DNA from: Dissulfuribacter thermophilus
Lineage (GTDB): Bacteria; Desulfobacterota; Dissulfuribacteria; Dissulfuribacterales; Dissulfuribacteraceae
NCBI RefSeq assembly: GCF_001687335.1
Contig: NZ_MAGO01000012.1
Span: 1-64,000, forward strand
Direction: 5' to 3'
Length of the DNA stretch: 64,000 bases
Below the pieces are notes generated by a model. It did not search any database. It was not told the DNA's origin and saw only the letters and a program-made list of their open reading frames with translations. This document shows, piece after piece, positions 1-64,000 of the stretch (the first letter of the stretch is position 1; every line of letters begins with the position of its first letter). The position numbers were made by a program, and so were the translations under genes.

Positions 1-1
1 T

Positions 2-424
2 TTTGTACTTGTGCAACTGAAGAATATTAGCAACTGGCAGATATGGCCTGAATCAGGGGCAGAGGGATTCAAAGGCTTGAAGACCAGCTACATTGACTTT
101 CGTCATGCAGTCCAGGGAAAGTACAATGCCGGACAGAAGATTGCCGCATTCATATTTATAGTAACAATATCGTTCCTTGCGATTTCTGGTTACATCCTTT
201 GGTTCCGTGGGGATTTTTCTCCGGAAACTTGGGATAAGGCCAGGTTTATCCATGTATTGAGCTTTGTGATCCTGATACCTACACTATTGGGTCACATGTA
301 TTTTGGGCTCCATCCTATAAATCGGCCTGGTCTAAAGGCCATGTTTGGAAATGGTGAATTGGATGAACATGTGATCAAGTCACATCATCCGCTTTGGTAT
401 AGAAAACTGAAAGGCATACAATAA
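2..424 (+). CDS. Cytochrome b subunit, formate dehydrogenase gamma type (5' truncated)
   Basis: The reading frame is open to base 2, so the gene is cut by the left window edge; the GTG at 11 is probably not the true start. Two membrane segments are visible (about residues 43-65 and 78-102 counted from base 11). Histidines sit in the second segment (HVLSF and LLGHMY), and the C-terminal KSHHPLW motif is typical of FdnI-type di-heme cytochrome b subunits. These pass electrons between a periplasmic or membrane-bound oxidoreductase and the quinone pool. The TorD-like chaperone gene starts 13 bases downstream, so the catalytic molybdopterin subunit probably lies upstream, outside the window. It could also be the b subunit of another molybdoenzyme or hydrogenase. 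Confidence 0.8.
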   Translation, partial: FVLVQLKNISNWQIWPESGAEGFKGLKTSYIDFRHAVQGKYNAGQKIAAFIFIVTISFLAISGYILWFRGDFSPETWDKARFIHVLSFVILIPTLLGHMYFGLHPINRPGLKAMFGNGELDEHVIKSHHPLWYRKLKGIQ

Positions 425-437
425 CCTCCTTTTTGAT

Positions 438-1142
438 GTGAGACAGACTATGACTCGCTCACATATCACTGTAACGTCCTCTGAGCCGGATAAAAGGCAT
501 CCGGCTCCGGCTCCAGGTCGGCCCCAAGGCCTGGATGCCCAACACTATGCCAGGCTGGGACTCTACCGGGTCCTCAGCCTGGCATACCTTTACCCTAAAG
601 ATTTGGATTGGGAGGAGTATCTTGAGATACTTCCATCGGTATTGGAGGAAAATACCAGGATTCTGGCCATTGATGTCTCTGATGAAATTAATATTCTGGC
701 TAGATATATAAGGAATATGGACACTGAACAGATCCTAGTGGAGCACACTGCTCTCTTCATCAACAATCCCCTCAAAGACCCTGTTTCCCCTTATGAATCA
801 GTTTATTTGGAGGGGATGGTAATGGGTACAAGCACTCTGCAATTACAGGAATTATATGAACAATATGGTCTTTCGGTGAGCGAAAAACATTCCTACTTAC
901 TTGCCGACCATATCGCTCTAGAACTTGATTTTATGGCCATACTCATTGAAAAGTCCATTGAAAAACATGACACTTCTATGACTGAACAGAGGGACTTTTT
1001 TAGGAAGCATCTCGGCCGATGGGCCCAGAGATTTTTTCAGGATGTTAAGAAAAATACCAATATCCCGTATTTTTTGTCTTTGGCCACTACTGCCGAAAGA
1101 TTTCTGCAATATGAAGAGAGATTGCTTTGCAGGCAGGATTGA
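438..1142 (+). CDS. TorD/DmsD-family molybdoenzyme maturation chaperone
   Basis: The protein is up to 234 residues and mostly helical. It carries the family pattern in which an acidic/aromatic stretch (EHTALFINNP) is followed by a proline and ESVYLEG, as in TorD-like chaperones that hold apo-molybdoenzymes and their twin-arginine signal peptides before cofactor insertion. It follows the cytochrome b gene by 13 bases, which supports a role in maturing the same oxidoreductase. The start shown is GTG; an ATG four codons later (450) is equally possible and neither has a strong ribosome site. The substrate enzyme is outside the window. Confidence 0.78.
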   Translation: MRQTMTRSHITVTSSEPDKRHPAPAPGRPQGLDAQHYARLGLYRVLSLAYLYPKDLDWEEYLEILPSVLEENTRILAIDVSDEINILARYIRNMDTEQILVEHTALFINNPLKDPVSPYESVYLEGMVMGTSTLQLQELYEQYGLSVSEKHSYLLADHIALELDFMAILIEKSIEKHDTSMTEQRDFFRKHLGRWAQRFFQDVKKNTNIPYFLSLATTAERFLQYEERLLCRQD

Positions 1143-1223
1143 TTAATCACGATAAGCTTTAATCTAATGGAAATGTGGTAGGTAAACTGGGCGAAAATGA
1201 ACTGGAGTTGGGCATTACCTTTT

Positions 1224-1258
1224 GGATTAGTCAACTATAACTCTTGACAATCTAATCC
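1224..1258. promoter_or_regulatory. 7-bp inverted repeat with a TTGACA box upstream of the BASS-type gene
   Basis: GGATTAG at 1224-1230 is repeated inverted as CTAATCC at 1252-1258. A perfect TTGACA (1244-1249) lies inside the loop, and a CATAAT follows at 1269-1274 with a long 19-base spacing. This could be an operator overlapping a weak promoter for the gene starting at 1312. The rest of the 169-base gap shows nothing recognisable. Confidence 0.3.
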
Positions 1259-1311
1259 GGGACAGTAGCATAATTTAATCTACTAAATTATTTCTATCAG
1301 GTCTTAAATAG

Positions 1312-2277
1312 ATGAACACAAGACAATTACTTACCTTTCCTGCAAGAAATCTCGTATTTGTAATACCTGTCATGTTAATTTCTGGCCTAATTACAGGCTA
1401 TTATGTGGATACCTCACCCCTTAAGACTTTGATTTTGCCGGTCTCCATATTGATGGTATATCCTGCAATGATCGGTTTTCGCCTGGGTGAATTGACAAAA
1501 TTTACGGAAAAGAGGCTGATGGGGGTAAATCTTGTGGTAAACTTTCTGGTTTTACCCCTCATCGCCGTTCTCATAGGAAAACTCTTTCTTCATAACCATC
1601 CCGACTTGTTTACTGGTCTTGTAATTATATCTGTTGTTCCTGGCGGAAATATGGTGGTTGCCTTTACAATGATGTTTAAGGGCAATCTCAGTGCTTCACT
1701 GAAATTGTCCGCTACTAATCTGCTTCTGGGCTCCTTTTTGGTGCCTGTTTATCTGTATGTCTTGGTAGGTAAGCTGGTACCCATAAATGTTGTCCAAGTT
1801 TTTCAAACCATTATTATGGTAGTGTTTCTTCCCCTTGTTATGGGTATCCTTACATATAAATTACTCATGAAGCGCTATTCAGAAGAGACTTTTCAAAAGG
1901 AAATAAAACCGCTTTTACCTGGGCTGAGTGCTTGGGGGCTAGTTTATATTATTTTTACCAGTATCAGTCTGAAATCACGTATGATATTTGGATATCCAGG
2001 ACTACTACTGCAGGCCATAGGAGGTCTTTTTCTCTTTTATTTTCTGGTCTTCTTAGTGGTCGTCATAATAGCTAGGTTATTTTTCAATCGTAGGGATGGA
2101 ATGACGCTTTTTCTCAATAGTATTTTGCGCAATCTGGCAATATCCATTGGATTAGCTATCACTGCCTTTAATTCCCAGACTGCAATGATGGTGGCACTGG
2201 CATTTCTGTTCCAACAGCAAATCGCAGTCTGGTTCTGGAAACTTGACAATCGCTTCCATCTACTGGTGGAAAACTGA
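1312..2277 (+). CDS. Bile acid:sodium symporter (BASS/ACR3)-like membrane transporter
   Basis: This is a 321-residue, very hydrophobic protein with about nine or ten membrane segments. The mid-protein stretch VVPGGNMVVAFT with a downstream SATNLLLGSFLVP resembles the SBF fold, in which discontinuous helices form the ion and substrate site. Family members import bile acids, pantothenate, pyruvate or other organic anions with sodium, or export arsenite (ACR3). I see no ACR3-specific cysteine and no arsenic genes nearby, so the substrate is unknown. The flanking intergenic gaps (169 and 105 bases) suggest a single-gene transcript. Confidence 0.62.
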   Translation: MNTRQLLTFPARNLVFVIPVMLISGLITGYYVDTSPLKTLILPVSILMVYPAMIGFRLGELTKFTEKRLMGVNLVVNFLVLPLIAVLIGKLFLHNHPDLFTGLVIISVVPGGNMVVAFTMMFKGNLSASLKLSATNLLLGSFLVPVYLYVLVGKLVPINVVQVFQTIIMVVFLPLVMGILTYKLLMKRYSEETFQKEIKPLLPGLSAWGLVYIIFTSISLKSRMIFGYPGLLLQAIGGLFLFYFLVFLVVVIIARLFFNRRDGMTLFLNSILRNLAISIGLAITAFNSQTAMMVALAFLFQQQIAVWFWKLDNRFHLLVEN

Positions 2278-2382
2278 TAAATACAGTACATGGTACATTG
2301 TTTACGCTATAGGACTGGCAGTGTATGGTAGAGAAAAATGCCATTCACTGAATAGATCTGCAAGCAGTTGAAGTAAAGGGAG

Positions 2383-3219
2383 ATGGACAAATACATAGAG
2401 AAAATCGAGGAAACCAGGTCATTTTTTGAGGAAAGATTATCTAGCCCCCCTGAGGCAGTTGTAATGCTGGGCACGGGACTTGGAGGGGTATCGAAGGCCC
2501 TGATGGGTTCCACCTCCTTTCCCTATGAAGAGATCCCCAATTTTCCAGTCTCTACCTCTCCAGAGCATCGGGGGGTATTACATATTGGTGAGATCCATGG
2601 CCATACAGTGGCCCTGTTTGAAGGCCGCTTCCACTTCTATGAAGGCTATTCCACAAGGGAACTCACTCTTCCCCTTCGAGTGATGGCACTTCTTGGGACA
2701 AAGGTGCTCATAGCATCCAATGCAGCTGGCGGGCTTGATCTGAGTTATTCTCCAGGTGACCTTATGCTCATCAAGGATCACATTAACCTGATTCCTGACA
2801 ATCCCCTTAGAGGACCTAACGTGGATTCCTGGGGAGAGAGATTCCCGGATATGAGTAAGGCCTATTCTAAGAGGCTAAGGGATTTGGCTAAGAAAGTGGG
2901 GAAAGATTTAGGGATACCGATAAGGGAGGGCGTATTCGTGGCTGTGCCAGGGCCCAGCCTAGAAACCCCTTCTGAGACGAGATTCTTGAGGATAATTGGT
3001 GCAGATGCAGTGGCCATGAGTCTTGTCCCTGAGGTAATAGTTGCTGTCCACGCCGGTATGGAGGTGCTTGGCATTTCCGTTATAGCCAATGTCAACAATC
3101 CAGATGCCTTTGAGCCAATTCGTATCGAAGACGTCATCGAGGGGGCAAGACGGGCAGAAGAGGCCCTTACTAGGCTTGTATTAGAAATATTTAAGAGAGG
3201 GATCCTTGAAAAGAGTTGA
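2383..3219 (+). CDS. Purine nucleoside phosphorylase, trimeric PunA/MTAP family
   Basis: The 278-residue protein has the trimeric nucleoside phosphorylase signatures: GTGLGG for phosphate binding (about residue 28), HRGV, a GRFHFYEGY segment, NAAGG and MSLVPEV. Such enzymes split purine nucleosides with phosphate into base and ribose-1-phosphate. In the specificity position the sequence reads IANVNN, with Asn where human PNP has Asn243, rather than the Asp of MTA phosphorylases. This favours 6-oxopurines such as inosine or methylthioinosine. The 3' end overlaps the next gene, an MTA/SAH deaminase, by 14 bases, which fits a deaminate-then-phosphorolyse salvage route. The AAGGGAG ribosome site almost touches the ATG. 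Confidence 0.85.
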   Translation: MDKYIEKIEETRSFFEERLSSPPEAVVMLGTGLGGVSKALMGSTSFPYEEIPNFPVSTSPEHRGVLHIGEIHGHTVALFEGRFHFYEGYSTRELTLPLRVMALLGTKVLIASNAAGGLDLSYSPGDLMLIKDHINLIPDNPLRGPNVDSWGERFPDMSKAYSKRLRDLAKKVGKDLGIPIREGVFVAVPGPSLETPSETRFLRIIGADAVAMSLVPEVIVAVHAGMEVLGISVIANVNNPDAFEPIRIEDVIEGARRAEEALTRLVLEIFKRGILEKS

Positions 3220-4507
3220 CCTTATCTTAACAGGTGAGTTTGTTGTAGTGGAGCCAGATGCTCCTCCAATCATGGACGGAGCTATAGTGGTTTCAGGAGA
3301 TAGAATAGAATCTGTGGGCCCAAGGGAAGAGATTCTTGGGGGATATACTGCTGAAAAAATAATTGAGCGTCCCACCGGTCTTATCATACCAGGGCTTGTT
3401 AACGCCCATACCCATGTCCCGATGACCCTGTTCAGGGGATTAGCAGATGACCTTCCATTGAAGACCTGGCTAGAGGAGCACATTTTCCCCAGGGAGGCGA
3501 AGCTAACACCTGAACTGGTTTCCATAGGAGCAGAACTTGCCTGTGCAGAAATGATTAGATCGGGAACGACCTCTTTCATTGATATGTACCTATTTGAGGA
3601 CACTATTTGTGAGGTCGTAAATAGGGTCGGGATGAGGGCGTGGCTGGGTGAAGGACTGTTCGACTTTCCATCTCCTGCCTTTCCATCTGGTTTTGATGCC
3701 CTCAAAGAGACTGAAAGGCTTATTGAAAAATGGGGTGATAACCCATTTATAACCATTACCATTGATCCCCATACTCCCTACACCTGTAGCCCGGAGCTCC
3801 TTAGGGCGGCACGAAAACTCCAGGAACATACTGGCGCCTATGTTGTGATCCATCTAGCTGAAACCCTTTGGGAAGACATGGAGATAAAAAAGAGATATGG
3901 TTGTACCCCTGCAAAACATCTTGATAATCTAGGACTCCTTGGAGAGCGTACTATTGCCGTTCACGTAGTACACCCAACTGAAGAGGATATTTCGCTGTTA
4001 GGGGAAAGAGGTGTCCGAGTTGTGCACTGCCCAGAAAGTAATCTCAAGCTCGCTTCAGGTATCTCACCTGTAAAGGATATGATAGAAAAAGGCATCAAAG
4101 TACTTATTGGTACTGATGGGGCAGCAAGTAATAATAATCTCAATATGTTAGAAGAGATGAGTACAGCAGCGAAGATAGCCAAAGGTGTAGTCCAGGACCC
4201 CACTGCCCTACCTGCCAAACTGGTCATGAAGATGGCCACTACGCTTTCAGGTGAGAGCCTTGGAGTTGATGGCCTTGGAACATTAAAACCTGGTGCTCCT
4301 GCAGATGTTGTCATTATAGAGCTGGATTCTCCTCATCTCAGACCATGTTATAACCCAGTATCTCAGGTGGTCTATTGTGCTGGCCAGGGAGATGTTTCAG
4401 ACGTAATATGTGGTGGCCGGATATTGATGGAAGAGTTTGCGCTCAAGACCATTGACGAAAAGGAACTGTTTTCGAGGTTAAAGAGGGCCTTGGATGAGTT
4501 CATCTAA
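3206..4507 (+). CDS. mtaD: 5-Methylthioadenosine/S-adenosylhomocysteine deaminase family amidohydrolase
   Basis: The 433-residue amidohydrolase has HTH at residues 68-70, HLAET at 216-220, HVVH from 253 and GTDG around 302-305. These are the metal ligands and catalytic residues of the MtaD/TrzA subgroup, which deaminates methylthioadenosine and S-adenosylhomocysteine to the inosine analogues. The start is TTG at 3206, supported by an AGAGAGG site just upstream and by the family's usual N-terminus. It overlaps the phosphorylase gene by 14 bases. Close relatives act as aminofutalosine deaminases; because futalosine hydrolase (mqnB) is encoded about 9 kb away, that role is a real alternative or second role. 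Confidence 0.85.
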   Translation: MKRVDLILTGEFVVVEPDAPPIMDGAIVVSGDRIESVGPREEILGGYTAEKIIERPTGLIIPGLVNAHTHVPMTLFRGLADDLPLKTWLEEHIFPREAKLTPELVSIGAELACAEMIRSGTTSFIDMYLFEDTICEVVNRVGMRAWLGEGLFDFPSPAFPSGFDALKETERLIEKWGDNPFITITIDPHTPYTCSPELLRAARKLQEHTGAYVVIHLAETLWEDMEIKKRYGCTPAKHLDNLGLLGERTIAVHVVHPTEEDISLLGERGVRVVHCPESNLKLASGISPVKDMIEKGIKVLIGTDGAASNNNLNMLEEMSTAAKIAKGVVQDPTALPAKLVMKMATTLSGESLGVDGLGTLKPGAPADVVIIELDSPHLRPCYNPVSQVVYCAGQGDVSDVICGGRILMEEFALKTIDEKELFSRLKRALDEFI

Positions 4508-4526
4508 CCTCTACATTAGGGCGAAG

Positions 4527-4667
4527 ACGTTATAAAAAGTTCAATGTACAAAGCTCACTTCCTTTAACTCAACACTCAAAACTCAAAACTCAACACTTTT
4601 AAAAAGCTTCTACCTTCTTCCTATTTCTATTTTCATCCACGCGGGTGACGAATTCCGTCGTCATGAT
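4527..4667. repeat. Dispersed repeat R1: heptamer array plus TGACGA hairpin
   Basis: The block begins with TATAAAAAGTTCAA, continues into a 7-bp-periodic array of CTCAAAA/CTCAACA units (4566-4596), then pyrimidine-rich sequence, and ends with a hairpin (TGACGA 4646-4651, TCGTCA 4658-4663). The same parts occur in opposite orientation at 16260-16409. It fills the spacer between the convergent mtaD and the TIGR00725 gene. No coding potential is seen. Confidence 0.7.
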
Positions 4668-4702
4668 AGTTTATAGGAAAAATATTGACCAAATATTTAC
4701 GT

Positions 4703-5164
4703 TCAGGGAAGTAGGCTAAATGCCTTTTCTACCGCGTCCTTTGCTGTCTCTACATAGTGGACTTCAGGGATGTCCTTCCATGTATGAAGGCCTATAACAG
4801 GCTTCCACATCTTTAGGGCTAGGGCGATTTCAGAAAGCGTACCGTGGGAACCTGATATGGCAATTAATGCCTCGCAGGAGCGAACCAGTATTACGTTTCT
4901 TGCGTGTCCCATACCCGTCACAATGGGAATTTTTATGTAGTCGTTTGCCTCACTCGCCTTCACCCCTGGAATGATGCCCACTGTGAGCCCACCTTTTGAG
5001 CAGGCGCCCTTTGCACTGGCCTCCATGACGCCTCCCAGACCACCACAGTAGAGAATGGCCCCACGCTCTGCAACCATCTGGCCCACTGTATAGGCGAGTT
5101 CGTATATTCTATCATCGCAGAGTCCTGCACCGATTACGCCTATTCGCCTCATTTTATCACCCAT
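4703..5164 (-). CDS. TIGR00725-family Rossmann nucleotide-binding protein (LOG-related)
   Basis: The 153-residue protein has a glycine-rich Rossmann start (IGVIGAG), a GGLGGVMEA motif and SGSHGTLSE. The last corresponds to the PGGxGTxxE motif of the LOG/lysine-decarboxylase-like fold. LOG proteins cleave nucleotide monophosphates; the reaction of the TIGR00725 subgroup is not established. It is the last gene of a run whose coding regions overlap: its start lies 16 bases inside the preceding YqaA-family gene. The ATG at 5164 is supported by the overlap; an internal ATG four codons on is possible. Confidence 0.75.
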   Translation of the reverse strand: MGDKMRRIGVIGAGLCDDRIYELAYTVGQMVAERGAILYCGGLGGVMEASAKGACSKGGLTVGIIPGVKASEANDYIKIPIVTGMGHARNVILVRSCEALIAISGSHGTLSEIALALKMWKPVIGLHTWKDIPEVHYVETAKDAVEKAFSLLP

Positions 5165-5745
5165 TTTATTACAATATAGCCTGCCACAAGGAGTAGAGCA
5201 AAAATTAAGGTAAAAAGATTGAAATATTTTTCAATAAAATACCTTACCCGTGGGCCGACGAGATAAATGAGTCCGCTCACAAGAAAAAATCTACCCCCCC
5301 GCGACAGGATCGATGCAATAATAAATGTGAAAAAATTGATGTGAAAGGCCCCGGCAGTGATGGTGAATAGCTTATAGGGTAGGGGAGTGAATCCACCAGC
5401 GGCGACTGCCCAGGCATCATAACGCCTGTAAAGGTCTTGGACCACGAGGTATTTTTCCTGGAGGTGGTACAAGGAAAGTATTTTATCTCCAATAATTTCC
5501 ATGAACTGGACCCCGATAAAGTAACCAAATACACCTCCCATGACAGAGCCCACAAGGCATATTAGTGCCCAGTAAAAGGACTTTTGGGGTTTTGAAATAC
5601 TCAGTGTTATTAAGAGGACATCTGGCGGTATGGGGAAAAAAGAAGATTCGGCAAAGGCGAGCACAAATAGCCAAAGTCCTGCCCTGGGATGGTCTGCGAG
5701 GGACAATATCCGGTCATAGAGCCTCCTCACAATTACTGCTTCCAT
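5149..5745 (-). CDS. YqaA/DedA-like (SNARE-associated) membrane protein
   Basis: The protein is 198 residues with four or five hydrophobic segments. It carries the family's re-entrant motif near the N-terminus (ESSFFPIPPDVLL) and a second conserved stretch around GGFTPLPYKLFT. DedA-superfamily proteins are inner-membrane proteins linked to polyprenyl-phosphate or lipid translocation and proton-motive-force homeostasis; the YqaA branch has no defined substrate. The gene overlaps pcm by 13 bases upstream and the TIGR00725 gene by 16 bases downstream, so translational coupling is likely. Confidence 0.8.
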   Translation of the reverse strand: MEAVIVRRLYDRILSLADHPRAGLWLFVLAFAESSFFPIPPDVLLITLSISKPQKSFYWALICLVGSVMGGVFGYFIGVQFMEIIGDKILSLYHLQEKYLVVQDLYRRYDAWAVAAGGFTPLPYKLFTITAGAFHINFFTFIIASILSRGGRFFLVSGLIYLVGPRVRYFIEKYFNLFTLIFALLLVAGYIVIKWVIK

Positions 5746-6404
5746 CCGTGGTCCCCAATCAGCTTCACAAATCGCACTGCCTCAAGGTCTTCTCTGATAT
5801 ATTTACCGTTAATTTTGCGTACCCTTATGAGATTCTGACTGAACTCGTCACCAACCGGTATCAGCAGTATCCCTGGATCCTTTAGTTGTTTCAGTAAAGG
5901 ATCTGGCACGTTTGGCGAGGCAGCAGTGACGATTATGGCATCATAAGGGGCAAACTCCTCCCATCCCCAACTACCGTCGTCTAGCTTTAAAAAGCAGTTC
6001 GTATAACCTAGGGAGTCGAGCAATCGTCTGGTCTTGGACAGGAGTTGCGGGACCCTTTCAACGCTATAGACCTTATCTGCAATCTCCGCTAATACGGCTG
6101 CCTGATATCCTGAGCCAGTACCGATCTCCAATACCTTTTCATGGCCTTTGAGTTCTAAGGCCTGGGTCATTAGAGCAACTATATATGGTTGGGATATAGT
6201 TTGGCCATAGCCTATTGGCAGGGGATGGTCCTGATAGGCCTGATCTGTCAAGGCCTCGTCTACAAACAGATGCCTAGGTACTTTATTCATTGCATCTAGT
6301 ACCAAATTATCTGTGATGCCGCGTGCCATAAGTTGGTTCTTTACCATTCGCTCGCGGGCGATTTTATACTGGTCTGAGGAATTATTTCTGGATATCGGAC
6401 ACAT
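5733..6404 (-). CDS. pcm: Protein-L-isoaspartate O-methyltransferase
   Basis: The 223-residue protein has the PCMT pattern: HPLPIGYGQTISQPYIVA binds the isoaspartyl peptide, and LEIGTGSGYQAAVL is the SAM-binding motif I. The enzyme methylates L-isoaspartyl residues in aged proteins to start their repair. The length is normal. The start overlaps the upstream lipoprotein gene by 23 bases, and the end overlaps the YqaA-family gene. It consumes SAM and releases SAH, which links it to ahcY and mtaD elsewhere in the window. Confidence 0.93.
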   Translation of the reverse strand: MCPISRNNSSDQYKIARERMVKNQLMARGITDNLVLDAMNKVPRHLFVDEALTDQAYQDHPLPIGYGQTISQPYIVALMTQALELKGHEKVLEIGTGSGYQAAVLAEIADKVYSVERVPQLLSKTRRLLDSLGYTNCFLKLDDGSWGWEEFAPYDAIIVTAASPNVPDPLLKQLKDPGILLIPVGDEFSQNLIRVRKINGKYIREDLEAVRFVKLIGDHGWKQ

Positions 6405-6726
6405 AAAAGGTTGCCTTTTCCACCCTATTAGAAAAGAATTTGACCTCCACTACTTCCATTTTCACCTTTCCTATATGGCTTCCGACAAAAGGTATATACT
6501 GGTAGAAGTGTTTTCTTTGATGGTAATAATACCATGCCTCCCGCTGGTGGTCTATCTTTCGCCTTGCATCTGGCGGGCCCATTATAGCCTCTACCTCTTC
6601 CATTGGTTGACCCTGGTGAATGTAGGATGTGTCTATAGCTAGAAATTGCCTTGGGTTGACAGTACATGAAGCTATGCAGAGTGTAAAAATAACGAGAATG
6701 ATATTTAAAAAAAACGAAGTTCGCAT
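6382..6726 (-). CDS. Small BamE/SmpA-like lipoprotein
   Basis: This 114-residue protein has a lipoprotein signal peptide ending in IASC (cysteine at about residue 21). It is followed by a short domain with GQPMEEVEAIMGPPD and a tyrosine-rich YYYHQR stretch. The pattern of an early turn, a helix and GxPD resembles SmpA/OmlA (BamE) folds, which are small outer-membrane lipoproteins assisting beta-barrel assembly. The assignment to BamE itself is not secure because the domain is widespread. The gene begins a new group after 125 bases of featureless spacer and overlaps pcm by 23 bases. Confidence 0.6.
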   Translation of the reverse strand: MRTSFFLNIILVIFTLCIASCTVNPRQFLAIDTSYIHQGQPMEEVEAIMGPPDARRKIDHQREAWYYYHQRKHFYQYIPFVGSHIGKVKMEVVEVKFFSNRVEKATFYVSDIQK

Positions 6727-6851
6727 TCTTTTCTCCCCAGACAGTATTGGTGTTATAGGTATCCAAAATGTAGGGAAATAGCAAGAAAAAATAGAGAATC
6801 TCTTCCAAATCCGATTTTGTCCCCTTTTGCCGTGTAGAATTTAGGTGCTAG

Positions 6852-8009
6852 TTAATTCAAGACAGGACTAAGGGTCAGAGATTTCTGATCCAGACCGTTA
6901 TGGTCGTATTCTTTAATTGTAAAGGTGCCAATAATACCGTGGTATGTGGTATGGTTTAGGGTCTCTAAAAGTCCTTCCTTTGTTGGAATAGCCTCATTAA
7001 AAAAGGCCTCAGCCAAAAGGCCTATGGCGTCCCAGGAAAGGGAAGCGGCAATTACTTTGTCTCTAGTCCTAATAGTACTTTCTGAAATGGCATTTTTAAA
7101 TCGAATTATGTTTAGCAAATTATCTTCGTCAGAGACCTTTTTATGAAGGACCATTGGATTTTGTAAAAAGACTGTGCCATTTTGGAGATAATTCCTTATG
7201 ACAGGTACATCAACTGGGGTATCCATTAAAAAGGCCAATTTTATAGGATTATTCCTTAAGGATTTGAACAGGGTAGCAAGGAATCGTTCATCCCCTCTAA
7301 AGAGTATTATGTCGGTTTCAAGGTCTTTGAGGTATTTTAACTGAGAGGAGCAGTCAGTATCATACTTTCCGAATCCCTCTACGCTGGTAATTTTTATACC
7401 GAATTCAGGGGCATATGCCTTAAGCCACGTAATGTCTTTTTCCCACTTGGAGTTTGTCTCTACCAGTATTCCCACCTTCTTGAGCCCCATTTTTCTTACA
7501 GAATAGTAGAAGGATTTTATCATTATCCCTATATCTGGAAACACACTAAAGGTCCATTTAGTATATTTGTCCCATGGAGTCGGTCTGAGGGGATAGGTCC
7601 CAGAGGTAAGAATCAAGAGGAGTTCGTGTATCTCTGAGAATGCTCTCAAGGTCCTTGAAAGGTGGGACTCCGTTGGGCCGATTATCGCCATTACTCCCTC
7701 GTTTTTCTGTAATCGCATGGCACCTAAAAGGAGTCTTCCCTCTTGGCCACTTGTATCGACTACTAGGAGATCAAATTGATAGCCAAGTTTTTCAAGTCTG
7801 GGATTGAGCATTTTGATGGCCTTTTTGGCCCCAATGAGCATCGCATTACCCAGGTCTTTATTCGGGCCAGAAAGGTCTAATAGGGCCCCAACCTTGATTG
7901 GTTTGGGGCCCGAATAGGCCGGTTTCAGGAAAAAGGTAGAAAAAATTAAAAAAATGAGGATTGATCTAAGGAATTTTTTAACCAAGTCTCTCAATCTGTT
8001 TTTTCGCAA
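6852..8009 (-). CDS. Periplasmic Leu/Ile/Val-type binding protein (LpoA-like candidate)
   Basis: The 385-residue protein has an N-terminal hydrophobic signal (residues 15-32) and then PIKVGALLDLSGPNK, the start of the Peripla_BP_6 fold; IGPTESHLSR and later segments match it. Such proteins usually bind amino acids for ABC transport, but no ABC genes are adjacent. Its start overlaps the end of the cpoB-like TPR gene by 32 bases. In enteric bacteria LpoA, the activator of PBP1A, combines TPR repeats with exactly this binding-protein fold, so a regulatory role in peptidoglycan synthesis is a reasonable inference. No lipobox is seen. Confidence 0.68.
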   Translation of the reverse strand: MRKNRLRDLVKKFLRSILIFLIFSTFFLKPAYSGPKPIKVGALLDLSGPNKDLGNAMLIGAKKAIKMLNPRLEKLGYQFDLLVVDTSGQEGRLLLGAMRLQKNEGVMAIIGPTESHLSRTLRAFSEIHELLLILTSGTYPLRPTPWDKYTKWTFSVFPDIGIMIKSFYYSVRKMGLKKVGILVETNSKWEKDITWLKAYAPEFGIKITSVEGFGKYDTDCSSQLKYLKDLETDIILFRGDERFLATLFKSLRNNPIKLAFLMDTPVDVPVIRNYLQNGTVFLQNPMVLHKKVSDEDNLLNIIRFKNAISESTIRTRDKVIAASLSWDAIGLLAEAFFNEAIPTKEGLLETLNHTTYHGIIGTFTIKEYDHNGLDQKSLTLSPVLN

Positions 8010-8796
8010 GCCTTGCCTGTGAAGACTTTGGATAAAGCTTTATAAGTTTTTTCCAAATTATTTTAGCACTCTCTGGATCCCCAAGTTTGAAAAAGGCCAT
8101 TCCCTCTTTTAAGAGGGCAGCTGGAACCTTGTTGCTTTTGGGGTAGTCTTTAATCACCTTTTCATAGGCCAGTATGGCCTCTTCAAAACGATTCAAATTG
8201 TATTCGCATTCTCCTATCCAGAAGTGGGCATTGGGAACAAGTGCACCTTTTGGAAATTCTTTTACATATTTTTCAAGGGTGGTTCTGGCCTCTTTAAACT
8301 TTTTTTCCTTGATAAAGTCAAGGCCCTTTTGATAGATATCAATTCCAGTCTTTTTCGTCTTTTTTGCCTTATGTGCAACCTTATTTTGTTTTTCTTTTAC
8401 TGTACCTAGGAGTCTAAGCTCTTGTCTTAATTTTACGATATCTTGTTGGAGTGCGGCTACGACTTCCTGATTCTTTTCCCTATCAGAGGAATAGGTATGC
8501 TTCATTTCTTCGATCATTCCACTAATCCTCAGTAGTTCAGCATTTACTTCGTCGAGTTTGTTTTGGAAAACTGCCTGTCTGCTTCGCACCTCGAGAAGGC
8601 TGGATTCCCCGAATTGTTCTTGGGCCTTTTTCAAGGCTTGAACCTGCTGCTTTAACTCTAAGACAGCTTTTTCCAATTCCTGGTTTTTTTGTGAAAGGCT
8701 ATAGATACGTCTTTCTAGAAAAGTTACCTGCTCTTGGGGCGCACAGGCACTCAGTCCCAAGACTATGCAGACTATCAGAGCAGCGCTCTTATTCAT
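7978..8796 (-). CDS. cpoB: CpoB/YbgF-like Tol-associated TPR protein, lipoprotein form
   Basis: The 272-residue protein has a signal peptide ending LGLSAC (cysteine about residue 18), a long heptad coiled coil (about 20-130), a basic linker, then three TPR-like repeats (DIYQKGLDFIKEKKF, HFWIGECEYNLNRFEEA, LKEGMAFFKLGD). This is the layout of YbgF/CpoB, which links the Tol machine to peptidoglycan synthases during constriction. Enteric CpoB is soluble in the periplasm; here the lipobox predicts a lipid anchor. It follows tolB by 10 bases. The pal gene usually present between them is missing. Confidence 0.85.
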   Translation of the reverse strand: MNKSAALIVCIVLGLSACAPQEQVTFLERRIYSLSQKNQELEKAVLELKQQVQALKKAQEQFGESSLLEVRSRQAVFQNKLDEVNAELLRISGMIEEMKHTYSSDREKNQEVVAALQQDIVKLRQELRLLGTVKEKQNKVAHKAKKTKKTGIDIYQKGLDFIKEKKFKEARTTLEKYVKEFPKGALVPNAHFWIGECEYNLNRFEEAILAYEKVIKDYPKSNKVPAALLKEGMAFFKLGDPESAKIIWKKLIKLYPKSSQARLAKKQIERLG

Positions 8797-8806
8797 GTTG
8801 ACCTCC

Positions 8807-10081
8807 TTATTTAAACGTGTTTGGCCCCCAGAAAGGGGTGAGTGCCTCTTGTTTTTTTAAGGTTATAAGGCGTCTTTGACGTCTTCCATTTGCATCCATA
8901 ACATAAATGGACTTTTTTCCAAGTCGGTCTGAGGAGAAGAGTATCTGTCTGCCATCAGGTGACCAGGAAGGATTTTCGTTATTCCCTGAATAGGTAAGTT
9001 GTACTGGATCTCCTCCCTGGGGAGAAATGGTGAATATTTGAAACATACCGTTTGACCTTCCAACATAGACTATGCGCGTTCCACGGGGTGACCACTGGGG
9101 ATCAGTATTATATTTCCCCTCATAAGTTAAGCGCCTTACCTTCTTTGTCTCGACATCCATGATAAAGAGCTGTGGAGTACCGTATCTGTCAGATACAAAA
9201 ACCAGCTTTTTCCCATCGGGCGACCAACTGGGTGAACAGTTTATGCCAGGGCCACGGGTAAGTCGCTCAATGACCCTGCCGTTTAGATCAATGATGTAAA
9301 GATCGGGATTGCCGTCTTTACTTAGAGTAACAGCCAATTTATCCCCACTAGGATGCCACGACGGAGAAATATTTATACCTGCATAGGTAGCGAGTTTTCT
9401 GATGCTACGGTTTTTTAGGTCCTGAAGATATAGATGGGGTTTTCCGGAACCGTAAGAGGTGTAGACTATCCATTTGCCATCTGGGGATATCCTTGGGCTA
9501 ATTTTGATTGCTGGTCCATTTATTAGCCTTTCGAGATTGAAGCCATCAAAATCAGCAATAAATATAGATTTATTCTTCTTATCAGATCCTACGAATGTGA
9601 TCTTGCTTAGACTTACGCCACCCTCTCCAGTAATCTCTCTTACTACTAGATCAGTGAATCTATGGGCGATTTTTCGTATTGTGTAGGCATCCTTTGATCC
9701 CCTGTATCTCCGCCCTGTGATCATACGCTTCTCTCTTGCATCAAAAAGTCTCAACTCCACGTTTATTTTGTCATTCATCCTGACAAGTTTCCCAGTAATT
9801 ATGTATTCAATGACCGTTTCATAATCTTCATTAGGCGGTTGGTCTATAATTTTAAAAAAACCGTGGAAGTCCAAATCGTTTTTTAAAATCTTTTGGATCT
9901 TTTTTGAGAGTTCACGATTTTCAAAGGTCGAAGGTGACGTCTCAAATGCCTTTATTTCAATGGGAATAGATCTCAATATTGGTGCCGTAATGTCGATGTA
10001 AAGCCTTGCTTGTCCGGCCTTTGCCTCTAATAGGGTAAAGAGCAGGAATAAGAAGACCAAAAGATTCTTTGACCTGAACAT
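8807..10081 (-). CDS. tolB: Tol-Pal system beta-propeller protein TolB
   Basis: The 424-residue protein has a signal peptide, an N-terminal domain (about 25-160) and a C-terminal six-bladed propeller with repeated SPDGK / SWSPDG motifs. TolB in the periplasm binds Pal, and TolA/Q/R energise its release. The start at 10081 is chosen because AGGAG lies six bases upstream and the signal peptide then begins MFRSKNLLVF; the frame is open for 20 more codons to 10141 without a ribosome site. It is separated from tolA by an inverted-repeat element at 10151-10298. Confidence 0.93.
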   Translation of the reverse strand: MFRSKNLLVFLFLLFTLLEAKAGQARLYIDITAPILRSIPIEIKAFETSPSTFENRELSKKIQKILKNDLDFHGFFKIIDQPPNEDYETVIEYIITGKLVRMNDKINVELRLFDAREKRMITGRRYRGSKDAYTIRKIAHRFTDLVVREITGEGGVSLSKITFVGSDKKNKSIFIADFDGFNLERLINGPAIKISPRISPDGKWIVYTSYGSGKPHLYLQDLKNRSIRKLATYAGINISPSWHPSGDKLAVTLSKDGNPDLYIIDLNGRVIERLTRGPGINCSPSWSPDGKKLVFVSDRYGTPQLFIMDVETKKVRRLTYEGKYNTDPQWSPRGTRIVYVGRSNGMFQIFTISPQGGDPVQLTYSGNNENPSWSPDGRQILFSSDRLGKKSIYVMDANGRRQRRLITLKKQEALTPFWGPNTFK

Positions 10082-10150
10082 GGAATTCTCCTGTGACGAT
10101 ACTCTCTTTGGCACTTTAAACTGAGTTTGATCAAGAGGCAAGCTAGTAGG

Positions 10151-10298
10151 GTCAGGGCTATGTCAAAGTTTTGAGTTTTGAGTGTTGAGTTTTGAGTTGA
10201 AGGAAGAAAAAAGTGGTCAAGGTCGGCCTACACGGCGGTTCCTTGCACAAAGGTAATTCTTTTAAGGACCTTACCAACGACTTTGACATAGTCCTGGC
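10151..10298. repeat. 148-bp inverted-repeat element between tolA and tolB (MITE-like)
   Basis: The terminal inverted repeats are 19 bp with two mismatches (GTCAGGGCTATGTCAAAGT at 10151-10169; its inverted partner at 10280-10298). AGTAGG precedes the left end (10145-10150) and follows the right end (10299-10304), which looks like a 6-bp target duplication. The interior contains a heptamer array (10168-10199) and otherwise no open frame. It sits 16 bases from the tolA stop codon. Confidence 0.62.
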
Positions 10299-10313
10299 AG
10301 TAGGGTGGACAGT

Positions 10314-11228
10314 TCAGTCTTCTGGTTTAAATCTCACCCCTATTTCTAAAGGCCCTTGGCCAAGTTCTTTTGGAATCGGTGGAAATGAATCAACAGCCTC
10401 TATCGCCCTTTGTGCAGATTGATCAAAAAGTGCTTCTCCAGACCTCTTTTCAAAGTGGCTTAGCAGGATCTTTCCATCTTTTGAAATGGTTAGGACTATG
10501 ACGGCCTCGAGCTCTTTTTTATCTAAGAGTCCTTGGGGAAGTACCCAGTTGGAACGGATAATCTCCCATATCTTTGTAAAGTAGCGACGTAAGACCTCAT
10601 TTTCTCCAGAGTCTCCGCTGCTTCCCCTAGAAGAGATGTGTGTGGTTTCCTTGTGTTTTTTCTTTGCCTTTATCTCGCTTAGACGCTTTTTTAGATACTC
10701 TTCTTCTCTCTTTTCCTCCACTCGCCTTTTTAATCTCTCTATTCGCTCCCTTAGGAGGCGTTCCTCATCTATTTTCTTCACTGTTTCCTTATCTATTTTC
10801 TTTGTAGTCCTCTTTTTGGAGGGAGGCACTGATTTGGTAGACAGTGGTTTAGTCTTTTTTTCAACTGGCTTAGGCTTTTGAGGAGGCTTTCGTTTTGGTT
10901 TTGGTTTAACTTTGGGCTTTGGTTTTGGTTTAACCTTAGGTTCAGGTTTAGGCTTTGGTTTTTGTTTTGCCTTTAGAGACTTTTTTGTCTTTTCCTTAGT
11001 GGTTTTTGGAGGCGATTTAGGGGCCTTTGGCGTGGGCGTCTTTTTCTCTTCAGGGAAAAAGAGCTTAACTGTATAGACCTCTGGAAGTTTGTCCTTTTTT
11101 TCAAAGAGGGGAGCTACGAAAAAAAGGACAGTCCCCACTATTAGATGGAGTAAAAAAGACATTAAAAGGGCTACGGCCTTTTCATTCCGAGCCCCCTTGT
11201 TTTTGAGATAGGAATCCTTAGAAGCCAC
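10314..11228 (-). CDS. tolA: TolA/TonB-like energy transducer
   Basis: This 304-residue protein has one N-terminal membrane segment (about 17-42). A very long Lys/Pro-rich region follows (about 60-150, KPKPKP-type repeats), then a charged helix (about 150-195), then a C-terminal TonB/TolA domain with VLTISKDGKI. TolA spans the periplasm and transmits proton-motive force from TolQR to the outer membrane. It overlaps tolR by 11 bases. The proline-rich spacer is more TonB-like than the helical domain II of enteric TolA, but its position between tolR and tolB makes TolA the best name. Confidence 0.85.
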   Translation of the reverse strand: MASKDSYLKNKGARNEKAVALLMSFLLHLIVGTVLFFVAPLFEKKDKLPEVYTVKLFFPEEKKTPTPKAPKSPPKTTKEKTKKSLKAKQKPKPKPEPKVKPKPKPKVKPKPKRKPPQKPKPVEKKTKPLSTKSVPPSKKRTTKKIDKETVKKIDEERLLRERIERLKRRVEEKREEEYLKKRLSEIKAKKKHKETTHISSRGSSGDSGENEVLRRYFTKIWEIIRSNWVLPQGLLDKKELEAVIVLTISKDGKILLSHFEKRSGEALFDQSAQRAIEAVDSFPPIPKELGQGPLEIGVRFKPED

Positions 11229-11652
11229 CTTTTCTCTTTGATGGTCTGGTTACCAGGCCAATTTCTTCTATTCCGGCCTCTTTAAGATCGGCCATGATGC
11301 CTGCCACAAGCCCATAAGGAACCTCTTTGTCTGCTTTTAGGAGTACCTTGAGCTTTGGATCCTTTTTTTTCATTAGCCGAAGCTTTGCCTTCAATGCCCG
11401 CTTATCTAGCGAAATTGAATTAAGGTACAGTCTTCCGTTTTTGTCCACAGTAACAGTCTGAGGCCTCTCTTTTTGTGGCAGGGCCTTGGCAGTAGTTTCG
11501 GGTAGATCCACTTTAATACCCCTTGTCATCATTGGTGCAGTGATCATGAAAATAATAAGTAAGACCAGTACTACATCAACGAGAGGGGTAACATTGATCT
11601 CTGCTGCATATCGTCTTCTGCTATTTCTAGCTCCGTGGCCATGTGTCATCAT
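11218..11652 (-). CDS. tolR: TolR/ExbD-family biopolymer transport protein
   Basis: The protein is 144 residues from the start chosen here. One membrane helix carries the essential acidic residue in NVTPLVDVVLVLLIIFM, followed by a periplasmic domain with VDLPETTAK and a C-terminal GIEEIGLVT. Together with TolQ it forms the proton channel that powers TolA. The start at 11652 has TCCTTT (AAAGGA on the coding strand, 11661-11666) eight bases away. The longer open frame to 11712 runs into the dispersed repeat at 11670-11750 and is unlikely to be translated. Confidence 0.9.
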   Translation of the reverse strand: MMTHGHGARNSRRRYAAEINVTPLVDVVLVLLIIFMITAPMMTRGIKVDLPETTAKALPQKERPQTVTVDKNGRLYLNSISLDKRALKAKLRLMKKKDPKLKVLLKADKEVPYGLVAGIMADLKEAGIEEIGLVTRPSKRKGGF

Positions 11653-11669
11653 TGCTGCTGTCCTTTCTC

Positions 11670-11750
11670 GTATTTGCTTACAGGGCACCCCATCTACTGC
11701 GTTGTCGGGCATTCGACGTACGGGGAGTACGCCTTCATGCCCTCCGCCTT
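11670..11750. repeat. Partial copy (A) of the 109-bp palindromic repeat
   Basis: These 81 bases match the reverse complement of 23273-23353 with about eight mismatches by eye, roughly 90% identity, starting with GTATTTGC. The outer inverted arm found at 23245 is missing here, so this copy is truncated. It lies directly upstream of the tolR ribosome-binding site, inside the unusual tolQ-tolR spacer. Confidence 0.75.
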
Positions 11751-11836
11751 TTTACCAAACCGCTGATCAAAAGGCCATAATGGGTTTTTCCTTTATTTTC
11801 ATACGTTAACCTCGTTTGCTAAAAAAAAATTCATGA

Positions 11837-12320
11837 CGGTGTCAAGTGTGTACAAGAGCCAGCCCCAAAGGGGGGAATTATTCATGCTGCCTTCAAAGTC
11901 GGTATGGGCTGCAACTTGCGCCTTTACAACAAAAGCCCATTTAAAGAAACAGTGGGTGTACAGCACAAAGTAGGAGACGGCCAGAAGGGCAGCGCAACCC
12001 CTGGGGGACGGTTTGGTCGAACAGGACATGCGGAGCGCAAATAGGCCCGAAGCCCCGAAGGGGCTGAGGGGGCATGCATGGACGCATGCCCCGACCTTGT
12101 CGGCAGGGATGCCGACTAGGTCGGCCAAGCGGAGCATGTCCGAAGACTGAGACCATGTCCCACGGGGGGGGCGCCGCCCATCCCGTCCATTCCTATCCCA
12201 TAGCACTCCATTTCCACTCACTGCTCTTCTTGCATCTCTTAGGGGCATTTCCTTCTCTTTTAGCCTCCAACAAAAAACCACGGTGTCAAGTGTGTGCTAA
12301 GCCCAGCTCCCAAAGGGAGG
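11837..12320. repeat. GC-rich structured insert between tolQ and tolR, bounded by direct repeats
   Basis: Two similar segments beginning CGGTGTCAAGTGTGT (11837-11875 and 12281-12320) face the same way and enclose about 400 bases far richer in G and C than the neighbours. Within it GGACATGC (12024-12031) can pair with GCATGTCC (12134-12141). That stem closes three hairpins: 12051-12065 (AGCCCC/GGGGCT), 12069-12092 (9-bp stem) and 12091-12124 (7-bp plus 6-bp stems). A run of four G-tracts, a G-quadruplex pattern, follows at 12315-12334. The long open frames here show no family features, so I read it as non-coding. Confidence 0.6.
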
Positions 12321-12348
12321 GGGCAGGGGGAGGGCACCCTGTGAGCGA

Positions 12349-13068
12349 TTACCCTTTCTCTTGTTTGTTGTTATCGACAGCTTTTAGCGCCAGTGCCTCA
12401 GCAGCCAGTTGTCGTTCAACAAGGTTCAAAAAATCGTTTTTGAAACAATTGAGATTGCCCTCTACTTCAGAAATCCGTCCTGTGAACCAGTTATAGGCTA
12501 TTACTGCAGGAATTGCAGCCCCAAGGCCTACTGCAGTGGCAATTAACGCCTCTGAAATGCCAGGTGCCACTGTTGCAAGGGTGGCAGATCCCCTGACTCC
12601 AATTTCATGGAAGCTTCTCATGATGCCCCACACAGTACCAAAGAGTCCGATAAACGGTGACGCATTGCCTATGGTTGCAAGCCAGCTTATCCCGTTTTCA
12701 AGGTCCCAAAGTTGGATCACGATACCTTTATCAATAGCCCTTTCCACATTGTCAAGCCAGGCCTTCATGGCCCTTGGCCCTTTTATCTCTGATTGGAGCC
12801 TTTCGTATTCCCTATAGCCTTCCTGAAATACCCCTGCCATTGGAGACAGTTCAATGGTTTTGGAAAAATTGTAGAGATCTTGAAGGGAGCTGGTTTGCCA
12901 AAATACTTCCTGGAAACGGTCATCTTCTGTTAGGGCCCTTTTAAACTTTCTCGATTTGGCAATGATGATTCCCCAACAGGCGACTGAAAAGACAATCAGG
13001 ACAAGGAGTACAAATTTAACCAAAATACTGGCAGACAAGATGATATTTAGGATGGTTATGTTATTCAT
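12349..13068 (-). CDS. tolQ: TolQ/ExbB/MotA-family proton channel protein
   Basis: The 239-residue protein has three membrane segments: residues 12-35, then two close together (about 140-165 and 175-200) containing GLFGTVWGIMRSF and APGISEALIATAVGLGAAIPAV, the ExbB/TolQ core. It forms the pentameric channel around TolR. It starts 8 bases after mqnD stops, so it is probably co-transcribed with the menaquinone genes. The roughly 700-base gap to tolR is abnormal, since tolQ and tolR usually abut. Confidence 0.93.
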   Translation of the reverse strand: MNNITILNIILSASILVKFVLLVLIVFSVACWGIIIAKSRKFKRALTEDDRFQEVFWQTSSLQDLYNFSKTIELSPMAGVFQEGYREYERLQSEIKGPRAMKAWLDNVERAIDKGIVIQLWDLENGISWLATIGNASPFIGLFGTVWGIMRSFHEIGVRGSATLATVAPGISEALIATAVGLGAAIPAVIAYNWFTGRISEVEGNLNCFKNDFLNLVERQLAAEALALKAVDNNKQEKG

Positions 13069-13076
13069 AATATTTA

Positions 13077-13892
13077 CTAGTTCCTTTCTGAAAATATTCC
13101 TTTTTCGATACCAAGTGAGAAGAGAAATTCAACTGCCTTTTTACCATCTGTGCCAAGGGAGACTGAATAGTCGTTTACATACAGGCGGACATGATTCAAG
13201 ATAACTTCATCGTCTAGCTCCCTTGCCCATTTTTTCATGAAAGGCATGACCTCGTCTACGTTGTCCCAGGCATATACTATGCTCTGCCTCAAGGCTTTTT
13301 CAAACATTGACTTTACCTCAGGTTGAAAACGTCTTTTTAAGACTATACCGCCCAGGGGTATAGGGAGATGAGTCGAATCTTCCCACCATTTTCCAAGGTC
13401 AACTAGTAATCTTAGGCCTAGGTCCTCATATGTAAATCTAGTTTCGTGTATTATGAGCCCAGCGTCAAACTCTCCCATTTGTACCTTTTTGGGGATCTTC
13501 GAAAATAAAATGGGGACTGTCTCCTTAATATTGGGCTCAAAGAGTTTTAAAAGTAGATTAGCAGTGGTGTATTCACCAGGTATGGCCACTTTCTTACCTT
13601 TTAATTCTTCAAAATTAGAATCCTTTCTTGTAACTACAAGTGGTCCGCATCCCCAGCCGAGCGCGCTTCCAGCATCGAGTATTTGGTAATTATTCTGTAC
13701 AAGTCCTGCCAGGTGATAGGATACCTTGCTTACATCTAGCTCTTGTCTAAGCACCAATTGGTTGAGTTCTTCTACATCCCTAATGGTTACTTCAAGGTCA
13801 AAGGGGTGTGCTACCTTGTTATGTAGTAGTGCGTAAAACATGAATGTATCATTTGGGCAGGAAGATATGCCAAGGGTTAGTTTTTTATTCAT
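13077..13892 (-). CDS. mqnD: 1,4-Dihydroxy-6-naphthoate synthase
   Basis: The 271-residue protein begins LTLGISSCPNDTFMFYALL, the hallmark of MqnD. It retains the substrate-binding stretches VSKVSYHLAG, GSALGWGCGPLVV and the LGKWWEDSTHLPIPLGG segment. MqnD converts cyclic dehypoxanthine futalosine to 1,4-dihydroxy-6-naphthoate in the futalosine route to menaquinone. It overlaps mqnB by four bases (ATGA), which implies coupled translation. The radical SAM steps (MqnA/E/C) are not in this window. Confidence 0.94.
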   Translation of the reverse strand: MNKKLTLGISSCPNDTFMFYALLHNKVAHPFDLEVTIRDVEELNQLVLRQELDVSKVSYHLAGLVQNNYQILDAGSALGWGCGPLVVTRKDSNFEELKGKKVAIPGEYTTANLLLKLFEPNIKETVPILFSKIPKKVQMGEFDAGLIIHETRFTYEDLGLRLLVDLGKWWEDSTHLPIPLGGIVLKRRFQPEVKSMFEKALRQSIVYAWDNVDEVMPFMKKWARELDDEVILNHVRLYVNDYSVSLGTDGKKAVEFLFSLGIEKGIFSERN

Positions 13893-14596
13893 TTGAATAG
13901 CCTCTCAAAAAAGGATTTCAGTGAATCTAGCGCCAAATCAATCCTCCAATGTTCGCGACTGTCTCCTGCAATGTTACTTATAGAACGAACTTCCAAAAAG
14001 GGGATATTAAATTTCCTTGAGACCAAAAAGAAGGCTGCCCCCTCCATGTTTTCACACTGTGCATTAGTGAAATGGTATATGTTTGAGGCCCTCTCATGGG
14101 AAGCGCTTGTACACATACATGTGGCCATATCAGCTACCTTTAAAGATAGAGATTTTAGTGTCTTACCAATAATGGGTAAAGATTCGAAGTCCGGGGCAGT
14201 GATTTCATAATCAATGGCATCTCCTTTTATTTCAATATGTGAGATTGAGTCTCCACATCGTCCTAGGTCTCCAAATTTTTCTTTTTTGGCCAGAACCACC
14301 TCTCCAATACGGAAGTCATGGCTCACCTCTTTAAAAAGGCCACATAGGCCAAATAGGATGATAAGCTGAGGAGTAGGATTTTTTAGTAGGCACTCACATA
14401 AATTTATCCCCATATTTACTGGCCCTATGCCGGTGATCAAAAGGTTTTCAACACCTTGGCAGGAGTCCAGTATCGATGCCTCGAGCCTCGTTGGGGTTAC
14501 AAACAGAATTTTATCGGTGTCTATCGAGATCTCTTTCAAGCTACTCTGGCTAAGGCCTTCTGTGTAAGGCCTTCTCTGAGGCTTTTTAGAAATCAT
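13889..14596 (-). CDS. mqnB: Futalosine hydrolase
   Basis: This 235-residue protein of the nucleoside phosphorylase/MTAN fold contains ILFVTPTRLEAS at the start of the domain, LLITGIGPVNMGI, and the CENMEGAAFFLVS segment with the purine-binding Met-Glu. It releases hypoxanthine from futalosine. The adjacent mqnD fixes the pathway. About 27 residues precede the fold; they include a 14-base tandem duplication (roughly 14550-14577), and the AGGAGG site is only two bases from the ATG, so the true start might be further in. Confidence 0.88.
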   Translation of the reverse strand: MISKKPQRRPYTEGLSQSSLKEISIDTDKILFVTPTRLEASILDSCQGVENLLITGIGPVNMGINLCECLLKNPTPQLIILFGLCGLFKEVSHDFRIGEVVLAKKEKFGDLGRCGDSISHIEIKGDAIDYEITAPDFESLPIIGKTLKSLSLKVADMATCMCTSASHERASNIYHFTNAQCENMEGAAFFLVSRKFNIPFLEVRSISNIAGDSREHWRIDLALDSLKSFFERLFK

Positions 14597-14602
14597 GGCC
14601 TC

Positions 14603-15409
14603 CTACCCTATGCGAGAATAGTTGTGTTCCACAAGAGCCCCTCCAAGAACTATACCTTCGAGTATGACAATGCTCCCTGAGGCTGGAAAGTTGAGGTAAT
14701 ACGACACTATTAGGCCGAGGATCACGGTAGTTACTCCTATGAGTACAGACAGGAGTATTGCTGATTTTACGCTCTTTGAAATCAATAAGGCACTAGCCCC
14801 TGGAATTACCATTAACGCCGTCACCAAGAGGAGTCCAACGATCCGCATTCCAACAACCACCGTCACTGCCGTAATAATTCCCAGTATTACCTCTAGCCTA
14901 TGTGCCGATATCCCAGAGGCCTTAGCGCACTCTTTGTCAAATGTTATATATATAAGATCCTGATAGAACCAGCAAAACAAGCCAATGGTAAATGCGGCCA
15001 AAAAACCGGATATGATCACTTCATGGGGTTGGATGGTAAGGATGCTACCAAAAAGATAACTTAAAAGGTCTGCGTTAAAGTCTCCGGCAATGGTTGCAAT
15101 CACTACACCGAGAGCCATTCCAATGCTACTTAATATGCCTATACCAGTGTCACCCCCAAGTCCTGAATCTTCTTTCAACCGTATCATGAATACTGCCCCT
15201 ATGGCCGCAACCAATAGGGCCAAGAGCATTGGTTCATATCCCATTAAGAGCCCCAATGCAACACCGGCAAAGGTAGCGTGGGAAAGACCGTGGCCAATCA
15301 TGGCTTCGCGCCTCAAAACCATGAAGACTCCAAGTACGCTCGATGTTACGGCTAAAAGGCCTCCGGCAATGAAGGCTCTTTGCATGAATTCATATTGAAG
15401 TATTTCCAT
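14603..15409 (-). CDS. znuB: Metal ABC transporter permease, ZnuB/MntB family
   Basis: The 268-residue protein has about eight membrane helices. Family marks include EFMQRAFIAGGLLA near the start, REAMIGHGLSHATFAGVALG, and GMRIVGLLLVTALMVIPGA. It forms the membrane channel of an ABC importer for zinc, manganese or iron. The start at 15409 fits the family N-terminus, although AGGAG is only two bases away; a GTG at 15430 is the alternative. No binding-protein or ATPase gene lies next to it, so its partners must be elsewhere. mqnB follows six bases later. Confidence 0.85.
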   Translation of the reverse strand: MEILQYEFMQRAFIAGGLLAVTSSVLGVFMVLRREAMIGHGLSHATFAGVALGLLMGYEPMLLALLVAAIGAVFMIRLKEDSGLGGDTGIGILSSIGMALGVVIATIAGDFNADLLSYLFGSILTIQPHEVIISGFLAAFTIGLFCWFYQDLIYITFDKECAKASGISAHRLEVILGIITAVTVVVGMRIVGLLLVTALMVIPGASALLISKSVKSAILLSVLIGVTTVILGLIVSYYLNFPASGSIVILEGIVLGGALVEHNYSRIG

Positions 15410-15885
15410 ATCTCCTTTTCCAGCTTCCACGAAATGTAGAGTTCCCGTCCATATTGCCGTCGAAGGCGCTCGAGGTCTTTTGGGGGTATCTCATTTTTGA
15501 TGTGTTCGCAAAGATAATTAACGCAAAAGTGATATCTAACAAGGAGCGTACAGCCTGTTTCCCCTAAAAAAATACAAGTTGACGGATCTCTATGCCTTTG
15601 GGGGAGAGTGCAACCCAACAATAGATTTAAGATAAGTGTTGGTATTTCATACCATTGTTCAATTGCCCTTGAACAACATCCACTCCCCTGGTTGACTTTA
15701 GCGCAGCGAATACAAACCGAGGTTAGTCCAATGGACTGCATGAGCTCTTTGGAGCGATTGGCCTGGAGTCTCAGCTCTGGAAGGAGGGAAGACAGATTTT
15801 GTTCCTCAAAATAAAGGCCAACTGCTTGCTTGAGTCTAAGTGAAATAGAAATTTTTTTTGTTATGGAATCAGAGACCGCCACCAT
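15352..15885 (-). CDS. Cys-rich hypothetical protein upstream of znuB
   Basis: I do not recognise a family. The 177-residue protein is soluble. It has a CIRCAKVNQGSGCCSR cluster at about residues 56-71 and more cysteines near 93, 106 and 111, plus CVNYLCEHI near 120-129, which suggests metal or Fe-S binding. An amphipathic N-terminal part resembles a helical bundle. It overlaps the znuB coding region by 58 bases, which is long, but the same reading frame holds the Cys pattern up to that point. Location next to a metal permease makes a metal-linked role possible. Confidence 0.5.
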   Translation of the reverse strand: MVAVSDSITKKISISLRLKQAVGLYFEEQNLSSLLPELRLQANRSKELMQSIGLTSVCIRCAKVNQGSGCCSRAIEQWYEIPTLILNLLLGCTLPQRHRDPSTCIFLGETGCTLLVRYHFCVNYLCEHIKNEIPPKDLERLRRQYGRELYISWKLEKEIWKYFNMNSCKEPSLPEAF

Positions 15886-16259
15886 GGTATACCGTCTAAA
15901 AAAATGTCATCCGCTTGTTATTCTCTTATTGAAGAGATTTTGCCTGGCTTGGAATTGACCTTAAATAAAGCGTACCTTGAATCGGCTTTCAATCCTTTTT
16001 ATGGGATCATCGCAGCCTGGCGTTTTTCACATGTGTTGAAGATGAGTACATGGTTTGTTGTAGCTTTATTTGTTAGGTCGACAAAATTTTTTTGGCACTA
16101 AAATTTCCTTCGCTATATCGCACTATTTTCTCAAAAAACTACTAAACTACATACATAGTGTCAATCTCATAATATCGTAGTCCAAGGTTCGCTAAGAATC
16201 TATTTTTATTTCTATTGTCCAGTTAGGATATAGGAGGGCAGCTTGAATCCAAACTTTCA
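15886..16259. other. Intergenic, nothing recognised
   Basis: AT-rich spacer between divergent genes. A 65-codon open frame at 15904 lacks a ribosome site and any family feature. No tRNA or strong terminator was found. Confidence 0.5.
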
Positions 16260-16409
16260 TGACGAACGAGTTCGTCACCCCCGGATAAAAGTGTTGAGTT
16301 TTGAGTGTTGAGTTTTGAGTTGAAGGAAAAGAGCTTTGGAAGTTTTGAGTTTTGAGTTTTGAGTGTTGAGTTGAAGGAAGAGAACTTTGCACCTTGAACT
16401 TTTTATGAG
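16260..16409. repeat. Dispersed repeat R2: hairpin plus two heptamer arrays
   Basis: A perfect TGACGAA-CGAG-TTCGTCA hairpin (16260-16277) is followed by two arrays of TTTTGAG/TGTTGAG heptamers (16291-16322 and 16342-16373), each ending in TGAAGGAA, and then CTTTGCACCTTGAACTTTTTAT. Read on the other strand it parallels R1 at 4527-4667 over the array and both flanks. No open frame is seen. Confidence 0.72.
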
Positions 16410-16459
16410 AGCTTCGTGCTCCAGCCTCTGGCTATTGTACAGGCAGGGCTTGCTTCTTC

Positions 16460-16480
16460 CTTCTACCTTCTACCTTCTAC
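16460..16480. repeat. Three tandem copies of CTTCTAC
   Basis: Three perfect 7-bp units lie head to tail. Similar CTTCTACCTTC sequence occurs beside repeat R1 near 4609. The 7-bp period is the same as that of the CTCAAAA arrays. Confidence 0.7.
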
Positions 16481-16574
16481 CTAGATTGTAGACCTTGAGA
16501 TATGTATATAAAAAAGGTAAGTTCTTGCAGGTAGTATCTTGGTAAGAAACAAAATCAACAGGAGGATGATATCA

Positions 16575-17486
16575 ATGGACGCAAACTTGGATCAAAAGGA
16601 AGATATAAAGAAGAATCCTGTTTTAAAGGAACAGGAGGAAAAGATACAGAAAAAGCTCAGCCAGATTGAAAACAAGATAATGGTAATGAGCGGGAAGGGA
16701 GGGGTTGGTAAGAGCACAGTTTCAATAAACTTAGCCATTGGGCTTTCCCTTGAAAATTTCTATGTTGGTCTACTGGATGTGGATCTCCACGGACCAAATG
16801 TACCTAAGATGCTCGGTGTGGAGAGGGGAGAACTTCAACGCAGGCCAGACGGCACAGTTGGTCCAGTATACTACTCTCCAAACCTCAAATTTATGTCTGT
16901 TGAGCCACTTTTGCCAGAAAAAGACTCTGCAGTTATGTGGCGCGGTCCATTAAAAATGAGCGCCATCAGGCAGTTTATTTACGACATAGAATGGGGAAAG
17001 CTTGATTATCTCGTAATCGATGCACCTCCAGGCACCGGAGATGAACCAATGACTGTTGCTCAGACCATACCCGATGCCTTTGCAGTGGTGGTGACTACTC
17101 CTCAGGAAGTCTCTCTCTTAGATGTAAGAAAGTCCATTAGCTTTTGTAATCAGGTTGGGATGCCCATACTCGGAATAGTTGAAAATATGAGTGGCATGCT
17201 CTGTCCTCACTGTGGAAAGACTATTGACGTCTTTAAGCGCGGTGGAGGAATGAAGCTTGCGGAAGAATTAGGGGTCCCATTTTTGGGAAGAATTCCTGTT
17301 GATCCAAGGGTTGTGACCACCGGAGATGCTGGTAAGCCGATTATTGCCACTTATCCTAACAGCCATACTGCTGAGGCCTTTGAGAAACTGGTGAGAAACG
17401 TAATTAATGCTACCCAGGCCTTGAAAGAAAAGCTCCTTGAAGAAGCCAAAGAAAAGCAAAAGAAAAAGAAGGAAAAGGCCAAATAA
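16575..17486 (+). CDS. mrp: Mrp/NBP35-family Fe-S cluster carrier ATPase
   Basis: The 303-residue P-loop protein carries KGGVGKST (about 41-48), DVDLHGPN, a WRGPLKMSAIRQ stretch, DAPPGTGDE and a CPHC pair near residue 215. That pair bridges an Fe-S cluster between subunits in ApbC/Mrp proteins. It carries clusters to apo-proteins in the cytoplasm. The start at 16575 has AGGAGG nine bases upstream; a longer frame from a TTG at 16539 is unlikely. The C-terminus is a Lys-rich tail. The TIGR02757 gene follows after two bases. Confidence 0.92.
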   Translation: MDANLDQKEDIKKNPVLKEQEEKIQKKLSQIENKIMVMSGKGGVGKSTVSINLAIGLSLENFYVGLLDVDLHGPNVPKMLGVERGELQRRPDGTVGPVYYSPNLKFMSVEPLLPEKDSAVMWRGPLKMSAIRQFIYDIEWGKLDYLVIDAPPGTGDEPMTVAQTIPDAFAVVVTTPQEVSLLDVRKSISFCNQVGMPILGIVENMSGMLCPHCGKTIDVFKRGGGMKLAEELGVPFLGRIPVDPRVVTTGDAGKPIIATYPNSHTAEAFEKLVRNVINATQALKEKLLEEAKEKQKKKKEKAK

Positions 17487-17488
17487 AT

Positions 17489-18310
17489 GTGAGTTCGCTA
17501 AAAATTGGCCGGGATTACGAGGTCTGGCTTAAAGATACCCTTGAAGCACTTTACGCTTCCTATAATAAAAGGGAATTTGTTAAGCCAGATCCTCTTCAAT
17601 TTCTTTATAATTATCACGATCCGTTGGATCAGGAAATCGTAGGCATTATTGCTGCAACCCTTGCTTACGGAAGAGTCAAGCAGATTTTAACGAGTGTAGA
17701 GCGCATTCTGCATCCGCTTGGGGATTGTCCTAGAGAAACACTTTTAGGCCTGGAAGACAAAGGGCTTTTAAGGCTCTATTCTGGATTTAAGCACAGATTC
17801 CACAAGGGGGAAGACTGCGCAACCCTCTTATTGAATGTAAGGAAACTTATAGATATTTACGGCACATTGGGAAGGGCGCTAAGATATGGAATAGATACCC
17901 ATCAAGGGGACTTTATCAAGGGAGCGAGTTGGTTTGTAGATAGGCTCGTGCAGGGTGGTAGAGGGGGATTTATGTTTCCAAATCCCTCAAGAGGTAGTGC
18001 CAGTAAGAGGCTTTTTTTATATCTCAGATGGATGATAAGAAAAGATGAAGTGGATTTGGGATGTTGGCACGGTCTTTTTTCTCCAGAAGATCTCATCATC
18101 CCCCTCGATACCCATCTGTTTAAGGTATCAAAGGCCCTTGGATTCACTAAAAGAAGGGTTCCCGACCTTAAAGCTGCAATGGAAGTAACTTCTTGCTTTA
18201 AGAAGATTTGTCCCGAAGACCCAGTAAGGTATGACTTCGTGCTCACGAGGTTCGGGATAAATCCGAAATTTTCAGAGGAGGCCCTCCTTTGCTTGTTGGA
18301 GAGATCTTGA
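17489..18310 (+). CDS. TIGR02757/DUF2400 family protein
   Basis: The 273-residue protein matches the TIGR02757 pattern: KPDPLQFLYNYHDPLDQEIVG near the start, AATLAYGRVKQI, a run of NPSRGSASKRL, and a C-terminal WHGLFSPEDLIIPLDTHLFKVSKALG. That last segment resembles the helix-hairpin region of HhH DNA glycosylases, but no reaction has been established for the family. GTG start, two bases after mrp. Its end overlaps the next gene by 22 bases. Confidence 0.85.
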   Translation: MSSLKIGRDYEVWLKDTLEALYASYNKREFVKPDPLQFLYNYHDPLDQEIVGIIAATLAYGRVKQILTSVERILHPLGDCPRETLLGLEDKGLLRLYSGFKHRFHKGEDCATLLLNVRKLIDIYGTLGRALRYGIDTHQGDFIKGASWFVDRLVQGGRGGFMFPNPSRGSASKRLFLYLRWMIRKDEVDLGCWHGLFSPEDLIIPLDTHLFKVSKALGFTKRRVPDLKAAMEVTSCFKKICPEDPVRYDFVLTRFGINPKFSEEALLCLLERS

Positions 18311-19368
18311 AGCACAGTTGGAACATTTATTCAGAGATGGCACCGTATCTAATGCTTGGATTTGTTCTTGCAGGTCTTTCCTATGCATTTCTTTCACCAG
18401 AGTTTGTTAAGCGAAGACTAGGAGGAAATGGGTTTTCCCCAGTACTAAAGGGAGCACTCTACGGAATACCTTTACCCTTGTGTTCCTGTAGCGTCCTACC
18501 AATAGCCGTATCCTTGAAAAGACAAGGGGCGGGAATTGGTGCGGTAGGGTCGTTTTTAATCTCTACGCCACAAACTGGCTTAGACAGTATTGTTGTTACA
18601 TGGAGTTTTTTAGGGGCCATTTTTGCCATATTCCGAGCCATTGCCGCATTCGTAAGCGGTCTCATTGGTGGTACGATACTTGATATTTTTGCAAGGTGGA
18701 GCAATGTAAGCGGTTATAAAAAGAGGGAGATCCCACGTGGAGAGAGCGACGTAAAATGTGAGTTGGGATGTGTCCACTTTGAATCCCAAGGGTGTTCGTG
18801 TACTCAAAATGAACCCAACAGACTAAAATTAATGATTGATTATGCTTTTAAGGAATTGCCCAGGGAGATTTGCGGGCCCCTTTTATTGGGAATATTTATA
18901 GGAGGATTGATCGAGGCCCTAGTCCCAAATGATTTAGTGGAAATGGTCCTCAGACCCGGGGTTACTGGTTTATTTCTTGCTCTAATACTGGGGATACCTA
19001 TGTATGTTTGTGCAACATCCTCAATCCCTATTGCACTGGCCTTTTTGTTGAAAGGGGCAACTCCAGGGGCTGCATTTGTGTTTCTTATGACAGGTCCTGT
19101 GACAAATACTGCACAGATAAGTGCAATCTACAATATTTTTGGAAAAAGAAATCTTTTAATCTATCTTGTGACAGTGTGCACTACTGCCCTTGTTTTTGGG
19201 GCCTTGTTAGATTTTGTTGTAGAGGAATTAAATTTGGCCCGTGATTACAAAATAAATGAGTTGGTTCCCTTTTGGATAGAGATTTTTAGCTCCATTATGC
19301 TTTCCCTTTTGATTCTTCGGACCTATTATGAGAAGATGTTGGGGAAGAGGGGCGTATGTGGGGGGTAA
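18289..19368 (+). CDS. SO_0444/DUF318-type permease (putative metal efflux)
   Basis: The 359-residue protein has two repeats of about four membrane helices, each with a diagnostic turn: GIPLPLCSCSVLPIA in the first and GIPMYVCATSSIPIA in the second. A cytoplasmic loop between them is rich in Cys and His (CELGCVHFESQGCSC). This matches the permease family linked to Cu/Zn efflux (SO_0444) and, more loosely, arsenic methyl permeases. The start is TTG with AGGAGG eight bases upstream, inside the preceding gene. The GTPase gene follows after three bases. Confidence 0.82.
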   Translation: MLVGEILKHSWNIYSEMAPYLMLGFVLAGLSYAFLSPEFVKRRLGGNGFSPVLKGALYGIPLPLCSCSVLPIAVSLKRQGAGIGAVGSFLISTPQTGLDSIVVTWSFLGAIFAIFRAIAAFVSGLIGGTILDIFARWSNVSGYKKREIPRGESDVKCELGCVHFESQGCSCTQNEPNRLKLMIDYAFKELPREICGPLLLGIFIGGLIEALVPNDLVEMVLRPGVTGLFLALILGIPMYVCATSSIPIALAFLLKGATPGAAFVFLMTGPVTNTAQISAIYNIFGKRNLLIYLVTVCTTALVFGALLDFVVEELNLARDYKINELVPFWIEIFSSIMLSLLILRTYYEKMLGKRGVCGG

Positions 19369-19371
19369 AAA

Positions 19372-20742
19372 ATGGCAATAACCAGTGAAGATAAGATACT
19401 AGAAGATTTAAAAAAGGCCATATTAAAGGGCCTAGGGCGCACCTTTGAACGTTACCATTTTGATGTGGAAAAGGTGCTCACTCCTATGAAGTGGAAGCCG
19501 TTGGTGCTCATTGTAGGCAACTATTCTTCTGGCAAATCCACCTTCATCAATGAACTAATAGAAAGAGACATCCAGAGAACTGGTCAGGCCCCAACAGATG
19601 ATAGTTTTACCATTCTCAGCTATGCCGGGCCGGATGAGGAAGAAGAAATTATTCCAGGAAGCACTGTAGTCAATGATCCAACGCTTCCCTTTGAGCATCT
19701 AAGATCATATGGTCAAAGCCTTATCTCTCACCTGTGGTTAAAGAAGGTAAAAAGTGATGTTCTAAAGGACTTTGCCATAATTGATACTCCTGGAATGCTC
19801 GATTCCGTTACTGAGAAAGATAGAGGATACGATTATTTGGGAGTGATTGGAGAGTTTTCAAGGTTGGCTGACTGTATTGTCTTAATGTTTGATCCCCACA
19901 AAGCAGGGACCATAAAAGAGACCTATGAGGCAATAAGGAGTACACTTCCAGGGGCTACTGGAGAAGATCGAATTATCTACTGCCTTAATAGAATAGATGA
20001 ATGTGACAATATCCAGGACCTTGTGCGTTCATACGGGGCCCTTTGCTGGAATTTGTCTCAGATGACAGGGAGAAAAGACATGCCCAGGATATATCTTACC
20101 TATTCTTCTTCCCATGCAGTACAAAAGGACATAGATGTGACGTCCTGGGACAATGAGAGGGATGAGCTCATATCTACTATAAAGACAGCTCCAAGGATGA
20201 GGCTTAGCCACATTTTACAGGATGCTGACAGGGCTATTAGAGAACTAGGTATAGTAACTGAATTTATGAAGAACTTTAAGGCATCTTTTTGGGAAAAGGT
20301 CATGCCCACCATAAAGGTAGGAATTTTGAGTTCAATACTTGCCTTTTTTGTTGGAGACGTGCTTTCAAACCTATTAATAGGTTTCCCAGACACTCCCTTT
20401 TTGACTTCTCTCCTCCAAGGCCATATGGATCTGTCTAATTTTATATTTCCAATCGTAAATGCCGTACTTGTCATAACCCTTTTTACCCTTTACCTTCAGC
20501 GATTGCTGTTTCCGCGCCACATAAGGCGCGCAATTGAAGAACCAGAGGGGTTTATTGACCTTGACACTACTTTTAAAAAAGACCTTTGGAAGAAGGCGAA
20601 GACCAAGGTTGTCGAGCTTGTTAAACTTCAGGCTCCAAGGCTCATTTGGATGCGGCATGAAAAGGCCTTCTCAAGGGTGAATAAGTTTCTTGAACAAGAT
20701 TTACAGAGAATGTTTGAGTTGATTGGACCACCTTCCCGCTAA
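19372..20742 (+). CDS. EHD/dynamin-like membrane GTPase
   Basis: The 456-residue protein has a P-loop GNYSSGKST (about 49-57), a switch APTDDSFT, DTPG at 138-141 followed by RGYD, DPHKAGT, and NRID at 206-209, then YGALCWNL. This series parallels eukaryotic EHD proteins (GQYSTGKT, EPTTDSF, DTPG, RGYDF, DAHK, YGALMWSL) more closely than classical dynamins. A helical region follows. Instead of an EH domain there are two hydrophobic segments (about 308-333 and 360-383), so it should be membrane anchored. It lies between a metal permease and yebC; its cargo is unknown. Confidence 0.8.
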   Translation: MAITSEDKILEDLKKAILKGLGRTFERYHFDVEKVLTPMKWKPLVLIVGNYSSGKSTFINELIERDIQRTGQAPTDDSFTILSYAGPDEEEEIIPGSTVVNDPTLPFEHLRSYGQSLISHLWLKKVKSDVLKDFAIIDTPGMLDSVTEKDRGYDYLGVIGEFSRLADCIVLMFDPHKAGTIKETYEAIRSTLPGATGEDRIIYCLNRIDECDNIQDLVRSYGALCWNLSQMTGRKDMPRIYLTYSSSHAVQKDIDVTSWDNERDELISTIKTAPRMRLSHILQDADRAIRELGIVTEFMKNFKASFWEKVMPTIKVGILSSILAFFVGDVLSNLLIGFPDTPFLTSLLQGHMDLSNFIFPIVNAVLVITLFTLYLQRLLFPRHIRRAIEEPEGFIDLDTTFKKDLWKKAKTKVVELVKLQAPRLIWMRHEKAFSRVNKFLEQDLQRMFELIGPPSR

Positions 20743-20786
20743 AAAATCACTAGGGAAGTAGAATTCTTTAAGAAGAGGAGTGGATT

Positions 20787-21536
20787 ATGGCAGGACATTC
20801 TAAGTGGAGTCAGATTAAACACAAAAAGAGTGCCCAAGATGCAAAGAGGGGCAAGCTATTCACTAAGCTCATCAGAGAAATAATGGTTGCAGCAAGGATT
20901 GGCGGTGGAGATCCGGCAGGTAATCCCAGGCTTAGAGCGGCTATAGATGCTGCAAAAAGCGCCAATATGCCTAAAGACAATATTGAGCGCGCTATAAAAA
21001 AGGGGACTGGCGAGCTTGAAGGAGTCTCCTATGAAGAGGTGACCTACGAAGGATACGGACCTGGTGGCGTTGCAGTTTTGGTGGAGGCCATGACTGACAA
21101 CAGACAGAGGACTGTTGCAGATGTCCGTCACATATTTGCCAAAAGAGGCGGGAACCTTGGAGAACCAGGTAGTGTTGCCTGGATGTTTGAGAAAAAGGGC
21201 GTGATTATTGTGGAAAAGGAAGAGATCGAAGAAGATAAATTGATGGATATCGCCTTGGAGGCAGGGGCAGAAGATCTGGTAGATCAGGGAGATACATGGG
21301 AGGTACACACTGATCCTCAAGTGTATGAGGCAGTAAAAAATGCTATAGAAGAGGCAGGTATTTCCATTAGCCAGGCAAAACTCGATATGGTGCCTCAAAA
21401 CCTCGTAGAGGTTACAGACCCTCAAGTGGCAGAAAAGATTCTCAAGCTCATGGATGCACTTGAAGACAATGATGATGTACAAAACGTCTATGCAAATTTC
21501 GACATCCCTGATGAAGTGCTTGAGAAGATGAAATAA
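20787..21536 (+). CDS. yebC: YebC/PmpR-family protein
   Basis: The 249-residue protein has the invariant N-terminus [21 protein letters not shown], then [28 protein letters not shown] and GPGGVA. Members act as DNA-binding regulators in some bacteria and as ribosome factors easing proline-rich translation in others. AGAGGAG precedes the ATG. It sits just upstream of ruvC and ruvA, a common arrangement. Confidence 0.95.
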
Positions 21537-21612
21537 TTTGATTGTAGCCTAACTACTTAGGCATTTTAATGCATGAGCATGCCAATTTTTTCTATATCCT
21601 TAATGATCATCT

Positions 21613-21669
21613 CACAGACATTTGAATTGTTTTCCTCTCTGGCCCTGTCCAGAGAGGAAAATGTCTGTG
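21613..21669. terminator. Long imperfect hairpin between yebC and ruvC
   Basis: A perfect 13-bp stem (TTTTCCTCTCTGG 21630-21642, partner 21649-21661) closes a six-base loop. An outer arm CACAGACAT (21613-21621) pairs with ATGTCTGTG (21661-21669), leaving an eight-base bulge on one side. It could stop yebC transcription, although no clean T-run follows, or act as a structured leader of ruvC. Confidence 0.5.
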
Positions 21670-21742
21670 TTTGTCCCTGTTGGTCTGTGGCTAAATGTCT
21701 AAAATGGCCTTTGACGTAATTTGAAGCTACAACCGAACAACA

Positions 21743-22243
21743 ATGAACAACAATAACAGTCGAAATTCTGTATTAGGAATCGATCCTGGCACAAATGCCA
21801 CAGGTTTTGGCATTGTTGAGATGTGTGGTAATGGCCTAAAGGCCAAATTGTTTGGTGTTATCAGATCCAGGCCGAACACCTCCTTGGCTGATAGACTTTT
21901 GAGGATATTTAGTGAACTTACTAGTATTATTCAGGCAGAAAGACCGTCTTTTTGTGCAATTGAGACAGTTTTTAATGCGAAAAATCCTAGATCGAGTCTG
22001 GTTCTTGGTCATGCTAGGGGTGTGAGTATGCTGGCGGCCAGAAATCAAGGCCTAGATCTTTTTGAATATTCCCCATTGGAGGTGAAAAAGGCAGTGGTAG
22101 GATACGGTAGGGCTCAGAAATGCCAGGTACAGGACATGGTAAGGGTAATATTAGGGATTAGAGAAAGGGTCCCTCAGGATGCGGCAGATGCCCTTGCTGT
22201 AGCAATATGTCATTTGAATAGTTGTAATTACTCAGCCTTTTAA
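21743..22243 (+). CDS. ruvC: Holliday junction endodeoxyribonuclease RuvC
   Basis: The protein is 166 residues with the RNase-H-like catalytic set: GIDPGTNATGFG (first Asp), CAIETVF (Glu), and QDAADALAVAICH with the last two Asp residues. It resolves Holliday junctions after RuvAB migration. The length is normal. A weak ribosome site precedes the ATG, and ruvA follows after four bases. Confidence 0.95.
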   Translation: MNNNNSRNSVLGIDPGTNATGFGIVEMCGNGLKAKLFGVIRSRPNTSLADRLLRIFSELTSIIQAERPSFCAIETVFNAKNPRSSLVLGHARGVSMLAARNQGLDLFEYSPLEVKKAVVGYGRAQKCQVQDMVRVILGIRERVPQDAADALAVAICHLNSCNYSAF

Positions 22244-22247
22244 TGTC

Positions 22248-22892
22248 ATGATAGGTCTTTTAAGAGGTACGATAGAAGAAAAATTTCATGATACTGTCCT
22301 CATAAACTGTAATGGTGTGGGTTACGAGGTAGTAGTCCCTGATTCATATCTTTCAAAACTTCCTCGACTCGGAGAAGAGATTACACTCTATACGCACCTT
22401 TCCTGGAAAGAGGACGGAGTAACCCTATACGGTTTTTTAAACAGAGAAGACCGTGAGATGTTTAGAATGCTCATCCAGGTCTCAGGAGTGGGACCCAAAA
22501 TGGCCTTAAACTGCCTTTCTGTTCTTGGTCCACTAGATCTATTGAGGGCCTTGAGCTCTGGAGATACAAAGAAACTGCAGGTGATTAGCGGTGTGGGGAA
22601 AAAGACCGCGGCAAGGCTTTGCGTGGACTTGAAAGAGAAGGCCAAAAAGATGCTCTCTATAAGGGGGCTTGATGATTCAATCTCTTCTCAAACAGACAAT
22701 GCCAAGGTGGATGCAGAGGATGGCAACACATGGCATGAGGCCTATTCTGCCCTAATAAACCTGGGATACAAACCAGGAGAGATTAGGAAGGCCTTGAGCA
22801 GGGTGAGTCAAGAGTTGGGCAAGGGGCAAGGGCCTACTGAGATAAGCGAGGTTATAAAGTCCGCCTTAAGGTACCTGGCAAGACCTGGATGA
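22248..22892 (+). CDS. ruvA: Holliday junction branch migration protein RuvA
   Basis: The 214-residue protein has the N-terminal OB fold (MIGLLRGTI, YTHLSWKEDGVTLYGF), two helix-hairpin-helix motifs (VSGVGPKMALNCLS and ISGVGKKTAARLCVDLK) and a C-terminal domain III (NLGYKPGEIRKAL) that binds RuvB. It holds the junction square-planar. The expected ruvB does not follow; instead a MITE begins 55 bases after the stop. Confidence 0.95.
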   Translation: MIGLLRGTIEEKFHDTVLINCNGVGYEVVVPDSYLSKLPRLGEEITLYTHLSWKEDGVTLYGFLNREDREMFRMLIQVSGVGPKMALNCLSVLGPLDLLRALSSGDTKKLQVISGVGKKTAARLCVDLKEKAKKMLSIRGLDDSISSQTDNAKVDAEDGNTWHEAYSALINLGYKPGEIRKALSRVSQELGKGQGPTEISEVIKSALRYLARPG

Positions 22893-22946
22893 GATTATTT
22901 TATTTGTAACCCCTCTCAGGGCACTGAGCCGCAAGAAATGTATAAC

Positions 22947-23229
22947 CCCAAATTATGCACTGCGAAAGAGGGCAAAAATAAATTTTCTTTCTATATCAAC
23001 TAATTGCCTCATTGCAACCTATTGCTGACCCTGTACAGTGTCTGTACAGGGCAGGACATTCACCTTTTTGGTGCCGCAAAATTCATGCTGTTTTTGCCCT
23101 CTTTCTCATCCCTTCAGGATTGGCGTTTTTGCCCAATCTTCTTTGTTGCTCGGGGCTTGAAGTACCTAAGTACGTCTTCGCCCCTCGCGCCTCGAATCTT
23201 GGGCAAACTCGTCAATTGCATAATTTGGG
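22947..23229 (+). mobile_element. MITE copy 1 (283 bp, 13-bp TIRs, ATAAC duplication)
   Basis: The element starts CCCAAATTATGCA and ends with the exact inverse TGCATAATTTGGG. ATAAC lies immediately before (22942-22946) and after (23230-23234), a 5-bp target duplication. The interior has no convincing gene and contains several hairpins. One of these (CCTGTACAG/CTGTACAGG at 23030-23050) is absent from the second copy. The second copy at 26021-26278 is in inverse orientation. No transposase with matching ends is present in the window. Confidence 0.88.
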
Positions 23230-23244
23230 ATAACATGCCAATTT

Positions 23245-23353
23245 GTATTTGCTTACAGGGTGCCGTAGATACAAGGCAGAGGGCATGAAGGCGTACTCCC
23301 TGTACGGCGAATGTCCTACAACGCAGTAGATGCGGTGCCATGTGAGCAAATAC
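23245..23353. repeat. 109-bp palindromic repeat (copy B, complete)
   Basis: It begins GTATTTGCTTACAGGGTGCC and ends with the approximate inverse (arms of about 28 bp, roughly two-thirds matched), with GTACT/GTAC palindromes inside. Two bases separate its end from the stop codon of the downstream-facing efflux gene, and 15 bases separate it from MITE copy 1. A truncated relative is at 11670-11750. No target duplication is seen. Confidence 0.75.
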
Positions 23354-23355
23354 GA

Positions 23356-24879
23356 CTATTTTCTTTGGGTGCGCATCAATATCAATAAAATCAGGAAGAT
23401 ACTCCCTATTGCTCCAAAGACAAAGGACTCTCTGAACGTATCTTTAAATCCATGACTCAGTGCATGTATCCCTTGGGCCCATGTAAGTAGGCCTCTTGCC
23501 CTGATGTAGGCAAGGTCTGGTGACATAAATTGACCGAGAAGACCAGATACGTTGGAGATAAACTCCTTGCCTATCTCCAGGTTCTGCATTGCTCCAATGC
23601 CTTCAAAATGGATTGCCTGCCTCATTTCGAGGGTATTTGTGGCAACGGCAGTGCCAATAGAACCACCAAGAAACCTCAAATAGTGCATGAGACTCACCCC
23701 CAAGTCTGTTTTGGAGCCAAGAGGGCCTAGGGCCATTGCAGAAACCGGGGCGAAGAATGAACCGAGTGCTATTCCCAATGGGATCGTTATGAGAGCGGCC
23801 TTTACAGATGGGGTATAAAAATTGAGGCTTGGGATGAGGAAAAAAGTAGTATAGAGGTACATGATTGTACTTACAGTAACTACTTTAGACGGGCCAAATC
23901 GGTCACTCAGGATACCTGCCACAGGGGACAGTATGGCTATGAATATGGCGAAGGCCAGCATGTGCACCCCAGTATCAAAGGTGGAAAGCCCCTTGAGGTT
24001 CTCGTAATAGAGGGGGAGAAGATAAAAGACCTGGTAGATAGAAAGCCCCATTATCAAAAAGTAGAATCCCATTGAAAGGGCATATTCCTTTACCTTGAAA
24101 ATGGAAAAGTCTATTAATGGATTCTTGGAGTTGATTTCTGATACAAGGTAAAGCAAAAGACATATCAATGCTGCCAGCGCCATGACTACTATCTTTGTGG
24201 ACTGCGTCCAGCCGAGTTGTTGTCCTTTTGACAACACTACGAGGATAAGGACTGTAAATGCCCCTAGGAGGCCATAACTCAAAAAATTGAATTTAAGCCT
24301 CTCCCTGTGTTTTGAAATCATTGGGAGGTAAAAGAGCCCTGCCACGAAATTGAGGATGCCCACAGGCAAATTTATGTAAAAAACCCATCTCCAACTGAGG
24401 TGTTCCGTAATCCAGCCTCCAACAGTAGGCCCGATTGATGGGGCAAAGCTGACACCCATGGCATAGATGCCCATGGCGAGTCCGTGTTTTTCCGGTGGAT
24501 AGATGGCAAAAAGGATAGTCTGGGCACTGGCCATGATAAATGCCTCGCCAAGTCCCTGAGTTACTCTCGACGTTATCATCTCAGGAAGGCTACCCGCCAT
24601 ACCGCAAAAAGCGCTGGAGATGGTGAAGACAAATAGCCCGGTCAAAAATAACCACTTAAGGCCAATAACCCTTCCCAAGTTATGAGTTAGAAGGAGTCCT
24701 ACTGCAGCGGCGATCATATAGGATGTTATGACCCATTGGACTCCATACAAGTCAGTAGACAGCGGGCCCATCATCTTTGGTACGATTACGTCCACTACCG
24801 TGGTATCGAGAATGGCCATGAATGAGCCAGTCATGACAATGATGGTCAAAAATGTTCTGTAGAGTGGAGAAATGGTCAT
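23356..24879 (-). CDS. emrB: DHA2-family MFS multidrug transporter, EmrB type
   Basis: The 507-residue protein has 14 predicted membrane helices. Family motifs include ILDTTVVDVIVPKM in helix 1 and the motif C region GVSFAPSIGPTVGGW (about 155-170), which marks antiporters. With a membrane-fusion partner and a TolC channel it exports hydrophobic drugs or bile-like compounds across both membranes. The start overlaps emrA by four bases (ATGA). The stop codon lies two bases from a palindromic repeat. Confidence 0.9.
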   Translation of the reverse strand: MTISPLYRTFLTIIVMTGSFMAILDTTVVDVIVPKMMGPLSTDLYGVQWVITSYMIAAAVGLLLTHNLGRVIGLKWLFLTGLFVFTISSAFCGMAGSLPEMITSRVTQGLGEAFIMASAQTILFAIYPPEKHGLAMGIYAMGVSFAPSIGPTVGGWITEHLSWRWVFYINLPVGILNFVAGLFYLPMISKHRERLKFNFLSYGLLGAFTVLILVVLSKGQQLGWTQSTKIVVMALAALICLLLYLVSEINSKNPLIDFSIFKVKEYALSMGFYFLIMGLSIYQVFYLLPLYYENLKGLSTFDTGVHMLAFAIFIAILSPVAGILSDRFGPSKVVTVSTIMYLYTTFFLIPSLNFYTPSVKAALITIPLGIALGSFFAPVSAMALGPLGSKTDLGVSLMHYLRFLGGSIGTAVATNTLEMRQAIHFEGIGAMQNLEIGKEFISNVSGLLGQFMSPDLAYIRARGLLTWAQGIHALSHGFKDTFRESFVFGAIGSIFLILLILMRTQRK

Positions 24880-26000
24880 AGCCTCTTGATCTCCACCTCG
24901 CCTCCGAGTCCAACTTTTAAAAGATGGAGTTTCCCTTCTGTGATCTTGATCCTAATTGGGATCCTCTGGGCTACTTTTGTAAATTCACCGGCAGATACGT
25001 CCCTTGGAATAAGGGCAAAGGTAGCAGACGAGGCAGGAAGCACTGACTCCACTACTCCCTTGAAGGTTTCATCAGGATAGGCGTCTATGTGAATGGTTGC
25101 AGGGGAGCCTGGTTTTACACCATGGATTTTCCCCTCCTCGAGGAGGACGAGGATATACACATCTTTTGGGTCAACTAGACTGTATATTGTTCTGCCGGGA
25201 AGCACCACATCCCCTTCTGACACATATCTTTTGGCCACCCTACCATCAATGGTGCTCCTTAAGGTGCATTCATTGAGGTCCTTTTGGGCGATTTTTATTT
25301 CAGCCTTTATGGCTGATATGGACTCTTCAACTGCTTCAAAGGCCTTTTGGAGTTCTTTTGTCTTAGCCCTTTTTACTTTTGCGAGATCGAGATTCTCCTC
25401 AGCCTTTTTTATTGATGCCTTAATTGCATCAATTTCTTTTAAGGTGGAAAGGTACTTCCTTTTTTGGGCTTTGAGCTTAGTAGTGATTGATTCTAGTGTT
25501 TTTTTAGGAACTACTCCTTTTTTAAATAGATTGCTGTAGCGTTCGTTATCACGTTTTAGGTCTTCGATGACGACCTCCAATGCCTTTGCACGCTCTTCTA
25601 ATGAGGCCTTTTTCTTGGTCAATTCATCCACTGACTGCCTTGCAATACGTTGGTTCAGTTCCAGCTCCTTTTCTACACGTAACAGGCGGAGTCCTAGTTC
25701 CTCTTTTTTCTTTTGCTCGGCCCTGAGTTTGGCCTTTAATGCATCCAGTCGATTTTTAAAATTTCTGTCATCGAGTCTCGCAATTACCTCACCTTTTTTA
25801 ACGGTATCTCCCTCTTTTTTACTAAGCTCAATAATTCGTCCAGATACGTGATCGAATCCAAGGTTGATGAGGCTATCCGTCCTGACAAATACTGCGTCGG
25901 TTACGGCATAATGCATCCTGTGGACCACGAAAATTATGGTGAATGTTACCAGACACAACACACCTATTATTAGTATAAATGTGGCAACACGTTTTCCCAT
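24876..26000 (-). CDS. emrA: HlyD/EmrA-family membrane fusion protein
   Basis: This 374-residue protein has one N-terminal membrane helix (about 7-28). It then has the first half of a lipoyl domain (GRIIELSKKEGDTVKKGEVIARLD), a very long coiled coil (about 75-245), the second lipoyl half (LRSTIDGRVAKRYVSEGDVV) and a beta-barrel domain. It bridges EmrB and TolC in the periplasm. The MITE copy at 26021 lies 20 bases upstream of its start, so the promoter or operon link to lysE was altered by that insertion. Confidence 0.9.
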   Translation of the reverse strand: MGKRVATFILIIGVLCLVTFTIIFVVHRMHYAVTDAVFVRTDSLINLGFDHVSGRIIELSKKEGDTVKKGEVIARLDDRNFKNRLDALKAKLRAEQKKKEELGLRLLRVEKELELNQRIARQSVDELTKKKASLEERAKALEVVIEDLKRDNERYSNLFKKGVVPKKTLESITTKLKAQKRKYLSTLKEIDAIKASIKKAEENLDLAKVKRAKTKELQKAFEAVEESISAIKAEIKIAQKDLNECTLRSTIDGRVAKRYVSEGDVVLPGRTIYSLVDPKDVYILVLLEEGKIHGVKPGSPATIHIDAYPDETFKGVVESVLPASSATFALIPRDVSAGEFTKVAQRIPIRIKITEGKLHLLKVGLGGEVEIKRL

Positions 26001-26020
26001 CCTGATCCCCTTTCAATTAA

Positions 26021-26278
26021 CCCAAATTATGTAATTGGCGAGTTTGTCCTTTGATAGCGAGGCGAGAGGGGCGAAGACGTACTTGGGTACTTCGAACCCC
26101 AAGCAACAAAGAGACCTGGGCAAAATCGCCAATCCCGAAGGGCTGCCAAAGGGGGCAAAAACAGCATGAATATTGCGACATTAAGAAGGTGAATATTAAG
26201 CAATAGGCTACAATAAAGTAATTAATTGATATAAAAAGAAAAATCATTTTTGCCCCCTTTCGCAGTGCACAATTTGGG
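26021..26278 (-). mobile_element. MITE copy 2 (258 bp, inverse orientation, ATTAA duplication)
   Basis: The ends are CCCAAATTATGTA and TGCACAATTTGGG, 11 of 13 bases inverse-matched, flanked by ATTAA on both sides (26016-26020 and 26279-26283). Its reverse complement follows copy 1 along the whole length, about 80-85% by eye, apart from an indel of about 25 bases in the middle. The right duplication contains the stop codon of the lysE-type gene; the left end is 20 bases before emrA. Confidence 0.88.
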
Positions 26279-26279
26279 A

Positions 26280-26939
26280 TTAAGCCTTGAAATGAGTATA
26301 CGCACTCACAACAAACCAGCTTCCAAATAAAACAAGGCAAATGGCACAACATCTTATTATTGTCCTGTAGTGGTGGTCCCCAATAAGGGCACTACCTTTG
26401 CTAGTACCAAAACTTACGATTGAATACCAGGTATAATCTGCAGCAATGTGACCAATAAAAAACGAAATTATGCCAATAGAGCCGAACTTGATGGCGCTGG
26501 TTAAGTATCCAAGGCCAATAGTCACCCACCATAGCGTCCAATAAGGATTGGAAATACTGAAGATGATTCCAAGTAGCAAGGTGTTTTTTCCGTTTGGATT
26601 ACTAACTTCTTGTTTTTTCTCTGCAAAGGAAAGACTGAGGTTAGATGCCTCTTTGAACATGGAATAGCCCATCCAAAGGAGCATTATTCCTCCAATGAAG
26701 GCAATGGTACCCATGACCATAGGGATCTTGAGGTAAGGTCCAAGCCCCAGGAGAATAAGTATTATTAGACAGAGTTCTAGTAGGCTATGACCAGTAATAA
26801 TGAGTGGCCCTGCCCAAAAACCCTTTTTAATGGATTCTGCAATAGTTACCGTAAGAAGAGGGCCTGGCATAAGGGCACCGCTTAGGGCGAGGATGAAGCT
26901 AGTCACAAAAATACTTGGAATACTTATGAGTTCATCCAT
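26280..26939 (-). CDS. LysE/RhtB-family amino acid exporter
   Basis: The 219-residue protein has about six membrane helices. It starts with the family pattern FILALSGALMPGPLLTVTIAES, followed by GHSLLELCLIILILLG and a conserved SNPYWTLWWVTIGLGYL segment. Such proteins export amino acids or small metabolites. The start is set at 26939 because the longer frame (to 26987) would overlap tolC and lacks the family N-terminus. Its stop codon TAA lies within the target duplication of MITE copy 2. Confidence 0.83.
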   Translation of the reverse strand: MDELISIPSIFVTSFILALSGALMPGPLLTVTIAESIKKGFWAGPLIITGHSLLELCLIILILLGLGPYLKIPMVMGTIAFIGGIMLLWMGYSMFKEASNLSLSFAEKKQEVSNPNGKNTLLLGIIFSISNPYWTLWWVTIGLGYLTSAIKFGSIGIISFFIGHIAADYTWYSIVSFGTSKGSALIGDHHYRTIIRCCAICLVLFGSWFVVSAYTHFKA

Positions 26940-26949
26940 GACTCTTACC

Positions 26950-28305
26950 CTATGACCCCTGTGATTTGTAATAAAGTCTAGTACCAACCGCCCGTTCCAG
27001 TTTGGAGATAGCTATTCTGTATCCATAAATGGCGGAAAGGAGATTTTGCTCTGCCTCTGTTAGGAAACTCCTGGCATCAAGTACCTCGGAAGATGAGACA
27101 AGTTGTTCCCTATATTGAAGGACAGTCAACCTAAGATCTTCTTTCGCCAATTGAAGCGCCTTTTTGGCAGTAGATATATTTTTTTTAAAGACCTCTATCT
27201 CTTCTATCGCCTCTTTTACCTCGAGAGAGACCTGGTTTTTCAATTGATTGAGTCTTTCTTCAAGTTCTAGGACCTTATGTTTTGCCTCTCCAACCTCGTG
27301 ACCGGTCTTACCCCATTCAAATAGCGACCAATTGGCTTCGAGCAATAACAAGGTATTGTGGGAATTTCTAAAGTCGTTTCTGGTTGCCAGAAGGTCGTCT
27401 CCAGACTGTTCATATCGTCCTATCAAGTTGATTTTTGGATAATATCTACTCTTTTGAAGTTTTACGTTTAACCTTGCCTGTTTCAATGAAAGGGATAGGG
27501 CTTTAATCTCTGGGCGGTGTTCTATTGCGGATTCAATAAGAGTGTCTATGGATAATGAGATTTCTGGAAGGTTCTGGTTGTCTTCTATCTCCAAGCTGGA
27601 ATCAACTGGTCTATTCAATAAGATGTTTAGATATGCCTTTTTTGTCTCTAGCTCACTCCTTGCGTGTTCTAGTCTTTGCATGGCACTTTTAAGGGCTACT
27701 TCTGAGCGAAGAAGATCATTTCTTGCAATGAGCCCTTCATGGAACATGGCCTTTGCGTCTTCAAGGTGTGCCTTTAAGGTATCGACCTCTTCTTGTGCTA
27801 CCCTCAGCCTACCCTGGGATACAAGTATTTCAAAATATGCCTTTTTTACCTCAAATTCTAAACTCAATAGGCCTGTTTCATATTCAAGTCTTTTGACATC
27901 AATTCCAAGGGCCTCCATGGACTCCCTTGTTGAAAGGGCGAAACCTGTAAAAATGGGTTGGCTCACTTGGAAATACCACAGAATTTCTCTCTTTTTCCCA
28001 AAAGGAATATTTGAGACTCCAGGGAAGTCCTTAAAACGAAGAAATGGTTCGTCTTTGTACCAGGTATATCGATACCCTGTGGAGAGTTTGGCCCATTTGT
28101 CTAAAGAGGCCGCCTGCTTGCGTTGGATCTGGGCATTAATTCTCTGTTGCAATGCCTTGAGACTAGGATTGTTTTTAATGGCTGTTGCCAGTGCAGATTC
28201 AAGGGTAAACGATGTTTGGCCCCCATAGGCTATAGGGGGAGTGAGTATTAGTGAAATGAAAAAACATGGAATTATTGTCTTAAACACTAGATTTTTCATA
28301 AACAT
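26950..28305 (-). CDS. TolC-family outer membrane efflux protein
   Basis: The 451-residue protein has a signal peptide ending near IAYGG, and the duplicated OEP architecture: SLKALQQRINAQIQ, a coiled coil, LNRPVDSSLEI, then a second half beginning RPEIKALSLSLKQARLNVKLQKS and a final long helix. It forms the outer-membrane exit duct for tripartite pumps, here presumably EmrAB. It is the first gene of the co-directional set tolC-lysE-[MITE]-emrA-emrB. A heptamer array lies just upstream (28322-28342). Confidence 0.9.
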   Translation of the reverse strand: MFMKNLVFKTIIPCFFISLILTPPIAYGGQTSFTLESALATAIKNNPSLKALQQRINAQIQRKQAASLDKWAKLSTGYRYTWYKDEPFLRFKDFPGVSNIPFGKKREILWYFQVSQPIFTGFALSTRESMEALGIDVKRLEYETGLLSLEFEVKKAYFEILVSQGRLRVAQEEVDTLKAHLEDAKAMFHEGLIARNDLLRSEVALKSAMQRLEHARSELETKKAYLNILLNRPVDSSLEIEDNQNLPEISLSIDTLIESAIEHRPEIKALSLSLKQARLNVKLQKSRYYPKINLIGRYEQSGDDLLATRNDFRNSHNTLLLLEANWSLFEWGKTGHEVGEAKHKVLELEERLNQLKNQVSLEVKEAIEEIEVFKKNISTAKKALQLAKEDLRLTVLQYREQLVSSSEVLDARSFLTEAEQNLLSAIYGYRIAISKLERAVGTRLYYKSQGS

Positions 28306-28321
28306 GATACACCACGAAAAA

Positions 28322-28392
28322 GAGTTTTGAGTTCTGAGTTGAAGAATTCAATTTTACCCGAAAATGCCCCAACGAAAAAGAGTTTTGAGTTA
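28322..28392. repeat. Heptamer array H4 (two short blocks)
   Basis: GAGTTTTGAGTTCTGAGTTGAA (28322 onward) and a second CGAAAAAGAGTTTTGAGTT-like block (28374-28392) lie between the divergent tolC and pgsA genes. They share the TTTTGAG unit with the arrays at 4566, 10168, 16291, 55688 and 55784. Confidence 0.65.
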
Positions 28393-28455
28393 TAAAACTT
28401 CTAAAGAGAATCAGTGTTGCCACACAAATTGATAGAGGCTAAATTTAGCTTTATT

Positions 28456-28989
28456 ATGAATATTCCAAATCTTTTGACCATAATTCGCATTATACTTACT
28501 CCACTTTTCGTTATTTTCATGATTCAGGAGAAGTACTTGGGGGCACTTTTGGCATTCACCTGTGCAGGCATTACCGATGCCCTAGACGGGGTTATTGCAC
28601 GGTGGCTCAAACAAAAGACTCGAATTGGGGCTGTGCTGGATCCTATTGCAGATAAGGCCCTATTGTCTAGCTCTTATGTAGTTACTGCTGTAACAGGTAT
28701 GATACCACCTTGGCTGTCTGTAATCGTAATCAGCAGGGATATAATGATCCTGCTTGGTGTTCTCCTCCTGTTCCTCTTTAAAGGTGGAGTAGAAATAAGG
28801 CCTACGATTTTGGGAAAATTTACTACATTGGTCCAGTTGGGCACGATCTTTTTAATGCTCGTAGATTCACAGCTTTCTTTTTTAAGAGCATTTTTTCCAT
28901 GGATGTTTTATCTTTGTGCTGCTGTAACCATTGCTTCTGGACTCCAATATTTGGTGGTAGGGATAGGATTATTCAATTCTAATGAATGA
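28456..28989 (+). CDS. pgsA: CDP-alcohol phosphatidyltransferase, PgsA-like
   Basis: The 177-residue membrane protein carries the full family signature DALDGVIARWLKQ-(5)-GAVLDPIAD, with four catalytic aspartates in the D-G-A-R-G-D-D arrangement. It starts MNIPNLLTIIRIILTP, as in phosphatidylglycerophosphate synthases, which make PGP from CDP-diacylglycerol and glycerol-3-phosphate. The ATG at 28456 is preferred over a frame 14 codons longer. It converges with the HDOD gene, overlapping it by 11 bases. A phosphatidylserine or archaetidyl relative cannot be excluded. Confidence 0.83.
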   Translation: MNIPNLLTIIRIILTPLFVIFMIQEKYLGALLAFTCAGITDALDGVIARWLKQKTRIGAVLDPIADKALLSSSYVVTAVTGMIPPWLSVIVISRDIMILLGVLLLFLFKGGVEIRPTILGKFTTLVQLGTIFLMLVDSQLSFLRAFFPWMFYLCAAVTIASGLQYLVVGIGLFNSNE

Positions 28990-29836
28990 GTTGATTCACA
29001 AGGGCTCCAATCTTCACTTTTTCCTCAAAGGCAGCCTTTTCTATTTCTAAATATGCCTCTTTATCAAGCCTCATCTTCTCTAGAAGCCATGGATCAATAG
29101 GCTCAATATCATACGCTAGAGGGGCAAAACCAATTTTATGGGCAAGGTGGTTTGCCAATGTAATAAAGAGTAGGTAATCAGGTGGAGATACTATGTCGAG
29201 GGGATCGTGGTGTTTTAGGGTAACGACTTGAAACGGTTCTGGAAGTTCCCAGATTTCCGAAAGTTTTGCACCCCATGCCCTATGATTTACACCCCAGGAT
29301 TTTTCGAGTTCATCAAGCCTTATACCGGACTCCTTGGAGAGTTCAGCATAGAGATCGGGGATCTGAGACAATATTAGGAGCCATCCAATATCATGAAGGA
29401 GCCCCAGGGTATAGAGGTCTGGTTCTTCAACTCCTTCAATGTCGAAGTCTTGTGAGAGTACGGCTACTGCCACTGAGTGGGTCCAAAGTTTCATGGCTGA
29501 TGCTTTTGCTGACGCAGGTACATCTAAAAAACGTTCGGCAAGTACTGAGGTTAGGGCAATTTTTAATACCTCTGGGGTCCCAAGTAAGACAGTTGCATGT
29601 CTGATATTGGTAACCTCTGTGTTTAGGGCATAAAAGGCACTGTTTACAGCTCTTAAGACTTTCACTGTCAGTGCTGGGTCCTGGCATATTAGCTCAGCAA
29701 CTTCCTTGGATGATACATCTTTTGAATTTAACATCTCCATGAGTTTTAAGCCTATAGAGGGCATTGTTGGAATAGAGGGATTAGCCCAATCTATTGAAAG
29801 AAGTTTTTTTATCTCTTTTAGTTCGCGAATCATCAA
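28979..29836 (-). CDS. HDOD-domain signalling protein
   Basis: The 285-residue protein is a stand-alone HDOD domain: PSIGLKLMEMLNSKDVSSKEVAELICQDPAL, then LLHDIGWLL and RHATVLLG, without the full HD catalytic metal site. HDOD proteins act in bacterial regulation and sometimes motility or competence, often as adapters. It stops facing pgsA and begins two bases after the slipin gene, so it may be the third gene of the nfeD-slipin transcript. Confidence 0.85.
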   Translation of the reverse strand: MMIRELKEIKKLLSIDWANPSIPTMPSIGLKLMEMLNSKDVSSKEVAELICQDPALTVKVLRAVNSAFYALNTEVTNIRHATVLLGTPEVLKIALTSVLAERFLDVPASAKASAMKLWTHSVAVAVLSQDFDIEGVEEPDLYTLGLLHDIGWLLILSQIPDLYAELSKESGIRLDELEKSWGVNHRAWGAKLSEIWELPEPFQVVTLKHHDPLDIVSPPDYLLFITLANHLAHKIGFAPLAYDIEPIDPWLLEKMRLDKEAYLEIEKAAFEEKVKIGALVNQLIH

Positions 29837-29838
29837 TG

Positions 29839-30603
29839 TTACTCCTTATCTTTTCCTTTTTGGGTCAATTCCACAAAGGGCTTGAACAAATCTATGGGTA
29901 TAGGAAAGAGGGTGGTGGAGTTATTTTCAGCAGCCACCTCTCTAAGGGTCTGAAGATATCTGAGCTGAAGAGCTGCAGGGCTTTCCTCTATTATCTCTGC
30001 AGCTTCTTGAAGCTTCCTTGCAGCCTGGTATTCACCTTCAGCATGAATAATCTTTGAGCGTCTTTCTCTCTCTGCCTCTGCCTGTTTTGCCATGGCCCGT
30101 TTCATTTCATCTGGAAGGTCTATCTCTTTTACTTCGACCTTGCTGACCTTGACGCCCCAGGGTTCAGTATCGAGGTCCAAAATTTCCTGAATACGAGCAT
30201 TTATCTTATCTCGTTCAGCCAGTAGTTCATCGAGTTCAGCCTGTCCGCATACACTTCTTAGGGTTGTCTGGGAAAGTTCTGATGTGGCAAAAAAGAAATT
30301 TTCCACTTCAACTACTGCCTTTACCGGATCGAGGACCCTGAAATAGACTACTGCACTGACCTTTACAGAGACGTTGTCTCTAGTGATGATGTCTTGAGGG
30401 GGGACATCTAAGGTAACAGTCCTAAGATCAACTTTCTTCATTTTATCAATGATCGGAATGAGGATTATGAGTCCGGGCCCCTTTGCCTTGATTACCCTTC
30501 CCAGCCTGAAGATAACCCCTCTTTCATACTCATTTAAGATCTTAATTGCAGTGATAAGAAAGCTTATTACGATAAAAAGTAGGAACACAAATGAAATCGG
30601 CAT
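29839..30603 (-). CDS. Slipin (SPFH/band 7, stomatin-like)
   Basis: The 254-residue protein has an N-terminal membrane hairpin (2-20), then [42 protein letters not shown] and an Ala/Glu-rich helix ending in [18 protein letters not shown]. These are marks of prokaryotic stomatins that form ring assemblies in membrane microdomains. It is encoded directly after nfeD, its usual partner, at 25 bases distance. Confidence 0.93.
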
Positions 30604-30628
30604 ATAGACCTCCCTATTTTCGTTTTCT

Positions 30629-31957
30629 TTATTTGACCTTCAATCGTAACCCATCAATTCCCGTTACGACGACCTCTTGGCCTTCACGGATTTCCTGGTC
30701 GCAGGTAGCTCGCCAGAGTTCACCATGAAGGTAAACGAGGCACTCATTGTCTGCAATTTTCTTTTTAATTACGCCCTTTTCCCCAATAAGCGCTTCTTTG
30801 CCTGATTTTGGTCTTGATAGAGTTGCCTTTGCTGCCACAAATACTATGGCAAAGAGCATGCTTCCTACGCCCAAAAGGGTGGGAACGAGTACTGAAAGAG
30901 AGATGCCAAGGGCGCCTTCATCGGTCTTAAAGAGCATGAGAGAGCCAAGGACAAGGGAAATGAATCCGAACAGCCCCAGTATACCCTGGCTGACTATCAA
31001 AAGTTCCAATACAAATAGTACAGTGCCAAGGACGATTAGTAATAGACCAACCGCACTAACTGGTAGCGCCTGTAGTGCATAGAGCCCTAAAAGGAGACTA
31101 ACCGCGCCAATTGCTCCTGGGAATATGGCTCCAGGCTGTGCCAGTTCGAAATAGAGGCCGGCAATCCCTATCATCATGAGGATGTAGGCCACGTTAGGGT
31201 CTGCAATGACATTCAATACCTTTTCACGGAAGGTAGGACTAATTTCTTCTATTATAGGTGAATCCAGGGATAATTTTAAGCTCTTACCTTTTAGCCTGAC
31301 GGTTCTGCCATCTATAGATTTTAAAAGGTCCTCAAGATCTTTACAAATTAAATCAACGACTCCTAGCTCAAGTGCCTCTTTTGCAGTGGCGGAAACACTT
31401 TTTCTAACTGCACGTTCTGCCCAAGTGGCGTTTCGTCCCATTTCTTGTGCAATACTCCTTGCCATTGCAGCGATATCGTTTTCCGCTTTTTCACTCATTG
31501 TATCTTTTTTGGAGTCGGTTTGGGGCACACCAATGGATACGGGATGGGCAGCTCCAATATTTGTCCCTGGAGCCATGGCAGCAATATGGGCGGCCATGGT
31601 CAATATTGTACCTGCTGATGCTGCCTGGGCGCCAGGAGGGTATACGAATACAGCAATGGGGGCCTCGGAGTCCATCATGGCCTGAACCATTTCTCTTAGG
31701 GTCGTCACCAGTCCTCCAGGTGTATTTAAGAGTATGACCAAAAGGGATGACGGAGTGGCATCAGCCTGTTCAATGGCTCGGATGAATACCTCTTTAGATC
31801 CTGGATTTATGGATCCTGAGAGTTTAAGCATAAAAATTTTTTTAATCTTATATTCAGTTGATTTTACGGCCAGGCAGCGACCTGCGCTCAGACAGTTTAT
31901 GAGCACACAGATCAAAAGAGTAACTGAAAACACCGCCTTAGAGCTATGACCTCTCAT
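30629..31957 (-). CDS. nfeD: NfeD-type membrane-bound serine protease, long form
   Basis: This 442-residue protein has a signal or membrane segment, a ClpP-like protease domain ([52 protein letters not shown], with the Ser in the SAGT motif and a later Lys), four or five helices (about 245-370) and a C-terminal OB fold ([11 protein letters not shown]). Such proteases cut the C-terminal part of the partner stomatin. AAGGAAGG precedes the ATG. Confidence 0.92.
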
Positions 31958-32062
31958 ATCCCTTCCTTTGAAAATAATATTGATCTATATTAGAGTGGTT
32001 ACGTACAGGCTGAAACTGGGTCTGTATTATAACCATTACAGGAAATTAGCCTTGTGGACATC

Positions 32063-32722
32063 TCAATCTCCTGAAAGCACTTTCTCCAAGAGCTGTAAAT
32101 CTTCCCATGCAGCCTTTTTTATGGCTTTTTCCTGTTGTGAACCACTGAACCTCAATATATAAGCAGGATGATAGGTGACTATTATTTGGCCGTGGTCTGT
32201 GGGATGAATCTTGCCTCTGAGCTCTTTTACCGGGAGATTCGCTTTTGTAAGGGCCTTTCCTGCTACTTCGCCCAAGGCAAGTATGGCCTTGGGTCTTATC
32301 GATTTAATTTGCGTTTCAAGGTACGGGATACAGGCCTTAATTTCCTTTGAAAGGGGCGCTCTGTTCTGGGGAGGGCGGCACTTTACCACACTTGTTATGA
32401 AAATTTCCTCTCTTGATAGGTGGATTGCCTTGAGCATCCTATCTAGCAGTTCTCCGCTTGGGCCACAAAATGGCCGTCCTTCTATGTCCTCTTCTCGTCC
32501 TGGGGCCTCCCCAACTATTATAAGACTGGCATTGAGAGGGCCTTCACCAAAGACTGCGTGATTTCGTACCTTATAAAGGGGGCACCTTGTACATGTCTCT
32601 ATTTCTAATTTAAGAAGTTTGAGATCATTGAAAAGCCTCTCTATACCTTCTGATCGTGCAATATATGAGACACCCTTTTCCTTTTGATATTTGAGCCAAT
32701 TTAATATTGGATTGTTATTCAT
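32063..32722 (-). CDS. Family 4 (Fe-S) uracil-DNA glycosylase
   Basis: The 219-residue protein has a CTRCPLY pair near residue 38 and a second pair, VKCRPPQNR and KACIPYL, giving four ligands for a [4Fe-4S] cluster. It also has GEAPGREEDIEGRPFCGPSG (motif A) and TYHPAYILR (motif B). It excises uracil from DNA after cytosine deamination; the family is common in thermophiles and anaerobes. It lies alone between divergent spacers. Confidence 0.93.
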   Translation of the reverse strand: MNNNPILNWLKYQKEKGVSYIARSEGIERLFNDLKLLKLEIETCTRCPLYKVRNHAVFGEGPLNASLIIVGEAPGREEDIEGRPFCGPSGELLDRMLKAIHLSREEIFITSVVKCRPPQNRAPLSKEIKACIPYLETQIKSIRPKAILALGEVAGKALTKANLPVKELRGKIHPTDHGQIIVTYHPAYILRFSGSQQEKAIKKAAWEDLQLLEKVLSGD

Positions 32723-32859
32723 AGTTATTTATAGTGATTTGCTATTAATTTCAATTAGTTATTAATTAAAACGATCATGGTCTCAAATGGTAATAACCAT
32801 CAACAATGCATAATCATGAACAATAACGACTAACTTGAATGGCCATTAGTTTAGTGAGG

Positions 32860-33228
32860 TCATTTCCTGTTGACTATCAAATATCCGAAAGTTATTACAA
32901 TTGCCCCGGCTAAAACTCCAACAGTGTCTGCTATCCAGTCTGATGGATCTGGAGTGCGACCTGGAACGAAATATTGATGAAACTCATCTGTGATGCCATA
33001 GACAGATCCTAAGATGACTGCCTGTAGCATGGATGCGCCCAAGACCCCCTTTAACTGTTTTATCCTCCACCACATCAATAAGATTCCAAAGATAAAATAC
33101 ACCAGAAAGTGGGCAACGGTGTCACTCGTTCCAATTTCAGGTAAATTACTGCCTGGTATGGCAGATGCACCAAAGATTATGCCGGCCCATATGATTGAAA
33201 GTGCAAGAGCTAAATTCATTGTTTCCAT
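32860..33228 (-). CDS. VanZ-family membrane protein
   Basis: The 122-residue protein has four hydrophobic segments and the VanZ signature: DTVAHFLVYFIFGIL, then TDEFHQYFVPGR followed by DWIADTVGVLAG. VanZ confers slight teicoplanin resistance in enterococci, but the function of the wider family is unknown and probably envelope related. Confidence 0.88.
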   Translation of the reverse strand: METMNLALALSIIWAGIIFGASAIPGSNLPEIGTSDTVAHFLVYFIFGILLMWWRIKQLKGVLGASMLQAVILGSVYGITDEFHQYFVPGRTPDPSDWIADTVGVLAGAIVITFGYLIVNRK

Positions 33229-33234
33229 TCAACC

Positions 33235-33263
33235 TTGACTGCAATATTATTCTACACTATGAA
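33235..33263 (+). promoter_or_regulatory. Sigma-70-type promoter for lysS
   Basis: TTGACT at 33235-33240, a 17-base spacer, and TATGAA at 33258-33263. The lysS start is about 50 bases downstream. Confidence 0.5.
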
Positions 33264-33315
33264 GCTAAATCCTGCATGTGGAAAAAGTCTAGTCCTAAAA
33301 AAGGAGGAATAAACC

Positions 33316-34797
33316 TTGAGTGAAACAAGTAAGGTTATAAAGGATCGCTGGCAAAAATTAGAAGAGCTTGAGGCAAACGGGGTAGAGGCCTATCCCAACA
33401 GGCTTCCTAGGCCAGAAAAGATTAGCGCCATCACTCTGGTCTACGGAGACTATGCAAATGAAGAGCTTGAAGGACTCAAGCAGGAGTTTCTGGTTGCAGG
33501 GAGAATTATTGGGCTTAGACGCTTTGGAAAGGCTGCCTTTTTTCATATAAAAGATGAGAGTGGAAAGATCCAAGTTCATGCCAGAAAAGACCTGCTTGGG
33601 GAGGCATACAAGCTTTTTAAGAAGTTTGATATTGGTGACATAGTTCAGGTAAAAGGCCCGCTATTTAGGACCAAGACTGGAGAGCTTACTATATCTTGTA
33701 CGGAAATCAGGCTTGTCACCAAGAATCTGCGGCCACTTCCAGAGAAATATCATGGTCTTAAAGACAAAGAGCTTAGGTACAGGCAACGCTATGTGGATCT
33801 CATCGTAAACGAAGAGGTAAAAGAGACCTTTAGAAAGAGAGCAAAGATTATCCAGGTGGTGAGGCATTACTTTTTGTCTAATGGCTTCCTTGAGGTTGAG
33901 ACCCCAATGATGCAGCCCATTGTCGGAGGGGCCACAGCAAGGCCATTTGTAACCCATCACAATGCCCTTGGTATTGATCTCTACCTCAGAATTGCTCCAG
34001 AATTATACCTGAAAAGACTTTTAGTAGGTGGATTTGAAAAGGTATTTGAACTCAATAGAAATTTTAGAAATGAAGGCATTAGTCTGCAGCACAATCCAGA
34101 GTTTACCATGTTGGAATTCTATGAGGCCTACAGCACCTATGAAGACTTGATAGTTCGAACAGAGGAACTGTTTTCACTGATTGCAAAGGAATTGTACTGT
34201 AAGACAAAGATTGAATACCAGGGACAAGAGATTGATCTCACTCCACCTTGGAAGCGGCTTACCTTAAAAGATTCTCTTATTGAGGTTGGTGGCCTGTCCG
34301 AAGAGGAACTCAATGACAAAGAGGCCTTGATGAATCGTCTGGAAGCACTTGGGGCACCTAAAAAGGAAGGGGAACCGCTAGGAAAACTATGGACAAAACT
34401 ATTTGATCTCCTTGTTGAACCAAAGCTCATTCAACCTACTTTTATTACCCATTATCCAACGGACGTGTCACCGCTTGCCCGTAGAAACCAGGATGATCCA
34501 AGCGTGACAGACCGGTTTGAGCTTTTTATCGCTGGAAGGGAGATGGCCAATGCCTTTTCAGAACTAAATGATCCTAGGGACCAGAAGGCACGATTTGAAG
34601 AACAGGTGGCCAATAGGGGAGATGATGAGGAAATACCCCCGGAAGTTGACTATGACTATATACGTGCGCTTGAGGTAGGGATGCCTCCGGCGGCAGGTGA
34701 GGGCATTGGGATCGACAGGTTGGTAATGCTATTTACCAATTCTCCATCTATCAGAGATGTGATCCTGTTCCCGCAACTAAGGCCTGAGCACTCATGA
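33316..34797 (+). CDS. lysS: Lysyl-tRNA synthetase, class II
   Basis: The 493-residue protein has an N-terminal OB domain (AGRIIGLRRFGKAAFFHIKD) and class II motifs: motif 1 near GFLEVETPMMQP, motif 2 FRNEGISLQHNPEFTMLEFYEAY, motif 3 GEGIGIDRLVMLF. It charges tRNA-Lys. The start is TTG at 33316, backed by AAAGGAGG; no suitable ATG precedes the conserved N-terminus. The stop codon overlaps the lolC start (ATGA), so the two are coupled. Confidence 0.97.
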   Translation: MSETSKVIKDRWQKLEELEANGVEAYPNRLPRPEKISAITLVYGDYANEELEGLKQEFLVAGRIIGLRRFGKAAFFHIKDESGKIQVHARKDLLGEAYKLFKKFDIGDIVQVKGPLFRTKTGELTISCTEIRLVTKNLRPLPEKYHGLKDKELRYRQRYVDLIVNEEVKETFRKRAKIIQVVRHYFLSNGFLEVETPMMQPIVGGATARPFVTHHNALGIDLYLRIAPELYLKRLLVGGFEKVFELNRNFRNEGISLQHNPEFTMLEFYEAYSTYEDLIVRTEELFSLIAKELYCKTKIEYQGQEIDLTPPWKRLTLKDSLIEVGGLSEEELNDKEALMNRLEALGAPKKEGEPLGKLWTKLFDLLVEPKLIQPTFITHYPTDVSPLARRNQDDPSVTDRFELFIAGREMANAFSELNDPRDQKARFEEQVANRGDDEEIPPEVDYDYIRALEVGMPPAAGEGIGIDRLVMLFTNSPSIRDVILFPQLRPEHS

Positions 34798-36056
34798 ACA
34801 TGCATTTGCCATTTGAGTGGTTTGTTGCTCTAAGGTATTTATTTTCTAAGAGAAAGCATACGTTTATTTCTCTTATTACAGTTATTTCTATGATTGGTGT
34901 GTTCGTGGGGGTAATGGCCCTTATTGTGGTCATTGCTGTAATGGAGGGGTTTCAATCCCATCTAAAAGAAAAGTTTCTGGGGATAAATGCCCATATAGTT
35001 GTTAGGAACTACAATGGTGCATTTGATGACACTCCAAGATTAAGGGAAAAGATTTTATCCACCTCCTTAGAGCAAGGATGGAGTAGGGCAAAGATTACAT
35101 CCATTACCCCCATGTGTTTTATTCAGGGACTACTAAGTTCTAATAGGGGCGTCAGTGGCGCCTTGATTAGAGGCGTTGACCCGAAAACAGTGGGATCAGT
35201 GCTGGATATTGGCAAAGTCGTGGAAGGTGAGGGCTTGGATGCCCTAGGAAACAATTCTTCAAAGATCCCCCCTTTGCTTGCTGGAGAGGAATTGCTCAAA
35301 AATCTTGGAATAGGAGTAGGCGAGGAACTTCAGATCGTCCTTCCCAGTGGGACTATAACACCCTTTGGGTTTATGCCTAAAATCAGAGACTTCAAGGTAA
35401 TAGGAAAGATTTCTACTGGGATGTATGATTATGATTCGTCAGTAGCCTTTATATCCCTTCGCGATGCACAGGAACTCCTCGGATTAAAGAATAAGATACA
35501 CGCCTATGAGCTCAGGGTATCCAATGTGGATCGAGCTGATGCCATTGCAGAAACGCTCCAGAGACGTCTTGGATTTCCTTTTTGGACCATGGACTGGAAG
35601 AGGATGAGCAGAAATCTGTTTGCAGCCCTTAGGCTAGAGAAGATAGCTATGTTTGTTGTGCTCACCCTTATCATACTTGTTGCCGCATTCAATATTGTAA
35701 GTACCCTATTCATGCTTGTTATGGAAAAAAGAGAAGATATAGCGATCCTCAAGGCAATGGGTGCAACAGATTCTCAGATTCTCAGGATTTTTGTTTATAC
35801 TGGATTCTCAGTGGGACTATTTGGTACTGTTTTTGGCGTAATAGGAGGAGTTGGACTCTGTGAGCTACTTAAAAAATATCAATTCATCAAGATACCAAAG
35901 GAGGTGTACTTTACTGATTCACTTCCAATACTCCTAGACTGGACAGATGTAGTTGTGATAGCTGTTAGTGCATTAGTGTTATCACTTCTGGCTACTATTT
36001 ATCCTGCAAGGCAGGCGGCAAAAATTAATCCATCAGAGGCCTTGAGACTTGGCTGA
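34794..36056 (+). CDS. lolC: Lipoprotein-releasing ABC transporter permease, LolC/LolE family
   Basis: The 420-residue protein begins FEWFVALRYLFSKRKHTFISLITVISMIGVF, the LolC/E hallmark. It has a large periplasmic domain (about 50-270) and three C-terminal FtsX-type helices with EKREDIAILKAMGAT. With LolD it extracts lipoproteins from the inner membrane for handover to LolA. It follows lysS with a four-base overlap. The usual lolD ATPase gene is absent; a symporter gene follows, overlapping by eight bases. Confidence 0.92.
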   Translation: MNMHLPFEWFVALRYLFSKRKHTFISLITVISMIGVFVGVMALIVVIAVMEGFQSHLKEKFLGINAHIVVRNYNGAFDDTPRLREKILSTSLEQGWSRAKITSITPMCFIQGLLSSNRGVSGALIRGVDPKTVGSVLDIGKVVEGEGLDALGNNSSKIPPLLAGEELLKNLGIGVGEELQIVLPSGTITPFGFMPKIRDFKVIGKISTGMYDYDSSVAFISLRDAQELLGLKNKIHAYELRVSNVDRADAIAETLQRRLGFPFWTMDWKRMSRNLFAALRLEKIAMFVVLTLIILVAAFNIVSTLFMLVMEKREDIAILKAMGATDSQILRIFVYTGFSVGLFGTVFGVIGGVGLCELLKKYQFIKIPKEVYFTDSLPILLDWTDVVVIAVSALVLSLLATIYPARQAAKINPSEALRLG

Positions 36057-37320
36057 TGCAAAGAAAATCATAATAGCACTGATTTTGGGGTTGGCCCTTG
36101 GGGCCTTATCTGCAGAGATCCCCCAGCCTTTAAGTGGTTATTTATTTGAGACTTATAGTTTTTTTGGTTCCCTTTTCTTGAACGCCCTTAAGATGATAAT
36201 AGTTCCATTGGTTGCCTCATCTATTATTACAGGCATTGCTGGAATTGGGGGGGCGAGAGATCTTAGAGGACTTAGTCTTAAAACCTTTTCCTATTATATG
36301 GTTACGAGCCTTGTGGCGGTCATAACTGGTCTTATTCTGGTCAACCTCTTAACTCCAGGTGAGATACAGGGAAAATCTTTGACGACTATTTTAGAGTTAA
36401 AAGAGTTCGCCGGAGGGACTGGAATTGTAGAAGAGAAGGTTGGAGCGGCAGGGTTTAAGTCAGTATTGAATGTATTTCTCGAGATGGTTCCGCCGAATAT
36501 TATAAAGGCAGCAGCTGAAGGACAGATGCTCGGCATAATAAGTTTTAGCCTTCTTTTTGGACTTTTTATCCCAAGAATAGGTCATGAGTATTCAGAAATA
36601 CTTTTTAAATTTGTTCGTGGCGTTCATGAGATAATGATGGCCATTACAGAGCTTGTAATGAAGTTTGCGCCGTTAGGGATATTGTGCCTTGTGGCAAAGG
36701 TGGTAACGGAAGCTGGAGGGAGTAATATCGTTGAGCTCTTAAAGGGACTTGGCTTATTTGCCTTAACTGTCTTCCTAGGGCTTTTCATTCATGTGTTCTT
36801 TACGCTCTTTTTGACTATACGCCACATAGCAAAAGCCAGCCCATTAAGTCACTTTAGGGCCATGGCTCCAGCCCTTGTGACTGCTTTTTCCACTGCGAGT
36901 TCATCGGCAACGCTCCCCATTACAATGGAATGTCTTGAAAAGCGCCTTGGAGTGAGTGAAAGGATTACAGGTTTCGTAATTCCCCTTGGGGCTACCATTA
37001 ATATGGATGGCACAGCACTTTATGAGTGTGTAGCTGCGCTTTTCATAGCCCAGGCCCTTGGTTTTGAGATGAGTTTTCTTAGTCAATTTGTGGTGGTTTG
37101 GACTGCTCTTTTGACCTCAATTGGGGTAGCAGGGATTCCAGCTGCAAGTTTGGTTGCAATTGCCATCATCTTAAAGGCCGTGGGGCTGCCAGTTGAAGCC
37201 ATGGCAATTATTTTGCCAGTTGATAGATTGCTTGATATGCTTCGGACATCTGTAAATGTATTTAGTGACTCCGTAGGTGCACTGATTGTCTCCAAATTTG
37301 AAGAAAGGCAAGGGACTTAA
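36049..37320 (+). CDS. Dicarboxylate/amino acid:cation symporter (DAACS family)
   Basis: The 423-residue protein has about eight helices plus two re-entrant loops. Family marks include FSTASSSATLPITMEC and PLGATINMDGTALYE, where sodium or protons and the acidic substrate bind, and a final IPAASLVAIAIIL. It imports glutamate, aspartate or C4-dicarboxylates. The start is TTG at 36049 inside the end of lolC. The exact substrate cannot be told from sequence. Confidence 0.92.
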   Translation: MADAKKIIIALILGLALGALSAEIPQPLSGYLFETYSFFGSLFLNALKMIIVPLVASSIITGIAGIGGARDLRGLSLKTFSYYMVTSLVAVITGLILVNLLTPGEIQGKSLTTILELKEFAGGTGIVEEKVGAAGFKSVLNVFLEMVPPNIIKAAAEGQMLGIISFSLLFGLFIPRIGHEYSEILFKFVRGVHEIMMAITELVMKFAPLGILCLVAKVVTEAGGSNIVELLKGLGLFALTVFLGLFIHVFFTLFLTIRHIAKASPLSHFRAMAPALVTAFSTASSSATLPITMECLEKRLGVSERITGFVIPLGATINMDGTALYECVAALFIAQALGFEMSFLSQFVVVWTALLTSIGVAGIPAASLVAIAIILKAVGLPVEAMAIILPVDRLLDMLRTSVNVFSDSVGALIVSKFEERQGT

Positions 37321-37345
37321 GTCTTTTAAAGCAGTTGTGGGCTCT

Positions 37346-38272
37346 TTATGTTTGAAGCCTCTTTAGTGAATACATTCCGCAAATTCCAGGTATCTTTTTG
37401 GGAATTTTGTCTTTTGATGTGAAGTAGTCTCTAAATTCTTTATACCACCTTCTGACAAAGGCCTTTGAGCCCAAGATACCAGAATCGGTAAAGTAGCGTA
37501 TTCTTTTTAAAAAGAGTTCATGCCTTGGGAGGCGATACATCCTTTTCCTCTCTTCATCTAATATCGCTTTTTTCATCTCTTTTCCCTTATTGTTTTTTAT
37601 ACCTCCCTTTTCATAAACATATTCCCGAAGTAGTCTTAACCAATCTCTTGAGCCTCCACTATTACAAAATTCCTTTAAACACAATTCTGTAGAGAGGAAT
37701 CCACCTCTATTTCCAGACTGAACATGATACCCTAACGAACACCATCTGTAGTCCTCTGGCCTTTCTACTATGCCGGCCCTTACTGGGTTTAGCTCTATAT
37801 AGGCCAGACAATTCAACAATGACTCTCCCTCTTCAATGAGTACACTCTTAAACCTCTCTCCCCAAAAATATCCTCTTCTGCCGTGCTTCTTGTTGTAATA
37901 TCTGGAAAACCTTTGTTTAATCTCCTTTACGTACTCTGAAAGCCCAGAGAATTTTTTTCTGAATCTATCTATTTCATGGATATTTACTTTTTTCTTTGTC
38001 TCCATGTACCTATAGTAGAGCCTTGCCCTTTTTAGGACATCTTCATCAGAATAATGATCTTGAGGTCGAATCTTGAGTAGCATGTGAAAGTGGTTATCCA
38101 TAATGCAAAAACCGTAAACTTCTACGAAGAATACTCTGGATAGCCACTGCATTAAAAAGAGCAGATATTGCTTTTCCTCCGGCTCCAACACAAAGCCTTC
38201 TAAGGCAGTCCTAGAAATTACATGATAGACTGCCTCTTCACCCTGGACCAATAATCTTGGAATCCTAGGCAT
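37346..38272 (-). CDS. REP-associated tyrosine transposase (RAYT), IS200-like fold
   Basis: The 308-residue protein begins MPRIPRLL, typical of RAYTs. It carries the HUH-type pair as NHFHMLLK (about 60-67), a YHVISR start of the fold, and YVKEIKQRFSRYYNKKHGRRGYFW with the likely catalytic Tyr. It also has ELNPVRAGIVERPEDYRWCS. Such single-copy enzymes are thought to cut and move REP hairpins rather than their own gene. No transposon ends are visible around it. AAAGGAGGTG precedes the ATG. Confidence 0.88.
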   Translation of the reverse strand: MPRIPRLLVQGEEAVYHVISRTALEGFVLEPEEKQYLLFLMQWLSRVFFVEVYGFCIMDNHFHMLLKIRPQDHYSDEDVLKRARLYYRYMETKKKVNIHEIDRFRKKFSGLSEYVKEIKQRFSRYYNKKHGRRGYFWGERFKSVLIEEGESLLNCLAYIELNPVRAGIVERPEDYRWCSLGYHVQSGNRGGFLSTELCLKEFCNSGGSRDWLRLLREYVYEKGGIKNNKGKEMKKAILDEERKRMYRLPRHELFLKRIRYFTDSGILGSKAFVRRWYKEFRDYFTSKDKIPKKIPGICGMYSLKRLQT

Positions 38273-38306
38273 AATTCCCCACCTCCTTTAATAGTTCGCC
38301 TGTCCC

Positions 38307-38315
38307 ATTATACCA
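38307..38315 (-). promoter_or_regulatory. Extended -10 promoter of the RAYT gene
   Basis: On the minus strand the bases read TGGTATAAT, a consensus -10 with the TGn extension; no good -35 box is seen. It lies about 35 bases before the start codon. Confidence 0.45.
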
Positions 38316-38339
38316 TTGTTGGGAAAGAAGGATAGGGGA

Positions 38340-38909
38340 TTAGGAGGAGATTTTTGTGAAAATTTTTCTAAGAAGAAAGGCAAAGGCAGTTCCAAAAAGG
38401 ATGCCTCCTATTACATCTGATGGATAGTGGGCACCGAGATAAATTCGTGAATAGCTTACTAAAAATATGACTATACAAGCTGCAATAGCTGCCCATCTAT
38501 ATTCAAGTGCTGTAAAGACGCCAAAAAATGAAACATTAGATGAATGGCATGATGGCCATGACAGGCTCATCTTCATAGTGGCAAGGGCAGTTTTTGCATT
38601 AGTTACCTTATAAAGCCCGTGTTTTAGGAGAATTACATGATCTAGAGAAAGATACGGTCTTGGTCTACCAATAAGTGGTTTTAGGATCCTGGCACATATT
38701 GCATCTGTGAGTATCACCCCAATGATTAAAAAGATCAGGAAAAGCCTGTCTCGTTTAGTGCCTTTAATTAATAGCCATATAAAGAATATGAATAAAATGG
38801 GAGAAATAGTTTTAAAGTCTGACATCCAAGGCATTATGAGGTCAAGAACGGGGTGCCTCGAATGGTTTATTAGGAAAAAAAGTTTTTTGTCTAGCTCTAA
38901 CAGGTTCAA
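38340..38909 (-). CDS. PAP2-family membrane phosphatase
   Basis: The 189-residue protein has five or six helices with the tripartite acid-phosphatase signature: LKPLIGRPRP, SWPSCHSSN and SRIYLGAHYPSDVIGG. The Cys in PSCH replaces the more usual Gly/Ser, while the catalytic His residues are kept. The family includes undecaprenyl-pyrophosphate and lipid A phosphatases. Its place at the end of a glycolipid cluster suggests recycling of the lipid carrier or lipid A dephosphorylation. Confidence 0.88.
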   Translation of the reverse strand: MNLLELDKKLFFLINHSRHPVLDLIMPWMSDFKTISPILFIFFIWLLIKGTKRDRLFLIFLIIGVILTDAICARILKPLIGRPRPYLSLDHVILLKHGLYKVTNAKTALATMKMSLSWPSCHSSNVSFFGVFTALEYRWAAIAACIVIFLVSYSRIYLGAHYPSDVIGGILFGTAFAFLLRKIFTKISS

Positions 38910-38964
38910 GGTGTTACAGACTCCTTCCTATGAAATTCCTCATAAAGTCCGCCAGTGTTCGAGA

Positions 38965-40530
38965 CTATCTCAACTCCTCTTGGGGAGTCCTCACCTTTTT
39001 ATGTCGCTCCCCTATAAAGATCCAATAGCCCTTTTTATGCGATCCACCAACAGGGATTTCTATGTGTTTTAGTGGATGAATGGCATCAAGCAAGTTGAGT
39101 TGAGAAAATTTGATCTTTTTATTCTCAGGTTTTACTATGAGTGCTTTCCACCCTGAATCAGAATCCCAGGGAGTGTCCCAAAGATCGTACTGGCTTTTTA
39201 TCTTTTTTGAGGCCTTAAACATGTACACTCTAGGCTGCCCTGGCATATAAAAGGCAAGTTCACTTACTGTCTGTCGTGGATAGGAGATGATGTATTTAAT
39301 GTCTTCTGGATACCCAGATTCCGCAGCTATCTTTCCAACCACAGCCCCTAGTTCACTCCAGCCACGAAGCCGTACAAAAGGATCTAGTTTGGTCCCAGCG
39401 ATTGGGAGTTTGGAAAAGAAAAAAGGGCTTGCGTAAACAATAGTCGTTATCACAATCCCTAGCAAAATCGCACTGTTTAAGAGCCTCTTTGCATTTTCCT
39501 TTGCCCATGCTGCACAGAGTATAGTGGCCCCTACAAAAAATGGAGCTGGCCAGTTGGTATTAATTCTTTGATGAAAGGATAAAAGAAATATCATCAAAAG
39601 TGGAAGAGAACCCAGAAAGAATAGATATCTGTCTTCTTGGCTAAGCAAAAAGAATCTCTTAATACCTCGAAACATACTCCAGAGTATCAGACAAAATGTT
39701 AAAGGGGTGAGAAAACCAAAGAGGGAAATAAAAAGCTCAAAAAACGTCTTTAGGCCTCCGATGAGACCATTTTTATTTGGCTCAAAATGGTGCTTAGTAT
39801 GGATGAGAGTAATCCAATCATGGTTCATATTCCATATTAATGTAGGGATTAACATGGAGATTGATATGGCAAACGCAAAATAGGGCCATGGGGTAAGAAG
39901 GTGTTTTCTCGCACCTTTTTCATAAACCAAAAACAAAAATATTAAGGCTGGAAAGGCTATCATGGTCTGTTTACTAAGCAAGCCCAGACCCGTAGAAATT
40001 CCTGTAAGTATCCACCAAAATGCAGCTGAATACCAATCATGTGATTGGTAATTGCCTTTAAGGCTTGAAGCAGTTACCGAATCCCTGGAACTATTGATAG
40101 CCTTCCAGAAACTAAACATGGAAAGTGTCCAAAAAAAGAGCAACGGAGAGTCAATTGTCATTATGTAGGAACCAACGCTAGAGGCGACACTGAAGGCAGT
40201 GAGTCCTATGGCCCAGAGGGCAGTGTTTTTGTCTTTAATTTCCTTTGTAAAGAGGTAAACGATTATTAGGCTCAGTGTTCCGAGAATGGCTGCGGGAAGC
40301 CTTACTCCAATGGTCGTATTACCAAAGAGCGTAGTGCCAATCTTTATAATCCATGCAATCATAGGGGGTTTACTGTAATAACCAAAGGCAAGCTGCCTGG
40401 ACCAGTCCCAGTAATAGGCTTCATCAGGAGAGAGATCTAAAGGTGATGCAAAGAGAAAACCGAATCTTATACATGCAATGATAAAGATTAATAGCACAAT
40501 TGGCTGCCTAAATACCATATCTAGCCTCAA
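38965..40530 (-). CDS. GT39-family glycosyltransferase, ArnT/PMT-like
   Basis: The 521-residue protein has about 11 membrane helices. The first periplasmic loop has the catalytic acidic site DLSPDEAYYWDWSRQLAFGYYSKPPMIAW, closely matching ArnT-type lipid-A aminoarabinose transferases; IRLGTTLFGNTTIGVRLPA follows. These enzymes move a sugar from a polyprenyl-phosphate donor onto lipid A or proteins. With the adjacent GT2 and flippase-like genes it completes a donor-synthesis, flipping and transfer set. The sugar is unknown; no arnABD genes are in the window. Confidence 0.85.
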   Translation of the reverse strand: MRLDMVFRQPIVLLIFIIACIRFGFLFASPLDLSPDEAYYWDWSRQLAFGYYSKPPMIAWIIKIGTTLFGNTTIGVRLPAAILGTLSLIIVYLFTKEIKDKNTALWAIGLTAFSVASSVGSYIMTIDSPLLFFWTLSMFSFWKAINSSRDSVTASSLKGNYQSHDWYSAAFWWILTGISTGLGLLSKQTMIAFPALIFLFLVYEKGARKHLLTPWPYFAFAISISMLIPTLIWNMNHDWITLIHTKHHFEPNKNGLIGGLKTFFELFISLFGFLTPLTFCLILWSMFRGIKRFFLLSQEDRYLFFLGSLPLLMIFLLSFHQRINTNWPAPFFVGATILCAAWAKENAKRLLNSAILLGIVITTIVYASPFFFSKLPIAGTKLDPFVRLRGWSELGAVVGKIAAESGYPEDIKYIISYPRQTVSELAFYMPGQPRVYMFKASKKIKSQYDLWDTPWDSDSGWKALIVKPENKKIKFSQLNLLDAIHPLKHIEIPVGGSHKKGYWIFIGERHKKVRTPQEELR

Positions 40531-40547
40531 AGCAACCTCATCAAGAC

Positions 40548-41465
40548 TTACTTTTTATGTAATCCAAGACCATAAACTAGGCCGCCCAGAAGACTTGAAA
40601 TGACCTGGATGCTGAAAAAACTCAGGCTTAGGGTGAGGGCCTTTTCTTGTGGGATGCCCCTTAGACCTAAAAAGTATATGAAACCACCTTCCCTTACACC
40701 TATACCGTTGAAGCTGATAGGCAGTATTATGGCCAGGGCAACAATGGGGAATACTGAAAAATAGTAGCTAGATTCAATACCCAGATTCATCCCATTGCCA
40801 AGTATAGCTACAGCCCCCATACCCAGGGCCTGGAGCATCAAAGATAGAGAAAAGGCACTTATTGTTGGAGTGGTGTTTTTTAAAAAATAAAAAAGAGTCT
40901 CATTCTTAAGGACAAAATCTGAAAATAGAGTTCTCAGTAAATAATATAGTGGCTTTAGAGTTAGTATAGTCAAAAGGATTATAATTGCGGAGGATTTGAG
41001 AAATAGTGCTATGTGGCCAGGGAGTCTTTGATGAATAAAGTATACAGAAAGTCCTCCCAGTACAAACATGGCTGCGAGTCCGAGGGTTCTATCCATAATA
41101 ATTGTATATGTAGCTTTGAGTTTCTGAGGTTTTTCCTTTGTGAGATAAACAATTTTTAGAAGGTCACCTCCGACTCCAGTTGGTAAAAAAAGATTAAAGT
41201 ACATACCCACAAAATAATACTTTAAATATTTTAAAAAAGTCCCAGGAAAATCCAGGGACTTTGAGATTATATACCATCTAAGGCTGCTTATGAATTGAGA
41301 AAGTAGGTACATTAAAAATGCTATTAAATATGCCTTTAAAGAGATGGCCTTAAAGGCAGAAAATATGGCGCTTGGATCCATACGGGTGAAGAGCCAAAAG
41401 ACGAGAGCAATACTTACTCCTACGCGGAATAGAAATTTGGAGAACCGTTTAACCCTTTTGGACAT
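40548..41465 (-). CDS. Flippase-like domain protein (LPG_synthase_TM/YbhN family)
   Basis: The 305-residue protein has seven to eight membrane helices. It carries the family stretch QFISSLRWYIISKSL, VGMYFNLFLPTGVGGDLLKIVYL, TIIMDRTLGLAAMF and PISFNGIGVREGGFIYFL. This domain occurs in MprF and in AglD-like glycolipid systems, where it is thought to move lipids or lipid-linked sugars. It lies between the GT2 and GT39 genes at 6 and 17 bases distance, supporting the flipping of the lipid-linked donor. Confidence 0.85.
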   Translation of the reverse strand: MSKRVKRFSKFLFRVGVSIALVFWLFTRMDPSAIFSAFKAISLKAYLIAFLMYLLSQFISSLRWYIISKSLDFPGTFLKYLKYYFVGMYFNLFLPTGVGGDLLKIVYLTKEKPQKLKATYTIIMDRTLGLAAMFVLGGLSVYFIHQRLPGHIALFLKSSAIIILLTILTLKPLYYLLRTLFSDFVLKNETLFYFLKNTTPTISAFSLSLMLQALGMGAVAILGNGMNLGIESSYYFSVFPIVALAIILPISFNGIGVREGGFIYFLGLRGIPQEKALTLSLSFFSIQVISSLLGGLVYGLGLHKK

Positions 41466-41471
41466 TTGGGA

Positions 41472-42416
41472 TTAACCTATTTCTTCGCGGACAGAGTAAA
41501 TGGAGCGCCCTGAGGCCTCAAAATATGTCCTGATAACTAGTTCAGCTAAAAGGCCGATACCTAAGAGTACAACGCCAGTGATTATGAATAACATGCCAAA
41601 TATTAAAAGGGGCCTATTGCCGATGTCTTCTCCAGAGACGAGCTTAACCCATACTAGATAGGCCTCAAGCCCTGCTCCAAGGATGGCCATTAATCCACCA
41701 GTTAGACCAAAGAATTGGAGTGGTCTTGTAGCGAATTTCTGGAAAAAAAGCATGAGGAGTAAGTCGAGAATAACGCGGTAAGTGCGCCCTATTCCATATT
41801 TACTCTTTCCCCTGATCCTTGGTCTATGGTTTACAGGCACCTCTGTTATCTTGGCACCATATTGTTGAGCAAGGACAGGTATAAACCTATGTAATTCCCC
41901 ATAGAGGAGGAGGTTCTTGGCAACATCTCGCCTATAGGCCTTTAGCGAACAACCATAGTCATGGAGAAGCACTCCTGTTGTCCGGCCAATAATCCAATTT
42001 GCTATTTTTGAAGGTAGCTTCCTAGACCAAAAAGGGTCCTTTCTGTCTTTTCGCCAACCGCTAACCAGATCATAGCCCTCTTGGATCTTTTTTACCAGGA
42101 GCGGTATGTCTTTGGGATCATTTTGAAGATCACCATCCATGGAACATATAATGGTACCTTTGGCCTTATCGAATCCTGCCTTCATAGCGGCAGTCTGGCC
42201 AAAGTTTCTACGTAGTATTACTGCCTTTAGCTCTGGGATTTCCCTGGCTAGGCGACAAAGTTCTTCTGTGGTCCCATCTGTACTTCCGTCATCTACAATA
42301 ATGATTTCAAAGGGCAGATCTGTAGCACTCGCTCCTTCTCTGATCTCCTGGACCAGGATTGGGAGATTTTCCTTTTCATTATATGCTGGTACGACAATTG
42401 AAAGAAATTCATCCAT
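41472..42416 (-). CDS. GT2 polyprenyl-phosphate glycosyltransferase (DPM1/ArnC-like)
   Basis: The 314-residue protein has an N-terminal GT-A domain (SIVVPAYNEKENLPIL, DDGSTDGT, SMDGDLQNDP with the DxD metal site, GWRKDRKDPFW) and two C-terminal membrane helices (about 220-245 and 260-290). It would attach a sugar to undecaprenyl phosphate. The ATG at 42416 is chosen because the domain begins there; the frame extends 12 codons further. It is the first gene of the sugar-lipid cluster. Confidence 0.88.
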   Translation of the reverse strand: MDEFLSIVVPAYNEKENLPILVQEIREGASATDLPFEIIIVDDGSTDGTTEELCRLAREIPELKAVILRRNFGQTAAMKAGFDKAKGTIICSMDGDLQNDPKDIPLLVKKIQEGYDLVSGWRKDRKDPFWSRKLPSKIANWIIGRTTGVLLHDYGCSLKAYRRDVAKNLLLYGELHRFIPVLAQQYGAKITEVPVNHRPRIRGKSKYGIGRTYRVILDLLLMLFFQKFATRPLQFFGLTGGLMAILGAGLEAYLVWVKLVSGEDIGNRPLLIFGMLFIITGVVLLGIGLLAELVIRTYFEASGRSIYSVREEIG

Positions 42417-42509
42417 AAGCCGTGAATTTAACCTGCTAAATTGAAAACTCAATAGCCTCGAGAGTTGAAAGTGATTTTAGACCATATTAAGAAAACCGCC
42501 AATATAAAA

Positions 42510-42785
42510 ATGGAGGCCCATTTTGTCCATGCCGGCTCATGCAGGTGAAAAAGAGAAACTTGACGGTTCAAAGATTAATCCTCTGTTTCTATTGCCAGCG
42601 AGTAAGGATTATTATAGATTTAATGGATCTCTTACTACACCCCATGTAGTGAGGGTGTATGGTGGCTTGTTATGAAAGAACCAGTAGGGGTGTCGAATGA
42701 ACAGGTACAAAAGTTTAGTTACGTAATGCACCATCCAAATAACAGGCCTGTTCAGCCCGTCAATGCCAGACCAATACCAAAATAA
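42510..42785 (+). pseudogene. Alpha-carbonic anhydrase remnant (internal deletion, frameshift)
   Basis: Three frames together spell the C-terminal half of an alpha-carbonic anhydrase. MEAHFVH at 42510-42530 is followed out of frame by AGEKEKLDGSKINPLFLLP and DYYRFNGSLTTP (42529-42642). A one-base slip in a run of four C (42640-42643) shifts frame. CSEG, LVMKEPV and MHHPNNRPVQPVNARPI then run to a TAA at 42785. About 30 residues that should lie between the first two pieces are gone, as is the N-terminal half with the first zinc His residues. It cannot make an active enzyme. A terminator follows. Confidence 0.85.
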
Positions 42786-42798
42786 GAATGTAATTGAG

Positions 42799-42817
42799 CG
42801 GCCTATTAGGCCGTTTT
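42799..42817 (+). terminator. Rho-independent terminator after the carbonic anhydrase remnant
   Basis: CGGCCT-ATT-AGGCCG stem-loop followed by TTTT and then an A-run. It sits 14 bases after the pseudogene stop and 22 bases before lolA, so it may be a relic of the old gene. Confidence 0.6.
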
Positions 42818-42838
42818 AAAAAAAAAGAAGGATAACCT

Positions 42839-43519
42839 GTGAGATTCAAAATACTTTGGTTCATATCCATAATATTTCTTTTTTGCTCCTGGAGCTTTTG
42901 GCCACGACTGGTAGGTGCATCCTCTGTATCTGCGCAAGATTCCAAGTTGAAGGCAGTTTTAGAGGAGCTTGAAAATAAGATTAAAAATGTTTATTGCATA
43001 AAGGTTTATTTTTATCAGACTATTTATAAAAAAGGTATTAAGGATCCCGTCTCAGCTCAGGGAGAAGCCTGGTTTAAAAGGCCGAATTTCATGCGCTGGG
43101 AATACAAAGAACCTGAAAAGCAGTTGATTATTGCAAATGGAAGAACAGTGTTTCTGTGGGAGGTTCGGCCAAATCAGGTTATGGTGTTTAAAAGAGAGAG
43201 ATTTGTTCCTGGTGAACTTGGTAAGGTGTTTTTTCCCTCAGTTTCAATATTAGAGGCGAATTTTAACATGAAGATTGTGGAAGAGACTAAAGATATGGTA
43301 AGAATCAAGTGCACACCAAAAGAAAACATAGGTGCCTTAAAGGAATTTGAATTTACAGTTACAGACCACTCAAGATTTCTAAAAGATATAGAATTTGAAG
43401 ATGTACTGGGGACAAAGACCAAAATAGAATTTAAGGATGTTGTCATAAATCCGGATCTGGATGAGGGCATGTTTCAATTCCAGGTGCCTAAAGATGCTAA
43501 GGTTTATTATCAGGATTAA
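42839..43519 (+). CDS. lolA: Outer-membrane lipoprotein carrier protein LolA
   Basis: The 226-residue protein has a signal peptide (about 1-30) and a LolA-type open beta-barrel: VYFYQTIYKKG, SAQGEAWFKRPNFMRWEY and EFTVTDHSRFLKDIEFEDVLGTKTKIEF. It ferries lipoproteins across the periplasm after release by LolCDE. GTG start with AAGGAT upstream. Its partner permease gene lolC is 7 kb away. Confidence 0.87.
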   Translation: MRFKILWFISIIFLFCSWSFWPRLVGASSVSAQDSKLKAVLEELENKIKNVYCIKVYFYQTIYKKGIKDPVSAQGEAWFKRPNFMRWEYKEPEKQLIIANGRTVFLWEVRPNQVMVFKRERFVPGELGKVFFPSVSILEANFNMKIVEETKDMVRIKCTPKENIGALKEFEFTVTDHSRFLKDIEFEDVLGTKTKIEFKDVVINPDLDEGMFQFQVPKDAKVYYQD

Positions 43520-43549
43520 GAATAACTGTTAGAAAAAGAGGGGATTAAG

Positions 43550-44464
43550 ATGGAACAGAAGAAAGTAATTGAAGAGATAAACAGGCTCAGAAAAGAAAAG
43601 AATGCCATTATATTGGCCCACAATTATCAACTGCCAGAGATTCAGGAGATAGCGGATCTTACAGGAGATTCCCTAGAGCTTAGTATGAAGGCAGCTAAAA
43701 CCGATGCAGATATGATAGTATTTTGCGGAGTCAGCTTTATGGCTGAGACCGCAAAGATCGTTTGTCCTGATAAAAAGGTAATATTGTCGGTAGAGGGCGC
43801 AGGATGCCCTATGGCTGATATGATAGATGCAGACGAATTACGACAGGAAAAAGAGAAGTATCCAGGGGTCCCAGTAGTGACCTATGTCAATTCTACTGCT
43901 GCAGTAAAGGCAGAGAGTGACATCTGCTGTACGTCTGCCAATGCAGTAAAGGTAGTTCAGTCCCTTGAATCTGATACGGTCTTAATGACCCCTGATAAGA
44001 ACCTCGCCAAATGGGTGGAAAGGCATACTGACAAGAAAATACTATATTGGCCAGGTTATTGTCCGATCCATGACAGATTGACGACAAAGGCAGTAGAAGA
44101 GGCAAGGGCAGCACATCCGGATGCTGTGGTAATGGCACATCCAGAGTGTCCTCCAGAGGTAATTGAGGTAGCTGATGTGGTGAGGAGCACAAGCGGAATG
44201 CTGGCATATGCAAAGGAGTCTTCAGCAAAAGAATTTATTGTAGCAACAGAAGTGGGCTTAATCTATCCACTGGAGAAGCAGAATCCAGATAAACGCTTTT
44301 ATCCAGCATCCCCTGAGATGGTCTGTGAGGAAATGAAAAAGACCCGGCTCGAAGACGTGCTTAGGGCCTTAAAAGAGGAATCTCCCCTAACTCACATCCC
44401 TGAAGATATAAGAAAAAAGGCCCTCAAAGCTGTTGAGAGAATGTTAGAGGTCCCAAGAGACTGA
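43550..44464 (+). CDS. nadA: Quinolinate synthase A
   Basis: The 304-residue protein has the Fe-S enzyme pattern: AHNYQLPEIQEIAD, DSLELSMKAAKTDAD, FCGVSFMAETAKI, GCPMAD, NSTAAVKAESDICCTSANAVK, YCPIHDR and HPECPPEV, with the three cluster cysteines spread along the chain. It condenses iminoaspartate with dihydroxyacetone phosphate to quinolinate for NAD. nadB and nadC are not nearby. Confidence 0.96.
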   Translation: MEQKKVIEEINRLRKEKNAIILAHNYQLPEIQEIADLTGDSLELSMKAAKTDADMIVFCGVSFMAETAKIVCPDKKVILSVEGAGCPMADMIDADELRQEKEKYPGVPVVTYVNSTAAVKAESDICCTSANAVKVVQSLESDTVLMTPDKNLAKWVERHTDKKILYWPGYCPIHDRLTTKAVEEARAAHPDAVVMAHPECPPEVIEVADVVRSTSGMLAYAKESSAKEFIVATEVGLIYPLEKQNPDKRFYPASPEMVCEEMKKTRLEDVLRALKEESPLTHIPEDIRKKALKAVERMLEVPRD

Positions 44465-44512
44465 CATTTTTAACCGGACAGAGCGGGCAGAGGGATGAAA
44501 ATAGATTTACTG

Positions 44513-44585
44513 TAAGAGCTCACACAGGAGCCCTCTAGGTTGATGCCACATCAGCAAAATAAAAGGGCTGTCTGGTGAGCTCTTA
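44513..44585. repeat. 73-bp imperfect palindrome after nadA
   Basis: TAAGAGCTCAC at 44513 returns as GTGAGCTCTTA ending at 44585, and the arms extend into AGCCCT/AGGGCT. The loop contains a GATG/CATC mini-stem. It lies between convergent genes and may act as a bidirectional terminator or be a small mobile palindrome. Confidence 0.6.
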
Positions 44586-44586
44586 T

Positions 44587-44710
44587 CCCAGCCTATGCAG
44601 CTTGAAAGTTTGCAGAAGATGCAAGGCCGATGGGGCGCAGATGTACTTGCTATTCTTCAAGCCCTTTACAACACATTAGATTCGGTAAAATTGCGAGCCC
44701 CTTGTGGCTT
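44587..44710 (-). repeat. Probable third, decayed MITE copy (partial)
   Basis: By eye this stretch aligns with the first half of MITE copy 2: CCCAG..TATGCAG at the end, AGTTTG, GGGGCG-AGA-GTACTTG, CTTC.A-CCC, ACAAC, GGTAAAAT-GC. Many substitutions are present and the second half is not recognisable. Confidence 0.45.
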
Positions 44711-44746
44711 CAAGGGTCTAAGACATTTGAAGTTAATTTCTATATT

Positions 44747-46006
44747 CTATTCAATCAGAATGTGTCCCTTAGCCCTTTGCAGAAGTTCCTGAAGGCTCTT
44801 TTCTTCACCTGGGCTGATTGAACAAGTAATGCCCACTTTTTCTTGAAATGCCTCTTCGAGTTGCCTTAAAAAAACGTGTAGTTCTGGAAGACTGCCAGTG
44901 AAGATCTCTGGGCTCATTGCAATCTTGAGTTCGAGTCGTTCTAGTGGCCTGTCTTTCCTTACCTTTAAACAGTATGAGGGTACTTTGCCTAATTGTTCCT
45001 TTAAAAAGTATTCAATGATCTTTTCGCCGATTTTTACACCTCGAATAGAGATCATATCATCTGAACGACTCTTTACAGGGGCTAATCGCCACAAGGTCTG
45101 GCCGCATGGACATGGTTTTTGGATTATCTTCGTAATGTCGCCAGTTCTAAAACGAATAAGGGGATTTGCTCTGGTGGTAATGGTGGTTACCACCAGTTCG
45201 CCTTCTTCTCCGATATCCAGATTCTCGCCAGTATCAGGATCAATGATTTCGGCAATAAAATGATCAAGTGCCATGTGGAGTCCTGATAGCGCCTCACATT
45301 CATATGCCATTCCAGGGCCCATCACCTCAGTGATACCGTAGCCAGCCCTTGTATCGATGCCAAATTCTTCCATCCACTTTGCCCGAGTACTTACATCCAC
45401 TGCCTCGCCAACCACAATCATCCGCTTTAGGGATAGGGCCGCAATTGGTGGACCTTCTTCCTTAATCTTTGAAAGGAGATAATCTCCATATGATGGAGTA
45501 GTGATGAGGGTGGTAGTCTTAAAGTCGACAAGTATCCTGATTCGAGCTTCTGTACTTATTGGATCAGGAGGAATTACAAGAGCCCCTATGGCTTCAGCTC
45601 CTTCTTTAAGGTCTTGTCCCACCACACTCATTCCCGGGTCAAGACAGATCTGAACAATGTCGTCACTGGAGACTGAACAGGCCTCTAGAAAGCGTCTTGA
45701 TAACATGACCCTGTGTTCTACATCCTGTCGAGTATATCCAATAACCACCGGTGTACCATTTATACCCCTCAACGTGTGGATTCTGACGATGTCTCGTAGG
45801 GGGACTGCAAAGAGTCCATATGGATAGTTTTCTGAAAGGACCTCTCGAGTGGTGAATGGAAATTTTTTTAAGTCCTCGATACTCTTTATGTCTTCAGGAC
45901 TCAAGCAGGCGGAGTCCATGATATTTTTATAAAAAGGGACCCTCTTATAGACTCTATTAATAGTACTTTGCAGTAGCTCAGTCTGGATTTGGATTATTTG
46001 ATCCAT
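44747..46006 (-). CDS. Phenylacetate-CoA ligase-like AMP-forming enzyme
   Basis: The 419-residue protein has the PaaK pattern: LKKFPFTTREVLSENYPYG, a Thr/Ser-rich loop near HTLRGINGTPVVIGYT, GYGITEVMGPG, FRTGDITKI and a short C-terminal domain with SRSDDMISIRGVKI. It should activate an aromatic or other carboxylic acid with ATP and CoA. The livF gene ends two bases upstream, a pairing seen in aromatic degradation loci and in anaerobes where the substrate is undefined. Confidence 0.85.
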   Translation of the reverse strand: MDQIIQIQTELLQSTINRVYKRVPFYKNIMDSACLSPEDIKSIEDLKKFPFTTREVLSENYPYGLFAVPLRDIVRIHTLRGINGTPVVIGYTRQDVEHRVMLSRRFLEACSVSSDDIVQICLDPGMSVVGQDLKEGAEAIGALVIPPDPISTEARIRILVDFKTTTLITTPSYGDYLLSKIKEEGPPIAALSLKRMIVVGEAVDVSTRAKWMEEFGIDTRAGYGITEVMGPGMAYECEALSGLHMALDHFIAEIIDPDTGENLDIGEEGELVVTTITTRANPLIRFRTGDITKIIQKPCPCGQTLWRLAPVKSRSDDMISIRGVKIGEKIIEYFLKEQLGKVPSYCLKVRKDRPLERLELKIAMSPEIFTGSLPELHVFLRQLEEAFQEKVGITCSISPGEEKSLQELLQRAKGHILIE

Positions 46007-46008
46007 CC

Positions 46009-46749
46009 CTATGCCCTCTCTGAGATCTCTTTATAGTCCTTGCCAAGGTAGGCCCTCTTAACCTCTGGATCTTCCTTGAGCTCGGAGCTGGTACCCTGAA
46101 GCACTATCCTTCCGGTCTCTATGACATATCCCCTATGGGCTATCTCAAGGGCCTTTCTTGCATTTTGTTCCACAAGTAAGATAGTGAGTCCCTCTTTATT
46201 GAGTTCCTTTATGGTCTCGAGGATTACATTAACGAGCTTTGGCGCTAATCCAAGGCTGGGCTCATCTAGTAAAAGAAGTTTGGGCCTTGCCATAATAGCC
46301 CTACCTATGGCAAGCATTTGTTGTTCGCCACCGCTAAGGGTACCTGCAGGTTGAGTGAATCGTTCTTTTAGTCTGGGAAAAAGCTGTAGGACATAGTCCA
46401 TGTCCTCTTGTACCTTCTTTTTTTGGTCTTTACCCCTTCTCAAAAAGGCCCCGAGTTCTAGATTCTCCTTTACTGTTAATGGACTAAATATCTCTCTACC
46501 TTCAGGTACTTGGCATATGCCAAGTGAAACTATTTTTGATGGAGAAAGTCCGCCAATTTCACTTCCTTCAAGCTGTATACTTCCACTAGAAGGCCTGAGC
46601 AATCCAGATATGGTAGAAAGTAAGGTAGATTTTCCAGCCCCATTTGCACCAATGAGGGTGACTATTTCCCCCCGTTCTATGTGAAGGGAACAGTTTTTCA
46701 GTATTGGTATAGGCCCATATTGTGCATGTAGATTCTGAATGCTTAACAT
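46009..46749 (-). CDS. livF: Branched-chain amino acid-type ABC transporter ATPase LivF
   Basis: The 246-residue protein has Walker A GANGAGKST, a LivF-like QVPEGREIFSPLTVKENL segment, signature LSGGEQQMLAIGRA and Walker B LLLLDEPSLGLAP. It would power import of branched-chain amino acids or aromatic acids. The LivG, LivH, LivM and binding-protein genes are not in the window, since a divergent gene begins upstream. Confidence 0.92.
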   Translation of the reverse strand: MLSIQNLHAQYGPIPILKNCSLHIERGEIVTLIGANGAGKSTLLSTISGLLRPSSGSIQLEGSEIGGLSPSKIVSLGICQVPEGREIFSPLTVKENLELGAFLRRGKDQKKKVQEDMDYVLQLFPRLKERFTQPAGTLSGGEQQMLAIGRAIMARPKLLLLDEPSLGLAPKLVNVILETIKELNKEGLTILLVEQNARKALEIAHRGYVIETGRIVLQGTSSELKEDPEVKRAYLGKDYKEISERA

Positions 46750-47077
46750 TTTAGCTAAATTAGCACGCTACAGCGCCTTGTTCAAGGGTGAGCAATAAGA
46801 GGACATACATTCTTTTTAGAGCTGCGTTTGAGGTGCTAGTGCCTATTGGGGATCTTCTAACAAAGAATGGTTGTTTTTTATTGAGTGATTATAATTGAAA
46901 AGGTGCGCATCTCCTTGACACTTACTTGTTGAGGGTGGATTATGTAAATATGTAGCTTTTCTAACTGCAACTCTTGATGTCAATGTATAGAGAAATTGAC
47001 ATGGATCAATGCCATCTTTGCATATTAGGAAAAATATCAAGTTTTCATTGTTGAAATCCAGGAGTGACTACTGAATT
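46750..47077. other. Intergenic, promoter-like boxes only
   Basis: Divergent spacer of 328 bases. Two perfect TTGACA boxes face the plus strand (about 46915 and 46996); the second has an AT-rich segment near 47018-47026. No gene, repeat or RNA was recognised. Confidence 0.4.
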
Positions 47078-47308
47078 ATGAGTAATACTGCATGTTTTAG
47101 AGCGTATTGGTTTTGTATAGATCCATCGAAAACTCATTTTTTGAGGTTTATATTTGAAGGCTATGATAATGAATTTCAAATGACTACTGTAGACCAAGAT
47201 TTAGGTCTTGTCAGGGTTCTTGCAATGAAGGGATCTGAAGGAATCCTTTTAAAGATCCTTCTTGAATATCAAGATACGATAGGGCCCAAGCCCTGCTATC
47301 CAACCTGA
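47078..47308 (+). CDS. DUF4911-like small protein
   Basis: The 76-residue protein reads FCIDPSKTHFLRFIFEGYDNEF, then VDQDLGLVRVLAM and LLKILLEYQ. This resembles DUF4911, a short domain found beside tRNA-modification or housekeeping genes in Desulfobacterota. AGGAG lies 13 bases before the ATG, rather far. miaB starts 133 bases downstream from its own promoter. No function is known. Confidence 0.65.
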   Translation: MSNTACFRAYWFCIDPSKTHFLRFIFEGYDNEFQMTTVDQDLGLVRVLAMKGSEGILLKILLEYQDTIGPKPCYPT

Positions 47309-47363
47309 GGCAAAAGGACAAATTGGACAATTTTAGTATTTTACCAGTAATGAAAAACGTGAC

Positions 47364-47391
47364 TTGTCAAAATCTATATTATTCCTATAAT
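47364..47391 (+). promoter_or_regulatory. Sigma-70-type promoter for miaB
   Basis: TTGTCA at 47364-47369, a 16-base spacer and a perfect TATAAT at 47386-47391, about 50 bases before the miaB start. Confidence 0.55.
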
Positions 47392-47441
47392 CATCGCAGC
47401 AAAAAAAATACACGAAATAAGAGGTAGTTCCAGGAAAGGCC

Positions 47442-48770
47442 ATGTTGGAAAATACCCAGAAAAATTTGTACATAGCCACCTTTGGGTGTCAGATGAATGA
47501 ATACGATTCTAAACGGATGGAACAGATCCTCTACCCTGAATATGTCAGGGTAGATAATCCTGATCTGGCAGATCTCATCCTTGTAAATACGTGTTCTATT
47601 AGGGAAAAGGCTGAACACAAGGTTTACAGCCTAGTGGGGAGATTTAAGTCTCTTAAAAGGCGTAAACCAGAGCTCATAATAGGGGTTGGGGGCTGTGTGG
47701 CCCAGCAGGAAGGGGAAAGGCTATTAAAGAAACTTCCTCATCTCGATCTTGTTTTTGGCCCTCAAGGAATCTATAGATTACCTGAAGCCATCAAAAAGAT
47801 CGAACAAGGGCAGGGTCCAGTCATTTGTACTGAAATGGTAGATTCCTTTGATATCCCTCCTGTGGACTCTCCTATGCCTACCCCAAGTCCTGTGAAGGCC
47901 TTTGTCACCATAATGCAGGGCTGCGACAACTTTTGTACCTATTGTGTAGTTCCATATGTAAGAGGCAGAGAAGTCTCGAGACCTAAAGATGATATACTAA
48001 AAGAGGTCAAGGCCCTAGTGGATTCAGGTGTGAAGGACATCACCCTTTTGGGGCAAAACGTAAATTCTTATGGGAAAAAACGTGGAGATGGCACGACATT
48101 TTCTCAGCTCCTCATTGAGGTTTCAAAGATAGCTGGAGTTGAGCGTCTTAGATTTACTACAAGTCATCCAAAAGATTTTACAGACGACGTCATTGATGCC
48201 ATGTGTTCAGGCCTTCCAATCTGTGATCATTTACATCTTCCAGTTCAAAGTGGGTCAAATAGTGTGCTCGAACGCATGAATCGACGTTACACCAGGGAAA
48301 AATATCTTGATATTGTTGAAAAAGTTCGTTCAAGACTGCCTGAGATCAGCATAACAACAGATATAATAGTGGGATTCCCAGGCGAGACGCATGAGGATTT
48401 TGAAGATACTCTGAGGCTTATAAAAGAAGTTCAATATGATCAGATATTTGCCTTTAAGTATTCGCCAAGACCCTATACTAAGGCAGCTACATTCTCTGAT
48501 CAACTAGATGAAACACTAAAGAAAGAGAGACTTTCTGCCGTTATAGAATTACAAAAGGAAATTGGGCTCAAACGCCTGTCGCGTTTTGAAGGTAGAGTGG
48601 TTAAGGTATTGGTTGAGACGGAAAACCCATCTAGGCAGGGAGAGCTCATTGCCCGCACAACTGGTAACCATGTGGTCAATCTATGCGGCTCACCAGATCT
48701 TATTGGACAGACTATTGAAGTGGTAGTGGAACGTGCCTGTTACCATTCTTTGCGAGGGAGGATCAAGTAA
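47442..48770 (+). CDS. miaB: tRNA-2-methylthio-N6-dimethylallyladenosine synthase
   Basis: The 442-residue protein has the N-terminal UPF0004 domain with three cluster Cys residues (TFGCQMNEYDS, NTCSIREKAEHK, GVGGCVAQQEGE), the radical SAM CDNFCTYC motif near residue 163, VQSGSNSVLERMNRRYT, and a C-terminal TRAM domain. It methylthiolates i6A37 of tRNAs. QGCDNFCTYCVVPYVRG and the NSYG run favour MiaB over MtaB or RimO. Confidence 0.95.
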   Translation: MLENTQKNLYIATFGCQMNEYDSKRMEQILYPEYVRVDNPDLADLILVNTCSIREKAEHKVYSLVGRFKSLKRRKPELIIGVGGCVAQQEGERLLKKLPHLDLVFGPQGIYRLPEAIKKIEQGQGPVICTEMVDSFDIPPVDSPMPTPSPVKAFVTIMQGCDNFCTYCVVPYVRGREVSRPKDDILKEVKALVDSGVKDITLLGQNVNSYGKKRGDGTTFSQLLIEVSKIAGVERLRFTTSHPKDFTDDVIDAMCSGLPICDHLHLPVQSGSNSVLERMNRRYTREKYLDIVEKVRSRLPEISITTDIIVGFPGETHEDFEDTLRLIKEVQYDQIFAFKYSPRPYTKAATFSDQLDETLKKERLSAVIELQKEIGLKRLSRFEGRVVKVLVETENPSRQGELIARTTGNHVVNLCGSPDLIGQTIEVVVERACYHSLRGRIK

Positions 48771-48773
48771 TAG

Positions 48774-49274
48774 ATGAATTTTTTGCAAGTAAAGGTCCAT
48801 GCCATAACGATGGATCCTGACTCTAATTCTCCAGTCTTGATTTTAAAGGAGTCTCAGGGAGAGAGGAGTCTGCCCATTTGGATAGGACTTCTTGAGGCTA
48901 CAGCCATTGCTACTGAGATGGAGAAAATTAGCTTTGTGCGTCCAATGACCCATGATCTCACAGTTAATTTGCTGGAGGCAGTGGGTGTACAGGTCACCCG
49001 TGTTGCGGTCACAGACCTTAAAGACAATACATTTTATGCGGTTATAACCTTGAAAAATGGTGATGAAGAAGTAGAGGTAGATGCAAGGCCAAGTGATGCC
49101 ATCGCCATTGCTCTAAGGACTGGAGCACAAATATTTGTATCTGAAGAGGTTATGAATAGTGCGGTTCCTCAGGAACCCACGACTATTTACGAGGAAGATG
49201 TACCAAAGGAAAAGAAAAAATGGGCAGAACTCTTGGAAGAATTGGATCCCCAGAGCCTCAAGTACAAGATGTAA
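48774..49274 (+). CDS. Bifunctional nuclease family protein (DUF151)
   Basis: The 166-residue protein contains the DUF151 core: ILKESQGERSLPIWIGLLEATAIATEME, RPMTHDLTVNLLEAVG, FYAVITLKNGDEEVEVDARPSDAIAIALRTGAQIFV. Plant and bacterial members have DNase/RNase activity, but most are uncharacterised. It starts three bases after miaB, and its TAA overlaps the ATG of the next gene by one base. Confidence 0.92.
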   Translation: MNFLQVKVHAITMDPDSNSPVLILKESQGERSLPIWIGLLEATAIATEMEKISFVRPMTHDLTVNLLEAVGVQVTRVAVTDLKDNTFYAVITLKNGDEEVEVDARPSDAIAIALRTGAQIFVSEEVMNSAVPQEPTTIYEEDVPKEKKKWAELLEELDPQSLKYKM

Positions 49275-49927
49275 TGATTGATCTTCATTGTCACTCCATT
49301 ATGAGCGACGGAGAGCTTATTCCCTCCGAGCTCGTAAGACGTCTTGAGGTCAAGGGCTATAGGGCAGTGGCAATAACGGATCATGCAGATGCCTCGAATC
49401 TGGATTTTATTATACCGAGAATTATTAAGGCTGCAGAAAGGATAAATCAGTACAGCTCAACTAAACTCATTCCAGGGATAGAGCTTACACACGTTCATCC
49501 AGAACTGATAGGGCCCCTAGCAAAGGAGGCAAGGGAGCTTGGGGCCAAGGTTGTAGTATGCCATGGAGAAACCTTAGTGGAACCTGTTGCTCCAGGCACC
49601 AATAAGGCTGCGCTGGAGGCTGATATAGATATTTTGGCGCATCCAGGTTTAATCAGCGAAGAAGAGGCGAGAAAAGCTGCTGAGAGAGGGATATTTCTTG
49701 AATTATCTGGAAGGAAAGGTCATAGCCTGTCAAATGGCCACGTACTACAAATGGCTAGGAAAACCGGAGCCAAGCTTGTCATCAACTCTGATGGTCATGC
49801 ACCGGGTGATTTTATGAGTCGGGAATATGCGTATAATGTTGCTAGGGGGGCTGGATGTAGTGAAACTGAGGTAGAAGAAATTTATAAGTCAATAATGGGT
49901 TGGATAGATGAGATATTGAAAGGATAG
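49274..49927 (+). CDS. PHP-domain phosphoesterase
   Basis: The 217-residue protein begins MIDLHCHSIMSDGE, the HxH of the PHP fold, followed by ITDHADASN, a Glu in PGIELTHV, VCHGE and the final INSDGHAP. These are the metal ligands of histidinol-phosphatase-like PHP enzymes. The substrate is not defined. The ATG at 49274, coupled to the preceding stop (TAATG), is preferred over a frame 18 codons longer that runs through the end of the DUF151 gene. Confidence 0.87.
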   Translation: MIDLHCHSIMSDGELIPSELVRRLEVKGYRAVAITDHADASNLDFIIPRIIKAAERINQYSSTKLIPGIELTHVHPELIGPLAKEARELGAKVVVCHGETLVEPVAPGTNKAALEADIDILAHPGLISEEEARKAAERGIFLELSGRKGHSLSNGHVLQMARKTGAKLVINSDGHAPGDFMSREYAYNVARGAGCSETEVEEIYKSIMGWIDEILKG

Positions 49928-49934
49928 GTGGGGC

Positions 49935-50411
49935 ATGAAAAAAAAGACCATGGATGCCAAAATCATAAATCCCTTTCTTGAGGCAGCGATAAATGTCTTG
50001 AAGACTATGGCCATGGTCGATCCCAAACCAGGTAAGGCCTTTTTAAAAAAGGATCATCTGGCCCATGGTGATGTGTCAGGCATAATAGGTATTACTGGTG
50101 ATGCACAGGGGTCCATGTCAATTTCTTTTTCTGCTTCCTGTATTAAGGCCATTGTAAAAAATTTGTTTGGTATGCCAATAGAAGAAATAAATGACGAGGT
50201 CAGAGATGCAGTCGGTGAAATAACCAATATGATTTGTGGAGATGCGAGGAGAAGGCTTGAAGCTGAAAATATCCATCTGCAGGCCGGGACACCAACCATA
50301 GTGTCTGGAGCAAATCACACAATTACCCACATACACAACGGTCCCAAAATCGCAGTACCATTTGATACCGACGCAGGAAAATTCGTCATAGAAGTTGCGT
50401 TTAATAGCTAA
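49935..50411 (+). CDS. cheX: CheX-like chemotaxis phosphatase
   Basis: The 158-residue protein has the CheX fold and the catalytic Glu-x-x-Asn helix in VGEITNMICGDARRRL. GDAQGSMSISF and NNT-like GPKIAVPFDTDAGKFVIEV match too. CheX removes phosphate from CheY. No other chemotaxis genes lie in the window, so it may serve another response regulator. It converges with comEC, overlapping four bases. Confidence 0.88.
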   Translation: MKKKTMDAKIINPFLEAAINVLKTMAMVDPKPGKAFLKKDHLAHGDVSGIIGITGDAQGSMSISFSASCIKAIVKNLFGMPIEEINDEVRDAVGEITNMICGDARRRLEAENIHLQAGTPTIVSGANHTITHIHNGPKIAVPFDTDAGKFVIEVAFNS

Positions 50412-52780
50412 TTTTCGTAGGTACTTATTGTAAAATTTCCCTTTTGGTCAATGGAGGCCTTTATTGTGCCATGAATAGGGGTTTCCAGGATGGTTGATCC
50501 AATTCGGAGATATCGCATTTTGACCTTTGGGTCTGGTAGGCCAAAGCCATTTCCCAATCCATAAGAAAATACTACAAATTTCGGTCTAAAGCTCTCTACA
50601 AAATTTATGCTGCTCGACGTTACACTTCCGTGATGCGGTGCCACCAATAGATCCACATTTTGTGTAAAGGATTTTGTCAGACACATTTCCCTTTTTTCTT
50701 CAATGTCAGCAGGCATCAATATTGATCGGCCTTTGGACCAAAAGACAGTTACCAACCCCTTGTCATTTGTCTTGGTTAAATCTTTATAAGTAGATCCTGG
50801 GTAAATAAAAAGCATAGAGTTTTCTCCAAGAGAAATGGTTTCATACGAATTTATGATCCTAAACGGAATCCCTTTTTCATTAAGAAGACTTTTGATCCGT
50901 TTGAAGATTTTTTGGTGATGAGCTGGTTTTGGACCGATGACCTTTTTAACCTTTAGCTTCTCTAAGACTCCAAGGACTCCACCAGCATGGTCTGTCTCAT
51001 AGTGGGATATTATAAGATAGTCTATCACATCTCTATTTTTTGATAAAAGGAACGGGCTTACAACAAAGCTACCGCGGTCATATGGAAAGGTGCCACCCCC
51101 TGCATCAACTAAAACGACTTTTTTAGGAGTGAAGATGACTTGGCTCAGTCCTTGGCCTACATCTAATGTGTAAAATTCGATGTCTTTCCCGTGGTATGCT
51201 TGATACCAATGAAACGATAACATAAATATCAAGGTAACTGTGACAGCGCCTATTGAAAATCTCCTCTCTGGTTCACCTCTTAATAGTAGGCCTATAAAAA
51301 ATAGTATGAGATAAAAGCACAGGACCTCAAAATAGGTTGGACTGTAGATATGAAGTGTGCTTATGGCGAGTTTTGAAGCATTCTGGACCACTGAGTTCAA
51401 GAGGTTGATCAAAAAAGAAATAGGATACCACATCACTGAGGACGGGGCACAATTGAACAACCACAGGCTAATGTCCAAAAGAAGGGTCAATATCAGTCCA
51501 GGTAAAAGGATCGTCCCTAGCACTGGAATAATTATGATATTTAAAGGGATTGCTATCAGGGATGTCTGGTGAAAGAACACAGAAGAGAGAGGAACAGTTG
51601 AAAGCCATGCAATAATAGTAAGTTTTATAAGCTTTTCAAAAGAGTTACCAGTATTGATCCAGGGTGAATACCAGATGAGAAAGAAGACGGCGAAAAAAGA
51701 AAGTAAAAAACCAGGATTTTTTAACGAGTATGGATTAAATAGGACTATCAGCCAGGCTGAAAGACTGAGGGCGCATACTGCACTGAGTTCCCTTTTTAAA
51801 AAGAATGCCAATCCAAATGAAAAGACCATTAAAAAGGCCCTTTGGGCTGACGGAGAAAATCCGGCCAGGGCCACGTATAAAAGTGCAAAAGCACATCCAA
51901 CTGCAATTGAAATCTTTTTAACAGGTAATGTTAGAAGTAACCGGTCCGAAAAAGAGAGAAGATATTTGATTAAAATACCGAAAAAAGTTGCTACGATTGC
52001 CAAGTGTAGGCCTGATACTGCAAGTATATGACCAATGCCTGCCTTGAAAAATGCCTCTTTAGTTGAAAAATCTATCCATGACTTTTCACCAAGGACCATT
52101 GCAGTTGCGATACCGGCATTTTGCGTTCCAATCATTTTTTGTAGGCGATGAAGTACAATAACTCTCAAATCCTCTATAGGGGTTGGATGGATCTTTCCAA
52201 GACAAATGCATTTTAGTGGGTATTCAGTGTATGCCTGAAACATTATGCCTCGTTGTTTCCACCAAAGCTCCCTGTCAAAGGTGCCAGGTGTTTTAACATT
52301 CACAATGGGTCTTAGTCTTGCGGAAAAACGGATCAATTCTCCTGGTGGGAAGTCCGATTCTGTTGCACCTTTAATGTAGAGGCAGAGTCGTCCTAGCCCA
52401 TGGATTTCAATCTCCGTTCTAATTCCGTCTATTGATGGGACAGGCACCTTGTCTATAACCCCTTGGAGGACTACAGAGCCATTTTGGGTAGAAAGCTCTA
52501 AAAGCCCTTTGTTTTTAAGTTTAAGCAGGAAATCATGTGCAATTACATGAAACAGTCCAAGGAAAAAGAACATGCCTGATACAATTAGGGCCTGGAATAG
52601 GGAAGATAGGGGCGATGATTTATAAGGTCCGTTGCCCTTTGAAGGGAAGGTCAACCCATACATTCTTATAAATAAGGGGGCCAGAGCAGCGAGAAATGAA
52701 AATAAAAGGGGGCCTTTAAGCCCCCAGAGTATTCCTCCAAGAAATGGAAAAAGATAGACTATGAGATAGGGTAGATCCAA
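50408..52780 (-). CDS. comEC: ComEC/Rec2 DNA uptake channel protein
   Basis: The 790-residue protein has an N-terminal membrane segment and DUF4131-like domain. A competence helical bundle follows (about 220-490, GIGHILAVSGLHLAIVATFFG). Last is a C-terminal metallo-beta-lactamase domain (YTLDVGQGLSQVIF, HYETDHAGGVLGVL, APHHGSVTSSS) thought to degrade the non-transported strand. It is full length, so natural transformation may be possible, but no other com or pil genes are seen here. It starts one base after the MerR-like gene. Confidence 0.95.
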   Translation of the reverse strand: MDLPYLIVYLFPFLGGILWGLKGPLLFSFLAALAPLFIRMYGLTFPSKGNGPYKSSPLSSLFQALIVSGMFFFLGLFHVIAHDFLLKLKNKGLLELSTQNGSVVLQGVIDKVPVPSIDGIRTEIEIHGLGRLCLYIKGATESDFPPGELIRFSARLRPIVNVKTPGTFDRELWWKQRGIMFQAYTEYPLKCICLGKIHPTPIEDLRVIVLHRLQKMIGTQNAGIATAMVLGEKSWIDFSTKEAFFKAGIGHILAVSGLHLAIVATFFGILIKYLLSFSDRLLLTLPVKKISIAVGCAFALLYVALAGFSPSAQRAFLMVFSFGLAFFLKRELSAVCALSLSAWLIVLFNPYSLKNPGFLLSFFAVFFLIWYSPWINTGNSFEKLIKLTIIAWLSTVPLSSVFFHQTSLIAIPLNIIIIPVLGTILLPGLILTLLLDISLWLFNCAPSSVMWYPISFLINLLNSVVQNASKLAISTLHIYSPTYFEVLCFYLILFFIGLLLRGEPERRFSIGAVTVTLIFMLSFHWYQAYHGKDIEFYTLDVGQGLSQVIFTPKKVVLVDAGGGTFPYDRGSFVVSPFLLSKNRDVIDYLIISHYETDHAGGVLGVLEKLKVKKVIGPKPAHHQKIFKRIKSLLNEKGIPFRIINSYETISLGENSMLFIYPGSTYKDLTKTNDKGLVTVFWSKGRSILMPADIEEKREMCLTKSFTQNVDLLVAPHHGSVTSSSINFVESFRPKFVVFSYGLGNGFGLPDPKVKMRYLRIGSTILETPIHGTIKASIDQKGNFTISTYEN

Positions 52781-52781
52781 T

Positions 52782-53150
52782 TCAACCCTGTGAAATGTCT
52801 ATACTGATTATCTCTTTACCCATAATTGTTATACCATGACCCTCATGATCTCTATCACTGGTTGTCCTTTTACGAAGCTCCTTTTCTGAACGGTCGAGCT
52901 CATCTTGAAGTTCACGAATCCTTGAGATTAGCCGCAATATTATATCAATGCCGGCGATATTTACCCCAAGGTCACACCTCAATCTTCTTATGATCTCCAG
53001 TCGTTCAAGGACTACTTCGTCGAACACCATTGTGCCTTCTTCAGTGTACGTGGGCGATATGAGCCCTTCTTTTATGTATCTTCTTAATGTCTTTGGGCTG
53101 ATGCCACATCGAGCGCACACATAATTAAAGGTATATAGGGTAGGAGTCAT
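52782..53150 (-). CDS. MerR-like helix-turn-helix protein (CbpM/HspR type)
   Basis: The 122-residue protein has an N-terminal MerR-type winged helix (ARCGISPKTLRRYIKEGLISP, then FDEVVLERLEIIRRLRCDLGVNIAGIDIILRL) and a coiled-coil tail. The short form with VNIAGIDIIL resembles CbpM chaperone modulators or HspR repressors. No dnaK or cbpA gene is adjacent. AGGAGG precedes the ATG. Confidence 0.78.
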   Translation of the reverse strand: MTPTLYTFNYVCARCGISPKTLRRYIKEGLISPTYTEEGTMVFDEVVLERLEIIRRLRCDLGVNIAGIDIILRLISRIRELQDELDRSEKELRKRTTSDRDHEGHGITIMGKEIISIDISQG

Positions 53151-53181
53151 ATACGGTTCCTCCTAGGGAGTCTGTAATGGC

Positions 53182-55416
53182 TTAATCACACTTTGAAAAG
53201 CCACATGAATGACATACAAAGCAACCTCCTTCAGGTTCGAGCACTGCGCCACACTCTGGACATGATCTATATTGCTTATCATCTTTAATTATCTCAACAT
53301 TTGCGGCCTTTGCAAGGACTTTTGCCATGGCATCTGGGCAAGACAGAATCTGACCACCTTCCTGCCAGCTTGGCGATGGACACCTGATGCCTGCTAATTG
53401 TTTTACTATTGCCTGAACCCTTATTCCAGAACGGAGTGCCAGGGAAATAAGCCTACTTTCTGCTTCCATCTGGCAGGCTGCGCATCCTCCAGCCTTACCC
53501 ATCTGGGCAAACACTTCACACATGTCTCTGTCATCCCAATTGACAGTCACATATAGGTTACCACAACCTGTCTTTACCCTCTGGGTTACACCACGAGTAA
53601 CCGTTGGCCTTGGCCTTGGTGCAATTTTACCATTTGGTCCATGCACATGGGGGTGAGATACTTTTTCCTTTTCTTCCTTCTTTTTGAGTTGGAGAACCTG
53701 TACTGGTCTACTTCCGTAGCGATAGATGGTAAGCCCCTTGAGGCCTTCCTTCCACGCTAGGATATATGCTGTACGAATGTCTTCTTCAGTAGCCTTTTCA
53801 GGGAAGTTGATAGTCTTTGACACGGCATTATCAGTATGTCGTTGAAATGCTGCCTGAATTTCAATATGCTCCCTAGGAGATACATCCATAGAGGTTACAA
53901 ATATCTTTTTAAGATCCTCTGGTACTTCATCAATATCCTGCAGTGAACCAGAACCAGCGATTTTTTCCATGAGTTCATGGCTGTAAAGTCCTCGTTCCTT
54001 CAATGCATTGACGAATTCTGGATGTGCCTCTATAAGTTCAGTCCCGTCTAGGACCCTTCTAATAAAAGAGACTGCAAACAGGGGTTCAATTCCAGAAGAT
54101 GCACCAGCAATTATGCTTATGGTCCCAGTAGGAGCAATGGTTGTGGTTGTTGCATTACGCATGTAGGGAGTTTCGGGATTGTCATATATGCTCCCTTTAT
54201 AGGCAGGAAAGTTTCCCCTGATTTTTGCGAGCTCTGCTGAGGCCTCTTTAGACTCCCTATCTATAAAATCCATTACCTCTTCTGCCACCTGAACCGCTTC
54301 TTTTGAATTGTAAGGGATACCTAGCTTGATAAGCATATCGGCAAAGCCCATTACACCAAGGCCGATTTTTCTCGTCCTTTTTGTCATCTCTTCAATCTTT
54401 TTTATGGGGAACTTGTTTACATCTATTACGTTGTCTAAAAAGTGAACTGCATACCAAACAGTTTCTTTAAGGTCTTCGTAGTCAATTTCCCCATTATTGA
54501 CAAAACGTCCTAGGTTGATGGAACCGAGATTGCATGACTCATAGGGAAGAAGTGGTTGTTCGCCACAAGGATTAGTACTTTCGATATCGCCAAGGTGAGG
54601 CGTTGGGTTTGACCGATTTATCCTGTCAAGGAATACTATACCTGGCTCACCGCTTGCCCATGCAGATGCTACGATCTTGTCAAATATGTATGAAGCAGAA
54701 ATCTTTTTTACCTCTTCACCTGTACGCGGATTAATGAGAGAGTAGTCCCCCCCTTTTTCCACTGCTTCCATAAACTTTTCAGTGAGGGCAACACTAATAT
54801 TAAAGTTGTTTAGCCGGTCTGTTTGGGTCTTTGCAGTAATGAATTTTTCTATGTCTGGATGGTCAACTCTAAGTATGCCCATATTGGCGCCACGTCTTGT
54901 CCCACCCTGTTTGATTGTCTCTGTGGCCACATCGAATATGGTCATAAAGGAGATGGGTCCACTTGCTACTCCATGAGTAGTCTTAACCCTGTCTCCCTCT
55001 GGTCTGATTCTTGAAAAGGAAAATCCTGTGCCTCCACCACTTTTGTGGATCATTGCAGTGTGTTTTACCGCTTCGAAAATACTTTCAATGGAGTCTTCTA
55101 TTGGGAGTACAAAGCAAGCTGATAGCTGACCCAATTCCCTTCCTGCATTCATTAAGGTGGGGGAGTTTGGCATGAATTTAAAGGTAGTCATGAGTTCATA
55201 GAATTTTTCTTTGAGACTCTCAATGTCAGCTCCTTTGTCATAGAGAAGATCTGCCTCTGCAATGGCCCCTGCTACTCGTTCAAACATCTCTTCTGGTTTC
55301 TCAGCAACCCTGCCTTGTTTATCCTTTTTTAAATATCTTTTTGCGAGAACAATCAGTGCATTGTCAGTGAGTGGAAGGTTTGTTTGTGGCAATTCGTTTA
55401 TAGAGTCTTTTTTCAT
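53182..55416 (-). CDS. nrdJ: Adenosylcobalamin-dependent (class II) ribonucleotide reductase
   Basis: The 744-residue protein contains [16 protein letters not shown], the glycyl-less active-site loop [21 protein letters not shown] with Asn-Cys-Glu, [17 protein letters not shown], and a C-terminal zinc ribbon [21 protein letters not shown]. The N-terminus lacks an ATP cone. It makes deoxyribonucleotides with B12 and no oxygen, suiting an anaerobe. A palindrome just upstream (55433-55450) may be an NrdR site. Confidence 0.96.
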
Positions 55417-55432
55417 ATTTCCCCCTCTTATG

Positions 55433-55450
55433 AATACAAGATATTGTATT
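55433..55450. promoter_or_regulatory. Candidate NrdR-type operator upstream of nrdJ
   Basis: AATACAA-GATA-TTGTATT is a perfect 7-bp inverted repeat, 17 bases before the nrdJ start. Length, spacing and AT-rich centre resemble NrdR boxes, although the flanking bases are not the full consensus and only one box is seen. Confidence 0.4.
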
Positions 55451-55499
55451 GTTTTAAATGCGTGGGACTACATATCGGATATTGGTATCGGTGTCAAGG

Positions 55500-55813
55500 A
55501 TTTTTTAAGGGAGAAGGGAGAAGGAAGAAGAAAAAGGGAAGCACGAAACCCGAAACAAATTCACATCTGTTTTTACTTAATTTAGCAGAATGTCTACAAG
55601 TGATCGTTTCGATATTCGGATTTTGAATTCAAATGAAATATTCAGTTAAAGAATAAATTTTTTTAGGGGGAAGAAAGAGGTCTGAAAGTGTTGAGTTTTG
55701 AGTTGAAGGGAGCAGGAAGAAGGCAATAGGAAGCAGGAAGAAGGGAGCAGGTAGTGACTCTTGTCCCTTCTTCCTAATTGTTGAACTCAAAACTCAACAC
55801 TCAAAACTCTTCC
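55500..55813. repeat. Purine-rich and heptamer repeat block between nrdJ and ahcY
   Basis: The spacer holds GGGAGAAGGAAGAA-type purine runs. A heptamer block at 55688-55706 is followed by a second in inverse orientation at 55784-55809. Each carries AGGAAGAAGG or its complement on the inner side, making a loose inverted repeat of about 120 bases. No gene or RNA is recognised. Confidence 0.65.
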
Positions 55814-57085
<1,272 letters not shown>

Positions 57086-57097
57086 TCAGTTTCCGTT

Positions 57098-58252
57098 TTA
57101 GAGCCCAGCATCAGACTTTAGTTTTTCTACCATATCTAGGCGTTCCCAGGTAAATTCTGGTTCTGTCCTTCCAAAATGTCCGTAAGCTGCGGTCTTTTTG
57201 TATATGGGGCGTCTAAGATCTAGGTGATCAATGATATCTTTGGGTTTGAAACTGAAGTTGTTTTCAATGATCTCTACTATCTTTTCCTGTGGAATAGCCT
57301 CTGTTCCATAGGTTCTTACATTGATAGCGAGGGGCTTGGTTATTCCAATGGCATATGAGACCTGAACTTCACACTCTCTAGCCAGACCTGCAGCAACTAT
57401 ATTTTTAGCAACATATCTAGCCATATAGGAAGGCCCTCTATCTACTTTTGTTGGATCTTTACCAGAAAATGCCCCGCCTCCATGGTGACCTCTTCCACCA
57501 TAGGTATCTACTATGATCTTGCGACCGGTCATACCACAGTCAGCAAGTGGCCCACCTACTACGAATCTTCCGGTACTGTTGATGAAGTACTGGGTATTGC
57601 CATTTAGATGTTTTGGATCAACTACCTTCTTGATTACTTCTTCAATAATGGCCTCTTCAAGCTCCTTATGGGTGACATGAGGTTCATGTTGAGCTGCAAT
57701 AACAATGGAGTGGCACGATATAGGGCGCTTATCTTCATATTTTATAGTAACCTGGCTTTTGCCGTCAGGTCTCAAGAAGGGAAGAATGCCCTTTTTCCTC
57801 ACTTCTGCTAGCCTTTGTGCCAGTTTATGTGCATACCATATGGGCATTGGCATGAAATCAGGGGTCTCATCGCAGGCATATCCAAACATTAGCCCCTGGT
57901 CACCAGCGCCGATGTCGCCATCTCTGTCAACCCCCATGGCGATATCTGGGGATTGTTTGTCTATGCTCGTGAGTACTGCACAGGTCTGCCAGTCAAAGCC
58001 CATAGAAGAATCTGTATATCCAATCTCTTTTATGGTCCCCCTCACCACTTTAGGCATATCCACGTAACAGTCTGTGGTTATTTCTCCTGCAATCAATGCA
58101 AGACCTGTGGTAACAAGGGTCTCGCATGCCACCCTTGCATAAGGATCTTTTTCAAGAATGGTATCAAGAATGGCATCAGAAATCTGATCTGCCACCTTAT
58201 CTGGATGGCCTTCTGTGACAGATTCAGAGGTGAAGAGAAAATTGGGCATCAT
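57098..58252 (-). CDS. metK: S-adenosylmethionine synthetase
   Basis: The 384-residue protein has [36 protein letters not shown] and [16 protein letters not shown]. It makes SAM from ATP and methionine. AAAGGAG precedes the tandem ATGs. Its 5' leader of about 100 bases follows a terminator for two tRNA genes; I could not match the leader to a known SAM or SAH riboswitch. Confidence 0.97.
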
Positions 58253-58352
58253 AGTTCATGTTCTCCTTTGATAAAAAAATTATTTTGGACCTTGCTGAGG
58301 TAATGGGGGGTAGCCTTGTTGAGACAAACCTCCAAAACATATCGATTTTATT

Positions 58353-58380
58353 TAAAAACCGGCCATTAATTTGGCCGGTC
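58353..58380 (-). terminator. Rho-independent terminator after the tRNA-Ser pair
   Basis: On the minus strand GACCGGCCA-AATTAA-TGGCCGGT is followed by a run of T. It lies just downstream of tRNA-Ser(GCT) and separates it from metK. Confidence 0.8.
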
Positions 58381-58387
58381 AAAATAA

Positions 58388-58479
<92 letters not shown>

Positions 58480-58495
58480 GTATTTTTCTGCTTTT

Positions 58496-58585
58496 TGGCG
58501 GAGGGAGTAGGATTCGAACCCACGGTACCCTTGCGGGTACAACGGCTTTCAAGGCCGCCGCCTTAAACCACTCGGCCATCCCTCC
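58496..58585 (-). tRNA. tRNA-Ser (anticodon TGA)
   Basis: The acceptor arms GGAGGGA/TCCCTCC, a D arm with GGCCGAG, a long variable arm (GTACCC/GGGTAC), GTTCGAATCC and an encoded CCA. The anticodon loop reads CTTGAAA, giving TGA, which reads UCA-type serine codons. It precedes tRNA-Ser(GCT) by 16 bases; both are probably one transcript. A TTGACA (58622-58627) and a TATAGT (58594-58599) lie upstream at a loose 22-base spacing. Confidence 0.95.
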
Positions 58586-58695
58586 GCAGTGGCACTATAA
58601 AAATACTGTTCTTTTATTGGGTGTCAAGACAAAGATGAACATAGATTTAAATTTATAAAGAGCAAATTTATTACGATTTTAAAAAAATTTTATTC

Positions 58696-58723
58696 TTGAC
58701 TTTTAGTGTGCTCCTTTTATGTT
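58696..58723 (+). promoter_or_regulatory. Sigma-70-type promoter for the secreted CxxCH protein
   Basis: TTGACT at 58696-58701, a 16-base spacer and TATGTT at 58718-58723, 28 bases before the ATG at 58751. Confidence 0.5.
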
Positions 58724-58750
58724 TTTCAAAAAAACAAGGAGGACGCTAAA

Positions 58751-59536
58751 ATGAGACAAAGATTTTTTGTCGCGGCGATTTTCAACTTACTCTTTTTGTT
58801 GACCTTATGGTCTAATGGTTACTCTAAATCAGGTTATTTGAATGATTTTAATGCCTTGTATGGTACTGCAGGGACTGCGCTAGACAGTTGTGTCGTCTGT
58901 CATCCAAATTACCCTTCCAAATTTTCAGTAAACAATTTTGGAAAAGATTATGCAGCAAATGGGCACAATCTTCAGGCTATAGAATCCTTTGATTCTGATG
59001 GGGACGGCTTTACCAACCTGGTGGAAATTCAGCAACTCACTTTCCCTGGAGATCCCAATAATGTTCCTCAGATGGGGGGAGGCAAGTCAGGACCAGGCCA
59101 AGGGTCTCAAATGATGACTGCTCCTACTCAGCATGCATTCCACCGGTACAATGCAGTGGCAAATCCAACAGTTACTACAGATCCATTTAGTGCAATGCCA
59201 ATTGGTTTAGGCACTGTTTCCAAAGGTGGGTCAACCTTGAGTACAAGGATACAGCTTCCCTCCTTTGATGCACCTGTAGACGTATACTTCATGGTATATG
59301 CTCCATCACTAGATCCATTTACAATCTTTTACCTTGCACCAGATGGAGCTTCACTAGTCCCTACTAGGACGCCATGGTTGAGCGATTCAATGGGCAATAT
59401 TGACCACATGCCATGGGGAGATGTACCGGCATCAGCCCTTCCAAAGGGACCGTATTATCTGTCAGTAGTTGTGATGCCGGCAGGTCAAACAGGCGGACCT
59501 TCATATACTTGGTTAACTGATTTCAGTGTGAACTAG
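58751..59536 (+). CDS. Secreted protein with one CxxCH heme motif and a calcium-type loop
   Basis: The 261-residue protein has a signal peptide (cleavage near residue 25), a single CVVCH at 47-51, and FGKDYA. An EF-hand/thrombospondin-3-like loop DSDGDGFTNLVE at 81-92 follows, then a Gly/Ser/Pro linker and a beta-rich C-terminal domain (about 135-261) ending in YTWLTDFSVN. I do not recognise the C-terminal domain. Single-heme plus calcium-loop N-termini are seen in secreted proteins of Desulfobacterota. AAGGAGG precedes the ATG at 58751. It stands alone between a promoter and a strong terminator. Confidence 0.75.
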   Translation: MRQRFFVAAIFNLLFLLTLWSNGYSKSGYLNDFNALYGTAGTALDSCVVCHPNYPSKFSVNNFGKDYAANGHNLQAIESFDSDGDGFTNLVEIQQLTFPGDPNNVPQMGGGKSGPGQGSQMMTAPTQHAFHRYNAVANPTVTTDPFSAMPIGLGTVSKGGSTLSTRIQLPSFDAPVDVYFMVYAPSLDPFTIFYLAPDGASLVPTRTPWLSDSMGNIDHMPWGDVPASALPKGPYYLSVVVMPAGQTGGPSYTWLTDFSVN

Positions 59537-59556
59537 TATACAAGGATCATAAAAGA

Positions 59557-59586
59557 AAAGGGGGCGTCAGGTGCGCCCCTTTTTTT
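59557..59586 (+). terminator. Rho-independent terminator
   Basis: AAAGGGGGCG-TCAGGT-GCGCCCC followed by seven T, 20 bases after the secreted protein stop; a strong, classical hairpin. Confidence 0.85.
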
Positions 59587-59619
59587 AGCAAGGCGAAACG
59601 GACTTAATCGATTAATCAG

Positions 59620-60723
59620 TCATAGGGCATCTTCAAAGTGTAGTGGATTCAATTGTTCATCCAACCAATAAACATCATTAGATGCCTTGATAGAAAAGAT
59701 TCTACCTTTGTCTGAAGTCTTTACAAAGCGCTGATAGCGCAAGATGAGATCATCATCCTTTACTGCAAGGAGTTCTACCTTACCAGTCTCATGACTCATG
59801 GCAAGGCGTGCTCGTTTACCAAGGCCTGAGCATCGGTTTCTTGCCTCTTCAAAGATTTCATATGCCTCTTTTAAGGACAGACTAAATTCTCTATTTCCTA
59901 TTACTGGTCTGTTGATGAATACGTAATATGGAGGTACTCCGTGAAAAGATAGTTCATTAAACAGTTTTCCAAGGGTATCTGGATCATCGTTTATGCCCTT
60001 TAAAAGTGGGGTCTGATTCGCTAGAACTATGCCGTGTTTCTTGAGGATCTCAATGGCCTCAACAGATCTAGGAGTAATTTCTTTTGGATGGTTAAAGTGC
60101 GTCATAACATAGATTTGTCTCTTTGGGCCTGAGTACTTCCCAAGCATTTTAGGTAGGTCAGGATCATTCAATACTCTAAAAGGATTAAAGGCAAGAATCT
60201 TTGAGCCAATCCTGATTATTCGAACATGATCCATCTCGCAGAGGGCTTTTATTATTTTTTCAAGTTTTCCCGTAGAAAGAAGAAGGCCATCTCCGCCAGT
60301 AATCAATACATTATTTATTTCTTTGTGCTTTCTAATGTATTCTAGTCCCATGGAAAGATCAGCAGGCACCTCCTTTGCTCCCTTTATGAAGAGCCTCTTC
60401 CTAAAACAAAAACGGCAAAAACAGCCACATACATGATTTGAAAGGAGGATAGCGGTATCTGCGTATTTATGTTCACATCCAGGGACTACTGTATAATTCG
60501 ATTCATTTGATGCATCGATTTTGCCCCAAACCTTTAGTTCAGATTCCTGTGGGATTACGATTTTTCTGATGGGATCGTTGGGGTCAGACCAATCTATTAG
60601 GGACAGATAATACTCATTGGCCCTAAATGGAAATACGTCTGTTACCCTCTTTAGGGCTACTTTTTCATCTGCAGAAAGTCCGTCGACCGCTTCTATTTTA
60701 GTAATGTATTGTGCTTTGTACAT
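59620..60723 (-). CDS. KamA-family radical SAM protein (lysine 2,3-aminomutase-like)
   Basis: The 367-residue protein has CGCFCRFCFRKRLF with the CxxxCxxC cluster site (about residues 94-101), NVLITGGDGLLLS, IRIGSKILAFNPFRV and TPLLKGINDD, all as in lysine 2,3-aminomutase and EpmB. It is shorter than LAM and lacks its C-terminal zinc cysteines; a Lys in SHETGKVEL may bind PLP. The substrate is therefore uncertain. The ATG at 60723 fits the family start; a TTG at 60759 extends the frame. Confidence 0.82.
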   Translation of the reverse strand: MYKAQYITKIEAVDGLSADEKVALKRVTDVFPFRANEYYLSLIDWSDPNDPIRKIVIPQESELKVWGKIDASNESNYTVVPGCEHKYADTAILLSNHVCGCFCRFCFRKRLFIKGAKEVPADLSMGLEYIRKHKEINNVLITGGDGLLLSTGKLEKIIKALCEMDHVRIIRIGSKILAFNPFRVLNDPDLPKMLGKYSGPKRQIYVMTHFNHPKEITPRSVEAIEILKKHGIVLANQTPLLKGINDDPDTLGKLFNELSFHGVPPYYVFINRPVIGNREFSLSLKEAYEIFEEARNRCSGLGKRARLAMSHETGKVELLAVKDDDLILRYQRFVKTSDKGRIFSIKASNDVYWLDEQLNPLHFEDAL

Positions 60724-60783
60724 GAAAAAATGAATAACAAATAATCGAGATTGATGCAAGTTGATGCCAATTAATTTTTAAAA

Positions 60784-62103
60784 TCAGCTGGTTATTTCAT
60801 TTCTTAAAATAGTTCTTACACTACCAACAAGGTAGAGGGACCCTGACACGACAAGTAGATCCCCCTTCTCCAATTTTGTTAGGGCATGTCTAAGGGCCTT
60901 GTTCCAATCGGAATCCAATTTTACACTTATATCCAAATCAATATCTTTCCATGATTCAACTGAAATGGGGCGTCTGGGCCCTGGAGGTTCGGTAATGACA
61001 ATCCAATCAAATCTATGGGCTATCATGTTTAAAAGCCTTTTGAAGTCCTTGTCTCCTCCCTCATCACTCATTGCCCATAGGAGACCTTTTCGTCTTCCAC
61101 GAAATTCTGGGAGCACCTCATCCAAGAGCCTATTTAAGGCAGTTATTCCAGCAGTGTTATGGGCACCATCAAGCAGGCATGTAAAGTCATGTCGGATGAT
61201 TTCGCCTCTACCTGGCCAAAATGGCGTTTTAAGACCTTTACGTATGGAATCTTCAGTGATCGTCCATTGTTCTTCTTCAAGTATATTAGAGGCCGCAAGT
61301 GAAAGAGATGCATTTTCCATTTGATGTCTGCCTAAAAGTCCAACTTGAAGATCATTTATTTGCCTTTTGCCAAAGAAGAAGTCCATGTGATTGTTGTCTT
61401 TAGGTGTATAATAAAAGTCCTTTCCAAGGGTAAACAACTTTGCTCCTTGTCTCCTGGAGACATCAAATATTACGTTTAGTGCCTCGGGATCTTTTGCTCC
61501 TGTAATAACTTTAGAATTGGGCTTTATGATTCCTGCCTTTTCTCCTGCGATTTCTCTAATGGTGTTTCCTAGGAAGGCTTGGTGCTCAAGAGATATGTTT
61601 GTTATGATTGAAATAATAGGTGTAACCACGTTGGTCGCATCAAGGGTCCCTCCTAGCCCTGTTTCGAAGATGGCCAAATCTACTCCGCATCGAGCAAACC
61701 ATGTCATTGCAATGGTTGTGGTGTACTCAAAGTAACTGAGTTCAAAACCTTTATCGGTAAATTTCTTGATTTCGAATATGAGCCCTGTGAGCTCCTGTTC
61801 TGAGATCAAATTACCATTTATTCTAAAGCGTTCTCTTAAACTGTATAGATGTGGCGAAGTATAAAGCCCTACCTTCACCCCTGATTCTTTCAGGATTGCC
61901 TCTAAAAAGGCGCAGACAGATCCTTTCCCATTGGTGCCTGCAATATGTATGCATGGATATTGTTTATGGGGATTGTCTAGGGCGTTCAAAATAGAATGCA
62001 TTCTTTCCAGCCCGAGCTTAAATCCGTGGAACTGAAATCTCGAGATATAGTTGAGGGCCTCTTGGTATTGTGGAGTTGATTTAGATAGTGGAGTGTCGTA
62101 CAT
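60784..62103 (-). CDS. folC: Bifunctional folylpolyglutamate/dihydrofolate synthase
   Basis: The 439-residue Mur-ligase-fold protein has YQEALNYISRFQFHGFKLGLERM, HIAGTNGKGSVCAFLEAIL (P-loop), YTSPHLYSLRERFRING, ETGLGGTLDATNVV, SLEHQAFLGNTIREIAGEKAGI and LLDGAHNTAG. It adds glutamate to folates. The start codon lies only eight bases from the divergent cytochrome gene. The KamA-like gene follows 60 bases on. Confidence 0.95.
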   Translation of the reverse strand: MYDTPLSKSTPQYQEALNYISRFQFHGFKLGLERMHSILNALDNPHKQYPCIHIAGTNGKGSVCAFLEAILKESGVKVGLYTSPHLYSLRERFRINGNLISEQELTGLIFEIKKFTDKGFELSYFEYTTTIAMTWFARCGVDLAIFETGLGGTLDATNVVTPIISIITNISLEHQAFLGNTIREIAGEKAGIIKPNSKVITGAKDPEALNVIFDVSRRQGAKLFTLGKDFYYTPKDNNHMDFFFGKRQINDLQVGLLGRHQMENASLSLAASNILEEEQWTITEDSIRKGLKTPFWPGRGEIIRHDFTCLLDGAHNTAGITALNRLLDEVLPEFRGRRKGLLWAMSDEGGDKDFKRLLNMIAHRFDWIVITEPPGPRRPISVESWKDIDLDISVKLDSDWNKALRHALTKLEKGDLLVVSGSLYLVGSVRTILRNEITS

Positions 62104-62111
62104 TTTAACCT

Positions 62112-63488
62112 GTGAATTCCTTAAAGTTTATTCCCATAATAATATTTGCTTTTTTTGCTTCAATAGCATTTTGGGGCTGTGAGCTCTCGAAGCCAAAGCT
62201 AGACTTCGGTAACAGCTGTAAGACATGCCATGTAACTGTAATTCAAAAAGACCACAAGTTTAAATGTGTAGTTTGTCATAAAGGAAATCCTCGTTCCCTA
62301 AAAAAAGAAGAGGCTCATATTGGCCTTATAAAAAGCCCTTCAAGCGTTGAAGGGGCAAAAATTGCTTGTGCCAAGTGTCATCCAAAAGAGGTTGAAACCG
62401 CCTCACGCTCCCTGCATTATACCCTTGATAACGAGATAGGCACCATTTGGAATGCATTTTTCCCAAAAGATACGCCACCAACAGTAGATGGGCTCTTGAA
62501 CGAACAACCCCTTATGACCCTAAGAGGTCTCATATCAGATATGATTAGGCGCAGATGTGTCCGGTGTCACGTATATTCAAGAGGAGATGACCATCCCGGG
62601 ACTAGACGTAGGCTCGGTTGTGGCGCATGCCATATGAGACCAAGCGATGGCCCTGGTGTCCATCGGATATATAGAGAGGTCTCCGATCAAAATTGTTTGA
62701 GTTGTCACCATGGAAACTTTGTAGGATGGGATTACGTAGGAAGATTTGATAAGGATATCACTGAGGCCTTTCAAGTACCATTTAGGGCAGGAAAAAAGGA
62801 ACGCTTGTCCTTTGGAGTCCAGTGGCTTGAGATGACCCCTGACGTACACTGGCGTCTGGGATTTAAATGCACTGACTGCCACAAAAAAGGACCCTGTGAA
62901 GCTCATGAAATTGATGCAATGCCATCATGTATGGATTGTCATGGGGACATATCTACGGAAATACCTGGTCATGGGAAGGATGAAAACAGACGAGTAGCTT
63001 GTAGTACATGTCATGCCCTATGGGCCTTTGAAGATAGGGGAAGAACTTTGGTAAGGCAAGATATTGCCAATTATTGGGCATGGTATGATCTTCGATTTCA
63101 GGGGATTAATGACATCAAGATGTTACTTGAAAACAATTATGATGTTGACTTCATGTATTGGACCTTTCCTATAATGAGAGACTCATTTTCAGGCAACTTT
63201 AGTCAGGGTATTTGGTATGAGACATTTTTGGAGCGAAGATTCTGGCCCTTAAAAATAGGAAAGGACAAAAACGGGTGTCTAAGGGTACTTAGGCCCCTTT
63301 TAGACATTGAGGTGAACTATATTGACGAAGATGGTTCCGTGATCATTGGGGGGCTTAGGCCTGATGGTTTTAGCGAAAATCATGGATTTATTCCATACAG
63401 CCCGCATACTATAGGCAAGGCACACATATTTCGAACTCTGAGAGTGATAAAGGAGATGGGGCTTGGAAATAAGAAAGATTTGCAGTGA
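62112..63488 (+). CDS. Nonaheme cytochrome c lipoprotein
   Basis: The 458-residue protein has a lipoprotein signal ending FWGC (Cys 23) and nine CxxCH motifs: CKTCH, CVVCH, CAKCH, CVRCH, CGACH, CLSCH, CTDCH, CMDCH and CSTCH, all in the first two-thirds. The C-terminal 150 residues are heme-free and aromatic. It should sit at a membrane surface in the periplasm or outside and carry electrons. I do not recognise a named family. The start is GTG at 62112, eight bases from divergent folC. The Cys-rich gene following overlaps by 26 bases. Confidence 0.85.
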   Translation: MNSLKFIPIIIFAFFASIAFWGCELSKPKLDFGNSCKTCHVTVIQKDHKFKCVVCHKGNPRSLKKEEAHIGLIKSPSSVEGAKIACAKCHPKEVETASRSLHYTLDNEIGTIWNAFFPKDTPPTVDGLLNEQPLMTLRGLISDMIRRRCVRCHVYSRGDDHPGTRRRLGCGACHMRPSDGPGVHRIYREVSDQNCLSCHHGNFVGWDYVGRFDKDITEAFQVPFRAGKKERLSFGVQWLEMTPDVHWRLGFKCTDCHKKGPCEAHEIDAMPSCMDCHGDISTEIPGHGKDENRRVACSTCHALWAFEDRGRTLVRQDIANYWAWYDLRFQGINDIKMLLENNYDVDFMYWTFPIMRDSFSGNFSQGIWYETFLERRFWPLKIGKDKNGCLRVLRPLLDIEVNYIDEDGSVIIGGLRPDGFSENHGFIPYSPHTIGKAHIFRTLRVIKEMGLGNKKDLQ

Positions 63489-64000
63489 TCGATGTGGCGC
63501 CCTTTGTTGCAGAGAAGTAAAAAGGCTCCCATATCTAGGAGAAAATAACGAAGTCATTTTTTCCACACTTTTGATAGGGGCCCTTCCAGATATCGATGAA
63601 CCAACCCCTGAAAGGCGTCCATTTGTTGTGGAATGGTTGATTCCCCAGGAGGCATTAAGTTGCCCTGCATTAACTAAGGACAATCTTTGCGCCATATATT
63701 GTGATAGGCCTCTTTCATGTATGAGGTTTCCTAGAGTGGGAGAAAATGAACTCCATCCTTTCTGTCCTGAGAGAAACCTTGCCCTAGGCAAATGCATTAG
63801 TGACCCTCCATACTTAACGAAAAGAGATCTTTTGGACGGCTTAATATTAGAGGCAATAGAGAATAGAGAATTTGATTTTATATCCACTCTGATACAAGAA
63901 AATAAGCCATTTGAGTCTCCTCTTCTATATAACGGTTATTTTCTGGCCACCATGTACAACGCCAATGTTGATCCATATATGGCATTGAATGGACAAAAAA
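63463..64000 (+). CDS. Cys-rich YkgJ-like protein (CxxC-CC type), truncated by window end
   Basis: The frame opens after a TAA at 63448-63450 and starts with TTG at 63463, with AAAGGAGA (63449-63456) well placed upstream; it stays open to the window edge (about 179 codons). Visible motifs are ICSDRCGALCC, LSCPALTKDNLCAIYCDRPLSCMRFP and FCPERNLALGKC. These match YkgJ-family zinc/iron-chelating domains, which are thought to hold metal or help Fe-S or heme protein maturation. It overlaps the nonaheme cytochrome gene by 26 bases, which suggests coupled translation. The downstream part cannot be seen. Confidence 0.75.
   Translation, partial: MEIRKICSDRCGALCCREVKRLPYLGENNEVIFSTLLIGALPDIDEPTPERRPFVVEWLIPQEALSCPALTKDNLCAIYCDRPLSCMRFPRVGENELHPFCPERNLALGKCISDPPYLTKRDLLDGLILEAIENREFDFISTLIQENKPFESPLLYNGYFLATMYNANVDPYMALNGQK

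Follow-up and report, generated by a model that had tools for sequence, protein, structure and literature searches.

Abundant MITEs of Dissulfuribacter thermophilus and its relatives share their ends with IS1380-family elements, a probable source of their transposase

What are the two similar, oppositely oriented sequences that enclose a pair of transporter genes in Dissulfuribacter thermophilus, and what moved them there? An earlier note on a 64,000-nucleotide stretch of this genome (the window) read them as independent insertions of a non-autonomous transposon family whose helper lies outside the window. That reading holds, and the explanation that very probably accounts for them is that they are non-autonomous MITEs mobilised in trans by an IS1380-type transposase and probably derived from an IS1380-type element. 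The note had no view of the three subfamilies or the link to IS1380, and both the 27-bp insert in copy 1 and the number of copies escaped it; all are described below.

Two inverse elements of 283 bp and 258 bp are present with boundaries exact to the base, each between its own 5-bp duplication (Table 1). The ends of copy 1, CCCAAATTATGCA/TGCATAATTTGGG, form a 13-bp inverted repeat with 13/13 positions paired, and those of copy 2, CCCAAATTATGTA/TGCACAATTTGGG, pair at 11/13. The copies are 85–88% identical over nearly their full length, and the emrA and emrB named in the note as lying between them are genes for a HlyD/EmrA-like protein and an emrB-like MFS transporter. Neither element contains a gene: a 111-aa open reading frame (ORF) at 26017-26352 that runs across copy 2 is a chance frame, although an annotation might list it as a hypothetical protein. 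The length of 283 bp is correct for copy 1 and does not carry over to the family, which measures ~256 bp, the excess being a 27-bp insert.

Table 1. Positions of the elements, their ends, duplications and hairpins in the window.
Feature	Position	Strand	Basis
Target duplication ATAAC, left flank of copy 1	22942..22946	.	sequence
MITE copy 1, subfamily A, 283 bp	22947..23229	+	
Left terminal inverted repeat of copy 1, CCCAAATTATGCA	22947..22959	+	
Hairpin 1 of copy 1, stem arms 22961-22978 and 23091-23108	22961..23108	+	
27-bp palindromic insert in copy 1, CCCTGTACAGTGTCTGTACAGGGCAGG, not in family consensus	23029..23055	+	
Hairpin 2 of copy 1, arms 23119-23141 and 23194-23216	23119..23216	+	
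Right terminal inverted repeat of copy 1, perfect, TGCATAATTTGGG	23217..23229	-	
Target duplication ATAAC, right flank of copy 1	23230..23234	.	
Target duplication ATTAA, copy 2 side	26016..26020	.	
MITE copy 2, subfamily A, 258 bp, lysE-emrA junction	26021..26278	-	
Hairpin 1 of copy 2, arms 26143-26161 and 26247-26265	26143..26265	-	
Target duplication ATTAA, copy 2 far side, contains lysE stop codon	26279..26283	.	
Partial subfamily C copy, same window	44587..44726	-	

An inverted pair surrounding two transporter genes could be a single composite unit that carried emrA-emrB, a reading that is virtually impossible here: the duplications at the two copies differ, and a relative from another genus of the same family (G002) retains the order lysE-emrA-emrB facing ruvA with neither element at the same gene junctions, which excludes a composite transposon. 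In this relative, 19 nt separate the lysE stop from the emrA start; removing copy 2 and one duplication from the present sequence leaves a gap of 16 nt, and in the reconstructed empty site neither the lysE stop nor the ribosome-binding region of emrA is disturbed. Similarly, ruvA and emrB nearly abut in the relative and are separated here by a spacer of ~460 nt containing copy 1 and a further repeat. Two independent insertions in the host lineage, as the note had proposed, are the simplest reading, and loss of both copies from the relative is less likely. Copy 2 entered the short lysE-emrA gap and left both ORFs unbroken. The further repeat is a second inverted repeat of ~110 bp, TATTTGCTTACAGGG..GAGCAAATA, at 23243-23353 adjoining copy 1; copies 88–90% identical to it lie at 11668-11750 and at the loci L055 and L015/L146, and part of it is similar to the interior of subfamily C.

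The family extends far beyond the window. Searches with three sequence queries, one per subfamily (copy 1 and the subfamily B and C queries, merged), place it at no fewer than 76 distinct sites in the 2.52-Mb, 27-contig genome, a lower bound on copy number. Copy 1 as query gave 43 matches, with eight full-length ones besides itself among the matches listed. The end pattern occurs 342 times in this genome against 58 for a reversed-pattern control, counts that suggest roughly 140 elements. The elements fall into three subfamilies with the ends CCCAAATTATGCA (A), CCTAAATCCTGCA (B) and CCCAGATTATGCA (C), those of type A reading CCCAAATTATGCACTGCG.../...CGCCAATTGCATAATTTGGG in their longer form. 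All but three of the 48 full copies are 253–259 bp long; two of the exceptions have the 27-bp insert and at the third, L184, the element end was mis-set. Internally deleted copies, down to ~60–90 bp, retain both ends. An exact 5-bp duplication flanks 34/48 full copies, seven more match at 4/5 positions, and the target consensus over the 48 is WTWAW. These are the features of a MITE: short, non-coding and multicopy, with terminal inverted repeats and target-site duplication.

Could the repeats instead be chromosomal sequences under selection, such as structured RNAs or terminator or processing sites, whose hairpins serve the neighbouring genes? The constant length is in keeping with this, as is intergenic placement: 43/48 full copies lie outside ORFs, and when empty sites are reconstructed, the junction falls within an ORF of at least 100 aa in 5/48 cases, versus 358/445 random positions in the same flanks. 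The A and B copies also share a fold, a terminal repeat followed by two long hairpins, which is maintained by paired changes: 95.9% of cells are paired and both sides have changed in 24 pairs versus 10.0 in shuffles, counts that are inflated by sequence kinship. However, paired change in the terminal repeat is expected from end recognition, and paired changes are likewise to be expected from palindrome repair. Selected repeats are further contradicted by exact duplications of differing 5-bp targets, by empty orthologous sites and by an Rfam search with the element that gave no match, so that we regard this alternative as very improbable. For insertions by non-autonomous MITEs, the preferred reading, the hairpins may still have a secondary role for neighbouring genes.

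Among relatives, the element is present in 24/46 genomes of the class, representing 13/22 genera, and two genomes from other classes have matches to its right half. Copies in relatives measure 254–258 bp, most of the full copies inspected have a 5-bp duplication, and duplication-flanked copies occur in several families of the class. The searches that the note had called for, with the whole element as well as its 13-bp ends, recovered many copies with their own duplications, and those elsewhere have edges that match these ends. Conservation of the element as part of the gene spacers, which would have counted against a transposon, was not seen. Identity between families reaches 95% over the full length, which may reflect horizontal spread or recent activity. 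The element was not found in searches of phages, plasmids and viral contigs.

Which transposase moves these elements? The ends point to the IS1380 family (NF033539; PF13701; e.g. IS1247 and ISEcp1), whose members, like the MITEs, have CCC-type ends of 13–20 bp and duplicate 5 bp of AT-rich target. IS1247 has repeats of 16/13 bp and a 5-bp duplication (PMC3281130). The MITEs have both IS1380-type traits, a CCC.. end of ~13–16 bp and an AT-rich duplication of 4–5 bp. A profile search found PF13701 transposases in 14/60 relatives, and NF033539 (NCBIfam) assigns the transposases to IS1380. The exact CCCAAATTATGCA stands at the right edge and in the right orientation in seven PF13701 loci, five in the class and two from the genomes of a separate scan, where 0.01 were expected (100 shuffles). 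Truncation or degeneration affects most of the transposase loci that bear the exact end. Complete IS1380 elements (loci L139 and L140), of 1673 bp in a Bipolaricaulota genome and 1718 bp in a Chloroflexi genome, have CCC ends and are flanked by the duplications TTCAT and TTAAT. Subfamily C agrees with the IS1380 ends at 16/17 positions on the left and 19/20 on the right, subfamily A over 13–15 bp and subfamily B at fewer positions. Relatives thus hold autonomous partners that share the 13-bp A end and 17–20 bp of the C ends, and the IS with the same ends that the note had proposed to look for is found there, outside the window. No IS was found to match subfamily A or B in its subterminal sequence. 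One further end, CCTAAAACCTGCA, near the transposase of G025, faces the wrong way and was not counted.

From these shared ends, an IS1380-family transposase is the probable helper of the MITE group. No PF13701 transposase was detected in the genome of D. thermophilus itself, nor in five relatives with several MITE copies each (G001, G002, G010, G027 and G039); in the host, the helper may have been lost, lie in an assembly gap or reside elsewhere. The absence leaves room for another DDE family that duplicates 5 bp, of the IS1634 or Tn3 type for instance, with convergence explaining the IS1380-like end, the more so as the genome lacks an IS1380 transposase yet has PF01609 transposases. Tn3-type ends start with GGGG and span ~38 bp, which counts against a Tn3-type helper. 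The PF01609 transposases of the genome were rejected as helpers: no facing ends of this type surround their genes. Given also the seven IS1380 loci with the exact 13-bp end, a helper from another family is improbable. Two of the PF01609 loci adjoin a complete subfamily C copy. On contig C16, subfamily C copies sit directly before PF01609 transposase genes; one of them (C16:24632-24887, L171) shares its left flank, aagagcaatata, with the copy at C1:229204-229461 (L172), likely by duplication of a segment.

With an IS1380-family helper, a DDE transposase supplied in trans would recognise the ~13–20 bp ends and move the element into an AT-rich 5-bp target, WTWAW, which is duplicated in the process. 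The MITEs probably descend from an element of IS1380 type that lost its transposase gene: IS1380 elements found here are 1.67–1.72 kb long with that gene, whereas the MITEs have ~255 bp and none. The left half would have kept a hairpin resembling the leader of the transposase gene, and the right half would hold a second hairpin. The IS1380 leaders at L137, L138 and L140 have a long stem around a small CACC..GGTG hairpin; at L137 the ribosome-binding site lies in the 3' arm, directly before the start codon. Such leaders may prevent read-through transcripts from being translated, as in IS10 and IS50. The exact motif is present in 4/6 IS1380 leaders versus 0.08 expected, and in 7/9 A, 12/21 C and 0/18 B elements. 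The left halves of the MITEs are arranged in the same way, their small hairpin lying at position 84–88. This likeness to the leader is structural, with no long sequence match in the interior, and as a structural lead it suggests descent from an IS1380 leader through deletion of the transposase gene.

Subfamilies A and B are 90–95% identical in the right half versus 53–64% in the left, and the hairpin 2 region is the part most conserved between them. The halves thus have separate histories, probably through recombination between copies. An unlikely alternative is a long-lived two-hairpin lineage of constant length whose ends track different IS1380 helpers and whose exchanged right hairpin is selected as a structured RNA or transposase-recruiting site.

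The MITE group is real, abundant and new; the kind of element is already known. RUP-type MITEs are likewise intergenic, hairpin-forming and high in copy number, and the ends and target rules of Correia, ERIC and RUP elements differ from those here. Geobacter uraniireducens belongs to the same phylum as the host. Its MITE Chunjie, compared here by description, is 235 bp long, has ~38 copies whose ends are intact, in addition to partial copies (PMC10969869), and, like the present MITEs, is mostly intergenic, with insertion in an operon. Correia and ERIC (PMC10969869) resemble the MITEs here in high copy number, hairpin formation and intergenic location. TIMEs, derived from Tn3, share AT-rich duplications of 5–6 bp and mobilisation in trans (PMC4133298) but, unlike the MITEs here, bear Tn3-type ends. 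The limited literature searched held no earlier IS1380-linked MITE. For a MITE group of high copy number, found in about half of the genomes searched in the class, a probable helper family can now be named, by which IS1380 would join the transposase families with such parasites, and the hairpin resembling a leader gives a testable explanation of how a MITE originates from an IS. In practice, such repeats break assemblies and yield spurious ORFs in annotation.

Two smaller observations concern other repeats. The truncated elements L041 and L050 continue into another common repeat, AACAGGTAGAAGG..CCTGCCTGTACAAAAGCCAGAGG, which points to further repeat families in the genome. The 27-bp palindromic insert is present in two subfamily A copies at differing positions; no duplication was seen at the insert sites, and its core pattern has just four occurrences genome-wide, namely in copy 1, at C8:116674-116696, and at C2:41206 and 41687.
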